From NCBI GenBank assembly GCA_000697665.1, contig KL197726.1, positions 378,637-442,636 of the forward strand: a stretch of DNA of 64,000 nt. The letters run 5' to 3'. The DNA comes from Jaapia argillacea MUCL 33604 (taxonomy: Eukaryota; Basidiomycota; Agaricomycetes; Jaapiales; Jaapiaceae). Position numbers and translations under genes: made by a program. Position 1 is the stretch's first letter; the number at the start of each line of letters is the position of its first letter. Of the stretch, positions 1 through 64,000 are shown one piece after another. Under the pieces are notes generated by a model that was not told the origin of the DNA, made no database searches, and worked only from the letters and a program-made list of their open reading frames with translations.

Positions 1-343
1 AAATAAACGGCCGGAGAACGAGCAGAAAACGAAAGCTCTCAGAAAGGCGTCAAGCGTAGGGTCAGCATTCCATGGTGGGCAGTGAGGGTGGATCGAAGTG
101 AAAGGTCGGGGCAGGTTATAAGGCGCGCGCGGACAGCGGCGAACAGGCGAAGCGGAGAAGTCCGGTGCTTCCCAAGAATTCCTAAGCGAGAAATCCGTGG
201 TATGCACGGTATACTCAATCCGTGCATAACGCGGTGGTTTCATTCTGTACGATTTGACTGGAGACGGTCCCTGGCCGACGCTGGTGGGACTCCTCGACAG
301 TTTTCTTGCTCGATCTATGGGCTGATGTGATGCCTATCACCAG
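1..343. other. 5' flank of the aminotransferase gene
   Basis: No separate gene is supported here. The stretch should hold the promoter and the first, presequence-encoding exon or exons of the downstream aminotransferase. An arginine/tryptophan-rich open stretch around 201-300 could be a mitochondrial presequence, but I could not fix a start or donor site. The CAG at 341-343 is the likely acceptor of the next exon. Confidence 0.4.
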
Positions 344-1994
344 AAACCTGGGATTCTGTTCCTCTCGCCCCTCCCGATAGGTAGGCGGTGTCGTCGAGGA
401 ACACGATGATGCTACCGATAGCTTGGAATTTTATCTAGCATCTTCAACCTAACCGCTACGTACAACGCCGATACATTCCCTCAGAAGGTCAACCTTGGAG
501 GTGGAGTCTACAGGGACGACGACAACAAACCATGGGTTTTGCCTGTCGTCAAAAAGGTGCGCGAGCCCAATATTCACACAAATGCGACGTCTTTATTCGT
601 GATGGGGCCCACCCTTGCTTCCGCCTCGATGTTTTCTATATACAACAGGCGACTGAGATCCTCCTCAATGATCCCTCAGTCGACCACGAGTACTTGCCCA
701 TCACTGGTCTCCCCGAATTCACGGCCGCAGCCGCAAAGCTGATCCTTGGAGCTGATTCTCCTGCGATCAAGGAGGAGAGGGCTGTCAGCGTGCAAACCAT
801 CTCTGGAACAGGTGCCAACCATCTTGGAGCCCTCTTCTTGAGTAGGTTCTACCAGTGGGATGGCACGAAACAAGTGTATCTGAGTAACCCTACTTGGGGT
901 GCGTACCCTTTCATGTCGTGGAGCCCGTTGATAATACTGATGTGGTCTCCTCCCAACTTTAGTCAACCACTTTGCTATCTTCAGGAATGTCGGGATCGAG
1001 CCCGTCACCTATCCCTATTACGATCCCAAGACCGTTAGCTTGGACTATACAGGGTTTATTGGTTCTCTCGAGTCCGCGACTCCTCGCTCAGTGTTCCTCC
1101 TTCACGCTTGCGCGCACAACCCCACTGGCGTTGACCCGACCAAGGATCAGTGGAAGAAGATCGCCGATGTCGTCTTGGAGAAGAAACATTACGTCTTCTT
1201 CGACTGCGCGTACCAAGGGTTCGCTAGCGGTGACTTGGATAACGATGGGTGGGCGGTCAGGTATTTCGTGGAGAGGGGAGTACCTTTGTTGATCTGCCAG
1301 GCGCGTGATCTATGTTTCTTTTCCACCTGCCTGTTCTCACGAGCCAAACTGCGATCCCGTCATGCATGGTATTCAATTCATTGTCGATGTTGTGGTTTTT
1401 AGAGTTTCGCCAAGAACACTGGTTTGTACGGAGAGCGAGTGGGTGCGCTGCATGTCGTCACCCCCTCGAAAGATGCGGCCAATCGGATCAAATCACACCT
1501 CTCTGTCTTGCAGAGGAGCGAGATCAGCAACCCCCCTGCCTATGGCGCACGCATTGTTAGTTCTTTAGTCTACTTGTCGCATGGCCTTTTATCGAAGATT
1601 TTTCTTCTGTCTAGGTTTCTCTGATCTTGAACGATCCCGCTTTGTTCGAAGAATGGAAAAGAGATATCAGGACGATGGCTAGGCGGATCATCGACATGAG
1701 AAAGGAGCTTCACGAGCTTCTCACTCAAAAATTCAAGACGCCCGGAAACTGGGATCATATTATCAACCAGATCGGCATGTTCAGGTGAGTGGTTTGTCTC
1801 CCCACCTTTGAGTTAAAGTTTGAATACCTACTATCAGTTTCACGGGTATCAATACCAATCAGTCCCTGGCCCTGACCGAAAAGGCGCATATTTATCTTAC
1901 GACCAACGGACGCATTTCGATGGCTGGCCTGAACAGCCATAACGTTTACTATTTTGCGGAGAGTCTCGACAAGGTTGTGCGAGGACAATTATGA
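344..1994 (+). CDS. Aspartate aminotransferase (PLP-dependent, class I)
   Basis: The product interconverts aspartate plus 2-oxoglutarate and oxaloacetate plus glutamate, feeding amino-acid metabolism and the malate-aspartate shuttle. Spliced exons give a near-complete class I fold: WDSVPLAPPDSIF near the N-terminus, then YNADTFPQKVNLG, HACAHNPTGVDPT, DCAYQGFASGD, and SFAKNTGLYGERVG with the PLP-binding lysine. The end is NGRISMAGLNSHNVYYFAES and a TGA at 1992-1994. Exons I can place are 344-380, 439-898, 963-1300, 1403-1555, 1615-1784 and 1838-1994. The usual VNLGVGAYRDD reads VNLGGGVYRDD. The intron at 1301-1402 begins with GC, not GT. The first coding exon upstream of 344 is unresolved, so mitochondrial or cytosolic location is open. 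It converges with the NTF2-like gene. Confidence 0.88.
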
Positions 1995-2419
1995 GATTGG
2001 TGAGATCGCAGGAATTAAGCTTCTTAGCATCGTCGATGATGATGTCTATGAGCTCTAGTGGGATGTTTGTTAGTGACATCCAGTGGAACGAGATTTTTCA
2101 CCTCTTACCGCAGTCTCACTCGATTTCTTTGGATGAGATTGGTCTCACTTGGTTTGGCCGTTGACTAGGGATAATATGGATAGGCAACTCCTGAACGGTA
2201 TTCGTGGTTAGGGGACTCTCCTTCTCCACGTATACGTGGTTAGACGGTAATTCCCTCTGATGTCGGTTGGTGAAGACCAGAAATGGTTGGCTAGAAGGGG
2301 TGAAGCCCCAATTGCCCGCCAACCGTACAACACAATTCGTTCACGAATCAATACGGCTACAAACACTATGAATAAGCGATACACATCTAAAGTCCTTCAC
2401 GAAGCCAACCAGTCGACGC
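1995..2419. other. Convergent 3' spacer
   Basis: This lies between the converging aminotransferase and NTF2-like genes. It contains an F-box 5' fragment at 2012-2079 (listed separately) and a perfect 14-bp palindrome CCACGTATACGTGG at about 2226-2239. Nothing else is recognisable. Confidence 0.5.
2012..2079 (-). pseudogene. F-box gene 5' fragment
   Basis: The minus strand opens MSLTNIPLELIDIIIDDAKK, the start of an F-box domain. It matches the relic near 14150 (LTNIVIDFIDIIINDFQKPS) at both protein and nucleotide level. The similarity stops after about 20 codons, where the sequence meets the 3' end of the aminotransferase gene. It is too short to be a gene and is best read as a truncated duplicate of the F-box family that fills this region. 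Confidence 0.6.
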
Positions 2420-4368
2420 CTATTCCTCCTTCTCAAAGGCCTTCCCATCCTGGTACGTCTTTACATCCTCGTTCCCCGCATTCCTATCAGCCTCAAACTG
2501 CTTCACTTCAGGCATAGACATCCAATCCATGACGTGATCAGACTATAACAAAGCGTCGAAACGGAATGCATTTAAGACGACCATTAAGATACTCAAAGGC
2601 TAGGAGAAGACGGACCTGCCACTTCTTGAACCAAAAACCAATGCCTTTATGGCTGTAATCCTTTTCATTTGCTTGGTCTTTATGGTACTTAACCTACATA
2701 GCGAAAAGAGAATGACAAACGGTGGTCAGGACTATTCACAAAGGAGTGACGACGAAGACGCGAACATCTCACCTGAATGAAATCCGAATCCTTCGTGGCA
2801 GGATCAAGAGAGAGCGATACCAACGCGTTGATAGTGACTGATTTGGTGAAGGGAGGGAGGAAAGTCCAGGTCTGTAAATGGGATAAAATGGCGTCACAGT
2901 TAGCGATACGCGATCACTAATGTGTGTGGGGGGGGCAGAGGTCAAGGTCGCCGGCCAAAAAATGATCAGAGTAACGAAACGCAATAGCATACACCCAGCT
3001 GCCGGAACATATATCAAAGAGACCCACCTGTTCATTCTTGAACTGGATCAATTCTGGATCATTCTTCACAACCTCATATCCTTCATTCTTCGATGCTTTG
3101 AACAGTTTCGGTAGGGCAAACCATTGGCCGGCCTGTGCAACCCAAATGTATCAGCTCTTCCACAGTTGCGAATCACGACCAAGGGGAGAGCGAGAGGAGA
3201 GACATACCATCTTGTACCGATTGTTAGCGTAAACGAATTGGTCGTCGTATACACAATCCGCAGCTAAACCGCGCATATAGCCAGTCAACTAATCGCCCAA
3301 AGCACCAGTTCACATAGCCTAATGGTAAACTAGTACTCACTATACCTCTTGACCCTCTCAACAGTCGGTTCCATACTGTAAAGCTTGATGATATCATCAA
3401 TCAACCTCTGCCTGTTGGGAGGGAGAGGGATAGAGTTTGTGGGGTTTGGTTTCCAGTCTTCGGAAGATGAGACGTTGCGGACTTCATAGGCTGCGCCTGG
3501 GGCTGGAGAGGGTTGGTGAGTTAGTTTGATACGAGAAACTCGGAAGGAGGGAAAGGACACACCATCGCCCTTCGGCAAGTCCGCACTGGAAGTCGTATCG
3601 TCAGTGGGCTTACTCAAAGTCCCGGTACTATCGTTGCCCCCGTAATGCAAACGTGACTGGTAGTGCAAGATCTCGTTTCTGAGGTTTCCTCCCTGCTCCG
3701 ATCCTCTTCAAAAAAATATGTTCATTCTATCTATTGGAACTAATGAGAATGCCCTATTTACATCTCGACTGGACAAGTCGAAGATGATGGAGAAATCAAA
3801 AACTGGCCGAAAATGGCCCATGTTACCGTGCAAGAATCTTGCACCGAGTACCATGCCGTTTCCACTTCAGATCCAGACCTACATAAATCAAGAGTTGTTT
3901 CACGGATGATATGGTGCTCACGATCCCGATTTTTATTTTGGAGAAAGTGAGGTCCTGAATATTGTAGAAACCATCTAATGCGAAGGGCGGAGCAAGCGTG
4001 ACACGGGATGCAAGATATTTTCAAGGTCCGATTGAATATCCGGCAGCGGGCAACGGGAACAGCCTCCAGACGGAGCTCAAATTTGGCCGCAAAGCCGCGT
4101 GACAAACCGTGATTTTTCTTGCACTTCAGGGGTCGAACTGATGCCTGGCGCGGCAGCCCTCCCCTGCTCGTCAAAGCCAATGAAAAAATGCAAGAAATTG
4201 TGGGGGTCATGTCTGTGTAGTATACATTATGGATTAAAAATTTTAGAGCCAACGGATGAAGCAACGAGGAACGGTAGGCAATGCAAGAAAATCTTGCATT
4301 ACGGGGGCAACGATAGTATCCTTGGCTTTGGACGGTGCGGAAGTTCCGTTTGAGGTGGAGGAAGACAT
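2420..4368 (-). CDS. NTF2/SnoaL-like conserved fungal protein, first exon split by a transposon-like element
   Basis: This is a conserved fungal protein of NTF2/SnoaL-like type; its function is unknown to me. The protein starts MSSSTSNGTSAPSKAKD (ATG at 4368-4366) and continues GTLSKPTDD after the insertion. It then has RLIDDIIKLYSMEPTVERV, DCVYDDQFVYAN, KMAGQWFALPKLF, KNDPELIQFKNEQ, TINALVSLSLDP and GIGFWFKKWQ, ending FEKEE with stop 2420-2422. Exons after the insertion: 3627-3563, 3502-3341, 3263-3208, 3132-3028, 2871-2773, 2693-2616, 2542-2420. A 689-bp element (3628-4316) with a TA duplication sits between codons for D and G. Removing the element plus one TA rejoins the frame exactly. Without splicing, translation from this ATG stops inside the element, so the gene is either disrupted or the element is spliced out. 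Confidence 0.75.
3628..4316. mobile_element. Non-autonomous TIR DNA element, TA target duplication (Tc1/mariner-like MITE)
   Basis: The ends are perfect 23-bp inverted repeats (3628-3650 and 4294-4316) starting CTATCGTTGCCC, flanked by TA at 3626-3627 and 4317-4318. The interior has no transposase and carries repeated TGCAAGA-type motifs. These include two small palindromes near 3833-3847 and 4281-4298, which look like subterminal binding repeats. The perfect repeats suggest a fairly recent insertion. The TA duplication fits Tc1/mariner, but superfamily assignment rests only on this. It lies inside the first coding exon of the NTF2-like gene. Confidence 0.8.
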
Positions 4369-4762
4369 TATGGTACGCAACGCGGATGTCGGTCGTATGT
4401 GGTTCAATGGAAGAGTCGTGATGGGACGGATGAAAGCGCGGTGTAGCATGTCTTCCCAAGTTCTTAGAGGGTTTATATATCATAGATTTATGGGGGAGTG
4501 ATTCGGGAAAGTGTGACAACATTTCGTTGCGATTCAGAGAGGGATCGACACCGTTGAGGCAAAGGTCAAGTTTGTCGTCATTCCGATCGATACGCGTTGA
4601 TTTTGACACGTGATAGCAGCATCACGTGTTGCAATCTCACCCAGAAATGTAAGTAAGAAGGAGAGCATCCTCAATCCTCTCGCGATGATAGTAACGAAAA
4701 TAAAAAAATTGAGGCAGAAGCATGTTTACAGTACAAGCAAAGTCCGTCAGTCGATGTTCTAG
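4369..4762. promoter_or_regulatory. Promoter of the NTF2-like gene and 3' flank of F-box gene 1
   Basis: No gene is seen. The spacer holds a 22-bp dyad at 4607-4628, CACGTGA-N8-TCACGTG, about 240 bp upstream of the NTF2-like ATG. The same dyad lies upstream of the next two genes on this strand. Confidence 0.55.
4607..4628. promoter_or_regulatory. Paired CACGTG dyad, NTF2-like gene
   Basis: Perfect 22-bp inverted repeat, CACGTGAT and ATCACGTG around a 6-bp core, 239 bp upstream of the NTF2-like ATG. CACGTG is the core site of bHLH factors such as Cbf1/Pho4. Confidence 0.6.
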
Positions 4763-5991
4763 CTACGTAGTAACGTTCCTTCTCACTGACACAACCCTAA
4801 CCGCTGGCAGCACCCTCTTAATCTCCTGTGTGACCAGACCCCCACAATCCCCCCATCTAACGCACCCTTCATGTCTAATCTTCACGACCTGCAACGTCCG
4901 CTCTAACAATATCAAATTAACCATCAATTCATGGAGGCGCATCTCAAACCATTGAGGCCCACAACCAGGATAAGTACACAGTGAGACCTCTTTTATCGGT
5001 GTTTTCGAAGGTGCCACAGCACAAATACTTGTGCAGTCGCCGCCCAACTTGATTACGTTCTTGAAGCACTTGTTTGGGGGGAATGGTGGGCCGATATATT
5101 TGAATAACCCGAATTCTTGGATGCATGGGTGACGTTCGAGGAGTTGGGTTAGGGCGTGGAGGGAGAAGCGGATTCCGGAGAGGGATAGTGCGTGGAGGTG
5201 AGGAAGTTGGGCACAATCGAAGAGAGTGTCGAAATATGCATCACTATCCCGGGTACGATCGTGATTTTTTATGGAGAGGGATTGTAGTCTTGGACAACCT
5301 GATACTAGTCGTCCGAGTGATCTGACTGTGTCACGGTCGATGGGGTGGGGAGTATCCCAGTCGTCGCGCGAGGTGATATTCAGATCGGTTAGGTTGGCAA
5401 AGTGGATTGGTGGTGCCTAGGGGGAAGAAACGTCGGTGCTGAGTGGCATTCGGTGACGGGGGTACGTACCTCAGGCGACACCCGTGGCGGGTGAATCTCA
5501 ACAAGGCCGGACATCAAGGATCGAAAGTCGTCCAGGGACAACCAGATACCGTTTCTCTTGGTCAACAGTACTCGACATACCCACCAACCAATCGACGCAG
5601 ATTTCCTCATGGCCCGAATAATCCTCCGGAAACCTGACACAGCGGTAGTGATACAGAGTAACCTTGGCCGACACGAAATAAACCGGTAAGCATATCGGTA
5701 ATCTTGTGGTAACCTCAAACTAGGTTTATCGCTGGTGATGTCCAACCTACGAACGTGACAAGCAAGTTCGGGGGAACGGCGGATGTGGTCCCAGAGACAA
5801 TATGAGTTGAGAGGGGTCGCGATGTAATGATACTCCAGTTTGTTTTGAACACTCGGGATGAGGCGTGTTTTGAGGGAGCGACAAGCGAGTGCAAGTGAGA
5901 GGACATCGGAAGGTTTATCGATGAGATACTCGATGATCATGTCGAAGAGTTCTGGAGGGAGGATTGTGAACGAATTACTAGAAGACACCAT
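4763..5991 (-). CDS. F-box protein, copy 1
   Basis: F-box proteins bind Skp1 and carry targets to SCF ubiquitin ligases; the target here is unknown. Two exons (5991-5470 and 5416-4763) join in frame through a 53-nt intron and give about 391 residues. The N-terminus has the F-box pattern FTILPPELFDMIIEYLIDKP followed by DVLSLALACRSLKTRLIPSV. The remainder resembles the leucine-rich-repeat-like C-terminal half common in Agaricomycete F-box families (LQSLSI, LHALSLSGIRFSLHALTQL). Copy 2 lies directly upstream on the same strand and is a close tandem paralogue, with related flanks. I see no break in this copy. Expression and target are not inferable. Confidence 0.8.
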
Positions 5992-6410
5992 GGTGGTGAG
6001 GGTGAAGGCTAGCCATGGCTCGTTATTCGTGGACCTCCTGGCAGTTGTGATCGACGTTGTGCCTCAAGTTTTGGCCGCTGGTATATATGAGTGAATGTGC
6101 ATGTGTGGTTTTGGCACGTGAAAGAAGCTTCACGTCATATAGTTGGTCCTGGAAAGGCAATAGGACCCCGGATAATAGAGGATATACGTAAGAATTTGAG
6201 CCTCATTGCACTTACCAGGGCATTTCTTGGACTAAAATCGACCTCTCGGCTATAATAAATGATTTTGACCAGGACTCTGATCTGACCCCTACCTCCATTA
6301 ACCAGGGTCCTGGTACGACTGACTCGCCATGTCGTGTACAAGAAATTGTCAAAAATAATTAGGGGACCCAAGCAATGTGTACAAGCAAAGTCCGTCCGTC
6401 GATGTTCTGG
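5992..6410. promoter_or_regulatory. Promoter of F-box copy 1 and 3' flank of copy 2
   Basis: A dyad CACGTGA-N8-TCACGTC lies at 6115-6136, about 124 bp upstream of the copy 1 ATG. The rest carries several short CCAGG/CCTGG inverted motifs, such as ACCAGGGTCCTGGT near 6301-6314. There is no gene. The distal part, next to the end of copy 2, is homologous to the 3' flank of the F-box copy at 12.3 kb. Confidence 0.5.
6115..6136. promoter_or_regulatory. Paired CACGTG dyad, F-box copy 1
   Basis: CACGTGA-N8-TCACGTC with the same spacing as the dyads at 4607 and 7745; the last base of the second half-site is changed. Confidence 0.55.
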
Positions 6411-7607
6411 CTACGTCGAACCGTTCCTCCACTTCACAACCCTAACCGCCGGCAACACCATCTTAATCTCCTTCGTAATCAGACCCCGATAATCCCCATA
6501 TCCAGTGCACCCTTCATGCCCAAGCTTCACGACCTGCAACGTCCCTTCTAACAACGTCAACTTACCCACAAATTCATTGATGCGCATATCAAACCAATCA
6601 GGTCCACAACCAGGATAAGTACACAATGAGACCTCTTTGATCAGTGCTTTCGAAGGTGCCACCGCACAAACACTCTTGAAGTCGCCGTTCAACTTGATTA
6701 CGTTCGTGAAGCACTTGTTGGGGGCAAATGGTGGGCCTGAATATCTGAATAACCCGAATTCTTGGATCGACGGGTGACGCTGGAGGAATTGGGTTAGGGC
6801 GTGGAGGGAGAAATGGATTCCTGATAGGGACAATATGTGGAGGTGAGGACATTGGGTGGTTCCAAAGAATGTGTCGAAATTGACATCGGGATCCCAAATA
6901 GGTCGTTTGTCTTTTATAGAGAGGGATTCTAGCATCGGACGACTTGATGTTAATCGTCCGAGCGATCTCACTGTGTCAAGCTCGATCGTGTGGATATTCA
7001 GATCGGTTAGGTTGGCGAAGTGGAATGGTGGCGCCTAGGTGGGGAGAAACGTCAGTGCTGAGTGGCATTCGGTGATGGGGGTACGTACCTCAGGCGAAAC
7101 CTGTGGCGGATGAATCTCAACCAGGCCGGTTACCAAGGACCGGAAGTCGTCCAGAGACAACCAGATGTCATTTCTCTGGGTCAATAATAATCGACGTGAC
7201 CACCAACCAACCGACACAAATCTCCTCATCGCCTGAATAATTCTCCGACAACCAGACACAGCAGTAGTAATGCACAGCAACCTTGGCCGACACGAAATCA
7301 AATGGTAAACACATCGGTAATCTTGTGGTAACCTCAAACTGGGTTTATCGCTGGTGATATCCAACTTCCGAACCTGACAAGCAAGTTCAGGGGAACGGCG
7401 GATGTGGTCCCAGAAACAATATGATTTGAGAGGGGTCGCGATGTGACGATACTCCAATTTCGTTAGAACACTCGGCATGAGGAGTGTTTTGATGGAATGA
7501 CAAGAGAGTGCGAGTGAGAGGACATCGGAAGGTTTGTCGAGGTACTCGGTGATCATGTCGAAGAGTTCTGCAGGGAGAATTGTGAATGCATTGTTCGCAG
7601 ACACCAT
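6411..7607 (-). CDS. F-box protein, copy 2
   Basis: Tandem paralogue of the F-box gene just downstream, with the same two-exon structure (7607-7089 and 7034-6411; about 380 residues). It begins MVSANNAFTILPAELFDMIT, then DKPSDVLSLALSCHSIKTLL, which is the F-box. The C-terminal half keeps the leucine-rich pattern (SLSGIHFSLHALTQFLQRHP) and ends KMVLPAVRVVKWRNGST. The frame is open throughout. An SCF substrate-adaptor role is inferred from the domain only. The upstream region keeps a perfect-arm CACGTGA dyad at 7745-7766. The next gene upstream, the NAD(H) kinase, is divergent, so the 361-bp spacer is shared. Confidence 0.8.
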
Positions 7608-7968
7608 GGTGGCGAAGGTGAAGGCTAGCCATCGCTCGTTATTCGTCTGTCCCCTGGACCCCCTAGCGGTTGTGATCGACGTTGAGCCTCAAAGGCCTCA
7701 AGTTTTGGCCGTGGGTATAGAGTGACGGTGGATCGTGGTTTGGGCACGTGAGAGCAACTTCACGTGATACATTTGGCCCTGGAAAGGGAATGTACAGGAT
7801 ATGGTAATTGATTTTGCCTTGAACGTTTCCCTCCAGATCCAGGAAGCTTGAACGCAATCACTGGTTCACTTGGTCCAGCTTTCCTTTCCTATTTCCTACC
7901 GCACTAGCCCAAGTCGTCGCTGTCGTCAAGCGCGGGCGATGTCGTGTACGGCATCTACCTCACTATCC
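7608..7968. promoter_or_regulatory. Divergent promoter region, F-box copy 2 / NAD(H) kinase
   Basis: Bidirectional spacer. It has the dyad CACGTGA-N8-TCACGTG at 7745-7766, 138 bp from the F-box ATG. Alternative in-frame ATGs for the kinase lie upstream (about 7870 and 7939), so part of this stretch may be kinase leader or coding. Confidence 0.5.
7745..7766. promoter_or_regulatory. Paired CACGTG dyad, F-box copy 2
   Basis: CACGTGA-N8-TCACGTG, both half-sites intact, 138 bp upstream of the F-box ATG and in the divergent spacer shared with the NAD(H) kinase. Confidence 0.6.
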
Positions 7969-10228
7969 ATGTCACTGCGACATTCAATTCGTTCACACCA
8001 GCTGTGGTCGTCGCGAGCATGCCTTGCAAGGAGTCTTCACACGAACCACGGCCGACATCCTCATCATCTCTATCGATACCAGCATCAGCAGCGGAGGGGG
8101 TACTTTGCGCCATTACCCACACAGGGGGATGGGGAGGGAGGGGAGGAGAAGAAGGGTGATCACACCCGGGTGTACCTTCCCGATCCTTCGCCTTCAATCC
8201 CTTCAACGTGTGTTGTTTCATCTGTTCTCTTAGTCACATTCACCCTGATCCCGCTTTCGTCGTCTTGCTCCTCTCGTCCCGCCCTAACCGCACTCCCACC
8301 CTGAAGACCACCGCCCTCTGCAAGAATCCCAACACGACCTCTCGAATCTGTACTAATCGTGAACAAATTGAGGACGAGGCCTGTACAGGAAGCTATCGAG
8401 ATGTTCATGACGTGCGTTCCTCGTCTCGTTCCCATCAGCTCCGACCCTGACCTGTCTCTTCGTGACACCCAGACATCTGAGAGAACATCACCCCACAACC
8501 AAAGTGTATTCCGAAGACAGACCGGACATACCTGAAGGAGCGGAACCTTGGTTACCTTGTACGTCTCCCCACCTGTTCATCCAATTCGCCTCCTCTCCAT
8601 TCGTTCTCCCACCTCATCCAGCCCACACTAACCCGTCTCCACCAGCTCCCACTGCACCCCCAATCTCCCTCATCATAACCCTGGGCGGAGATGGTACAAT
8701 CCTCCACGCGTCCTCTCTCTTCCGCGGGGGAGCAGTCCCTCCCGTCCTAAGCTTCAGCATGGGTACTCTAGGTTTTCTCTTACCCTTTCGTAAGTGTGTG
8801 CTTTGGAGTCTTCGTCGTAGCCACTAACCTCCGCTACAGACATAGACGATTTCGCCAAATCACTAGATGCGCTCCTCGCAGGTCATGCTACTGTCCTCTA
8901 TCGTATGAGGTTGAAATGTCAGTTTTTTGATGGGGAGGGAAAGGGGATTGGAGAAGGTGAGTTTGGGGTTCTTTTTAGTTTCGCTATTAGATTTGGCTTC
9001 TTTTGGGTTTGAGTAGTTCCTTCCTGGCGGGTGTGGGTTTATTGGTTCTTCCCTTTCATTGGGGCGTGTGCGACCAGTTGCTGAGGGGTAAATGCGCTGT
9101 TTCTTTGGGATGTATGCGCCATTCTGGGAGGGTTCGTTGGTTGTATGCGTACATCTTGGATATGTATGCGCCTTTTCCTGGGTATATGCCCCTTTTTGAA
9201 GTGTATGCGCGTCGGTGGGGGTGTATGCGCGTGCTTTGAGGCTATATGCTTTTCTGGGCGCACCTTCCGCTCTGCATATCCACGTTCCTTCGTATCTTTT
9301 TGTGGGTCGAAACCCGTTTGCGAAACTAACAAACCGTCCTCGTTTTTTGTAGATTGGCAAGTTATGAATGAAGTAGCCCTTCATCGAGGGTCGTCTCCAC
9401 ATTTGAATACGATCGACGTTTATGTGGATGGACAACATTTGACTGAGAGTGTCGTACGTTCCTCCCTCCTCCCTACCTCCATTGCCTCTCTCACTATCCC
9501 CCTCCCCGTTTTCCCCTCTCCCCAACTCTAACTAACCTACATCCTCCCTAGTCAGACGGCCTAATCCTCTCCACGCCAACAGGCTCAACAGCCTACTCAC
9601 TCTCAGCAGGCGGTCCTATCGTACACCCTTCACTTTCTGCTCTGGTCTTGACCCCTATATGTCCAAGAAGTTTGAGTTTTAGACCGGTGGTCTTTCCGGG
9701 TGGGAGGGAGGTTAGGCTGAAGGTGCGATCATCCCCTTCCTCCACTCTCCGAGCGAAATCAAACTGATGCTGATTGATTTGATCATCCAGATCTCACCAC
9801 GTTCACGAGCACCGGCTGGTGTGTCTATGGATGGGTTCCTCTCCCATGTTTTGGAACCGGGTGAGAGTGTGTTGGTGAGAGCGTCAGAGTATCCTATTCC
9901 TTGTGTGAATAGGAGTTCGATTACGGGGAGTAAAGGGAGGGGGGATGAGGGGACGGATGGGAGTGGGGAGGAGAGTGATGGGCAGGTGAGTTTTTCTTAC
10001 CTTCTGTTTTTCTTCCCTGTATGCAGTCATTTTGGCCTTCGGTCCTTGCCCTTGACTTGTTGCGTTGTTTCTTTGTGTTGGGAGTTACTAACTAGTTTTT
10101 ATTTCCAGAAGGGAGTCCCCCCTGGAAAGGAAGATGATTGGGTGAGGGATATCAACAATCTCTTACAATACAATGCTACGTTTAGGAGTAAGGCGTTGTT
10201 ACGGCATTCGAGGTCGGAGAGCCCTTGA
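7969..10228 (+). CDS. POS5: Mitochondrial NAD(H) kinase, Pos5-like
   Basis: ATP-dependent phosphorylation of NADH or NAD to the NADP form, supplying mitochondrial NADPH. From the chosen ATG the N-terminus is a basic, acid-free presequence ([20 protein letters not shown], then RRGYFAPLP), which favours the mitochondrial Pos5 type over cytosolic Utr1. Later exons give [34 protein letters not shown] with the GGDG nucleotide-kinase motif, [25 protein letters not shown], and [16 protein letters not shown]. The end is [17 protein letters not shown] with a TGA at 10226-10228. One intron, 8957-9352, is 396 bp, far longer than its neighbours, and holds a degenerate TATGCGC repeat. Earlier in-frame ATGs at 7870 and 7939 are possible starts. 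The symbol is by similarity. Confidence 0.85.
9088..9250 (+). repeat. Degenerate TGTATGCGC repeat inside a kinase intron
   Basis: About eight copies of a (T/G)(A/G)TATGCGC-like word recur every 20-30 bp: near 9091, 9111, 9142, 9163, 9183, 9202, 9222 and 9242. The array sits wholly inside the 396-bp intron of the NAD(H) kinase gene. It reads as an eroded minisatellite. Confidence 0.6.
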
Positions 10229-10900
10229 AATTTGGGTTTTGTGGGGGAGGGGAAGTGCTTGGTTTATTTTTTCATGCTTATTGAATTAGGAGGTGGGAGG
10301 AGCCTCGCTGAGGCATCGTTCACAGAAAGGAACATGGACCTATGTTTATCATGGTGAGGAGGGGGATGTGGAGGGAGGGAAATGCTAGCGATCTATGAAT
10401 GTAATTTTATGTTGTCGTGAATTTTTGACCGGGGAGGCGGTATGGCAGAGTTCACTCCCGCAGAACTGTTAATTCTAACTCATCTCGAAGAGCCTTACGA
10501 TGCCCGGCCCCTTCGCACTCGCTTGTCGTTGCCCCAGGGAACTCCTTGTACCCGCTGTTATCACAAACTGGAGAATGTTTCATCAAACCATTCATTGTTT
10601 TGGCAGCTTCGCGTCGTTGCCTACATGAGCGACTGCTATGCCACCATAGACTCGGGTGTGTCAAGTGCAACGGAAGATGACGATGAGCCAGCTTTCCATG
10701 CTTTCCATGTGATCCCACGTCAAATACCATTGGCGCCTCGCGTTCTGCAAATGAGATTTGCATTGCTGGGTCGTCAGGTTGACATCGGTCTTGTCTGTTC
10801 CCGAGAAGCAGAAAAACGGGGTTGCTCTGACTTGTGTCGTCCACTTGAAATATCATCTGAGATTCTAGTGAGGCCTCGGCGAAATGGAAAGCAAGCCGAC
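10229..10900. other. Convergent spacer after the NAD(H) kinase
   Basis: This lies between the end of the kinase gene and the end of the F-box pseudogene on the other strand. I see no gene or repeat I can support. The plus-strand open frame starting near 10442 overlaps the pseudogene antisense and has no recognisable family. Confidence 0.4.
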
Positions 10901-12079
10901 TCACAACACCCTAACCCCTGGCAAAACTCCACGAATTCGACGGAAATCATACCAGAAAAATCTCCCTCCTCTTGACACCCCGGATACCTCATTTCGACGA
11001 CCCGTAACGTCGATTCAATCGACTTCAACGCGACCGTAAGGTCAGTAATGTTAAATCCCGGAGTAAAGTCGCCGGGGTGTAACGCAACTGATCGTATCGG
11101 TGCTTTAGACGATGCAACCGAGCAAACCGTTGAGAAATTTCCCGTGAATTTTGACAGACCTGGAAGGGAGCCCGGAAGGAAACATGTGTACCAATAACTG
11201 AACAACTTGAAATCTTGTACATTTGGGTGGCGAACAAGGAAGTCACCAATGACTGGCGAGGAGTATAAGAGATGTCGCAGAGCTAACTTTTCGAGATCTG
11301 ACCAATGGGCGATGGCGAAGATGGGATCGAAGGATGCGGAAAAGTACGAGGTGGCTTCGTAGGCCGATATGGAAAGGGATTGTAACTTGGGGCACCCTGA
11401 GAGAAACCGCCAGGAATAATCCAGTGCGGTTGTACCAATGTCAAATGAATCCAGTGCGATGGTTAGACGAATGAGGTTCGGAAAGTAGAATGGCTGGAAG
11501 TTCTTGATCAAGATGTCAAACATGCGGCGTGCTCTACTTATGATTGTATGCACCTGGGGTTTTTGTGGAGGGTGCATCACAGCGAGGCCAATTACAAGGG
11601 ACCAAAAGTCATACAAAGACCTCCAGTTCTTGCTATTCCACACCAATGCCACACCCCCGTTAGCCACCGACAGGACACAAGACCGCCAAAATGCTGGGTG
11701 ATCTGACGGAACTTCAATGTGACGATATTGAAACAAAGCTTCCCAGGTCCACACCGAAAGATGTTGAAATCGTATTGGATGTCGTGAGGTAGTCTCCGAA
11801 AAGGATGACGGTGCAGAGTGATTTCCAAGGCCCGAACATGTCGAGAAAATTGTGGAGAATTTGCAAGGTGGTAACAAAGACAATGATGGTGAATGGGGGT
11901 GACGATATGACGGTATTCCACTTCGGCGATCACATCAGGTATGAGGAGTTCCTTGAGGAAGCGACAAGAGAGTGCGAGGGATAGCAATCACAGGGCTTGT
12001 CGAAATTGTGGATAATCATATGGAATAGCTCTGGCGGAGCCGGAAGGTTGGCGAAGGCTCCGTTAGTATCTTTCTCCAT
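10901..12079 (-). pseudogene. F-box pseudogene, copy 3
   Basis: Begins MEKDTNGAFANLPAPPELFH at 12079 with an F-box (ELFHMIIHNFDKPCD). A one-base loss then shifts the frame just before LSLALSCRFLKELLIPDV. A second shift lies near 11690-11730, where RQITQHFGG changes frame to NGGVALVWNSKNW. The family intron is still visible: it starts at GTGCATAC after HPPQKPQ and ends before PFYFPNLIRLTI. The C-terminal half is open (LVRHPNVQDFKLF, TLRVVEMRYPGCQE), but the last turn, GVLPGVRVL, is again in another frame, ending at 10901-10903. With three shifts it is most likely dead, though each could in principle be a sequencing error. It is head-to-head with copy 4. Confidence 0.7.
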
Positions 12080-12323
12080 GATGGTGATCAATAGCGCCCG
12101 TCAAAGTGATGGTCGAAGGCGAACCGAGATATATAGTGTTCCAGGCATCATTGGTCAATTAGCTCCTTTTACATAAATTGTTCAAAATCATGCTCCACCA
12201 AGCACGACCCCTCCCACATACCTACCGCCAAAACTGGAGGCACAACGCCAAAAAACGTCGATCACGATCGCTATCGCAGGACAGACAAATACCGAGCCAT
12301 GACTAGCCTTCACCCTTACCACC
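12080..12323. other. Divergent spacer, F-box copies 3 and 4
   Basis: The part next to copy 4 is homologous to the upstream DNA of F-box copies 1 and 2 (shared GCCAAAACT, AACGTCGATCAC and GCTAGCCTTCACCC words). The CACGTG dyad those copies carry is missing here. Confidence 0.5.
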
Positions 12324-13557
12324 ATGGTGTCGACTAGTAATGCGTTCACAATCCTCCCTCCAGAACTAAGTATTCGACATGATCATCGAGTACCTCATCG
12401 ACAAACCCTCCGATGTCCTCTCACTCGCACTCTCTTGTCACTCCCTCAAAACACTCCTCATACCTACTGTTCTAGCCAAACTGGAGTATCGTTACATCGC
12501 GACCTCTCTCAACTCGTATTGTCTCTGGGATCGCATCCGTCGTTCCCCCGAACTTGCTCGTCAAGTTCGTAGGTTGGATATCACCAGCGATAAACCTAGT
12601 TTGAGGTTACCACAGGATTACCGACATCTTTACCGGTTTATTTCGTGTCGGCCAAGGCTACTCTGTATCACTACCGCTGTGTCTGGTTGCCGGAGGATCA
12701 TTCGGGCCACGAGGAGATCGGCGTCGATTGGTTGGTGGGTACGTCGAGTATTATTGACCAAGAGAAACAGTATCTGGTCGTCCCTGGACGACTTTCGATC
12801 CTTGATGACCGGCCTTGTTGAGATTCACCCGCCACGGGCGTCGCCTGAGGTATGTACACCCATCACCGAATGCCACTCAGCACCGACGTTTCTTCCCCCC
12901 TAGGCGCCACTGATTCACTTCGCCAACCTAACCGATTTGAATATCACCTCATACGACGACCGGGACACTCCCCACCCGATCGACTGTGACACAGTAAGAT
13001 CAATCGGACGACTAATATCAGGTTGTCCAGTACTACAATCCCTCTCCATAAACGACTACCGTGGTTCCCCTGCTAGGGATGCAAATTTCGACACATTCTT
13101 CGAAACCGCCCAATGTCCTCACCTCCACACATTATCCCTCTCAGGAATCCGCTTCTCCTTCCACGCCCTCACCCAATTCCTCAAACGTCACCCGTCGATC
13201 CAAGAATTCGGGTTATTCAACTATACCGGCCCACCATTTCCCCCAAACAAGTGCTTCAGTAACGTAATAAAATTCAAAGGCGGCTTTCCAGGCGTTTGTG
13301 CTATGGCACCTTCGAAAGCACCGATAAAAGAGGTGTCGTTGTGTACTTTCCCTGGCTGTGGGCCTCCCCGGCAGTGGGCTGATATCCGCATCGATGAATT
13401 GGTGGGTAAGTTGAAGTTGTTAGAGCGGACTTTGCAGGTCGTGAAGATTGGACATGAAGGGTGTGCTGGAAGGGGGGATTATGGGGGTCGGATTGCGAAG
13501 GCGGTTGGGAGGGTATTACCGGCGGTTAGGGTTGTGAGAGGGGATTTTACTACGTAG
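12324..13557 (+). CDS. F-box protein, copy 4, with a frameshift in the F-box
   Basis: Paralogue of copies 1 and 2 on the opposite strand. Exon 2 (12904-13557) is fully open and ends VLPAVRVVRGDFTT. Exon 1 ends at 12849, and the splice is in frame. The original ATG at 12324 gives MVSTSNAFTILPPEL, but a net insertion of four bases (AAGTA in place of C) breaks the frame at the F-box core FDMIIEYL. An in-frame ATG at 12379 (MIIEYLIDKPSDVLSLALSC) could give a 374-residue protein lacking the LPPEL start of the F-box, which would weaken Skp1 binding. It is thus either a truncated gene or a young pseudogene. Its 3' flank matches that of copy 2 for about 100 bp, so it arose by an inverted duplication. 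Confidence 0.65.
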
Positions 13558-14124
13558 CCAGAACATCAACGGACGGCTTGGCTTGTACATATGCTTGGGC
13601 ACAGAGTACTGTCGTTTCCTTACTTTCTTGTACACGACATGGCCAGCTTCGCTGGTAGCACCGCGCAAGAGGGTTTCACATCCGAGGATGAAGACTAAAT
13701 CTCCATCGGCCCATGGAATATCCCAAGGAGAAGTAGTCTGGACGCCAAGGCAACCACGCTCTGCTTTTCCAGGATAACTCGACTTATCCGCTCTGAATCG
13801 ATGTCCTTTGTAACTAGAAGACAGAATTTTAGTTTGATGGTCACTTTGGACGAGGGGGAGTCTATATCGTGGGAGACTATGGGACAGGTTGGACCACTTG
13901 TGGGACCTGTTCCTGGGTTCGCTCTGACACTACACTGCAGGTCGTCTGGCCTGACTATATGCGCTCTGTTGGGCTCTACCGCTGCGTATCTACATACCTA
14001 TGGGTGTGGTCTCCCATGAAACTGTTTAGCTGATGCTGATTGAGGCTCGGGATGGAGCGGGAAGCCTTGATTTCACTCGAGCTATGCACTGCTCAACAAG
14101 ATTTCCCCTTCGACCTACCGTGTT
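13558..14124. other. Spacer after F-box copy 4
   Basis: The first 100 bp is homologous to the 3' flank of F-box copy 2 (shared TTGTACACGACATGGC). No gene is supported beyond that. A short open frame at 13801-14019 has no family resemblance that I can see. Confidence 0.4.
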
Positions 14125-14350
14125 GCCCACCTACCCAGCTTCGCTAACAAACATCGTAATAGATTTCATAGACATCATCATCAATGATTTTCAGAAGCCT
14201 AGCGACGCTTTCTCACTGGCTTTTTCTTGCCGACGTCCCAGAGACCTCCTCGTCCTTGGTTGGAGGAAGCACAATTTGCATATATCGTCGCCTCCTCCGA
14301 GCGCAATCACTTCTGGGGCCACCTCTCCTCCCGAAGAGACCTTGTTCTGC
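14125..14350 (+). pseudogene. F-box relic, copy 5
   Basis: Contains LTNIVIDFIDIIINDFQKPS, then DAFSLAFSCRRPRDLL, which is a decayed F-box. After a frame change it reads FAYIVASSERNHFWGHLSS, matching YAYIVAPFEYHHLWDHLSS of copy 6 just downstream. Nothing of the C-terminal half remains. It is a 5' remnant of an F-box gene of the copy 6 type. Confidence 0.65.
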
Positions 14351-14650
14351 ATGTTTGTGAGTTGTAAATCACGAGTGATACCCCTATCGCCTCCTATCGC
14401 TCCTTTCCGTGAACCTCTTTTGACTCTGCATCGAGATTGTTCAGTTATCCAGGTCAACCATCCCGACTCCTCCCGACTTGGCTCTCACCAGTCTATCAAC
14501 AGTCAGACTCCCCAAGATGCCCTCTTCAGTAATACAATTCGGCACGATTAGGTCCTCAAGGTGACATCAAGATGACCATCGCGATCGTGATCGACGAGCG
14601 GGCTATATTACCCACACCAATAGAAGGTTCACATCATAGTTTTCCCTACC

Positions 14651-15873
14651 ATGCCCCTGCCATCTATCATAAACATCCCGCGAGAGCTTCTCGACATCAT
14701 CACCGACCACCTCGACAAACCGCGCGACATCCTATCACTCGCGTTGACTTGTCGACGCCTCAAGGACATCCTGATTCCTGATGTCTTGAACGAGTTGGAG
14801 TACGCATATATCGTTGCTCCGTTTGAATATCACCATCTTTGGGACCACCTTTCATCCCACCCTGAACTTGCTCGACATGTTCGCGCTTTGGAAATCACCG
14901 ACGGCACCAAGACATTGACGTTACCCCACGTCTTCGACTACACTTTAGGCCTTTCTCCTGACGACGCCGGAGCTGGATTTATCGCCGCCATTATCTCGAT
15001 GGTTTTGCATGTCATTCACTCCATGTGCATCATGCTTGCGTTGCTTCTTTTGGAAGTAATAGATGATGAAAAGGGACGAGATGCCTTGGATTATCTCATT
15101 CTCATACTGCTAAAATTTGGGGTACGCCGTTTGACTTCCCGCGTCGCTAGTCATCGGAGGCGGAAATCCGAGGTATGCCTCATAGTTCTGGTGTCTTTTC
15201 ATGACTGACGCCCAGCCTCTAGGTTCTTGACCTCCCTAACCTTATTCATCTCACCATCGATGTGGGTTCAAGTGATAAACCTGCGGATAGTGCCACAGTG
15301 GATGTTTGGAAGAGATTTCTGTTGGGTTGTCCCAAGCTACAATCCCTCTCGATCCTCCACTCTCAATCCAACCCGCACGACTCCGCTATCAAATCGTTTG
15401 ACGCCATTTTGGATATCATGCACTGGCCGTATCTCAAGAAGTTGAGCCTGTGGCCATCTATTTGCTCCCCTTCGACCCTCAACAACTTCCTCGCTCGACA
15501 CCCGTCCATCCAATGGTTGAAAATATCGAACTATTCAGGCCCACAATTCCCAGTTGGTTCGTTCCAGCATCTACTCTACCTATCAGGCGATTTATCGGCC
15601 ATTCGTTCCATCGCGTCTTCCAAACCCCCATCGTTACGAACGATCTTCTACTCGTGCCACATTGACAATACTTTTGGGCCTCAGGTCGACGAGTTGGTTG
15701 GTGCGTTCGAGTCAATGGAGCCAACATTACGATGTGTCGAGTTAGTGCGTAAAGGGTGCGCTCGTTGGGGGGATTACACGGATGGACTTGCCACGCGAAT
15801 CCATACTCGTCTGCCGAGGTTGAGAATCGACCTGCACTCAGCTTTCAATCTGTACCCAGGCGAAGACGAATAG
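14651..15873 (+). CDS. F-box protein, copy 6
   Basis: Two exons (14651-15172 and 15223-15873) with a 50-nt intron give about 390 residues. The N-terminus MPLPSIINIPRELLDIITDH, followed by DKPRDILSLALTCRRLKDIL, is a clear F-box. The C-terminal half has leucine-rich segments (LQSLSI, LKKLSLWPSICSPSTLNNFL, HPSIQWLKISNYSGPQFP) and ends LYPGEDE. Its C-terminal signature, TLRCVELVRKGCARWGDYTD, is shared with the tandem F-box copies. This is the best-preserved member of its subgroup. A partial copy lies at 20.3 kb and a 5' relic just upstream. The function (SCF adaptor) is inferred from the domain. Confidence 0.8.
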
Positions 15874-16394
15874 GGAGCTCTGGGAATAAGGTCGGACGGC
15901 TTTGTCTATGGAGGTTGACTATCGGAGGAAACCATTCCTTCGCATCTTGGATCAGGGTCGCTCCTTGACTTCCCTCACCGAGCTACTATCACGATGTGAT
16001 CACCACCCATAATTTCGAGGATTATTCCTATGATCGCCAGGTCTACGCAGTGGTCGTTCCCGGAGGGTATTCAATACCTACCTATCGGATATTTTCCCCA
16101 TGCGTTAAGCGGGGGTTGGCTAAGGGGTGAGAATTCTCGGTGTCTCGTCAAGCGATGTTTGTGCTGTTCAAATCACACTGAACACAATGGCATCATTGGG
16201 CTTCCACATTCTGGCCCTTTTCATTTCAGTTCAAGCCTTCGAGAACATACAGTAAGCGACTGAAACCGACGAGTCAACTTACCTCTGGAACCAGAGGAAC
16301 TTGGCCTGCGTCATCGTGTAAACTGCCATCTAATGGTGGTTCAGGTCAAATGGCAAGATTAGCTTCCTTGCCACAGCCAACGCGACGTCTTCTG
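15874..16394. other. 3' flank of F-box copy 6
   Basis: No gene. The part at about 16190-16390 resembles 20760-20930, which follows the F-box relic there and runs to the stop codon of the mannitol-1-phosphate dehydrogenase gene. The best-matching words are TTCAGTTCAAG and TGCCACAGC(C/T)AACGCGAC. Confidence 0.45.
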
Positions 16395-16580
16395 AAGACA
16401 ACGGAGCCTTCACCAACCTCCCTCTGGAACAGGCTATTCGATATAATCATTCAATGATAATCTCAACCAACCTTACGAAGAACTGTCGCTCGCGCGCTCT
16501 TGTCCATACCTCGAAGAAATCCACATACCTGATGTTATAAGCAAAACTCGACTATCGTCATAATGATTGCCTGGGTCACT
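16395..16580 (+). pseudogene. F-box relic, copy 7
   Basis: Reads NGAFTNLPLE, then after frame changes ELSLARSCPYLEEIHIPDVI and KLDYRH. This follows the order NGAFANLP, LSLALSC, LIPDV, EYRH of F-box copy 3. It is a short decayed 5' end, lying next to the 3' end of GH5 gene A. Confidence 0.6.
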
Positions 16581-16808
16581 AGGTGTCGTTGGGTGTCCTC
16601 CTAGCGACGCACTGGCAGCCTCCAAGTCTCCCGCAAAATTTAATATAGATCTTGACGGAAACCTCAAAGAGCAAGTCTTAGTAAAGCGCCAAAAACCCTA
16701 TGTTCATCAGATTTCACATGCAATCAATCATACGGACACGAAACCACAGAAAAAAGACATAGATTTATCCTTCTACTAGATAACTCTTCTACGCTCTAAA
16801 TCGATGGC

Positions 16809-18602
16809 TTATTTGGGCGCCATGCAGGAGGAAACGAGCTCAGTATCGGTCCAGACTCCGTTGGTGTCGGTGGGGGTCTCGCTGAGGACGTAGGTGGTGG
16901 CGAAGTTTCCAGCGGCCCAGCCAACATATCCGAGGATAACTGCAAATCGGTTTCAGATCAGTAATTGCAACCATGCAAGTAATTGGGGGTGAAGGTGGGT
17001 GCGCACCATCAGAAGCGTTAGTCTTCAGGTACGCAATTTGCTGGCACATATACGTGACGCACGAAGCAGTGTTACCTCCACCAGTCTCTGAGTTTAGGGC
17101 TTGCCGACCATTTGTGCGCAACCAGGCAGAAAGAGGCTCCCAAGCCTCACTGATGTTGTTGGTGACACAGACGTCGGAAGTGCCAGAGTTGTCGAAGATA
17201 AGGTTGGTGGTGGTACCGTCGGGGTTGGTGACAAGCAAAAGAGCGGCACCAGAGCCATCGGACCAGATGGTGGCAGCCGAAGTGTAGTTGTCACCCGGAA
17301 GCAGGATTATCTGAGTGGTTGCGCTGATGGAGCAAACGAGACGAGTGCCGAGAAAGTGGGCGGGAGGAATGAATCCTACTTAGCATTACGAATGGCGGTG
17401 ACTGCAGCCTGGACGGTTCCAGCCCAGAGAGTGACGTTGAGGTCATGGGGCTCGTTCATACTGCAAAACAGTCCCGCATAAGGACAATCGTTTGGAGAAG
17501 GAGAAAATGGACTGACACTCCGAAAATGATCTTGGATTCAGAGGCGTAGTAGGCGGCGATGTTGCCCCAGAGTTGAGCGAAGATCTCGTTGGAAGGCCCT
17601 CCCTGACCAATAATCTATAGTTTGCCGGAGAACCAATGAACATACTGTCCCGTGAGAAGAGACAAATGCGACGACGAACCGCTCCGTTGTACCTGGCGTA
17701 GTTGTGGAGATCGATGATACAGTAGGCACCAGTGGACAAACAATCCTGGACGAGGGTGTTGTATTCGGCGAAGTCGGTGGGATTGAGAACCCCAGTCTCG
17801 GTGTTGTTGGTCAGGAATTGCCAGCTGACGGGCAACCCTGAACGCTAACCGTTAATACATCGTCATCGCCAGCTCGTGTCGGGCACATACTGAAGATGTT
17901 GTACCCATCGTCGGTGCAAAAGTGGGACATCTGTCCGGCACCATCGGCACCTACAACAAAATGACGGTGAGTTCATACGGATAGACTGAGTGTGAAGCTG
18001 CTAACCGTAATATACAGTCAAAGGCGGGTAAGCGCCAGATGCAGTGCAATCACCAGAGGTGTCGCATCCCTGTGGACAATCGATAAGAAATGACACAAAG
18101 AGCGAAAGGAACACGACGAACAAAATCGAAGCCAGCGATATTGACACCGTAGAACTGCAAGGAGCCAGAGCCAGTCCCAGTGGTAGTTGGCGCAGCGGAC
18201 GTGGTCGTGGTCGTGGTTGTGTGCGAGGTGCTAGTCGTTGTGGTCGAGTGGCTCGAACTGGTGGTCGTGGTCGAGTGGGTGCTAGAGCTAGAGCTGCTTG
18301 CGGGGAGGCACTGGGAGTAATCTAGGGAAGAATGTCAAGATATGGTAAGAGTGAAATGGAAAGTGAGTGGCGCATGTACGTACAAGCATTGGAGTAGGTG
18401 CAAACAGCGCCTGCGACACAAGTCGTCGCACCGGTCCAATTTAGACCACCACCTGTGTTAGGAAAAAACAGACATGTTCAGACACGACCAAGGACCAAAG
18501 CGAGAGCGACAGGCTAGGCTTACATTGACCGTACAAAACGGCTTGGCCGCGAGCGGAGAGGACGGTTAGCCCAATGAAACCGAGGGCGTAGACCGTCTTC
18601 AT
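16809..18602 (-). CDS. CBM1-GH5 endo-beta-1,4-glucanase A, with a catalytic-core deletion
   Basis: Secreted cellulase of the fungal EG2/Cel5A type. The multi-exon gene starts [20 protein letters not shown] (signal peptide), then a cellulose-binding CBM1, a long Ser/Thr/His linker and a GH5 barrel. Visible barrel motifs are [37 protein letters not shown] with the acid/base Glu, and [11 protein letters not shown] with the nucleophile Glu; it ends at 16809-16811. Compared with the three paralogues, the segment [20 protein letters not shown] reads TTNLIFDNSGTS here. An exact 24-bp in-frame deletion has removed DVHKYLDS, including the His and Tyr that line the GH5 active site. The frame stays open, so it may be a secreted but impaired or inactive enzyme. 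The promoter is of the same type as B and C. Confidence 0.8.
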
Positions 18603-18900
18603 TGTTGTTTCTCGATGATACTCTTGCTGCGCTGCCTTCCAGAAACTTGCTCACCTCCTTATACCTTTGCGACAATCCAAAACATATCAAGAGGATAAAG
18701 TTGTTGCTATTCCTGAACGACATCCCCGTGTCCAGCGAGTATCATTCAAGCTTGCAGACTGCCGAGTTCAATCCGACCGACAAAGGGGGGGTATGCAGGA
18801 GTTTTGGAGAGGACGAAAATAGGCGTCGAGAGGAGGAGGAAACGATCTGGGAGGTAAGTAGGGGGGCGGTTTATGTTCGCCTGAACGTCGGGGATCGTCC
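18603..18900 (-). promoter_or_regulatory. Promoter of GH5 gene A
   Basis: A TATA box (TATAA on the minus strand) lies at 18659-18663, about 57 bp upstream of the ATG. Two blocks are shared with the promoters of genes B and C: ACGAAAATAGGCGTCGA at 18823-18839 and GTTCGCCTGAACGTCGGGGA at 18875-18894. The second contains the dyad GTTC-N4-GAAC. Confidence 0.6.
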
Positions 18901-20277
18901 CCGAGGGCGCTCTGGCAGTAACGCGACTTGAACGCGACGATGATTGAAGGCCGTCTGCGCGGTGGGCAGCGAGACAGAGCCTACGGAACACATCGAAGCC
19001 CTTCTTCGTGTATACAGGACCATTTTTACTTGGCAGAAGCAATAGTTCCGAATAAATGATGCCAAGTGAAAGCAATCCATGATGTCCAACAACATCCTTC
19101 GGTGCACCGTGCAGGAGGGGAACATTTATCCCGCGAAACATCCTTCGAGGACGTACGACGATTGATGATCGGACCCGTGGTTTATCCTTGCAAAGTTTTA
19201 GAGCATCTGAGGGGAACCAGACGGTACCGATTGGCTGTATAACGTCAATACGACCTACAATAGTTTTGGCTCGGAGTGCATAGTGTGAGGAAATCACTCC
19301 CAGACCGGGTCCTGACGGAAAATCAGAATATCATATCAGGGATATGGTCCGGTACCTGATAAGACCACTGATAAGATTACTGTGCTGTGATAAGATCAAA
19401 TTACCTGATTTTGACGCATACAGTCATCTACGGGTCCTTGAGACGCCAAAATTCATATCGCGTTTAGCAGCCTCCACCGAGGCTTTCCGGAAATTTTGAC
19501 TATCTAGTATTGTATTATAGCGTCTCAAGGTGGTGTATGGGAGTTTTGACGATCCTCTGTTAGCTGCTCGTTGAATGCGAGACAAAACTCTGAGGAGGGT
19601 CATTTTGAGCCAATACGGGACCTTGAGACACCTCGTCACGGTAAAGTCACATTACTATTTTTGGTACAAGCTGATGTAATCGGCGACTACATCGAGTGAG
19701 ACGCGCGTGTCTCATGAGGAGTGTTGGTGCTGTAGCACTCGATAGAGAACATTTATTGGCATATTCTTTGCTGCATACCATGCAGGTGATCAGTGGCGAT
19801 GTGTTGACACCAAATTTGCATGAGGTTTCCCTGGTCATCGCTCTCAAGAATGGCAAAAGATTTTCAATTTTTTCAAAAACCGCGGGGACACCCGAAAGAC
19901 ACCCAAGTTTCTAACTTATTGGGATGGTTGCCTGGATCAGGATGGGGGGTAGTTATAGCCTAGCTACCATAGTATCACTTCCCAATGATTTTACCCAGCA
20001 GAGACGCTGGAAACCGGTTGAAACATCGAGTGTATCAAGGACCCGTTGATGACTGTTAGTGACAATATTAATAATTTTCGCCACCCTCTGGACTCCTCCC
20101 CGCTGCGACCAGCAATTATCGATGGTTCAAACAGATTCGATTGAGCTCTCAGGAATTCGTGATGGACAGGGTGGCAGGGTGGCTCTAGCTCGCGTTGGTT
20201 ACCCTGGTATGTCTACTCCCGCCTCGCTACTTGTTTACCACTCAGTGTGCCACATGAAAGTACGTCCTCAACTTCCC
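18901..20277. other. Intergenic DNA with GATA-site cluster and internal inverted repeats
   Basis: The proximal part (to about 19300) still resembles the upstream DNA of GH5 genes B and C. At 19360-19401 three TGATAAGA words lie within about 40 bp. From 19430 to 19632 the word CCTTGAGACGCC occurs three times, once inverted, with further short inverted arms, perhaps a decayed TIR element. No gene is supported. Confidence 0.45.
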
Positions 20278-20705
20278 CTGGTTTTGCATGTCGTTCACTC
20301 CATGTGTATCACGCTTGCGTCGCCTCTTTTGGAAATAATAGATGATGCAAAGGGACGAGTTGCCTTGGATTATCTCATTCTCATACTGCTAAAATTTGGG
20401 TTACGCCGTTTGACACGATTCCCAGTCGGTTCGTTCCAGCATCTACTCTACCTTTCAGGCGATTTATCGGCCATTCTGCCATCGCTTCTTCCAAACCGCC
20501 ATCGTTACGAACGATCTTCTACTCGTGCCACATTGACAATACTTTTGGGTCTCAGTTCGACGAGTTGGTTGGTGCGTTCGAGTTAATAGAGCCAACATTA
20601 CGATGTGTCGAGTTAGTGCGTAAGGGTGTGCCCGTTGGGGGGATTACACGGATGGACTGGCTACTCGAATCCATACACGGCTGCCGAGGTTAATAATCGA
20701 CCTGC
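20278..20705 (+). pseudogene. F-box relic, copy 8 (internally deleted duplicate of copy 6)
   Basis: Reads VLHVVHSMCITLASPLLEII, then DYLILILLKFGLRRLT, nearly identical to exon 1 of copy 6. It then jumps directly to FPVGSFQHLLYLSGDLSAI of exon 2. The end of exon 1, the intron and the first half of exon 2 are missing. It later shifts frame, and the nucleotide match continues through TTACGATGTGTCGAGTTAGT to about 20705. The 5' half of the F-box gene is absent. Confidence 0.75.
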
Positions 20706-20919
20706 CTCGGGTTCGGGACACTCGTTTGACCGCTTTACTTCCTACCCACCATTGGTCGGACACCCAAATTCTGTTCAGTTCAAGTAATTAATTGCCTACA
20801 AGAATATACACTATGGGTATGTCGCCGACGAAGGTCAAACTACCTGTCGAGGAAATTAGCTCACGCCATCATGAAACCGCTGCATATGGTTCACGTCAAA
20901 TCACGCTTTACTGCCACAG

Positions 20920-22089
20920 CTAACGCGACACCTCCTGGAGTTCCTGGTGGGCCTTCAACACCTGTGTGTGCTCAGGGCTACCTTCCTCCCACCCGATCAC
21001 ATCCTGAACGGCCTTCCCAATCCCCATACCTCGAATCTTTTCCTGCAATTCCACGCTCTGGTCATCATCCTGGACGTCATACAAGAATGCCGCAGCAATC
21101 CCTCGGGTCAAGTTATCAATCGGCAACCTATATCCTTTCGCCATATTCGCGGGTCCCAACAACCGGTCCTCTTTCCCTAACTTTCGTAGGGGCTGACGGC
21201 CAACTCTGGAGACTTCGTCTTTGAGTCTCGGATTCTCGAATCGATGAATGATCTTCTTGGTATATTCGTCATGTTCGGCGGGATCGAAGTGATGCTTCTT
21301 GATGAGAGCGTGGCCGCCTTCCTTGAGGGCGCCCTGCACGACGTCGTGAATCGAAGGATCCTTGATTGCCTCGTCGATGGTTTTGTATCCCTTTATGTAT
21401 CCAATATATGCGCATATAGCGTGCCCACAATTCAGCGAGAATAGTTTCCGCTCGATATAACCCTCCAAATCCTTCGTGAGCTTCATACCATTCACCCTAA
21501 CCTCTTTCTTCAACATAGACTCGTCCACAACCCACTCGTAAAAACCTTCCACTCCAACGTCTAGACGGTCACCCGACTCGGACGGTGGGACGATACGATC
21601 GACTGAGCAATTGGCGAAACCGACATTTTCGTCCACCCAAGCTCTGTCTTCGGGTGACAAGTGCTCGGAAACGCAGCGGGAGAGGTGGGCTGTTTGTCCA
21701 ACCATGTTCTCGCATGCGATGATATTAATACGACCGCCGTTGGCTTTACGCCGAGCTGATAGACCTTTAGCAATCGTCGGTGCGATCTTCTCGAGTATTC
21801 TGGGTCCAACTGCTGTGGTGACGATATCCACCCTGGGATCCGCGAGTTCGTCCACGACATCGTCGGTCTGCGAATTGACTCCAGAGATATGGGTTATAGG
21901 TTCCGAGTGTTCTTTCTTGTCGAGAATATGAACGTCATACGAATTTCTCTCGTTGAGTTCATGGATGATCCCGTTGTCAACATCGGAGAATACGACGTGA
22001 TAGCCGGAGTTGGAGAGGAGGGGACCAATGAATCCTCGGCCGACGTTTCCAGCTCCGAAGTGGATAGCTTTCTTTTCAGCTTCGTACAT
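20920..22089 (-). CDS. mtlD: Mannitol-1-phosphate 5-dehydrogenase
   Basis: NAD-dependent interconversion of fructose 6-phosphate and mannitol 1-phosphate, a step of fungal mannitol synthesis (carbon store, osmotic and oxidative protection). One open exon of 389 codons, the usual family length. It starts MYEAEKKAIHFGAGNVGRGF with the dinucleotide-binding GAGNVGRG loop, then TAVGPRILEKIAP, RINIIACENMVGQT, VGFANCSVDRIVPP, and LNCGHAICAYIGYIKGYKTI, where the family has its catalytic residues. The stop is at 20920-20922. A CAG acceptor sits directly before the ATG and a good donor (CAG/GTGTGAGT) lies at about 22734 across the N gap, so a 5' leader intron is likely. An in-frame upstream ATG at 22806 could add about 24 residues. 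It lies between GH5 genes A and B. Confidence 0.92.
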   Translation of the reverse strand: MYEAEKKAIHFGAGNVGRGFIGPLLSNSGYHVVFSDVDNGIIHELNERNSYDVHILDKKEHSEPITHISGVNSQTDDVVDELADPRVDIVTTAVGPRILEKIAPTIAKGLSARRKANGGRINIIACENMVGQTAHLSRCVSEHLSPEDRAWVDENVGFANCSVDRIVPPSESGDRLDVGVEGFYEWVVDESMLKKEVRVNGMKLTKDLEGYIERKLFSLNCGHAICAYIGYIKGYKTIDEAIKDPSIHDVVQGALKEGGHALIKKHHFDPAEHDEYTKKIIHRFENPRLKDEVSRVGRQPLRKLGKEDRLLGPANMAKGYRLPIDNLTRGIAAAFLYDVQDDDQSVELQEKIRGMGIGKAVQDVIGWEEGSPEHTQVLKAHQELQEVSR

Positions 22090-22128
22090 ACTGTGTTTGA
22101 GTTAGTCTCGGGGGGGGGGGGGAACAAG

Positions 22129-22696
22129 NNNNNNNNNNNNNNNNNNNNNNNNNNNNNNNNNNNNNNNNNNNNNNNNNNNNNNNNNNNNNNNNNNNNNNNN
22201 NNNNNNNNNNNNNNNNNNNNNNNNNNNNNNNNNNNNNNNNNNNNNNNNNNNNNNNNNNNNNNNNNNNNNNNNNNNNNNNNNNNNNNNNNNNNNNNNNNNN
22301 NNNNNNNNNNNNNNNNNNNNNNNNNNNNNNNNNNNNNNNNNNNNNNNNNNNNNNNNNNNNNNNNNNNNNNNNNNNNNNNNNNNNNNNNNNNNNNNNNNNN
22401 NNNNNNNNNNNNNNNNNNNNNNNNNNNNNNNNNNNNNNNNNNNNNNNNNNNNNNNNNNNNNNNNNNNNNNNNNNNNNNNNNNNNNNNNNNNNNNNNNNNN
22501 NNNNNNNNNNNNNNNNNNNNNNNNNNNNNNNNNNNNNNNNNNNNNNNNNNNNNNNNNNNNNNNNNNNNNNNNNNNNNNNNNNNNNNNNNNNNNNNNNNNN
22601 NNNNNNNNNNNNNNNNNNNNNNNNNNNNNNNNNNNNNNNNNNNNNNNNNNNNNNNNNNNNNNNNNNNNNNNNNNNNNNNNNNNNNNNNNNNNNNNN
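22129..22696. other. Assembly gap (N run) between two G tracts
   Basis: There are 568 N. The left contig end is a 13-G run plus AACAAG; the right begins with a 14-G run plus CAACAAG. Both ends look like the same sequence read up to a homopolymer. Confidence 0.95.
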
Positions 22697-23414
22697 GGGG
22701 GGGGGGGGGGCAACAAGAGAAAGTGATTGGACTCACACCTGAAGGTGCAAGGGAAATGAGTTTGATGGGAGAGGAGCGGTTGGGGGGGGGGTTTATGTAC
22801 CTTCAAGCTGTCTGCGGCCGTCGAGCCTCAGGTCTCGGACCAGGTGTTGGTCATCATCTTTGGTGACGTCGTCAAGCGCTATGAAGGTGGCTCCAAACTG
22901 CCCATGCCAGATAACTTCGACAATTCAGCGACCACAAAAGGGGACGGCCATACTGTAAGAGCATCCACTGATAGTGGATATTGATCAAATGCTGATAGCC
23001 GCGGATACTCCACGGATCCAGCGTGTTGGGCGAATTTCCAGCACGTGATTAAAACGCGCCGACAAACACTATCAACGATTGGTCTTGGACCGAATATATG
23101 ATATATAATAACTCGACTATCCAATGTGCAAAGATACAACTCGAACAAAAACAGTCCCTCCATAGGAACCCTGCCAGCGACTCACCCGCCTCGTTTCTTT
23201 GAACTTCCTGGTACATCCCGATAGATGATTCACTAGAGGTCCATGTCCATAATTTTGCCCCAGGAAATTCACGCAAGAAGTCTCGTAATACCGAAAAGCA
23301 CGCATATATTTGACAACATCTCACCCATCAGGGATCCATACAACAGACTTTATCAGCAATTTACGAAAATAAGTCTCTACAAGGGCCATTTTGGCCGCTC
23401 CGACACCTCCAACC
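22697..23414. other. Upstream region of mannitol-1-phosphate dehydrogenase and 3' flank of GH5 gene B
   Basis: About 22735-22806 probably belongs to the first, mostly non-coding, exon of the dehydrogenase gene. The rest has no supportable gene. Confidence 0.45.
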
Positions 23415-25200
23415 TTACTTGGGGGCCATGCAAGAGGAGACGAGGAGGGCATCGGTCAAGACACCAGTGCTGGAGTTAGTCGGGGTCTCGCTGAGGACGT
23501 AGGTAGTAGGGAAACTACCAGCGGCCCATCCGACGTATCCGAGAATGACTGATCACATGGGCAGGACAGGATATCAGTACTGAAGACTCGCAAAAATCAA
23601 TAAGGAATCACACACCATCAGAGTTGGCCTTCTGGTAAGCAATCTGCGAGCACATATACTGCTGGCAGGAAGCAGTGTTACCACCACCAGTCTCAGTGTT
23701 AAGAGCTTGACGACCGTTTGTGCGCAACCAGGCAGCGAGAGGCTCCCAAGCAGTAGCGACGTTATCGGTGACACACTCGGCGTTGGTACCGGAGTTGTCG
23801 GAGTCGAGATACTTGTGAACGTCGATGATGAGGTTGGTCTTGGTACCGTCGGGGTTGGTCACGTTCAAGAGCGCTGCACCAGATCCATCGGACCAGATGG
23901 TGGCAGCAGAAGTCCAGTCATTACCAGGGAGAAGGATCATCTGCGAGGTGGCACTGAGATCAAGCAGGAGGTGAGCCATCAGCGAACAACAGAAGAAATT
24001 AGTCGTACCCAGCGCTACGAATGGCAGTGACTGCAGCCTGAACAGTTCCGGCCCAGAGGGTGACGTCGGGGAGATCATGGGGCTCGTTCATACTGGTGGA
24101 GTATTAGTCGGTAATGAATGCTTGGTGGCCGAAATGGAAAACTCACACGCCGAAGACAATATTGGTAGTCGACTTGTAATAAGTCGCGATGTTGGTCCAG
24201 AGCTGGGCAAAGACACTGTTCGCCGGTCCACCTTGACCGATAATCTAATTATGCCAATTTGGTCAGATCTTCGTTGCACGCTAGATTAAACAGTAAGTCA
24301 ACTGACATTGCCATTGTACCTGGCGTAATTGTGGATATCGATGATGCAGTGAGCTCCGGTGGCCAAGCAAGCTTGAACGAGGACATCGTATTTAGCAAAG
24401 TTGGTGCTGTTGAGAACACCGGTTTCTTGATCGCCAGTGAGGAATTGCCAACCGACGGGCAACCCTGAGGGCAGGATTAGTTATGTTTCCCCTTGAATTT
24501 ATACCACACTAAACTTACTGAACATGTTATATCCGTCACTCTTGACGAAGTGCTGCATCTGGCCGATACCATCGGGGCCTGAAATGATATATTAGCTCGC
24601 TCTCGATGTTTTCGTTGTGGGTCACCTTACCGTAATATTCGAGCAACGGTGGGTAAGCACCAGCCGAAGTACAAGTACCAGTCGTATCGCCTGTTGGAAG
24701 GACCCAAATAATCTTAGACGAGCCAGGTTAAGCAGGTGCGGAACCTCTTACATCCGAAGTCGAAGCCGGCGATGTTAACACCGTAAAACTTCAGTGCACC
24801 AGTGCCAGTCGGAGCAGCGGCAGACGTCGTCGTGGTGCTGTGCGAGGTGGTGGCGGTGGTGGCGGTGGAGTGACTGGTAGTGCCAGTGGTGCTTGCCGGG
24901 AGACACTGGGAATAGTCTGAGGGAGAAAACGGCCACAACAAAGTCGTTAGTCTGAAGATGAGGGCGATGGCGCTCGTATACGTACAAGCGTTGGAATAGG
25001 TGCAAACAGCGCCTGCAACACAGGTAGTCGCTCCAGTCCAACCCGTACCGCCGCCTGTGATAGGAAAAAATCGATATGTTTGAACGGGATCAACAATCAA
25101 ACAGAGAGTGGGTTGGCTTACATTGACCGTACAAGGCCGCTTGGCCGCGAACAGAGAGGGCGGTCAGCCCGATGAAACTGAGTGCGTAGACGGTCTTCAT
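23415..25200 (-). CDS. CBM1-GH5 endo-beta-1,4-glucanase B
   Basis: Secreted endoglucanase cutting internal beta-1,4 bonds of cellulose. It starts [20 protein letters not shown] (signal peptide) at 25200. The CBM1 contains [20 protein letters not shown] and ends YSQCLP after an intron. Then come a Ser/Thr/His linker ([18 protein letters not shown]) and the GH5 barrel. Barrel motifs: [55 protein letters not shown] (acid/base Glu), [16 protein letters not shown] (active-site His/Tyr), [12 protein letters not shown] (nucleophile Glu), and YVGWAAG. The end is SSCMAPK with a TAA at 23415-23417. All catalytic motifs are present. It differs most from A, C and D in the barrel core ([10 protein letters not shown] against [10 protein letters not shown]), so it is an older duplicate, yet it shares the promoter blocks of A and C. 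Confidence 0.88.
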
Positions 25201-25500
25201 TGTTGTTTTTCGATGAAACTCTTCTTGCGCTGCCTTGGAGAGACTTGCTCACCTCCCCTTTATACCTTTACGACGACCCAAAACGGACCAGGAGAGTACA
25301 GGGGTGTCTAATCTTGGGCGACATCTGTGTGGCCAATGAATGTCATTTTCGAGACCGCCGAGTTCAGTCCGACAGACGACGGGAGGAAATCACAGGTGTT
25401 TGGTGGGGGACGAAAATAGGCGTCGAAGGATGGGGGAAACGATCTGTAAAATGATCAGGGGGGCGGTTGATGTTCGCCTGAACGTCGGGGAGAGTTGAGA
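25201..25500 (-). promoter_or_regulatory. Promoter of GH5 gene B
   Basis: TATAAA on the minus strand lies at 25259-25264, 59 bp upstream of the ATG. Conserved blocks are ACGAAAATAGGCGTCGA at 25410-25426 and GTTCGCCTGAACGTCGGGGA at 25472-25491, at nearly the same distances as in genes A and C. The word GCCGAGTTCAGTCCGAC lies between the TATA box and these blocks, also shared. Confidence 0.65.
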
Positions 25501-26752
25501 GAGATCGACGGGCGGTACAAGGCGGGCGAAGACAGAAAGACCTCCAAAGCGGCGCTACACAGATTACGGAGATCGTCGAGCACTCCCTGCACGTTTCCTG
25601 CCAATGCTTGGGATTGGCAAGCTGACTACGTTCGAATTAATGATACTTGATTTTTTATTTGAGAATTGAAGACGTCAATGGTAGAGACTTCCGCCAAGAC
25701 TTTTGATGAGAACTTTCTTCTCACTGCCAGGTCATGAACAGCCGTCGGTGCACGAAAGAGAGGACGAAACAACGTGTTTATCCGTAAATCATCCTTCCGA
25801 CGTGGACATTGATCGGGTCCCGTGGTTGGGCCTCGCATTGTAGAAGATCTGCGGCGTACATACAGTCCAAGCCCAAAGTACCGATTGGCTATCAAGTGCC
25901 AAGACAACTCGCAGAAAGTCTTGATCGGAGTCGAGGGTGAGGAAATCCTTTCCGCACTGGGTACCAACGGAAAATTGAAGTTATTCTTGGGTATTGATGA
26001 TATGCATGGGATTTGGTGCATTCCATACAAAGTACAGCGACTAAGACAAAGCAGAGAGCCTTCGTAGTCATGGCTAAGTAGATGAATTCGAACCACGAAG
26101 GTTTTCCCGCCAAGTTCGTTCATTCTAGTTTGGCCGCAGAGGTCCTCTGGGCCGCCTAGCACACCTCCCATTGACTCCGACGGATTGTATCACTAGGATG
26201 GTGATTGCCCTTATACAAACTCTGGTCAACCTGCATCATTCCAATGGTGTTGGCGTTGGTCGAATCCACTTTCCGTCACAATGCAGCTTGAAAAGCACGT
26301 AAGTCTGGGTGCCTAAATATCTCATCAACGCTCCATTCTGTCTTCAATATTCTTCGCCGTCGGTCATGGGGTGACTGGATTATTATAATGGAATGATCGC
26401 GCCCTATGTCTCACCAGCCTAAAACCAAGCCAATTCGTTTCTACCCCGCAGATATTGCAGCCCTACGCCGACGGGCCAAACTGAAGCAATCCCTAACTGA
26501 CTTCTGTTGCTGTTACCACTTGATCCCCTCGAGCCTATTCTTCGGTTACCACCTGTATACGCAACTGCTCCTGGTCTACTTCTAAGCAGGATGGTCAACA
26601 GAACCCGTGGCATGAATCTTTTCAATTCCGACTCTTTCACACAAGACGTAGACTCTAGAGCACCCATTTCGCATTTAATCATACTAGATAAAACTACAGG
26701 CAGAAGGCGAGTACTTTTGTCCTTCTATGAGGCGACTCTTCTAATCCATAGT
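25501..26752. other. Spacer between GH5 genes B and C
   Basis: About 25650-25880 keeps homology to the distal upstream DNA of genes A and C (words TTCTTCTCACTGCCA, GTTTATCCG, CATCCTTCCGA, CCCGTGGTT). A 181-codon open frame on the minus strand (26171-25626) overlaps this duplicated flank. It has no family features and I do not call it a gene. Confidence 0.45.
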
Positions 26753-28521
26753 CTATTTAGGGGCCATGCAGGAGGTAACGAGCTCAGTATCGGTCCAGAC
26801 TCCGTTGGTGTCGGTGGGAGTCTCGCTGAGGACGTAGGTCGTAGCGAAGTTTCCAGCAGCCCAGCCAACGTATCCAAGGATGACTGGAATTCGGGTTCAC
26901 ATCAGTTCCGGCTATGCAATCAGCGGAAGAAGGGGTTACACACCATCAGAAGCATTAGCCTTCATGTATGCGATTTGCTGGCACATATACTGGACGCAAG
27001 AGGCAGTGTTCCCTCCACCAGTCTCCGTGTTGAGAGCTAGACGACCGTTTGTGCGCAACCAGGCAGCAAGAGGCTCCCAAGCTTCACTGACGTTGTCGGT
27101 GACACAGACATCGGAAGTACCAGAGTTGTCAGAGTCGAGGTACTTGTGGACGTCGAAGATGAGGTTGGTGGTGGTACCGTCGGGGTTGGTGACGAGCAAA
27201 AGAGCGGCACCGGAACCATCGGACCAGATGGTGGCAGCCGAAGTGTAGTTGTCACCGGGAAGGAGGATCATCTGGGTGGTGGCACTAAGGGAGAGTAAAA
27301 GAGATTAGACCAAAGCAATGCATTCTTGGGGAAATCCTACCCTGCGTTACGAATGGCAGTGACTGCAGCCTGGACGGAACCAGCCCAGAGAGTGACGTTG
27401 AGGTCGTGGGGCTCATTCATACTGCAAAAGAACTAAAATGAGAACGAGGGCTTGAGAAATACGAAGCGGACTGACACTCCGAAGACGATCTTGGATTCAG
27501 TGGCGTAGTAGCTGGCGATGTTGCCCCAGAGTTCAGCGAAGATCTCGTTGGAAGGTCCTCCCTGGCCAATAATCTATCACACGTCAGATTCAATCAGCAA
27601 ACTGCCTGGTGCGAAGATGCAAGCGGATCGACGAACCGCTCCGTTGAACCTGGCGTAGTTGTGGATATCAATAATACAGTAAGCGCCAGTAGCCAAACAA
27701 TCCTGGACGAGGGTATTATATTCGGCGAGCGTGGTGGTGTTGAGAACACCAGTTTCGGCGTTGTTGGTCAAGAATTGCCAGCTGACGGGCAACCCTGAAC
27801 GCTAACAGTTAGTATGCCGTCGCCACCAGGCAGAATCGGGTACATACTGAACATGTTGTAACCATCATCGTTGACGAAGTGGGTCATTTGCCCAGCACCA
27901 TCAGCACCTGCAGGAGAAACTCGAGTCAGTTCATGAGGATAGATCGAGTGCGAACCCACTGACCATAATACACAAGCAAAGGCGGGTAAGCGCCAGCTTC
28001 AGTGCAGTCGCCGGAGGTGTCGCATCCCTGTAGGCCGCTATTCAGAAATGACACAAAGAAAAAAAGGAACGCGACAAACGAAATCGAAACCAGCGATGTT
28101 GACACCGTAGAACTTCAAGGCGCCAGTTCCAGTCCCAGTAGTGGTTGGCGTGGCGGCGGTGGTTGTGGTTGTGTGGGAGGTGGTGGTGGTGGTCGAGTGA
28201 CTGGTAGTAGTGCCAGTGGTGCTTGCGGGGAGACACTGGGAGTAATCTGAAAAAGGATTAAAAAATGGTGGGTGAGGAGGAAAAGGAGCGGAACTCGTAT
28301 ACTTACAAGCACTGGAGTACGTGCAAACAGCACCTGCAACACAGGTAGTTGCGCCAGTCCAACCCGTACCACCGCCTGTGTTATTACAAAACAACGTGTT
28401 TACAAGGGTCAAGGAGGGGTAAAGTGAACGGCTCGGGCTTACATTGAGCGTACAATGCAGCTTGGCCGCGAACGGAGAGGGCTGTTAGCCCGATGAAACC
28501 CAGTGCGTAGACAGTCTTCAT
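26753..28521 (-). CDS. CBM1-GH5 endo-beta-1,4-glucanase C
   Basis: Secreted endoglucanase, the nearest relative of A and D. It starts with a signal peptide at 28521 ([20 protein letters not shown]). The CBM1 contains [20 protein letters not shown]. The linker is [19 protein letters not shown]-like, and the barrel opens [13 protein letters not shown]. Visible barrel motifs: [68 protein letters not shown]. The stop is TAG at 26753-26755. All GH5 catalytic residues that I can place are present, including the VHKYLDS stretch that gene A has lost. Each intron is short. The promoter blocks are shared with A and B. Confidence 0.88.
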
Positions 28522-28830
28522 TGTTGCTTTTCGATGAAACTCTTGCTGCGCTGCCTTCTAGAGACTTGTTCACCTCCTCTTTATACCTTTGCAACGATCC
28601 AAAAAAGAGTCGCAGAGGGCTGCCGTTGCTAATATTGCACGGCATCCCCATGTCCAGTGAGTGTCATTGCGCAGGCCGCCGAGTTCAGTCCGGCCACCAA
28701 CAGGCGGTGACAAAGGTGTTGGGTAGAGCAACGAAAATAGGCGTCGAAAGAAGGAGAAAACCGTTAACGAAAGTAACCAAGAGGGCGGGTGATGTTCGCC
28801 TGAACGTCGGGGAGAATCCTGGAGGCATTC
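28522..28830 (-). promoter_or_regulatory. Promoter of GH5 gene C
   Basis: TATAAA on the minus strand lies at 28580-28585. Conserved blocks are ACGAAAATAGGCGTCGA at 28731-28747 and GTTCGCCTGAACGTCGGGGA at 28794-28813. Spacing from the ATG matches gene B to within a few bases. Confidence 0.65.
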
Positions 28831-30396
28831 TAGCAGTACCACGACGATTCATGAACGAAATTCGGGCATGGAGCGACACAGATCCTAAAAGACGCACTGA
28901 AACCATCCCGTAGATACTTATGCTGAATCAATTTCACTTGGCAGGGGGCTTGGCGGGAGGAATATCCGAATGAATGATGCCAGATTTTTGATCCACTCTA
29001 AGGTGCAAGATTTCCAGCCGACCCCGAGATTTGAGATTTGAGATTTTCTTCTCACTGCCAAGCAACCCGTCGTGGCAGAACCTGGGCGGGTTGATTGGGA
29101 TTGACACGTTTATCCGCGAAACATCCTTCCGAGGATGTTAGTGGCATGGCTGGATGACCCCGTGGTTTTAACCTTGCGAAGCAAAGCATTTGCGGTGCAT
29201 CATGCGGGGATCCTGATATCGATTGGCTGTCGAGTACCCTGCAGTTGTTGTTCGGAGGTGGGGGTGAGAACTCGTTTCCAGACTGAGCCCGGCTCAACGG
29301 AAAAATTGAATATATTCTTGGGTATTCGCACTATTGGCATAGGCATCAGGCCATGTAAGGGACATAAAAAAGAACGAGGAGACTTCGTAGTAGACGCTAT
29401 GGGTGATGTCGATGGTGGTGACCTAGGTAAGCCTGGTCCGTGCGGGGTGAGCGATAAAGTTGATTCGAAGTCAAAAAGGTTAACTGACTACGCTGTCACA
29501 CGTGACGTGAGTAACGTGTCGCGCGTGTCACGCTTCGGGTCCCCGGTGAACACTCCGGCCAGGACAGTCCACCTCGCTCATATGTACGAGATATCGAGAG
29601 TCCTTTTACAAGTTTCCAATTGTATGTAGCTTGCTCCGATACACATCGCCAGGTCTCTCCCCAGCGCGGGTTCTTCGATATCGAAATGAGCTGGAGGTGG
29701 CTAAGTAACTTGCTACTGGTAAGGCATGGCATACTCAGGAAGGTAATTCTGAACGCGAGCCACATCGCTTATGGTGTAAAAACAGTCGAGCTTCAATTCA
29801 GTCAGGGCTCCTCGCTCAGCTTGACTGGCGCTCACCCCCGGCAGGACCGGAATTCCAGCAGAGATTCTTATGTATCTGCCGACAAACACTCGGCAGAGCC
29901 ACACATGAACGAATAAACTATGGTGCGTCACCCATTCGTACCAGCGAATCCTGAACCCTGCGACCTTGTCGTTGGTTGACTGCAATTGGGAGGATCGATG
30001 AGGCTGATGAGTATTTGTTACCCACTCCCTAACTTCTTATTCCTATGTACAGTGCAATGTGGTTTCACGATGTTGCTTCCGTCTAATATAGAACCAAAGA
30101 ACTCCAAGCGGTCTTCCATACCCTTACTCTCGACATGAATTGGACCGCCATCTCTTCAGTCTCCTCACCGCGAACGTATCTGCGACTCATCCACAAAATT
30201 CAACGGTGAACAATGTTCTGTGTCTGGACCAAGGATGGCGAGCACGAAAGGTTGTTGGGTTCTCGCTAACTCCATCACACAATCAAGGTATGGAACAATC
30301 ATTTCGCATTGATTCCCATAGATACAAAGTGAGAGACAACAGACGACTCCTTTTATCCTTCCAAGGGACTAATCCTCTAATATCCGAGCCGATAGA
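28831..30396. other. Spacer between GH5 genes C and D
   Basis: About 29040-29290 is homologous to distal upstream DNA of GH5 genes A and B. A cluster of CACGTG/ACGTGA-like words lies at 29494-29530. No gene is supported. Confidence 0.4.
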
Positions 30397-32186
30397 TTAT
30401 TTCGGAGCCATGCAATCCATGACGAGCTCAGTGTCGGTCCAGACGCCGTCGGTATCGGTGGGAGTCTCGCTAAGGACATAAGTCGTAGCGAAGTTTCCAG
30501 CAGCCCAACCGACATATCCGAGGATAACTGCAAATCGTATCCATATCAGTTCTACTGTCATAGAAGCAAGTGTAGGAATGCATGCGTACCATCAGAAGCA
30601 TTGGCCTTCATGTATGAGATTTGCTGGCACATATACTGGACGCAAGAAGCAGTGTTCCCTCCACCAGTCTCCGTGTTAAGAGCTAGACGACCATTCTCAC
30701 GCAACCAAGCAGCAAGAGGCTCCCAAGCTTCACTGACGTTGTCGGTGACGCAGACGTCGGAAGTACCAGAGTTATCAGAGTCGAGGTACTTGTGGACGTC
30801 GAAGATAAGGTTGGTTGTGGTACCGTCGGGGTTGGTGACAAGCAGAAGGGCGGCACCGGAACCATCGGACCAGATAGTGGCAGCCGAAGTGTAGTTGTCA
30901 CCGGGAAGGAGAATCATCTGAGTCGTGGCACTAAGACAGGGAACCAGATGAGTGGCAACCAAGCCATTGAGAGGAATAAATATTACCCAGCGTTACGAAT
31001 AGCGGTGACTGCAGCCTGAACGGTCCCAGCCCAGAGTGTGACGTTGAGATCGTGGGGCTCATTCATACTAGAAAATAATTGCGCATAAGCACAAGGGTTT
31101 GAGGAACGAGTAAATAGACTGACACTCCAAAGACGATCTTGGATTCGGAGGCGTAGTAGGAGGCGATGTTGCTCCAGAGCTCAGCAAAGATCTCGTTGGA
31201 AGGACCACCCTGGCCGATAATCTATCATGTGTCTCAAGTCAATCAAACTTTTCTAGAGAGGCAAAGACATCAACGAACCGATCCGTTAAACCTGGCGTAA
31301 TTGTGGATATCAATGATACAGTAGGCGCCAGTTGCCAAGCAATCCTGGACAAGGATGTTGTATTCGGCGAGTGTGGTGGTGTTGAGGACCCCAGTCTCGG
31401 CGTTGTTGGTGAGGAATTGCCAGCCGACGGGCAACCCTAAATTCTGGTAGTCAGTAACAAATTCCAATGCCTTGCGATGCACGACGTACTAAACATGTTG
31501 TACCCATCATCGTTATAAAAGTGGGTCATTTGGCCCGCACCATCAGCACCTGTCGCAAAATGTTGGGGTGAGTTTGTAGGGATAACAAAAATTCAAGCCG
31601 CTAACCATAATATTGAGTCAATGGTGGATAGGCTCCGGCCTCGGTACAGTCACCGTCGGTATCGCAGCCCTGTGAATGGAATTAGAGGAGACACAAGATA
31701 ACAGAAAGGGGGAAAATCACGAACGAAATCGAAACCAGGAATGTTGACACCGTAGAACTTCAGGGCGCCAGGTCCAGTCCCGGTGGTGGTAGGCATAGCA
31801 GCGGTGGTGGAGGTGGTGGCAGCTGAGGTAGTGGTGGTTGCACCAGTTTCAGGGAGACATTGGGAGTAGTCTGAAGAAAAGGTGGCATCAGGTCCGCACG
31901 AAGAACAAACCAGCATTCAAATACTTACAAGCGCTAGAGTAGGTGCACACAGCGCCAGCAACACAGGTAGTCGCGCCAGTCCAGTCCTAGTTAAGGTACT
32001 TATATCAATATGGATAAAAGGGGCAGGGCACCACCAATACGCACAGTGCCACCACCTAGATGCGAAAATGAGCACATAGACAAGAAATTTCCTGGTAGAG
32101 AACTTACATTGAGCGTAGAGAGCCGCCTGACCACGAACGGACAGAGCAGAAAGCCCAACAAATCCAAGAGCGTATAAAGTCTTCAT
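30397..32186 (-). CDS. CBM1-GH5 endo-beta-1,4-glucanase D
   Basis: Fourth member of the GH5 array. Start MKTLYALGFVGLSALSVRGQ (signal peptide) at 32186. The CBM1 is encoded over several exons (CGGT, then [19 protein letters not shown], then DYSQCLP), with one intron more than I see in the paralogues. The linker is shorter (TSAATTSTTAAMPTTTGTGP). The barrel motifs are complete: [81 protein letters not shown]; stop TAA at 30397-30399. Its upstream region has its own TATA box but lacks the blocks shared by A-C, so it is probably regulated differently. Confidence 0.88.
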
Positions 32187-33615
32187 GAGGAGTCTTGCTG
32201 AGGATTGCTAGTTCCGTAGAGATCCAGCAGAACACTACCATCTTTTATATGTGCCCAGCGTTGCAGCTCTCTAAGGCGAGAAGGCAGCCGGATGAAATGA
32301 GATGGCCTGCCGAACGCAAGCCGTCCAGTCAGCCTCTGTCCAACGAGCTTCGTGGACATGCCCTCCGAGTTGCGTCCGCGATGGTGAGAGGCTTCTGGTC
32401 GTCGCCGGTACGAACGACAAGAATATGCACGGGATTTACAGACTCCATTGCAACGGATATAGAACAGAACGAGCACAGGGATGGGTGAACTCAAAGGACC
32501 AGAAGACGGATCGCAGAGGCAGTGATTGTTGAACGTTCGGCAAGAAAGGGTGCCACCACAGCGGGTCCCCGTCTAGCGGCACGATTGAGTGTGTAGGACA
32601 GTACGAAGTATTTGGGGGCTGAATAATGCTCCAGTATGCCTGCTGTCGTCCGTTCAGGGAGGATATGCTTACCCAAATCCCGACCACAGTGGTTGTCATC
32701 GATTCCACAAAATAGCGTTGTGAGAGTTCATCGAGCTTGCCTGCTCGTTGCCGTCCTAAGGATAGGGCCGTCGCGACGGTCAGACTCGCAGAAGGACAAT
32801 GAGGGTAGAATTACAGAAGAAAGAGCGGAATCCAAATTTGTCCTCCAGACCGCGGCTTGCTCCACTCCATCATGACCACCACGGACCACTGGCAGCCTGA
32901 GATTGTTATCTGCGTAGAGTCACCCTCGAAGTCGTTTGGACTTTGTCGCTCGACAGTATTACGAGGAGAGACGCGTACGCCGCTACGATGCCTTGGTACT
33001 ATTCTGGATACACCGAAGAAAACCCATGCAAGTAGGCGTTCAGTATACTCATGATCTGGCGGAGGAGGCAAGCAAGCTCGGAATGTGCACGATGTCCTCC
33101 CAGAATGCAAAATGATTCCCTTGGATGCATTTCCGATGTTGTAGCGAACATCAACCGCTCACATTCCGTGTGGTTACCAGCCACCCCGCACCCGTCGTTC
33201 TGCTTCCCGCGATACACTTCGCCGGATAAATTCCCCGTGGTACGAATCCCCTTCCGCAGTTAGATTATCCGGTAGACTTCTTTGATTTTAGCATCGTTGT
33301 TCAGGGACTTTGAAGAAACCCCTCTTGAGATCTTGGTATGAGCCTTCATGGTGCGTCATAGTAGAAATTTGATCTCTGGGCTTCTGAACCCCTGTTCCCT
33401 CTTGGCACATCCGAGTGTTGACTTCGAGCAAATGGCCCCAAATTACTTCAAGGCTCCCTCCAGTGGGACATGACCAAGGCTTTCTCTCAGGCGGCTTTGT
33501 ATGATCCGCGCAACGACTCTAGAGTGTCTGTGAGTGGTTCATCCGATCATAATTTCCGATAACAAGCCCAGTCAAGGGTACATAATCTATCCAGAGCAAA
33601 TCACCAAGGCGCACT
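32187..33615. other. Spacer with promoter of GH5 gene D and 3' flank of the acyltransferase
   Basis: A TATAAAA box on the minus strand lies at 32243-32249, 57 bp upstream of the gene D ATG. The shared GH5 promoter blocks are absent. I find no gene; the short open frames at 32400-33250 overlap each other on both strands and match nothing I recognise. Confidence 0.4.
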
Positions 33616-36600
33616 CTAATCCCATCGCACCCTGTTCGCATATTTCCGAATATCCGAGACAAAATTCTCCTCAACTTCATGTCCAACACCAGTCGCAACC
33701 TTCAGGATGATCTCATTGACGCCAGTTGAACCCAGAATGTCGACATGATCACTAGTGTTGGCTCCACCACGAGGCATATTCAGCGCTGGACGATGTGGGA
33801 GCTATGATACGCGGACAGGGTCATTCCTCAACCCGGCCAACACTTTTGAGGGAAAGGAAAGAGACGAACCTCAACAGTGACCACCTTGATCCCAGCAGGG
33901 TTCCAACGTGGTCTTTTCCAACCCTCGACGCACATAGCGCCCAGACTCAAAAGGCTGACGGTCCCATCTCCCTCACCCAACTTTACTCCATTTCGAATCT
34001 AAACCGAATCTCCATCATCAAGCTCACTGTTTCAGGTAGAGTAGGATGATCGCTGACCTTCGGCGAAACACTCTCATTGGTGTAATCCGAATCGATCCAA
34101 CTTCTTCTCAGCATCGGCATATCAAGAGGTGGCCGAGGTGTTTCGCAGTTGGTCGTGTTGTAGCAGACGGCGTTTGGGCCATCAGCCATTGTTTCGTCGA
34201 ACTCATACTCCCCTCGAGAGTACCTGGAATCAAGTGAGCAGGTGCCGGACGACATATATAAACAAAATCACGGCGCCCTCAAACCGCTACGTACCAGTAG
34301 GAACGCTAGGTAAGCAGCAATGTATCATAAGTTTCATCGCGATGGAAGATGACTGTCACAAACCTCTGTTTCCTTGCCATGCCCATACACGCAATACATT
34401 TTCATTGAAGGTGCGTTTGGTAGTCTTCACAACCGTACCTCTCAACATACCAACATTACAAATGGATCGAAAAATGAACAACGTACTGCACTTCTAATGG
34501 ATTCGTCCACTTCCGATGGTCGAGGTTATTACGCTTGAGGACCTTCTCATCTCGTTCGATCCCATTCGAGTAGTTGCTCTCCATCATCCTCTTGAAACAC
34601 AAGAGTCCAAAAAACAACCGACGTCAGCGTTTGCAGCAGTCCTACTCTCGTTGTACTGGAAAACATAAACTCAAAGGATGACGAAGACATACCTGGAAAT
34701 TTACAGGTGTATGCTCCAAAATCCAAATCCCAGCATTCTCAGCCGTCATGTTCCCGACACCGACATCATTCTCATCGTCGTTCTGCGCACTAACGTCCAA
34801 CGGTTGGCGGAAAGCAATGAGTTCCCCATGAGTATGTGTTTGGTTTGCTTCGTCGTCAGGGGCGAAAGTGTCGTTTCCCCAAACTGCGTTACCGCCCTGT
34901 CGTTGTTGTCCATGAATCAGGTATTGGAATAAACCCCAAGACGTGGTGGACGGACCTTGATCCACATACTAGCAGTCCCAGCCCAACTCCTGAATAACTT
35001 CGCTCGTTCTTGCTTCGAGAAGAACCTCTCCAAAACTAACATATGATCAGCGTAACCCAAACCCATGACGACAGATTTAGATGACGGAGGAGATACACAC
35101 CATATGCACCAGCAGGATTCATCTGAACTGTATCCTTCATCTCACCACTGAGGAACGCCGACATTGCTTTCGCCTATAGCGCCAAAAAAAGGCTGTGAAG
35201 TTGGTCCCACTACCGTTGGTGCGAAGGTGGAGCGGGACTCACGACACCCTAATTGTGATGATATTAGTTGAAGACGACACTGAAAGCAGGATAGAGCGAA
35301 CCAGATGAGTTCCGGCGATATGAATCACAGCCTCGACGTGGTTCTACATAGTCGATTCTCGCCTTTAGTACTGCCCCCGCGGCGAGCAGAAAACGACTGA
35401 CTTCGACCCAATCCGGACCTCCTTTGCCATGGAGTGGTGATTCCACCCATTTGAAGCTTCACAAGAACGACGCATGTGAATCATGCGACGTTTGGAGGGG
35501 GAGGAGGGACACGTACAAGTACTGTGAACGACATTATCCGCTTCTCAGTTGAGTCGAATATGGGTAAGGTGCTTGAAAATGGTTTACCAAAAGTACCTGT
35601 ATCCGAAATCAGGGAAAAGAATTAAGAGAATCAAGGCGGATCACTGACAGTACTCCCCATGGAATGGGCCGTCAAGACTGTTTTCTTTCCTTGCCGTTTC
35701 CTTCGCCAAAGAATGAGTAAACCAGCCAAAGAGGTCAGGAAAAATGTAAGTGAACGTACTTCAAACTCTCGATAATAGTCTTCAATCTCGTGAAGTACCC
35801 ATCTCTCTCCTCGAGATTATAATACGAAAGTCGCCAATCGTACGGAGCGAGGTATAGGTTGTTTGTATCATAGTTCACGACAGCCAAATTCTCCACAATT
35901 TTCGACCTTAAGGACAACTTCAATCCCACGAATTCATCTCCAAAAATAGGAATGAGGCGTACCAGATCCAATAACCTTGGACGAAGCTGCTCGCAGCGTC
36001 GATACCCTCAGCGGCACGGACTTTGGCTCCAGGAGGGTCCAAGCCACTTATTGGATCGAGCATCAGAGTGTTCATCCATCTTTCGCGATTGAATGTCACT
36101 TGTTGGATCATGGAATAGCCACCCCACATTTTTTGACGAAAGAAGGAGCGATATTGCGGGGAAGTTGACCATGATTCTAGGCTCTGCAAATCCATCAGGA
36201 GGTTAATACTCACGTCTGATAACAACGATGGGCCGTGACTTACGGTAGATATTACCCCAGGTATGAGGACGACTGGGTATTTGGCCTCTAGACCTCTTGC
36301 CTTAATCTGGTCGCCTACTTGGAATTCGCGGCCGTCGTTATTCAACTTCCAGATTTCGGGGATATTGCTCCTGAACCTATTCCATTCGGACTCGATGTCG
36401 AAGAGTGTAAATTCGGGCAGGGATAGGTCAAAATCGTTCATTAGGAGGGCAAAGTGAGCAGGGATGTCTGGCATGTCGACAGGTTGAATTAGGACGAAGC
36501 CGATGAAGACACCCACTGAATATGACAAACGACGCGTAAGGTTATGTGTAGGCAATATAGAGACTGACTTGAACCCACCGAGGATGCCTAGCGGGAACAG

Positions 36601-36891
36601 GAAGCGACGCATGGTGTAGAAATGTCGCGCTTCCTTCTGTAGCATAGACATGTATCAGGTTCCCCAACCCGCAAAGCCATCCAGGACTCTCGAGTAAGGC
36701 GTAAGCGCCTGATCTGAGAACATAACCCTCACCTTTGCAGCTTCCTTGGTCTTCTCTTTCAATAACTTTGCCTCTTCCTTCAATTCGTCAGCAATTCGAT
36801 GCAACTCGGTTTCATCTTCTTGGTCGTTCGTTAACACGGCCTTTGCAGAATCTGCATCGGCCCATGTCTTGGTTCGCTTGAATATGGCCAT
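33616..36891 (-). CDS. LRO1: Phospholipid:diacylglycerol acyltransferase (Lro1/PDAT, LCAT family)
   Basis: Makes triacylglycerol by moving an acyl chain from a phospholipid to diacylglycerol in the ER. The multi-exon gene starts MAIFKRTKTWADADSAKAVL and a charged cytosolic stretch. A membrane segment (LSYSVGVFIGFVLIQPV) follows, then the lumenal LCAT domain: YPVVLIPGVIS, WGGYSMIQQ, WMNTLMLDP, LDPPGAKVRAAEG, NLYLAPYDWRLSYYNLEERD. The nucleophile elbow AHSMGST is near 35650-35670. The C-terminal exons give YSRGEYEFDETMADGPN, LDMPMLRRSWIDSDYT, RNGVKLGEGDGTVSLLSLGA, WNPAGIKVVTVE and GANTSDHVDILGSTG, ending VRWD with a TAG at 33616-33618. Many short introns. It is divergent from the F-box/LRR gene, 166 bp away. 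Symbol by similarity to yeast. Confidence 0.9.
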
Positions 36892-37057
36892 GATAACAAA
36901 AGGCCTAAAAACCTAGGTGTTTGGGAAGGCCGCGTCCGATGGTTTTGGAACCCAAAGTAACTGATGGAAGACAGCAAAGCAGACTCGGCGCTATCAAGCG
37001 CCGCAGCCAGGTTTGGCACGTCGGGCAATACCACCTGCGTCGCCGACGGCTGTCACA
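36892..37057. promoter_or_regulatory. Short divergent promoter, PDAT and F-box/LRR gene
   Basis: Only 166 bp separates the two start codons, so the genes must share a bidirectional promoter, or the F-box gene may start at the later ATG near 37146. I see no recognisable control motif. Confidence 0.5.
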
Positions 37058-38885
37058 ATGCTCAAGATTAGTCATACTGTGACAGTAGCAACCAACTTGA
37101 AGGCCACGAGTTTGAACGATATCGGAACCTCTGCTACTGTCGACATGATCCAAACCAAGTCCCTTCCCACCCTTCCCGACGACATTTATCGTGAAATCTT
37201 CGACGAAGTACGCTCACCATCACCAGAAGAAACCATCTCTTCAATCTCCGAACTTAAGGAAACTTTGAATCGTCTTACCCAAGTCTCTCATTTCTTCTAC
37301 GACTCATGCATACCCTTCCTATTCGAATCCGTCCATTTTAGACTTAACCATCCAAGTATGGAATGCATGACGGAATAGTGCCAGCAACTCATCGCTGGCC
37401 AAGGCTCTGCCTGCTCGTTGGCGTGTCACGTCAAAACAGTCGTGTTCGCGAATTGGACAAGGCTTTCCGGTAGATGGGCGTCCGCGTCCTTGTCCGCGTC
37501 CGCTGCTGCGTCGCTGTCCCTACACGCCCAGTCCCTCTCCTATCTCGCCAATTTGCAGTCTCTCTCACTATACAAGACTCCTCTACAAGACGAATTCCTT
37601 ACCATCATATCATCTCTGAAGTCCCTTGAGAACCTTCAGATCGACACATGTACATTCATGCTGTCTATGGACTTAGAGTCCTCCTTTGTCAAGGCGGGAA
37701 CACAGTTGGTCGAATTCTCCTTGTCGACCACGGGGTTTCGAGACCCTACCCGGTCCAACATGGGCCTCGCACGTTTCATCGGCACACCCTCTTTGAGGGT
37801 CCTTCACATAGATTCCTCCAGCCTCGCGCACCAGATCTTCATCGTCCAGAAGTCTCTCCACGACGAGAGACTGCAGGGTTTAGGCATAACCGAACTCCAC
37901 ATTCCCTTTCCCTGCGCTGACACACGGTATCTCATCGATTTTCTTAACCAAACCCCATCTCTACACATAATGGAGCTGTCTAATGTGCAGCATCACTCTC
38001 CTAGTGACCCACTACCAAACTTCGATCATCTTCTTCCCGCTTCCCTACCCAATCTCACCGAAGTTGCCTGCACACCTCCTCTCCTCCCGCACTTCTTCCT
38101 TCCGCAGGGGCGTCGACCCGTTCGTACTGTGCGGATCCATAACAGCCATAACAGCCAAGGGACGGGTAGGATCATGGTGGACGAGGAGATATTGTATACT
38201 GTAGAGGAGATGGTCCCATCATTGGAACAAATCAAAGCAAGTAAAGTGCAAGAGTTGGAGATGCCATATTCCCCACAGGTGGCGCAGATACTTCCCAAGT
38301 ATGCTGGGGGGCTAAAGGCGTTGTCCCTATATTCTGGCGAATACCCCACCGAATTTGTGAGACTTTTCCCTCACAGGCTCTTTCGAACAACTCCCACTGA
38401 CCCACAATTCCCTTCCACCCATTGCTTGTCACTTGATGCTATAGGCGGTCACCCAGCTATCAACGGCGCTTGATGAACCCTTGAAAGTGACGACATTCAC
38501 TTACTTCGTCACCGACACGAACGACTTCTTGCCAGATATCGACCTCGTGGAACAGCACCAGCAAGTCATGCTGCTCGCCTCCACTGCACTACCCTTTGCG
38601 ACAACTATCCGACTATCTCCCGACGTCAAGTGGCGACGACGCGCAGAGTCAGACGTCCGAGACTTGAATATGGGGCCTTGGAGAGCCGTGATTTCTGACC
38701 ATTACAAAGTCAAGTGTGCGCTCATCCAGATGGCCACTGGTCGCATCAATTTTGATTTCAGTGACTATGAAGGCGTTCTGGAGTCATTGTTTAGGCAGGA
38801 TGAGATGACGGATGGGTTACGTCAGTTATTCCTTCCCGGAAGCCAAGTCTCCTCGAATCCTGCGACAGACCCGTACGCTACTTGA
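37058..38885 (+). CDS. F-box/LRR-type protein with an in-frame TAG
   Basis: A second kind of F-box protein, unlike the tandem family above. The F-box is SLPTLPDDIYREIFDEVRSP followed by LNRLTQVSHFFYDSCIPFLF. It is preceded by either the long start at 37058 or MIQTKSLPTLPDD at about 37146. Leucine-rich segments follow: LANLQSLSLYKTPLQ, SLKSLENLQIDTC, SLRVLHIDSSSLA, SLHIMELSNVQ. A TAG at 37376-37378 lies in the same frame, between MECMTE and CQQLIAGQGS, and coding resumes at once. No intron of plausible length removes it. Near the 3' end a GTGAGA...CTATAG intron at about 38358-38445 joins PTEF to AVTQLSTALDEP in frame; the product ends NPATDPYAT. Either a nonsense allele, a recent pseudogene, read-through or a sequencing error. 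Confidence 0.7.
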
Positions 38886-39515
38886 GCCTTTGAATTATGT
38901 AGGACTCTCCTACCCTCTCCCCCTGAATCCTTTTTGATCTGAAGTTTACTTGGTTCTGGGTGCGTTTGATGGACTTGAATCACGCAGGATCACAATTACC
39001 AGTATATAGTTGAGTGAGCGAGGGGGACACCGGAGAGTCGCTAACATATATAGTTCTGTACATGAAGGAAAGCGAGGCTGCTGGTGTAGACCCAGAAGGA
39101 TTCAGGATTCAGGAGGAGCTTTTGCGATCATGCACTCGTACGTCCGCCACCGCGAGGTATACGTGGGCTTGAGCTTCGGACCTTTGTTGGGTGCCCCTTC
39201 CACCACTCCGCACAGTGAACGCGAATAGAGAGCATGACGGGTGCGCCATCCTGGAAAGAGTTTCAGACAGATTTATTGAACCAGTGATAGATATATGTCC
39301 GTGGAGTAAATAGTGAAGTCTAATCAAAATCTATGAAAGTTTATAATAAAAAAATGGAATAATGTGTCTAGTTGATCCTTGATGATGGTAAGGGTATCCG
39401 TCGAAAATATTTGTTCTCTGTTGCTTAAGACCATCGATCGCTCACGACCTCCAAGCCATCCCAAAGACCGATTCACCCATTTTGCATCCAGATACATGAC
39501 CGACTAATCCACCCG
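38886..39515. other. Convergent spacer, F-box/LRR and GATA factor
   Basis: Nothing recognisable. It includes the 3' flanks of both converging genes. Confidence 0.4.
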
Positions 39516-40594
39516 TCACTCATTCCCTTTGGGAGCGTGTTTGGTCCTCGGCTTGACCTTGTTCTTCTTCAAGCTCAGCGGCCTCTCTGTCCCTCTTAAT
39601 CGCTGGTACACCCCACAAGCATTGCAAACTTGTGCGCCTTCCTTGCTCCTCCTCCAAACGGAAGTCTTTCTTGTCCCGCAATGACTACATTGTGGACCCG
39701 TTCCATCATCGTCACCATCATCTCCTCCAGATTCCCTATCACTCCCTTCCGAATCCCGATCTGCGTCAATGAGTTCCTGGGGACGAAGTTTAGACCGTTG
39801 TTGGAGGTAAAGTCCACATGCATTGCATAATGGTTGAAGGGTGGTTGGGTTACGTCGCCAAAGTGGTGTGGAGGTGGCGTTGCAATGCGAACAGACTTTG
39901 GGTGGAGGAGTCGAGGATGAGGGATGGGTATTGGGGGGTAACGTTTGCGGTGGTTGCTGCAACATATACGCGGTGCGGCTATCAGGGCGTGGTGGGTTTT
40001 GCATATGTGACCGTGAATGCGAAATCGTCGGCGGAAGATTAAACGCTTCGGAAAGTGACGAAGTGGTGGAGCGGGGGAGAGATGCCGGCGAGGAGTGAAT
40101 GGACGTAGGGTTGTGCTGGTAGCCAAGTGATGGATCGTGCATAGAACCGGCTAGATATAGTGAGTCATAAGTAATGCCGAGCATGGTGAAATCCCGTAGA
40201 AATATACGAACTATGGCTATTGTTCCTAGTATATGCCATGGTATCCCCTTGATAAAAGTGTTGGGCAGGGTGGGACGCATGTGGGTATGCGGTGGTATGT
40301 GGATGAGCCATTTGATGCTGCGAAGCCGATGAATTGTACTTGGCCCACTGAGCCGCCCTATTCGAATCTTCTGCCGACGAAGACGAGTTCGTAAGTGAGT
40401 TAGATTGCATCAGTGTAGTTTGCAAAGACAGCATCCGTACTTGATGAAGTGTACGTTACACCCGATGATGCGTCAGCGGGTGGTATTGCCGCTGAGGCGC
40501 CCGATTCGTAGAAGCCTGAAGGTGGGTGGGCGAGTCCCGTCATGGGATCATATACAACTTGCGGGACGTGGCGATGATGAGGATGATAGGACAT
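39516..40594 (-). CDS. GATA-type double zinc-finger transcription factor
   Basis: Nuclear DNA-binding protein recognising GATA core sites. The ATG at 40594 gives MSYHPHHRHVPQVVYDPMTG. The second exon holds RAAQWAKYNSSASQHQM and HASHPAQHFYQGDTMAYTRN, rich in His/Ser/Gln. The last exon gives GSMHDPSLGYQHNPTSIHSS and then two class IV fingers. Finger 1: CSHCNATSTPLWRRNP with CNACGLYLQQRSK (C-X2-C-X18-C-X2-C). Finger 2: CSHCGTRKTSVWRRSK with CNACGVYQRLRG. An acidic linker (DSEGSDRESGGDDGDDDG) separates them. The C-terminus is basic (KKNKVKPRTKHAPKG). Exon 1 ends at 40441 and exon 2 starts at 40370; the second intron (about 40232-40158) is less certain. Finger 2 has SVW where TPLW is usual. It does not look like the Urbs1/SreA iron regulators. 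The target pathway is unknown. Confidence 0.85.
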
Positions 40595-43500
40595 GTCGAT
40601 CTTGTTGAGTTCCACGGAGTACTTCTTATGATGGCAGACCTCAACTGACCATCAAGCTACTTATACCAGGGCTTCGGTCATATTCTGACGCAAACCTCGG
40701 GAATAAGCCTGACCGCGTTGCAAGCAACATTCAAACGCGATTTCTGAATCAAGCCGATGCCACGGCGCTTCTCTTCCATCAGGCAAGGCAGTCGGTCAAT
40801 CATCAATCTAAACATTCAAGAGAAGGCGCATCATTAGGACCGAAACATAATTGATGTGAATCGATCCGAGAGGGCTGACCTTCGCCGTCTAGATTGTGGA
40901 AACAAGGTTGACATAACGCCGCTTCCTTGTGTGGGAACAGAATAATGCAGAGATTTTGTCGAGGGACAGCACGGCAAAAACAGGCACCGCAAAGTCGGTG
41001 TTGATGGATACGGCGTGGTTCCGTAAGATGATGCACGGTGCATAGTTGTGACGAGTTCCACTGTCGCCTACGACTCAGTCAATCAGGGCAAGCGAATATC
41101 GGTACACAGGTTGCCTATGTTCAAAACACAACTTGTTAGTGGCAGTGTTAGGAGATGAGAATTGCCCGTGATTTCAACGAAACGCTCGGAAGTACCTCAC
41201 TACTGGCTATGACCTCCAGTAACAGATCTTGGGTGCCTTCACGCCGCCTAACGACACTCCCACGCCGCTCCATGTGTGGAGATAGACACATGAGCGCAAT
41301 GACAATTGGTACATCGCACCCGTGAGATCCATTCGAGTCGGTAATAGAGGTGGATCAAAGCAGGAACCTTTGCAAAATGCAGCGGGCACTGCTCAACCAA
41401 CATTGACGGAACGGGAGAGGCTATGTGACATCCGTCACAACGTCAGTCACGTAAGAAACGCCAAACTTGTTGAAACCCTGCCTCATCACTCATCAAACTC
41501 GGAAATGGATCTCTTCCTGTGCGTCTCGAGGCTGAGCGCTGATTGTTGATTGCTCAGGGGAACTTTGGGAATTCTTCCCTTCGATTGGCTCGGACTGCCC
41601 AGACCCTCCAAAAGCAACAGCATCCGCCTGTCGCGAATCGCTTTGCTGTACTTTCCCTTTTTCCTTGTGTCTTTACGTTCGTATCTCCGACAGCCACGTC
41701 ACACGTTGACATTACGGACCAGTAAGATACGCAGCGACCGCTCAGAGAGGACCCTAACTTTCTCCAATCGGAGCTGCAAGCATACAACACGACTCGCATC
41801 CTAATCTATGGCGTCCGGGAGATTGTGCGAACCCCCTTTCGCCAGTGTGGATCGCTGTCCATCCGACCACATAATTTCTCAAGGTAGGCATCGGCGGAAA
41901 GTCACTCCCCTCTTTGCAGAGCCTATGACTCGGTCCGATGAAGTCGACGTGGTACCATCTTGGAAACTCCTTCCAAACCATACCTTCAAGGGTGCTTGCA
42001 CATCGCCAATCTCCTAATTCCGAATGTTTGTCTCCATGCAAATGGCAACTAACCTCCTCGACCTTGACGAATACTACCGAACACTTCCTGAAGCCCCGAA
42101 GCGGTTTTCTAATCGAATTTTCGGCGGCGAAAACATGCTCATACGGGAGCGCTCATCGGCGCCCTCGATCTCGCTGAACTTAGAGATTACCTCCGATTGC
42201 GTTTGCCGCCGGCAAATTCCCGTCCTGCTCTCCAGTATTCGGTAAGTAATTGCACTACCTCGCGACTTAACATTGCACCAGTGATTAGCAGGGAGGATCG
42301 CAAATAGCTACGCGTAGAGGCCTCTTTGATGGGCGCACTGTCTCAAGACTTCGAGTCGCCCACATATCTATGTCTTTGCGTAAGCTATATTTATCACAAC
42401 CACACCTTTACCCCTTGGCTTCTGACTTTGTGAGCCGCACGACTTTCACAAGGTAGGAGCATCTCGACGTAAATTTTCTCGATTCTGGCCTCGATTGTCC
42501 TCGCTTGGCACAAAGATCGGCCGTGCATTGTCTATCTGGCTTGTAGGACCATAGCGTGAGTGGATATCTCTCCCAACGTGGTCTCAGTCCCTGATCTCTA
42601 TATCGATATGGTCAAGCAACAATGCACGGATACACCGTATCTCCAAGGTCGTTCTCTTCAATCTATAAAATCGGATGGCGGAGATTTCTCCGCCTTGTCA
42701 CGACCAATTCACTCTACGCGAGTATGGATAGCTCGAGATATCAAGAATACCGTCACTCACAGATTACAACCTGCACGATGAGTGGCCCGCAGTAATATGC
42801 CAAGAAAGTTGAGCATCTGCAAGTTCTCGCGACTTACAGCTTTGCCTTGAAATCGCCGAGTTCCTGTCGACGAAATGGAGTATCTGTAGGTTTTCGCGGT
42901 CTAGTTCGAGTTTTCTGTGGGGTCTCTTCGTTGGAGCGAAGCCAGCCGCACATTCAGTTTGGGGCAAGGGCAACGGTAAGGATGATCCTCGGAACCAAAC
43001 TTACGGTGTCTCCCTCCTGGCATTTCCGCGGCTTCGTCATGCCCCACTGTTGTCGATTGTGATATCTACTCCGGTGGAAGTCGCCTGCAAGCCTATGCAG
43101 TTCAATACATCTTTCCGGAGATGATCCATGAGAGGCGTGGTGGCTGCAATGCACGGTGTGGTGCGTTCTCCAAATTCTAGGTGGATGTTGCGCAGTGAGA
43201 AGGGTGATCACCCCACGCTGCGTCCCTCTGACTCCTCGTACGGGGAAAACTTCCTTGGTATAGACAAATGGAATAACGGGGCACTTTAGTCAACGCCCAC
43301 GATCTTCGAATTTCAGTGATGGTCTAGAGGCTGATGCAAGGCCAGGATGTCGATGACGAGAGTTTACGGTGAATTCCTTAAAGCCACCACTGGTACTCAT
43401 CGACTGTGCCATCAGTTGCCTTTCCTGATCGTTCCTGCGTCCGGGTGAGTCTCTTAGTGCGATTTAGTGCTGTCGAGCCGGGAATATGAAGACCGGATTG

Positions 43501-44369
43501 ATTCCCCGGCGCAGAGATACAAGCTTTCAGGGTGACCAATCACCAAAACTCTTCGCCACAGGGCATGTCTATGAAGCGTGCTTGAGAATCTCGCCTTCCT
43601 CGTCCCCCTTGTATGCCGTGATCGCACCACAAGTGGTCCTGTGTGGAGAAGAGCACTGCGACGCATGGTAGGAGGCGCTGAACTCGGTGCCGACTCGCCG
43701 CAGAACAATTTGAAAGGACTCACTATCAGATAAGGTGGATTCTTGATGGCGAAAACGGTTGAAGCCAGGAAGCTAATCGGCCGAAATGTGTGTTGGCGAA
43801 CTTCAGTCGGAAACAAGGGAGGGGATCTCCTTCGCCCAGGTTCAAGTGAGTATTTTTGTACCTCTCCATCGTTTGCGGCTTCGAGGATGTACACCGTTTA
43901 CAGATTCCACTCCGATTCAATATTGATCACCGAGACTCCTAGGGAGTGGCAGTGCATAGAGTCGGCTCGATAAGAATTTGAGTTTTTCAGTGATGCAAGT
44001 GCAGCCGTTCGCCACATTGGTTCCGTTCCATTGCTTCCTCGTTGCGTGTGGATGCTGTAGAATAATCAGAGCTTAGCACCGCACCGTCTATTCTTGGTCC
44101 AATACGAATAAGTAGCGAACGTTCACCTGCTCGCTTTCCACCACATTGGTCCTGATGAGGAGGGCGGCAGTAGTTGAGTTTGAGTAGCATACGATTTCAA
44201 TAATTGTTTATCTAATGTACAAGCGACACGAGAAATCATTGGCAAGAATCAAGAGAGGGAGGAGATCGAAACAATACAATAAAGACATGCAATGCCTAGA
44301 ATCTTGATTCATAAAGGATGGGCCATAATAGAAGGACGAAAGAATGAGAGGAAAACGTAACGACCACTG
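40595..44369. other. 3.8-kb stretch without a convincing gene
   Basis: Short open frames occur on both strands but none shows a family motif, a consistent intron chain or paralogues in the window. Around 41995-42035 the plus strand reads IANLLIPNV, faintly like the F-box family LLIPDV element, and 42150-42240 reads LIGALDLAELRDYLRLRLPP. Decayed coding DNA is possible. It also holds the promoter of the GATA factor and the 3' flank of the Bud4-like gene. Confidence 0.35.
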
Positions 44370-47300
44370 CTATCGTTGCTGCCACCGCGGTTGGTAGCTT
44401 TCACTACTGGTTGTGCTTGAAGACACCATACTACCCTTCGAACTTGAGACTGAAGGTTGCTTTGCAAGTTCATCCCGCCTCTGCCATATCAGCTCCGCCC
44501 AAAGTGGATTCGGTGGTATGTGGCCAACGAGAGCGTGTAAAACCTCGAGCCTGAAACGATTGTCAGCCATATGGTGCGTTGACACGAGCAGCTCCATGCT
44601 TACCATCTTGCTTTCTCATCATCAGTGTCAGCGAAGAAAACAATTTCTTGATTCTTCGGGAACATGATTCTAAACGAACGTTCCACTCCAGAGAAACCAT
44701 CGTCGAAGTAGCTATTTCGAGCCGAGGTTGGACTGAGAGCAGATGGTGAACCCTGGTCGTTTTCGACACTCAAGGCCTTCTTCAGATCGATAGTGGCGGT
44801 CGCTTTCTTGGTCACATCATTGAACGCGATCAAACTCCCGCCCACAACTCTGAATTGACGACGTCGCCAGGTCTGGATAACGAGGTCAGATACTACGCAC
44901 AGCATAAAGGAATCGCACATACCGAACAATCGCCACCACACTGAGTCAAAGTCCCCTCATAATAAGTCTGCTTATGCCACTGGACATGCCGCAACCCACG
45001 ATGACATTCTTCCAGACTCTGCGGGAGTTGATCTTGTGCAATGCCAGGCAACGGCGGGAGTCGGAATATCTGCAGGATAAGCTCGCCGACCTGCATGCTG
45101 TTAACCTTATTCCCGACTTCGCTTCGTTGTCCGATAAGCGGGAAACTGGTCTCGAACAATTTGGTGTCGCAGTGCTTGGCGATATCTTTGAAGGCGATGA
45201 ACGCTCGTGCAAGGGTGCCGTCCGACTTGAGATAGCGAGCTAGATTTTCCTCCAGTCTGTGAACAGGTTGGGGTGGTGGTGGTCGGACTGGCTGCGGTTG
45301 TTTCTTGGGAGAAGAAAAGAAACTACGGAAACCGCCTTTGCTCGGGGGCGGAGGAGGAGGGGGTTGCGCTACAACAGGAGGAGGTGGGGCGTTCGCTTTG
45401 AATTGCGCGATAATATGAGGATCGCGTCGGATTTTGAGTGTCAGGGTAAATTCAAGCTTGGGATGTTCGATCCTAGAAACAGAGATAAGAAAGATAGACT
45501 TCAAAACATTCCAAGCCACTCACAGTTCAAACTCTTGATCAATGAGAGAGTCATGTCCCAATCGACTCTCTGGAGTCGTGACGTAGTGAATTCCATTATT
45601 CAGCGTACAAGTCAAGGCGGTCGGCTCTTGGGGTATGGGCACATCAAGAGCTCTCACACCAACGACTAGCAAAAGCACATCAGTCAGGCGTCATAAAAAT
45701 GCCGGGAACATCTCTTCAACACTCACCTCTGACGAACACCTTGCCCTGTAATTTAGCAGAGGCATCTTGCGCTCGGTACGCCTTGATCTGCTTCGCATAC
45801 TCATTCTGCAAAGAAAACGTCGGCGAAAAGGTATGAGGTCTAAACAAGAAGCACAACGAACCATATCAGACGGTCGTCGAACCGTTCTCCACGCTCGACC
45901 AGTATTAACATCGCCAGCAGCACCCACATGCGAAACATTATCAGACTCAGAAGACGAAGCAACAATCATCTCCTCTCTCTGCTTCACATAATATTTCTAT
46001 CACCCCAAACATAATCAGTCACCTTCCAACGACAAAGAAAACACAAAAGTAAAACCACTCACAGACTTATTCGGCCCATCCCTCTTCTGCAGCTCCCTAT
46101 TAATACTATCCACAAGCCTATCATCCTCCTCAGTCTGGAACGGAACGTCCAACAACCCCCCACCACTCCTCTTCCTCACCGAAGCACCCCTCCTAAGCGC
46201 CAACAAATCCTCCGCATCACCAGTACTCAAACTCCTCCTCTTACTCGGTCTCCCACTCCTCAAAGGAGAAGGCGCAACAGGAGATCCACCTTCAGGATCA
46301 TCTCGCGGTCTAAACCTCTTGGGAGGAGTGACAGAATACCCCATCATCAATTCTTCCTCTGCCCTCCGGGCTTCTCGTCTCTTGGCCAAGATCATCTCCT
46401 CCCTCGTCTTGATAGCTTCTTTGGCAGGTACGGGAGGACCGATGGAGGAAGCGCCACTACCTGTCCTGCTGGGTGCGGGGCTCATGAAATGACCAGCAGA
46501 TAACAACCCCGTATCAGTGGCTGCCCTCCTCAACAACCCATCACCCATAACATCCTCACCACCATCCACCTCCGTGTCCATACTCTCATCTTCCTCCCTC
46601 TCCTCTTCCTCCTCCTCCTGCTCCTCCTCCTGCTCCATCTCCTCAGTCTCCTCCTCCTCAACGTCTTCGTGGCTGGGCATCTCAACCTCCTTAATCCTCA
46701 CATCAACCATCGCAGGACTCCTCCTCATCCCCCCCTCCTCTCTCCCCATCCCCTTCCCACCCACTCCCAACCCTCTATCCCCAGCAGTCTTAACCCCAGA
46801 CCCAACAGAAGCAAGCGTCTGCTTCGAACTCGTACTACTAGCCACATCATCCATCAACCGATCCAACGCACTCCTCACATCCCCAATATCCACTCTCCCC
46901 CCTCCCCCTCCTCCTCCCCCCTCCTCCTCATCACCACATTCCCCTTCACGCCCACCAAAAAACGCACTCCCCCCAAAATCAACTTCAAGCGCCTCAAACC
47001 CAGACCCACTAAGGTTTGAGAAATCATCAATGGTATGCGCCCGTTGATGGAACGAAGGACGAGGAGGGTCGATACTCTGCACTTCAGGATCAACCTCCAT
47101 GACCCCATCAAAAGTAGGATTCTCTCCCCTCCTCAACGGAGCCCCAACTTCCCTCCTCTCAACCCTCCCAATAACAGCTTCATCAACACTAACATCAGTC
47201 GAAGGCGTAGCCCTCTCCTTCCCCTTCCCTTTTCTCTCCTTGCCTTTCTCCTCAACCTCAACCTCAACCTCCCCACTCCCCTCTCTCGAACTCTCAGTCT

Positions 47301-50254
47301 CCTTAACCCAAATCTCCCCACCCTCCAAAACCTCCCTCAACGGACTCTCCACACTCCTCTTCTTCATCAACCTCCTAGCAACATCCTCCCTACTAATCCT
47401 CGGACTCCTCCCCCCAACACTCCCCTTCTCACTCCCACTCCCATTACTCCTCAAACTCCCACTACTCCCAGTATCCATCAACCCCAAACCCATAGTCCTC
47501 CCAAGAGGAGACGCAACCCTCCTATGCAAATCTTGCAAGTCTAACCCCAAGGCGGGCGACCCAGGTCTCCTAGTAAGAGACGAAAACGGTGAGGCTGAAC
47601 GACTGGGTACTTCGAGTGGTTGGATGGGAGGGAGGGGAGAAGAGATTTGGGCGGGAGCTACAGGTGGAGTTGACGTTCGTTGAACTTGAAGGGGTGGAGT
47701 TGATGTTCGTTGGACTTGGAGCGGAGGCGTAGACCCCCTCTGAACCTGAAGTGGCGGCGTCGATCCCCGCAGAACCTGAAGCGGCGGCGTAGACCCTCCC
47801 TTCACTTCAACAAGCGGCACAGACCCACCCCGCGTCGTCTCCCTCCCCAAAAAGAACCTAGTAGTCGCACTCCCAAAAGCAGGCGGACTACTCATCCTCT
47901 GCCTCCCCTCCCCCCTCTGCGCTCTCCCAACAACAGCAGAAGGAGGAGGCGTACCCCTCTGTGGTCTCGGAGGTGTAGAGCTCTTCACAACTGGAACTTC
48001 TTCGATCCCTCTCCTATAAATCACTCCCAACTCTCCTCCTCCTCTCCCTTGCTGGCTCTCTCCTTGTCCTGCGCCCTCCTCTTTCAACAGCTCATCCAAA
48101 GCAAGCGCACTAAGCGAAACCTCCCGCCCAAAACTCAAATCCCCACTCAAAAACGACGACTCAATCGGTTCAACCTCATCTTTGATCCTTTCACTCCCTT
48201 CAAACGAATCTTTATTCCCTGGGACCAAAAATTCCATCAACACCCCTTCGAAGGTCAAGAAAGCAAGCAAGCGAAAGGGACGTACCAAAAACCTCTCCCC
48301 TCTTCTTAACAGGCGAAGGGCTCCCCGGCAACCTCTCCACCTCCTCTCCTACATCCCCCTCTCCACCCCTCCTCTCCCTCCCCCTCTCAGCCTTCGCCCG
48401 CTCCGAATGACTAGTCCTCCCAAGCGGGACGTGTGACCCAGGCGAAGTAACACCAGGAGGCGGCGGGTTCCTCGTCGGCGTCGAAGGCGCAGCATATGTC
48501 GCAGGTAGTTGCCCAGCACCTGTGGACGGAGCGGCACCAAGAGCGGCGATAGACCCAGGAGAATAATCAAAAGGATTAGGCAACACACCCACCCCACCAG
48601 CATATTCAACCGGGTTAGGTAAAGGCGGTGAGAAAGGATACATAGGATGTCTCTGCCCCCCTCCTCCCCTTTCAACACCTTCTTGATACCCCCTCCCAAG
48701 TTGTTTCATCCCTACCATCCGTTGTGCATGGTGAGCGTCGGTGGTTTCGTGAGGATGAGGAGCGTCGAAATACGAAGATTGGGGGCCAGCGTGGGCATGG
48801 GGAGATAAAGGACCGTGTGGTGAAGATTGCATACGACCATGAGGCGAAGATTGAGCAACCCGTCCAAGCGGGGACCCTTGGACTCGATCTTCCCATTGGC
48901 CCGGAGCTGGTGGAGGAGGCGAACCACCAAAAGAAGGGACGGTATCCTGTAACATAGATTCAACAAGCCCAGCTATAGAATCATTCCCTAACCCTTCTTC
49001 TTGGAGGTCGTCAACGTGTAAGCTATCATCTGCTTTCGAAACGTTGTCAGATTTTGTTATCAAGACCAAGAGTTCATTAGACTGCAACGCACCTTCGACA
49101 CGACCGTGATCTTCTTCGCGTTCCTGGTGATGACGCTCATAATCATCAACCTCCATCGAAGCTTCCTCCCGCAACTCATCAAAACTATCATCCACCTTCT
49201 CCCTCTCATCTCCCTCCTCCTCCCCCTCTCTCCCCTCCTCATGTCCCCCCACCTCTTCCTCCTCCTCCCCATCTCTGCCCTCCTCGAGATCATCCCGTTC
49301 CCCCTCCTCCCCAGAATCCTCAAAAGGATCCTCCCTAAACTCAATACTCTCCTGATCAAACTCAACAACATCACAACATTCATTAAACGTAACAGTCTTC
49401 CTCCTCTGTTTCTTCCCCCCTCCACTTCCACTTCCAAATATCCCACCGCCGAAAAAGCCATTATCGGAGGAACGGGGACCGTGGAGACGTTTGGATACGA
49501 GGGCTGAGCGGGCGGGGGAAGCCAAGGCTGAACGGGGGGTGGAGACTGGAGGTGGTGAGATCATGGAGGAACGAGGGGCGGGTGGTGGCGAGACCATGGT
49601 CGAACGAGCGGGGGCGGGTGAGGAGTAATGGCTCGGTACAGGGACGCGCGAAGGTGTCAACGACGACGCCGCGATTAGAGGTAACACCGGTACCCTACTC
49701 GGTTTCGGTGGCAACGGAGGAGGAACATCCTCGTCTTCCCCTTCCCCCTCCACACATTTCTTGAAAGGACTCTTGGAAACAGGTTCCAATGTAACCAACC
49801 CTTTAAACCCATTCGACTGCCTCCTCTTATTCCCCAACGGGTTCTCATTCTCCGCCATCGATAAAGGCCTCGGACGTTTTTCCCCACTCACTTTTCTTGG
49901 TGTCAATGGGGCGGGTACGGAGGGTGTGGGGGTGGAAGGGGTGGGGATTTGGGATTTGAAAGGAGATTTAGAGACGAGTTGGTTCGTAGCTACATGTTTG
50001 AAACTCTTCGAATTCCGTCTCGGTACCAAAACACCTCCTTGTACACGAGAACCTCTTGGAGAGTCCCGTTTGGAGATACGGAGGGGGGACGTGACTGAGC
50101 CCCCCGCCGTGGAAGATATAGGTTGGTTTGTGTTTGTGTTGGGGGGCATTGTGCTCCAGCCGTGGCCTGAATCCCTGAGGATAGCAGACTTTACTGGGTC
50201 GGGTGAGTTTGAGAGGAGACGGTCGCGTAGAGGAGCGTGTGGATGGCCGCTCAT
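44370..50254 (-). CDS. Bud4/anillin-like septum-site protein with C-terminal PH domain
   Basis: Large cortical scaffold of the Bud4/Mid1/anillin group, acting at septin rings, bud sites and septa. The ATG at 50254 starts MSGHPHAPLRDRLLSNSPDP. Roughly the first two thirds is disordered: KSPFKSQIPTPSTP and SKSPFKKCVEGE repeats, proline-rich PPPLPPKPSRVP, a long Glu/Asp run near 46580-46670, and a ten-residue tandem repeat (GSTPPLQVQR) at 47655-47805. The C-terminal part is the conserved anillin-type region, AKLQGKVFVR, GVRALDVPIPQEPTALTCTL, LNNGIHYVTTPESRLGHDSL, IEHPKLEFTLTLKIRRDPHI. A PH domain follows: RRRQFRVVGGSLIAFNDVTK and ERSFRIMFPKNQEIVFFADT, then EVLHALVGHIPPNPLWAELI. Stop at 44370-44372. 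The first intron (from about 48280, just after VKKRGEVFG) and several near the 3' end are visible. About 1,700 residues. Assignment is by motif order. Confidence 0.8.
47655..47805 (-). repeat. In-frame 30-bp tandem repeat in the Bud4-like gene
   Basis: Encodes about five copies of (G/T)STPPLQV(L/Q)R, the last one decayed to TSTPPVAPAQ. The units differ at several silent sites, so the array is not brand new. Each copy offers a Ser/Thr-Pro site. Confidence 0.75.
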
Positions 50255-51107
50255 CGTCGCTGGATTGTCGAGGACGGCCACTGCACAATAATGTTGTTGA
50301 AGACAAGAGACAAGTCCAAACAATGTTCAACAACTCGCGTCTACAGTCACGTGACCGTGCATGTGACTCGTGAGTCACGCGCGTTCGCAAGGGACTCACT
50401 CTGCTGAACGCCACAAGTTCTCCAAGATTTTGGGCATCGTGTGAATGAACCGAGGCAACCACTGTTGAAGCAGCGAAAGGAGTTCTTCCGGAAAGTTGAT
50501 TCACTCTTTTCCACCCCCGTTCTCAACCTTTGCGCCCCATCACCAAGACGTCGACTGAGTCGCCACCAAGCTAAACTTCTCATACATAGCGTTTCCGAAC
50601 ATATCAAGAACTCTGCCGATGTTACACTTGTCTCGCCTCGCTTCTCCCCGTTCCCCGGAAGCAGACACCACCCGCCTCAAACAAATCACCGTCAACCCTA
50701 CCGCCACCCGATGAATCCACAGTAATAGCGACGCTCCGAAACAGGTTCCTGGACATCAACACTGCCAAGTCCTGGAAAGAGTCAGGCAGTCTGACCCATT
50801 TTCATCCAAAGCTACGCGAATTCTTCTAAAGCCCACCTCCACCGCCTGCAGCTCGCAAGCCTTCCTCTTGTGTAACTCGACGGGACACACCCCACGATAC
50901 CGGGGTGGTAGATGGTATACATCGGAGACATCTCGATCAGAGTCGTCCTTCCTCCACCGAGACAAAAGTCGCACCTGCCAGTGCCCCTACAGGAATGAAC
51001 ATCGGTGCGAAATCCTTGGTGGGCCTAATACAGGACTGAGTAAATGTTGTTCCACATACGGCCCTTGTCAAATGTTTGCGACCACATCTCATCTGGGTCG
51101 GATTCCC
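50255..51107. promoter_or_regulatory. Promoter of the Bud4-like gene and 3' flank of the uncharacterised gene
   Basis: At 50346-50355 there is a perfect palindrome GTCACGTGAC, and at 50363-50378 GTGACTCGTGAGTCAC, which holds back-to-back TGACTC/TGAGTCA (AP-1/Gcn4-like) words. Both lie 90-125 bp upstream of the Bud4-like ATG. The remainder has no gene I can support. Confidence 0.45.
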
Positions 51108-52896
51108 TCAGAAGGCTACATACAATACACATCCGTTAAAAAACACGACTATGATGATACCCAGAGGGGACTCACGAGAGTCTGAAACAGAACTCAGCAG
51201 CTCTGCTCGCTCGATACCGGTCCAAGGAATCACAGGTGATCCTAACAAGTTCACAGAAATCCTCTCGAGTTCCTCGCTCGTGAAAAACTTCGTAACCAAA
51301 CCTGATTATTCTCAGGGGAAAGGCGAGGGGCCGAGAAGCGCTACTCACCAGAAACTTTCTTCAACGTGATAGCTTCAGACGCACGGTTCTGACAAAGTTC
51401 CTTCAAGGGAACCATGCACGTCGCTTCAAACATCCTTCGAGTCCGTTCCCCAATCGTCACTCGCAGATTCCTATCTTTCCCCACTCGAGCGAGATGTTGC
51501 GCCTTAAGTCGTGATGCGAGAGCATTCATTCCGATAAAGACGATGGTGACGGGTACTATAAGTATCGCCTCATGTCAGCATAAAGGTTGGATGCCCAAGA
51601 ACGGGTGAAGCACCAACCGTTACCAAATGTATTCAATATAATTCCGTCCTCTTCATCAAAGGCACATGACTCGTCAACTGGGATGTTCTTGCAGTACCTG
51701 GAAACGAGAGTTACTGAGAGATTGTAGGTGGAGGAGATAGATGGGACTCACCATATCCCATCCAGCCCCTTGGTGTGGGGGCATTCAACGTGTGTTCTTT
51801 CGTTCATGAATTGGGAGATGAGCGGGGCATTCTGGCCGGGCACCATCGTAAAGAGGTGGAAAATGTGATCAGGATACGACGCCAACTCGATTTCCTGGTT
51901 AATATCTCTGGGATCCTATCCAAAAAATCAACGTCAAAAAAGTAAGAAAGGATGGATGTAGGCTACTTACCACCGCCACGTCCCGGAATGCATCGGAGAG
52001 GAACGCCGATTTACTTGGTTCTGACTATCTCTGTAGTTCAGCGTTACGATCCACCACTAAGAGAAGAACACATACCTGAGAGATTATGAGAACCCTCAAT
52101 TTATCCCGCCCGAAAATCTTCCCCTTCTCCATCTCCCACACGATTGCAAAAACATTTGATCAATATCATCTGATACTTTCTTCAATTGACTCTTCGGTGC
52201 CTTACTATCCTGACACCAAGTTCTCTCCAAAGTAGCGAGATGAACGAACTGCATCACCCGCCCGAACCTAATAGCATCCCATACCTCCAAACCCCCCTCA
52301 TTCCCAAACCTCTGTACCTCATCCACCTCTTCGTTCATCCTAAAACAAACCCCACCCAACCCCTTCGCTCGCCCCACCAAGTTCCTCCAAAGACACCCAA
52401 CATACCACCAACAATTGAAAGTCCACACATTATATTTGTCTGATTGTTGGGAGATGAGTTCGAGGAGGATGGAGAGGCCGGAGAGTGATACACATGGGTG
52501 TTTGAATGCGAAAGAAGCTAGGATGGTATCATTCCGACCGACAAGATCTAGGGATCGATCGGCGATGGTGATAGTATCTTTACAGTTTGAACGAGATTTG
52601 GGACTCCAGAGTGTACTCCACGAATCCGTATCCCTTTCCACCCTCAAACTCGACGGGCAGTTCCGCAAAGTGATGACAAGATACTCATGCGAAGGCACCT
52701 TGTTTGATTTCCCCCATGCAACGCTCAACATCGATAATCCGTCAACACCGTCCGAACGTGCTTCGGGTGATTCTAACAATTTGGTGAAAGTTCGAGGGGT
52801 GTACTTTCCAGGCGAGATCTTGAATTTACGAGCGGAGGGGAATTTGGACAAGGAATCTGTGCTTGATTGTCCGTCGGATGGTGTGTAGCGTGACAT
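51108..52896 (-). CDS. Uncharacterised Agaricomycete protein, multi-exon
   Basis: I do not recognise a named family. The ATG at 52896 gives MSRYTPSDGQSSTDSLSKFP. The first exon contains SHEYLVITLRNCPSSL and later KYNVWTFNCWWYVGCLWRNL. It runs to CQDSKAPKSQLKK, where a GTATCA donor joins in frame to MEKGKIFGRDKLRVLIISQ. Further exons give SEPSKSAFLSDAFRDVAV, DPRDINQEIELASYPDHIFH, ERTHVECPHTKGLDGIWY, YCKNIPVDESCAFDEEDG, VPVTIVFIGMNALASRLKAQ, LARVGKDRNLRVTIGERTRR and FFTSEELERISVNLLGSPVI. The stop at 51108 is provisional, since a donor-like GTGAGT lies just before it. The splice phases I checked fit one gene. A conserved His followed later by an NC-WW motif recalls NlpC/P60- or LRAT-like thiol hydrolases, but that is a guess. 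Confidence 0.6.
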
Positions 52897-54024
52897 CTAG
52901 GGTTTTTCTCGTCGGTTGGAGGTATGGAGGCGAGATGGGAGTGGGGACTTACGGTAGATAGGACGACGATTTGCTGGAGACGCTAGCGGCTATATAGAAC
53001 CTTGACGCTCATCATGGCAGATGAAATGCATCTTCGTAAAATGCCATGCTTTGCTATTGTGAAGGGACCCCGATCAAATCATATCATCCTTGGACTGTTT
53101 GAGGTGGCTGATAGACAATAAGTAGGCTGTGATTGCGAGGCAAGCTGTGAGCTACGCATGCTGATCTGTTCGGAGGCGAGGCTATTGTGTGGTTCTTTGC
53201 TGGAGGGGGCAGCTGCCAAGGAACTTCACGACATGATGCACCAATTGTGAACAAAAACGAACCAAAGTTACTGTAAACGCCCACAAAGTGATTGTTATTA
53301 GACAACAATCCCTTCTAAACCAAACCTTCATCCCTCGCCGAGACTATCTCGTTTGTTACAGTACGACAACTTGAACTGAGATGAGGCAGCAGACTGGCAG
53401 TGCTCGGACTGATGATTTGAATGAGCTTCTATTTGCACCTTTGTTCGTCACCAGAGCGAATCTATGTCGTGTAACACCGGTCCATAGTTCTGTCTGAATC
53501 AAAGAATCGGACGACCACTGTTGATGCACGTTGATGCCGCAACAGAGTCCGCAAACGTCGTCTACAATGTCGATCAAGCTCAACCCATCAATGCATCAAG
53601 TTCAAGATTACCTTCAGCATCAACTATACACCTTGGTTCACCCCTTGAACTTTGAATCACGACGTTGCCCTACTGGTGCAAATGACTCCTATAGCTCAGG
53701 CTAGCAGTCGGCCGCCGTTCTGCGTGCGCTATATCCTTACATACACCCTCCGTTCCCTCGCATCAGATCTCTCAGAATTCCTGATGTACTTTACGGAGGT
53801 TGAACTATACCTAGTTCCTTGAACCCTCATGCATTTCTCTTCTCCCCTCTCCCTCCCCAAACTATACCTCCCAAAAAAGTGAGGATTGAGCAAGTCCGCT
53901 CTACGCGACGCGTCCGAAGAGACCAGGTCTGGATTTCGTGCAAGTCAAACACCGCACGCGACGAAATCGGACTGACATTCCCCTCCACTCCCACCTATGC
54001 AGACACGCCCCCAGACCTATGTAA
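52897..54024. other. Divergent spacer before the DUF6533 array
   Basis: It holds promoters in both directions. I see no gene, repeat or clear motif. Small open frames on the minus strand at 53084-53583 show nothing recognisable. Confidence 0.4.
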
Positions 54025-55631
54025 ATGTCCTCCTCAGGGGTCGACGAAGCCGAAGGTCTACAAGCCGTCAATCGTAGCTCCGGTACGTCAATCACGTCCC
54101 CCCTCATCCTAATCTTATTCGGCTCCCTTGACAATACAGTCGCTGCGTTGGTGTTCCTATTTTATGATATCGTACTCACTTTCGACGACGAAGTACGTTC
54201 TTCCTCCCATCCATTCTTGTCCGCAAAGGGAACTGAACCCTTGCGGTAGGTTAATCTCATTTGGTCGTAAGTACCTCGCCCACCTGGAACCCAACAACGA
54301 AGTGAACGGGACGTTTATACACGTTTAGACGACCATGGTCATACACGAAGTTCTTGTTCTTCTACGTACGCTACATGGCCGCTGCAACTCAAGTGTTCGT
54401 CCCCTTGACTCTCATGCCATGATCCAGTGAACTCACCTCCCTCCCAGATCAGCACTATTCGTAACAGCCGAAATATCACCCCATTTCACTTATACGCAAC
54501 ACCAATGTCTGATATGGGAAGTATGGCAGGGAGTAGCTAGTATGAGTTTGATCATGGCCGTTGATGTCGTTCTTATTTTACGAGGTGAGTCAAGCCTCTT
54601 TCTGGTGTCCTTCCCGGTTTAACGCCTCCTCCTGATTTCACGCGTCCTTCTTGATCTCATGCATCCTTCCTGATTTCTTGCGTCCTCACACCACCTCCCC
54701 CCAGTCCACGCACTCTACTCAGGAAACCCAACCATAACACGTCTCCTCCTCATAACCTACACCCTCGAAATAGCCTGCATGACCATAAGCCTAGTCTTAT
54801 CAGTCCCAGGAGTAGTATACAACGACGTCTGTCTAGTCACCTGGGTCCCTCCAGCCATCTTCCTCTGGGGGTAAGTCCCTCTCCCCACCCTGATTGAGGG
54901 TTCGTTGCTGATGGAGGTTGGGGTTGGGGATGTAGAGCAGCGACGATATCATTCCAAGCCATCCTATTCACCTTAACAGCCTATCAATTCTTCGTAGGAT
55001 TACGATTGGAAGGGATGGGGAAGACGAGGTTGGGTTGGTTATTGATGAGGGATGGGACTTGGGGTTTCGCTTTAATTTTTCGTCAGTCTTGAGCTTCTTC
55101 CCCCCCTCCCACTTCTTCGTTTCATTTCACTGACGATTGTATGCCCGCGTTAGTGATAATGGTTCTCCAAGGCTCGTTATACCTCTTACAAAACAAGAAC
55201 TACACAGGGATCCTATATTGGTACGTTGCCCCCCTTTCCCCCTCTCCCCTCCCTCAGCTGACGCCCAACACGGACAAAGTTGGCTAATAACAATCGAATC
55301 ATTCGCGGGCTACCGAATCCTCCTCAACCTCCAAAAACTATCCCCGGTTAACGGAGGTGGCGCGAGCACCGACATCTTACCAACCGATGGTAGGATTGAG
55401 TTTAGTACGCATTTGAGGGGGGGGAGGGAAGAATGGGAAACGGGGAGTGGGTTTGGGTTGAGCGGGGGGGAGAGTGAGGGGTGGGGAGAGAGTGAGAGTG
55501 AGTTTAGAGTGGGTAGGAAGGTGTTTGGTGGCACAAAGGCAAGTGGGAGTGGGAGTGGAGCGAACTCGACGGGTATTTCGAGTGCGGGGGAGATTGAGAT
55601 GAATGTTGTTGATAGAGATGGGGCGGGTTAG
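54025..55631 (+). CDS. DUF6533-type seven-helix membrane protein 1
   Basis: Integral membrane protein of a large Agaricomycete family with an N-terminal DUF6533 region; function unknown, topology resembling seven-helix receptors. Exon 1 is MSSSGVDEAEGLQAVNRSS. After an intron come VAALVFLFYDIVLTFDDEV (helix 1 plus the family signature), the short exon NLIW, RPWSYTKFLFFYVRYMAAAT, QHQCLIWEVWQGVASMSLIM, VDVVLILR, VHALYSGNPTITRLLLITYT, ILFTLTAYQFFVGLRLEGMG, and WLLMRDGTWGFALIF, then GYRILLNLQKLSP. The cytosolic tail is long and Gly/Ser/Glu-rich (55400-55631), unlike the shorter tails of copies 2-4. Stop TAG at 55629-55631. It is the most diverged member of the five-gene array. Confidence 0.82.
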
Positions 55632-56305
55632 ATATGTACAACTGGGTGTACAGAGTAACTAACTAAGGTTACACTCTGACTCGCGATTTTACCAGCGGCC
55701 GTCAACTCTACAGTACCGATTTGAGCGCCTCCTAGTGGGACTCCATGCCGTTCAATTTAGAGTTTCCGATAGGTCGCGATCAGTCACTCGTCACCCTTTC
55801 ATTCAACCTTCTTCTCCTCGATCGTGATGGCACCCCCGACACGGAAAAGAAACGTCGCCGTTGCACCGCTCTCGCGCAATCGTACCTTACTATACCTTCA
55901 TTCACTACTCTTGTTTCCAACATTTGCAAATGTTGCGATCTCCGGTATATCCTTCCCATGAGGTTGCGCTTCACGTTTTGGGTGGTGGTGCAGGTTTGTC
56001 GCTTTTGTGGTGGTAGTAGTCTTGCAATTATTGATAAGTTTGTCAACTTACTGCCAGGTGTCGTGTTCGCCACGACACCGGACCAATGCTCCAGCGCTCC
56101 AGCCCCCAGGCATGTTCGACACAAGGAGCACACAAACTCGGAACGGTGTCAGTGTGGCGCCCGCTAAACTCCAGCCCTGTCAAATCTGTCTCCGACTCGA
56201 TCCCATCCTAAACACACACCCAAATCCGATGGGATCCATAGAGGCTAGAAACATCACACTTGTCATGAAATCGACCTCCCTCTTCTGCTCACTGGCATCG
56301 AGCGT
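55632..56305. other. Spacer between DUF6533 genes 1 and 2
   Basis: The part at 55740-55840 is similar to 59085-59225, which lies upstream of DUF6533 gene 3. Shared words include GTCACnCCnTTCATTnAACCTT and CCTCGATC(G/A). It is likely a duplicated upstream segment. No gene is supported. Confidence 0.45.
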
Positions 56306-57825
56306 ATGTCGACCGATGTCGATGGTGGTTTCCCTTCAGGTGTTTATGAAGCTGCTGCTGTACAAGCTGTCAATCGTAGCAGTGGTACGTCCCTTTCTCA
56401 ATCGTTGTTAAGGTCTTGTGGAATAAAGAAGTAATGTGTTTTTTGGTTGGGGGTAGTCGCGGCTTTGGCGTTCTTGGTTTATGATGTTGCGTTGACTTTT
56501 GGTGATGAGGTCTGTGCTCCATTCTTTTTAAAAGTACCTTTGATGTATTGGCTAACGAGTCGTGCTCAGATCAACTTCATTTGGTTGTACGCTTTTCGTT
56601 CCTCGTAACACTTGTCACCGGCTGAATGTCTGTTCTAGGAGACCTTGGACCTATACGAAGATTTTGTTCTTTTACGTCCGGTATATGGCCATCGTGATTC
56701 AATTGTAAGATCCACCTGCCCTCGTCCCGCCTTTTTCTCTCTCAATGATTCGATAGTTCGACGCTTTTTATCACTGGGGAACTATCCTTTAACTTGCAAT
56801 ACAGCCATCACGCGTGTTACATATGGCAGGTTTGGCAAGGCGGGTCTGTAGTCTCGGTAACTTTGGCAGTGGATTTCATCTTAATCCTACGAGGTAACTT
56901 TCTCGAGCTTCTTCCCCCTTACTCACTAATTGGGAACTCTGTAGTGCATGCTTTGTATGGCGGGAACAAAATCATCACCAGTATCATCGGGTTCTTCTAC
57001 ATCGCCGAGATAGTAGCCATGATCACGAGCTTAGTGATCGCAATCCCTGGTATGGACTACGACTCCATATGTCTCATCAACTACTCTCCATCATTGATAC
57101 TCCTTTGTGGGTACGTCCACCATGACTCTCCGTCCCCTCTCTATCTTCTAACATTCACCACCCGAACTTTGCGCGGTTTGCATCAGCGCCGCTTCGGTGT
57201 TATTCCAAGGACTACTGTTTGGGTTCACAGCGTATCAATTCTTCGTTGGCCTTCGGAGGGGAAGAGGCCGTTTGGTTACGTTGCTCATGCGGGATGGGAC
57301 TTGGGCTTTCTTTCTCATCTTTTGTTCGTCGTCTCTCTGTTCACCAGCCTGGTTGGTGAGAATGGCTAACGAGTTGTCCTGGATCCAGCGATAGTCGTTT
57401 TGTACACCATTTTACTTGTTGTGGACACCACTTACTCTGGAATATTTTATGGGTGAGGAACTCACCCTTCCTGCATCAATCACCAGACTGATATCATACC
57501 TTCAGCTGGACCCTTACTGCACTCTCCATCGCCGTGAGCCCTATTACACCTCCATCACTTCCATCCTATTAACCCACACCATGCCAAACAGGGCTACCGA
57601 ATTCTCCTCAACCTCCAAAGTCTCTCACCATCTCCACGAACTCGCAGCACGACAACAACAACCGATACTTCACGATATACCGATACGCGGATAGAATTTA
57701 CGACTAACTTGAATGCTGGACGTTCGGCTGATGATGGGTATGGGGGACCTAGTCAGTTTGATACGATGTGGTATGGGAGTGAGGAATATGAGATGGATAT
57801 TGTTGAGAGGGAGGGGCAGGGGTAA
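56306..57825 (+). CDS. DUF6533-type seven-helix membrane protein 2
   Basis: Second array member. Exon 1 MSTDVDGGFPSGVYEAAAVQ, AVNRSS; then VAALAFLVYDVALTFGDEV (Gly replaces the usual Asp of TFDDEV), NFIW, RPWTYTKILFFYVRYMAIV, ACYIWQVWQGGSVVSVTLAV, VHALYGGNKIITSIIGFFYI, AEIVAMITSLVIAIPGMDY, GLLFGFTAYQFFVGLRRGRG and LLMRDGTWAFFLIF. The tail contains GYRILLNLQSLSP and RIEFTTNLNAGRSADDGYGG and ends at TAA 57823-57825. Copy 3 is its nearest relative. The function is unknown; the conserved Y-x-R-Y-M and LLMRDGTW motifs suggest a shared fold. Confidence 0.82.
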
Positions 57826-59623
57826 GTGGTGGGGGTTGTTGGGTGATGAGAGCATCGTTTCTCGAGTCCCAATCTCCAACATGCTTTGATCTCTTCATCG
57901 CTACTCTCCTTGCCGGATGTCGCGTCGCGAAACGACTTTGTTCATTCCGACCACATCCCCCCCCCGATATCGAAATTCGCCCTCGCATAGGTTTTCAATC
58001 GCCCGAACGAAATCGATCCACCCTTGCAATCCGCCGATGGTGGTGCTTTGATTGCATGGGGGGATGTCTGGGAGGCAACATGGGGTTTATGGAGTGGGTG
58101 GTTCTAGGGTGGGAGGTGGGAGGTGGGAGGTTCGGCTTTTCAATGCCGGGAGAAACATTGGTGCCTGGCGGTAGTGCTTCCCTTGTTGAGCTTCTCCCGC
58201 GAAGAGTGCAGTATCGTTAACTTGGGGATTGGACCTTGGGGTGTAAGTATCGTTGGCCGGCTCAAAGGGTACTTACTGTACCGGACATCCTTACTCTTGG
58301 TCGCTTTACGTGAGATAGCAGACCTTCGCGCGCTAGGCTTGCACAGTGTCCTCATGATGCACACAAGTAGTTCATGCCATACCCTGCCTGTTCTGCTCCG
58401 ATATCGGTCAGTCCGTGTAGCCATTGGCACAGTCCATTTAGACTTGGCCACCGGCATTCAACGCTTGCAAACTAAGCGAATTCCGGCTGTTACACCCTAT
58501 CACATAACCTTCTTGCTCTCTCTCTAAGTTTGCTCTCGATCATCGTGATGCGCCCCAGAACACTATAATGTATATGCATGACAGAAAACGTGTCCCTGGC
58601 AGAAGTCTGCACCTTGACGTTTCCGCAAACTAATTTGGTGGTGACCCAGGATTGCAAATTCGCGTCAAGTTGTCGATTCCATGAGTAATATTGTTGCGGG
58701 AGTTACAGCAAGTTACAAATCGATAGTCAGGTCGCAAAACCCGCACAGACGCACAGAATTGACTTTCCGCCGTTAGCCGCCTGCAAGACCATCCGAAAGC
58801 AGCAATTCCCATCAATTCTGACCGCTTCAGTTCGAGAGGGACTCCGACAACACCGCTAACGGTCGGGCATCAATATTTACTATGTGTAACTTTCTTCTCA
58901 ACCTGTCTATCGATCTGTAACTTGCTGTAACCTTCATTCCCTTTGGGCTGGTGGTTTCCTGATCTTCTGCGCATAAGTACCCTTCGGGAACACTGGGGAT
59001 TGGACAGGTGTTTGGCTCAGGGTTTAGCGGTCTCCGAAATCGGTGTGCCCGGTGCCTCAGGTATCCACATTAATATTGCAAGAAACATTTCAATTTCCCT
59101 TCCAGATCCCACTTCGTTCCTCAATTTCTCAGCTCCTGAAGTCATGCGTGACAATGTCACACCCCCTTCATTTAACCTTCCCACTCCTCGATCACATGAT
59201 GGCATTGATGCACCTCCAGCTTGGCCTCCTCCAGGAAGCTAGCAAATGACAGAAAACTTGTGGTCGAGCCATTGCAAACGGTCCGATCCTGATCTCGACA
59301 ATCCTGCGGGTACGTATCCTCTGACCCATCCTTGATAAGTACCCATTTCGTGATCCTTAAGATACCCACTTCTATCATCGACAAACGACAGCGTTTGAGG
59401 AGAGAGATTCAGTACGACCGACGTTGCCTCGGGGCGCCAAAATATCGGAATTCCGTGTGGTCGTTGGCGGCGGAAAGGTCTGGATCACCTACTATATCAC
59501 CTTTTTGCACTACTTAAGGCCCTCTCGTTTCGACCCTTTTCGGTTCCCGGTCCCGACTAAATCCTTTGATATCATAAATGAAGAACTTCCTCCTGAATAG
59601 CGCACTCACACCCCGCCCAGTGT
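57826..59623. other. Spacer between DUF6533 genes 2 and 3
   Basis: It contains the 230-bp inverted-repeat element at 58702-58931 and a duplicated upstream segment at 59085-59225. The open frame at 58943-59242 overlaps that segment and is probably not coding. Nothing else is recognisable. Confidence 0.45.
58702..58931. mobile_element. 230-bp inverted-repeat element (MITE-like)
   Basis: The terminal inverted repeats are 31 bp (58702-58732 and 58901-58931) with two mismatches, beginning GTTACAGCAAGTTAC. The interior is non-coding and has a further GTAACTT word near the right end. I cannot see a convincing target-site duplication, so the exact ends and superfamily are open. Size and structure fit a MITE or a foldback element. 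Confidence 0.65.
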
Positions 59624-61200
59624 ATGTCGACGAATGACAGTGGACCTGCGCCAGGTGATTACGGGGCAGCTGCAGACGCTGTCAATCACGCCGGCGGTAC
59701 GTCTATGATCAGTAATGAATTCATGTAGAACCTGTCCACTCACGTCAGACCTTCCTTCCCTTCCATCGCTTTCCTAGTTGGAGCTTTAGCGTTCTTGATT
59801 TATGATATTATCCTGACTTTCGATGATGAGGTTGGCAGTGACTTGCTGTGTCGTTCTATTCATTGGACTGATCATCTGATGCATAGGTCAACCTTATTTG
59901 GTCGTACGTGCTCAATCCTTGTTTCTCGCAATCGTGAAACTGAATAGTATGGCTGAATGATATCACTGGTGGGTTCACAGGAGGCGGTGGACCTACACGA
60001 AGTTCTTGTTTTTCTATGTTCGATACATGGCTGTCGCAATCGAACTGTAAGCCAGATCTCAACTCACTTCATCGAGTTCCCCTTGCTCAATAGTTGAAAG
60101 CACTGGCATCTTCACCACAGGAGAACTGTCATCCGACTTACAATACAGTCACCATGGATGCTACCTCTGGCAAATATGGTATGGTGGTTCAGCGGTGTCT
60201 CTGATGGCGGCCGTGGATTGTATTCTGATTTTGAGAGGTCAGGTTCCTCCTTCACACGTGGACTGATTGTGTCTCAATGGCTTGGTTTAGTACATGCCCT
60301 CTACTGCGGGAATAAGATCGTCACCTCGATCATCGGCTTTTTCTATGTCGTCGAGATAATTACCATGATCACAAGCTTGGCGATTGCCATACCCGAAATG
60401 CAGTACGACTCGATATGTCTCATCACGTACTCTCCTCCAGTCTTGCTCATATATGGGTGAGTAGGCGTCCGTTGCCCATCTCGAACTATGTCGTCTGATT
60501 TATGTCCTTAATTTCTTGTTACGATCGCTAGTGCTGCGTCGGTCCTCTTCCAAGGAGTGCTTTTTGGCTTCACAGCATACCAATTCTTCATTGGTCTTCG
60601 CCGAGGAAGAGGACCTTTGGTTACGTTGCTCATGCGAGATGGTACTTGGGCTTTCTTTCTCATCTTCAGTTAGTAATCTAGGTTCTCCTTCCTCCTTGTT
60701 CACCTCAAATGGCTAACACGTATCATTTTTGCCTGAAACAGCTTTCATAGTTTTGTATGCAATTTTACTTGTTGTGGATACTGCATACGCTGGCGTATTT
60801 TATGGGTAAGCGAGTGATCTTCGCCGTATCACAACCACTGAAATGTATCCTAATGTATCCGATATCCAGCTGGCTTCTCACTGCATTTTCATTCGCCGTG
60901 AGTTCTTTCAGTGCCTTCTAATCACCACCTTGCCTTGATTCACGCGGCCCTTTATGTCATACCAAACAGGGCTATCGAATTCTTTTGAACCTCCAATATC
61001 TCTCGCCTCCTCCCCGATCACTGACCACAACCCGTACTAGCAGCACACGGTACACCGATACGCGGATGGAGTTCACGACCAACTTGAACACTGGTCGTTC
61101 CGTTGGTGATGGTTATGACGGACCCAGTCAGTTCGACCCGGCGTGGTGTGCTAGTGGCGAATATGAGCTGGGTGTTGTTGATCGGGAACGGCAAGGGTAA
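59624..61200 (+). CDS. DUF6533-type seven-helix membrane protein 3
   Basis: Third array member, closest to copy 2. Exon 1 MSTNDSGPAPGDYGAAADAV, NHAG; then VGALAFLIYDIILTFDDEV, NLIW, RRWTYTKFLFFYVRYMAVAI, YSHHGCYLWQIWYGGSAVSL, VHALYCGNKIVTSIIGFFYV, VLFGFTAYQFFIGLRRGRGP, VTLLMRDGTWAFFLIF and FIVLYAILLVVDTAYAGVFY. The tail is GYRILLNLQYLSPPP and RMEFTTNLNTGRSVGDGYDG, with a TAA at 61198-61200. All introns are short, and their positions match those of copies 1, 2 and 4 as far as I could follow. No break is seen. Confidence 0.82.
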
Positions 61201-61656
61201 ATGGGGCTTTACGGGATGCCTAATATCATATTGGGAGTCACTACGGCGCCCGACCTCAGCTGCAAGTCCCCTCTGCTCCCAAAGCGTTTTATGACGGAAA
61301 TAGATGACGACGGCCTTTGAAGGCATTCATTTTGATCACGGTGTCCTCATTTCATGGCTCTCTTCCTATCTCAATCAGAAAACTCTTCCGTTTTCTCGAC
61401 CTGCTGCTCCCTTGAGAGTGACCTGTGACCGAAGTCACAAGCCCGTCACAACGTTGTCGGAAGGGCAAGATCTCCGAAACAACCATGCGAAATCCAGCCA
61501 AGGCCCAGGACGATGGCTGTTTGATGGCCTGTCGGAATTCTGGAAGTCGCGAGGGCACAGTGAGGGCACCCTTAACCCGGATCGGTCGGGTCAAATCTTG
61601 CAATCATCTCCATTGAGGCAGCAACATGCAGGTATGTTCCTCTCCTCGTCGAGCTC
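61201..61656. other. Spacer between DUF6533 genes 3 and 4
   Basis: A 456-bp promoter region. I see no gene and no clear repeat; a GTGACCTGTGACC...GTCAC cluster lies near 61420-61450. Confidence 0.35.
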
Positions 61657-63171
61657 ATGTCGACGCAGGGACCCTCGACGGGTGCTCAACATGCATCCGC
61701 TATGTTAGCCGTGAATCGCAGCGCTGGTATGCCCTTTCCGTACGCTTACATAAATACACGGGGCTGATTGCGCGTGTTCGCATCCCTGTAGCTGCTGCTC
61801 TGGCGTTGTTGTTTTATGACATTCTGTTGACATTTGATGATGAGGTTGGTGTCGTTTACCTCAATCTAACTCGACTGCTGAGTATCTTGAGGTTAGGTCC
61901 ATCTCATCTGGTCGTAAGCAAATTTGACGGCGTCGTTGTCTGGTTCGCAGTCAACCTTTGAATACAGGAGACCACGGAGTTACACTAAATTCCTCTATTT
62001 CTATGTTCGTTACATGACTTTGGCAGCACAAATGTATGTCTTGGTTATTCTATCTTTTCACCATCTAATTCACTTCGCCAGTTCTCTGGTTTTCACCACC
62101 GGAGAGGCGTCACCAAACCTTCAATATACTCACTATCAATGTTACCTCTGGGAGATCTGGCAAGAAGGTTTCGCATTGTCCCTGATCATGGCGGTTGATA
62201 TCATTCTCATTTTGCGTGGTAGGTCACGCGTTTCTTGACATACCTCGGCGTATTCGCAGCAATCGACTGATTCCAGTTTGTAGTCCACGCCCTTTATAAC
62301 GGAAAAAAGCTCGTCACATCGATCATCTGCTTTTTCTACATCGCTGAGGTAGTTTCCATGCTCACAAGTTCAGTGCTGGCCACGCCTGGCATGGAGTATG
62401 ACACGTTATGCCTCATAACCTACTCTCCGCCCTCCATCGTGACCTACGGGTGAGGTTTACGTCTGTCTGTTTCACTTTCCCCCTCACTTTGTAACCGTAT
62501 CCCTCCAGTGTCGCCTCAGCGGTATTCCAAGGCATACTCTTCAGCTTTACGTTATATCAGTTCGTTGTGAGCCTCCGCCAAGGCTGGGGAAGAACCCGGC
62601 TGGTTACGCTACTCATGCGAGATGGAACTTGGGCCTTCTTCTTGATATTCTGTTAGTACCCTATCTGCCCTCTCTTGTGGGTCCAACATCCTGAACTGTG
62701 TTCTGTTTTGCCTGCCAGCTGTCATGATTGTGCAGTCTGCAGTGTATCTATGGGGAGATCCTGACTATTCTGGCATGCTCTATTGGTAAGCCGCCCGAAG
62801 ATGCAAGCTGTTGACGTTAGGGCTGATGATTCGTTCTCAGCTGGCTTCTAACAATATTTTCCTTCTCCGTAAGCTTCTCCGCTATCAGTAATTTATCTGA
62901 CCACCCTTTTTTTCTTACCACCCCGTTCTTTACTCAGGGTTATCGCATCCTCCTTAACCTTCAAAGCCTCTCTCCCTCGCATCGGCCATCTGCCGACACT
63001 GACATCACGACATCCCGTATCACGAACACTCGTATGGAGTTCACAACGAATTTCAACAACGGTCGTTCGATTGGTGATAATTATGGAGGGGGAAGTATGA
63101 GTGGTCCGAGCGCATCTGATGATTGTGAGCCCGGATGGGAGTTGGGGGATATCCGGAGGGCACCAGATTAG
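61657..63171 (+). CDS. DUF6533-type seven-helix membrane protein 4
   Basis: Fourth member. Exon 1 MSTQGPSTGAQHASAMLAVN, RSA; then VAAALALLFYDILLTFDDEV, VHLIW, RPRSYTKFLYFYVRYMTLAA, CYLWEIWQEGFALSLIMAVD, VHALYNGKKLVTSIICFFYI, ILFSFTLYQFVVSLRQGWGR, VTLLMRDGTWAFFLIF and SAVYLWGDPDYSGMLYW. The tail is GYRILLNLQSLSPSHRPSAD and RMEFTTNFNNGRSIGDNYGG, ending IRRAPD with a TAG at 63169-63171. The tail motif EFTTN-N-GRS is shared with copies 2 and 3 and absent from copy 1, so it may be a functional cytosolic element. Confidence 0.82.
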
Positions 63172-63599
63172 AAGGTAGACGATCAGGACCATGTGCATCG
63201 CTGATTGGGGGGACGCTCAATGGACTTCTTCGGGGTGTTTGGCTGGGTTTAGTGGGAAGATCGTCAGAACCATGACGGAGGATTGGTCTCCAAAGAGGCA
63301 CCGGTTCGCTGAGCAACCGCTATCTTCACACAAACTCCGTTGGGTGACGATCTTATGTATCCTTCTTCGGAGCGAATCTAGAGCGGTGAGGTAAATGAGG
63401 GTTGAATCAGCCACATAGGCGCCAAGGCACATCTTTGCAGAGCTTCGTAAGTTAAGGTTACGAAGGCCTCCACACTAGTACAGGCCGCCCGGACCAGCTT
63501 CTCAACCATGCGACTACCGTTGAGGTCGGCCTCAGGTTCTCGCTATGCTTTACTTCCTACTCCAACCACACAGCACAGATCTTTCACGCTGGAACTCGC
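63172..63599. other. Spacer between DUF6533 genes 4 and 5
   Basis: A 428-bp promoter region without a recognisable gene, repeat or control site. Confidence 0.35.
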
Positions 63600-64000
63600 A
63601 TGTCAATCTTGAGTTCGGATGTTCGACAAGCTGAAGCTACAGATGCAGTCAATCGTAGTTCTGGTGCGTTGCAACCGTCTCCCCTCATGTTGCTATCCAT
63701 CCTGAATAATGCCTCTTTGCAGTTGCAGCAATGATGTTTTTGCTGTACGATATATGTCTGACATTCGATGATGAGGTTCGTTCGTCCCAAACCTATCGGT
63801 AAACACCCCTGACAGCCTGGGTTAGGTCAACCTTATCTGGCCGTGAGCTCTGGATACTTGCGATCGCAGCCGACTATTTTTGACACACACCGCATCTAGC
63901 AAACCTTGGTCCTTCACCAAATTCCTTTTCTTCTTCGTCCGTTACTTCCCCGTGGTCACACAATTGTGCGCTTCAATCTTGCGTCTCGTTTGCATGCTTT
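63600..64000 (+). CDS. DUF6533-type membrane protein 5 (partial, cut by window end)
   Basis: Exon 1 MSILSSDVRQAEATDAVNRS, S; then VAAMMFLLYDICLTFDDEV, NLIW, KPWSFTKFLFFFVRYFPVVT. The coding sequence continues beyond the window. The start motif A-V-N-R-S-S and the TFDDEV signature place it firmly in the same array, with the same first three introns. Confidence 0.8.

Follow-up and report, generated by a model that had tools for sequence, protein, structure and literature searches.

The first coding exon of a minus-strand gene of Jaapia argillacea MUCL 33604 is interrupted by a short element with inverted ends. This locus raises the question whether the element is removed from the transcript as a newborn intron, so that the protein is kept, or whether it is an ordinary insertion by which the gene is knocked out. 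We considered the window, which is the whole stretch of 64,000 nucleotides that was analysed, together with the genome assembly (43.7 Mb in 95 contigs).

An inverted-repeat element in a coding exon

An earlier reading, made from the sequence only, had described an element of 689 bp, flanked by a TA duplication and ending in perfect terminal inverted repeats (TIRs) of 23 bp, within the first coding exon of the gene, and both the structure and the place were borne out by our analysis. The inverted arms at 3626-3650 and 4294-4318 are perfect over 25 nt including a TA on each side, which corresponds to TIRs of 23 bp, and the parts of the element are the following:

3628..4316, no strand: non-autonomous TIR transposon, MITE-like, 689 bp, on the basis of perfect TIRs, TA flanks and copies in the genome
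3628..3650, plus strand: TIR arm 1, CTATCGTTGCCCCCGTAATGCAA
4294..4316, minus strand: TIR arm 2, inverted, 23/23 bases; holds the proposed donor GTAATG at 4302-4297 (gene sense)
3626..3627, no strand: TA target-site duplication, copy 1, on a basis that includes the single TA at the paralogous empty sites of two other copies
4317..4318, no strand: TA target-site duplication, copy 2, on the same basis

The 25-mer made of TA and TIR has 13 matches in the genome at up to 3 mismatches and the reversed control pattern has none, so the TIRs are far beyond chance.

The interrupted gene is read on the minus strand, and its exon boundaries downstream of the element are predicted from the sequence:

4317..4368, minus strand: exon 1, part preceding the element, with the ATG at 4368-4366; MSSSTSNGTSAPSKAKD
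3563..3627, minus strand: exon 1, part past the element, to the donor GTGTGT
3341..3502, minus strand: predicted exon 2
3208..3263, minus strand: predicted exon 3
3028..3132, minus strand: predicted exon 4
2773..2871, minus strand: predicted exon 5
2616..2693, minus strand: predicted exon 6
2420..2542, minus strand: predicted exon 7 with the stop codon

The gene would therefore have seven exons, of which exons 2 to 7 are open, and six introns of the usual form (60, 77, 75, 156, 79 and 73 nt), and a TATA-like box, TATATAA, is found 111 nt upstream of its ATG. It is a single copy gene, as a query of 103 residues returned two matches in the genome, both of them its own exons. The name NTF2-like, which had been given to it by the sequence-only reading and which is presumably that of a fungal protein family, could not be confirmed: there was no match in Pfam or NCBIfam, and the best match in PDB had an E-value of 0.12. 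The host frame ...S-K-A-K-D / T-G-T-L... does rejoin, as had been said, when the element and one TA are taken away; this is true for any insertion with its duplication and is therefore not evidence of splicing.

Copies of the element and their locations

A DNA search of the assembly gave 12 places, namely four complete copies, five partial copies and three short diverged relatives (82-90% identity), all counts from this search being lower bounds. The family comprises nine recent copies including that of the window, four of them complete (688-689 bp) and five cut by gaps. Identity to the window copy is 98.4-99.9% for the three other complete copies and 98.9-100% for the five gap-cut ones over their visible 193-496 bp, values which could be too high if reads shared among the repeats were used by the assembler to fill them. 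Compared with the window copy, C15 lacks one base and is otherwise without substitution over 688 aligned bases, C5 has six substitutions in 689 bases, and C10 has ten in 688 and likewise lacks one base. The 13 matches of the 25-mer are the 13 visible ends of the nine copies and all of them (13/13) have the TA flank, while a looser, gapped TIR pattern recovered 12 of these ends, the mutated C10 end being missed, and in addition the end of the diverged relative C12. The partial copies C47, C9, C28, C24 and C16 (at L013, L014, L015, L016 and L017) are broken off by runs of N, each 1.5 kb or longer, and such runs could hide larger, transposase-bearing relatives. The window copy has no differences from the majority sequence of the family, which is consistent with a very recent insertion. 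This is a small family of recently active, non-autonomous TA-target transposons (MITE).

Empty sites were searched for in the genome with the joined flanks of C15, C5 and C10 and with the single flanks of the five gap-cut copies. Paralogous stretches across the junction were found for C10 (78%, L064) and for C15 (80%, L065) and, when aligned, both have a single TA at the junction and lack the element, from which it follows that the element inserted with duplication of a TA. For C5, no paralogous stretch through the junction was found in the genome with the joined flanks, and a stretch paralogous to the flank of C16 is similar up to the base preceding the TA and then diverges. The window copy is without an empty site because its host gene is single copy.

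Of the nine copies, only that of the window was shown to lie in an exon (1/9), six of the eight others being not well judgeable for exon position and five having one visible flank. An open-frame test over the joined junction was applied to the three other complete copies, the window copy giving 152 codons in the frame of the gene. C15, which sits between frames of 390 and 386 codons, has a frame over the junction of at most 71 codons and C10 one of at most 88 codons; C5 has frames of 192 and 185 codons over the junction, but lies beside a tandem array and is ambiguous. The visible flank of C47 is a repeat that is present at seven further places, and C16 is located between two hydrophobin-like copies. 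The visible flank of C24 has an ATG within about 55 bp, in a stretch (L016:2671-2800) that has a paralogue, L066 (C52:3114-3226), which may place the copy in a 5' region; the frame that opens with this ATG is closed by a TAG after a short distance. A family scan of nine proteins (the fragment of the host gene and eight flank ORFs) returned two matches, an STE3 pheromone receptor near C47 and a fungal hydrophobin near C16.

Coding potential and transposase genes

One long frame is found in the element:

3758..4315, minus strand: stop-free frame of 185 codons within the element, without family match

This frame is longer than those of 996 of 1000 dinucleotide shuffles, its length being reached in 4/1000, and the longest frames of the other three complete copies have 163, 124 and 172 codons. 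It matched no family in Pfam or NCBIfam, so that the element, as is expected of a MITE, has no recognisable transposase gene. We considered the frame as a coding gene and rejected this, since it has no family match and the longest frame is shorter in the other complete copies; we regard it as a remnant or due to chance.

Transposase domains do occur in the genome, with 14 matches of DDE_1 and 27 of DDE_3, and in the 24 transposase loci examined of these 41 matches no convincing copy of the TIR of the element was found. The fuzzy TIR matches in L044 and L046 (5 and 6 edits in 23 bases, respectively) look like chance. Among the TIR-pattern matches (up to 3 mismatches, whole assembly) there was no larger element with the same ends. 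Other inverted-repeat pairs, with ends TACAGT... and TACACTGAGGGACAAAAGTATTTTGGGT, were observed in and around the DDE_1 and DDE_3 matches:

L040, 185-3243: inverted-repeat pair
L044, 2015-2808: inverted-repeat pair
L051, 1106-2664: inverted-repeat pair
L054, 780-2341: inverted-repeat pair

Within the element, 3628-4316, the motif TGCAAG/CTTGCA occurs eight times in 689 bp (mean 0.44 and maximum 4 in 1000 shuffles), and one pair forms the palindrome TGCAAGAATCTTGCA. These motifs are perhaps transposase-binding repeats.

Effect of the insertion on the gene

If the transcript is unspliced and translation starts at the ATG, 24 codons follow the host K-D before a stop, for a total of 41 codons:

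4243..4245, minus strand: first in-frame stop in unspliced read-through from the ATG, after 41 codons

From the last in-frame stop of the element to intron 1 the frame of the gene contains no ATG, and the first downstream in-frame Met is late in exon 2 (YSMEPT), a start at which would drop most of this exon. As the TATA-like box and the start codon are both upstream of the element, a transcript would enter it, and because of the stop after 41 codons and the lack of an in-frame ATG before the first intron the allele is expected to be null or, at best, to give a truncated protein. Two outcomes had been put forward earlier, a new intron or a knocked-out gene, and the second is the better supported, as judged by frame and stop.

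The sequence of events that we propose would begin with a transposase supplied in trans, probably of the IS630-Tc1-mariner type in view of the TA target, that would have pasted the 689-bp MITE into a TA of coding exon 1 of this single-copy gene. Transcripts from the upstream TATA-like box, carrying the ATG, would run into the element and meet the stop after 41 codons, the alternative product being at best a truncated protein from the ATG late in exon 2. We estimate at about 0.82 the probability that the MITE insertion is an ordinary insertional mutation and that the sequenced allele is null or truncated at best. That no normal protein is made from the interrupted allele would be the likeliest outcome, and if the organism is dikaryotic an uninterrupted allele may be present in the other nucleus.

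The gene could also be rescued by a route other than the splicing that was first proposed, through a cryptic promoter or start in or past the element, through the ATG of exon 2, or by a weak alternative splice. MITEs can carry regulatory sequence, and 18 further frame-keeping GT-AG pairs are available for splicing. These pairs, however, have donor and acceptor scores that sum to 2.62 or less, no in-frame ATG stands between the last stop of the element and intron 1 to serve such a start, and the Met of exon 2 would yield a protein without most of that exon; we consider a rescue of this kind unlikely.

Splice sites in the element

The first of the two outcomes put forward by the sequence-only reading was a newborn, introner-like intron, which would restore the protein with about 15 extra residues:

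3657..4302, minus strand: intron proposed by the sequence-only reading, 646 nt, donor GTAATG, acceptor TACCAG; unsupported

Several of the details on which this rested are correct. The GTAATG that starts at 4302 and the point 3656 at which the exon would continue are both in phase 0, and the translation does contain TIVAP and SRLHYGGNDS as the extra residues. The donor lies in a TIR, as was claimed; the left repeat of that account is, in gene sense, the TIR at the right of the plus strand. For reference we took 18 introns predicted in the same genome and derived simple donor and acceptor matrices from them. They belong to three genes, namely the interrupted one, a putatively GH5-like cellulase gene of the window and the STE3 receptor gene near C47, and form a small set whose boundaries were drawn from reading frames and from protein families.

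The proposed donor, cccGTAATG, scores -1.64, which places it 19th among the 33 GTs in the stretch and below all 18 predicted host donors (3.7 to 9.9; 3.3 to 9.1 when each was left out in turn, with one, the lowest, at -0.2 and so only a little higher than the proposed donor), and it has a T at +5, where 18/18 of the host donors have a G. The acceptor TACCAG is acceptable, with a score of 5.14 and rank 4 among 37 AGs, so that of the usable splice sites that an introner has near both its ends one was found here and the other was not. The 60 nt preceding this acceptor contain no CTRAY branch site, which alone is weak evidence since 5/18 of the predicted introns are also without one, and the 646 nt of the proposed intron compare with 50-156 nt for the 18 predicted introns, being about four times the longest. 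Frame-keeping, stop-free GT-AG pairs number 16 if the donor is sought within the element or at its edge, and 19 with the donors of the upstream exon. Among these 19 the proposed pair ranks first, but its donor and acceptor sum is 3.51 against 9.2 to 15.5 for the 18 host introns, and among the six donors of these pairs only GTTGGC, with a score of -2.44, has a G at +5.

Pairs of this quality are also readily obtained from shuffled sequence. Dinucleotide shuffles of the element yielded a pair scoring at least as high as the proposed one in 221/500 cases and, with sites within 150 nt of the ends, some frame-keeping pair in 414/500; when both sites had to lie no more than 75 nt from the ends, base shuffles gave at least one pair in 319/500, the real element having 14. 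The element placed in neutral made-up flanks has an in-frame pair in 5/6 orientation and phase settings. A frame-keeping GT...AG, being common both in shuffles and across these settings, is therefore not evidence of an intron, and such a pair in a TIR element easily arises by chance. C10 reads CCCATAATG at the donor position and has lost the donor GT, which is retained in 3/4 complete copies.

Some published features of introners do agree with the intron reading. One survey (PMC9860276) describes introners with TIRs and target-site duplications (TSDs), introners by which codons are added, and lengths with medians of 30-654 nt, a range into which 646 nt falls; fungal (ascomycete) introners are described there as being without TIRs and TSDs. 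Were an appreciable share of transcripts spliced at GTAATG/TACCAG, the element would be a TIR-bearing, TA-duplicating introner at birth in a basidiomycete, a combination unlike the fungal introners described in PMC9860276, and would show directly that an intron can arise from a DNA transposon in a fungus. With a poor donor, a pair at the level of chance, a long intron and the donor GT lost in C10, the proposed sites look like chance, and we hold such splicing, and with it the newborn intron, to be very unlikely. Least probable of all, and scarcely credible, is an assembly artefact, with reads of the repeat wrongly placed in a gene that has no insertion in the organism itself. The assembler did have trouble with this repeat, as 5/9 copies abut N runs, and C18 and C15 are identical over their 688 aligned bases, but the window copy is bordered by flanks of its own, shows the TA duplication in due form and is joined to the sequence on either side without a gap.

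Comparison with known systems

An insertional mutation by a MITE agrees with what is known of the short elements of TA-target DNA transposons, which like the present one are short and transposase-less, with perfect TIRs, a TA duplication, near-identical copies and related empty sites having a single TA. Examples of MITEs of the IS630-Tc1-mariner group are the Stowaway-type elements and, in fungi, those derived from pogo/Fot1. Four features of MITEs are found together here, namely TIRs matching over 23/23 bp, the TA duplication, the absence of a transposase gene and near-identical copies of uniform length. An autonomous partner with the same TIRs was not found (pattern with up to 3 mismatches; 24 loci), though the gaps may hide one, and the TIR of the element, CTATCGTTGCCCCC, differs from the Tc1/pogo-type TIRs present in the same genome (TACAGT..., TACACTGAGGG...). 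IS630 and Tc1 were first connected with each other through the TA duplication that they share (PMC7325037).

With the TIR/TSD introners of Micromonas, Symbiodinium and others (Gozashti et al. 2022, PMC9860276) the element shares a non-autonomous TIR structure, a location in a coding exon and a length within the range. It departs from them in its poor donor, in having no CTRAY and in the loss of the donor GT in C10, and the other copies in this genome gave no evidence of being introns. A fungal host and a repeated element in a gene are likewise found with the introner-like elements of ascomycetes (PMC4457414); these are without TIRs and TSDs according to PMC9860276, whereas the present element has both and is without convincing intron boundaries.

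In the literature on basidiomycete MITEs, fungal introners, CpG methylation or RIP, and exonic MITEs we found nothing on the 689-bp element. Twelve of the TIR bases occur in planarian literature only, which we took as chance. The locus offers an ordinary but useful example of a recent MITE burst in which a coding exon was hit; two other copies have related empty sites, and one copy bears signs of decay directed at CpG.

CpG changes among the copies

C10 (L012:1979-2666) departs from the window copy by nine C>T or G>A changes, every one of them at CpG (9/9), and by a tenth difference that is T>C. CpG accounts for 72/321 cytosines when both strands are counted, which gives a hypergeometric P of about 1e-6 for this bias in a copy that was chosen for the test after the data had been seen. 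The pattern suggests CpG methylation followed by deamination, or a RIP-like process, behind the C>T changes. The C>T differences of C5, C9 and C28 (3, 3 and 2, respectively, partly shared) are also at CpG, and the C>G differences are not.
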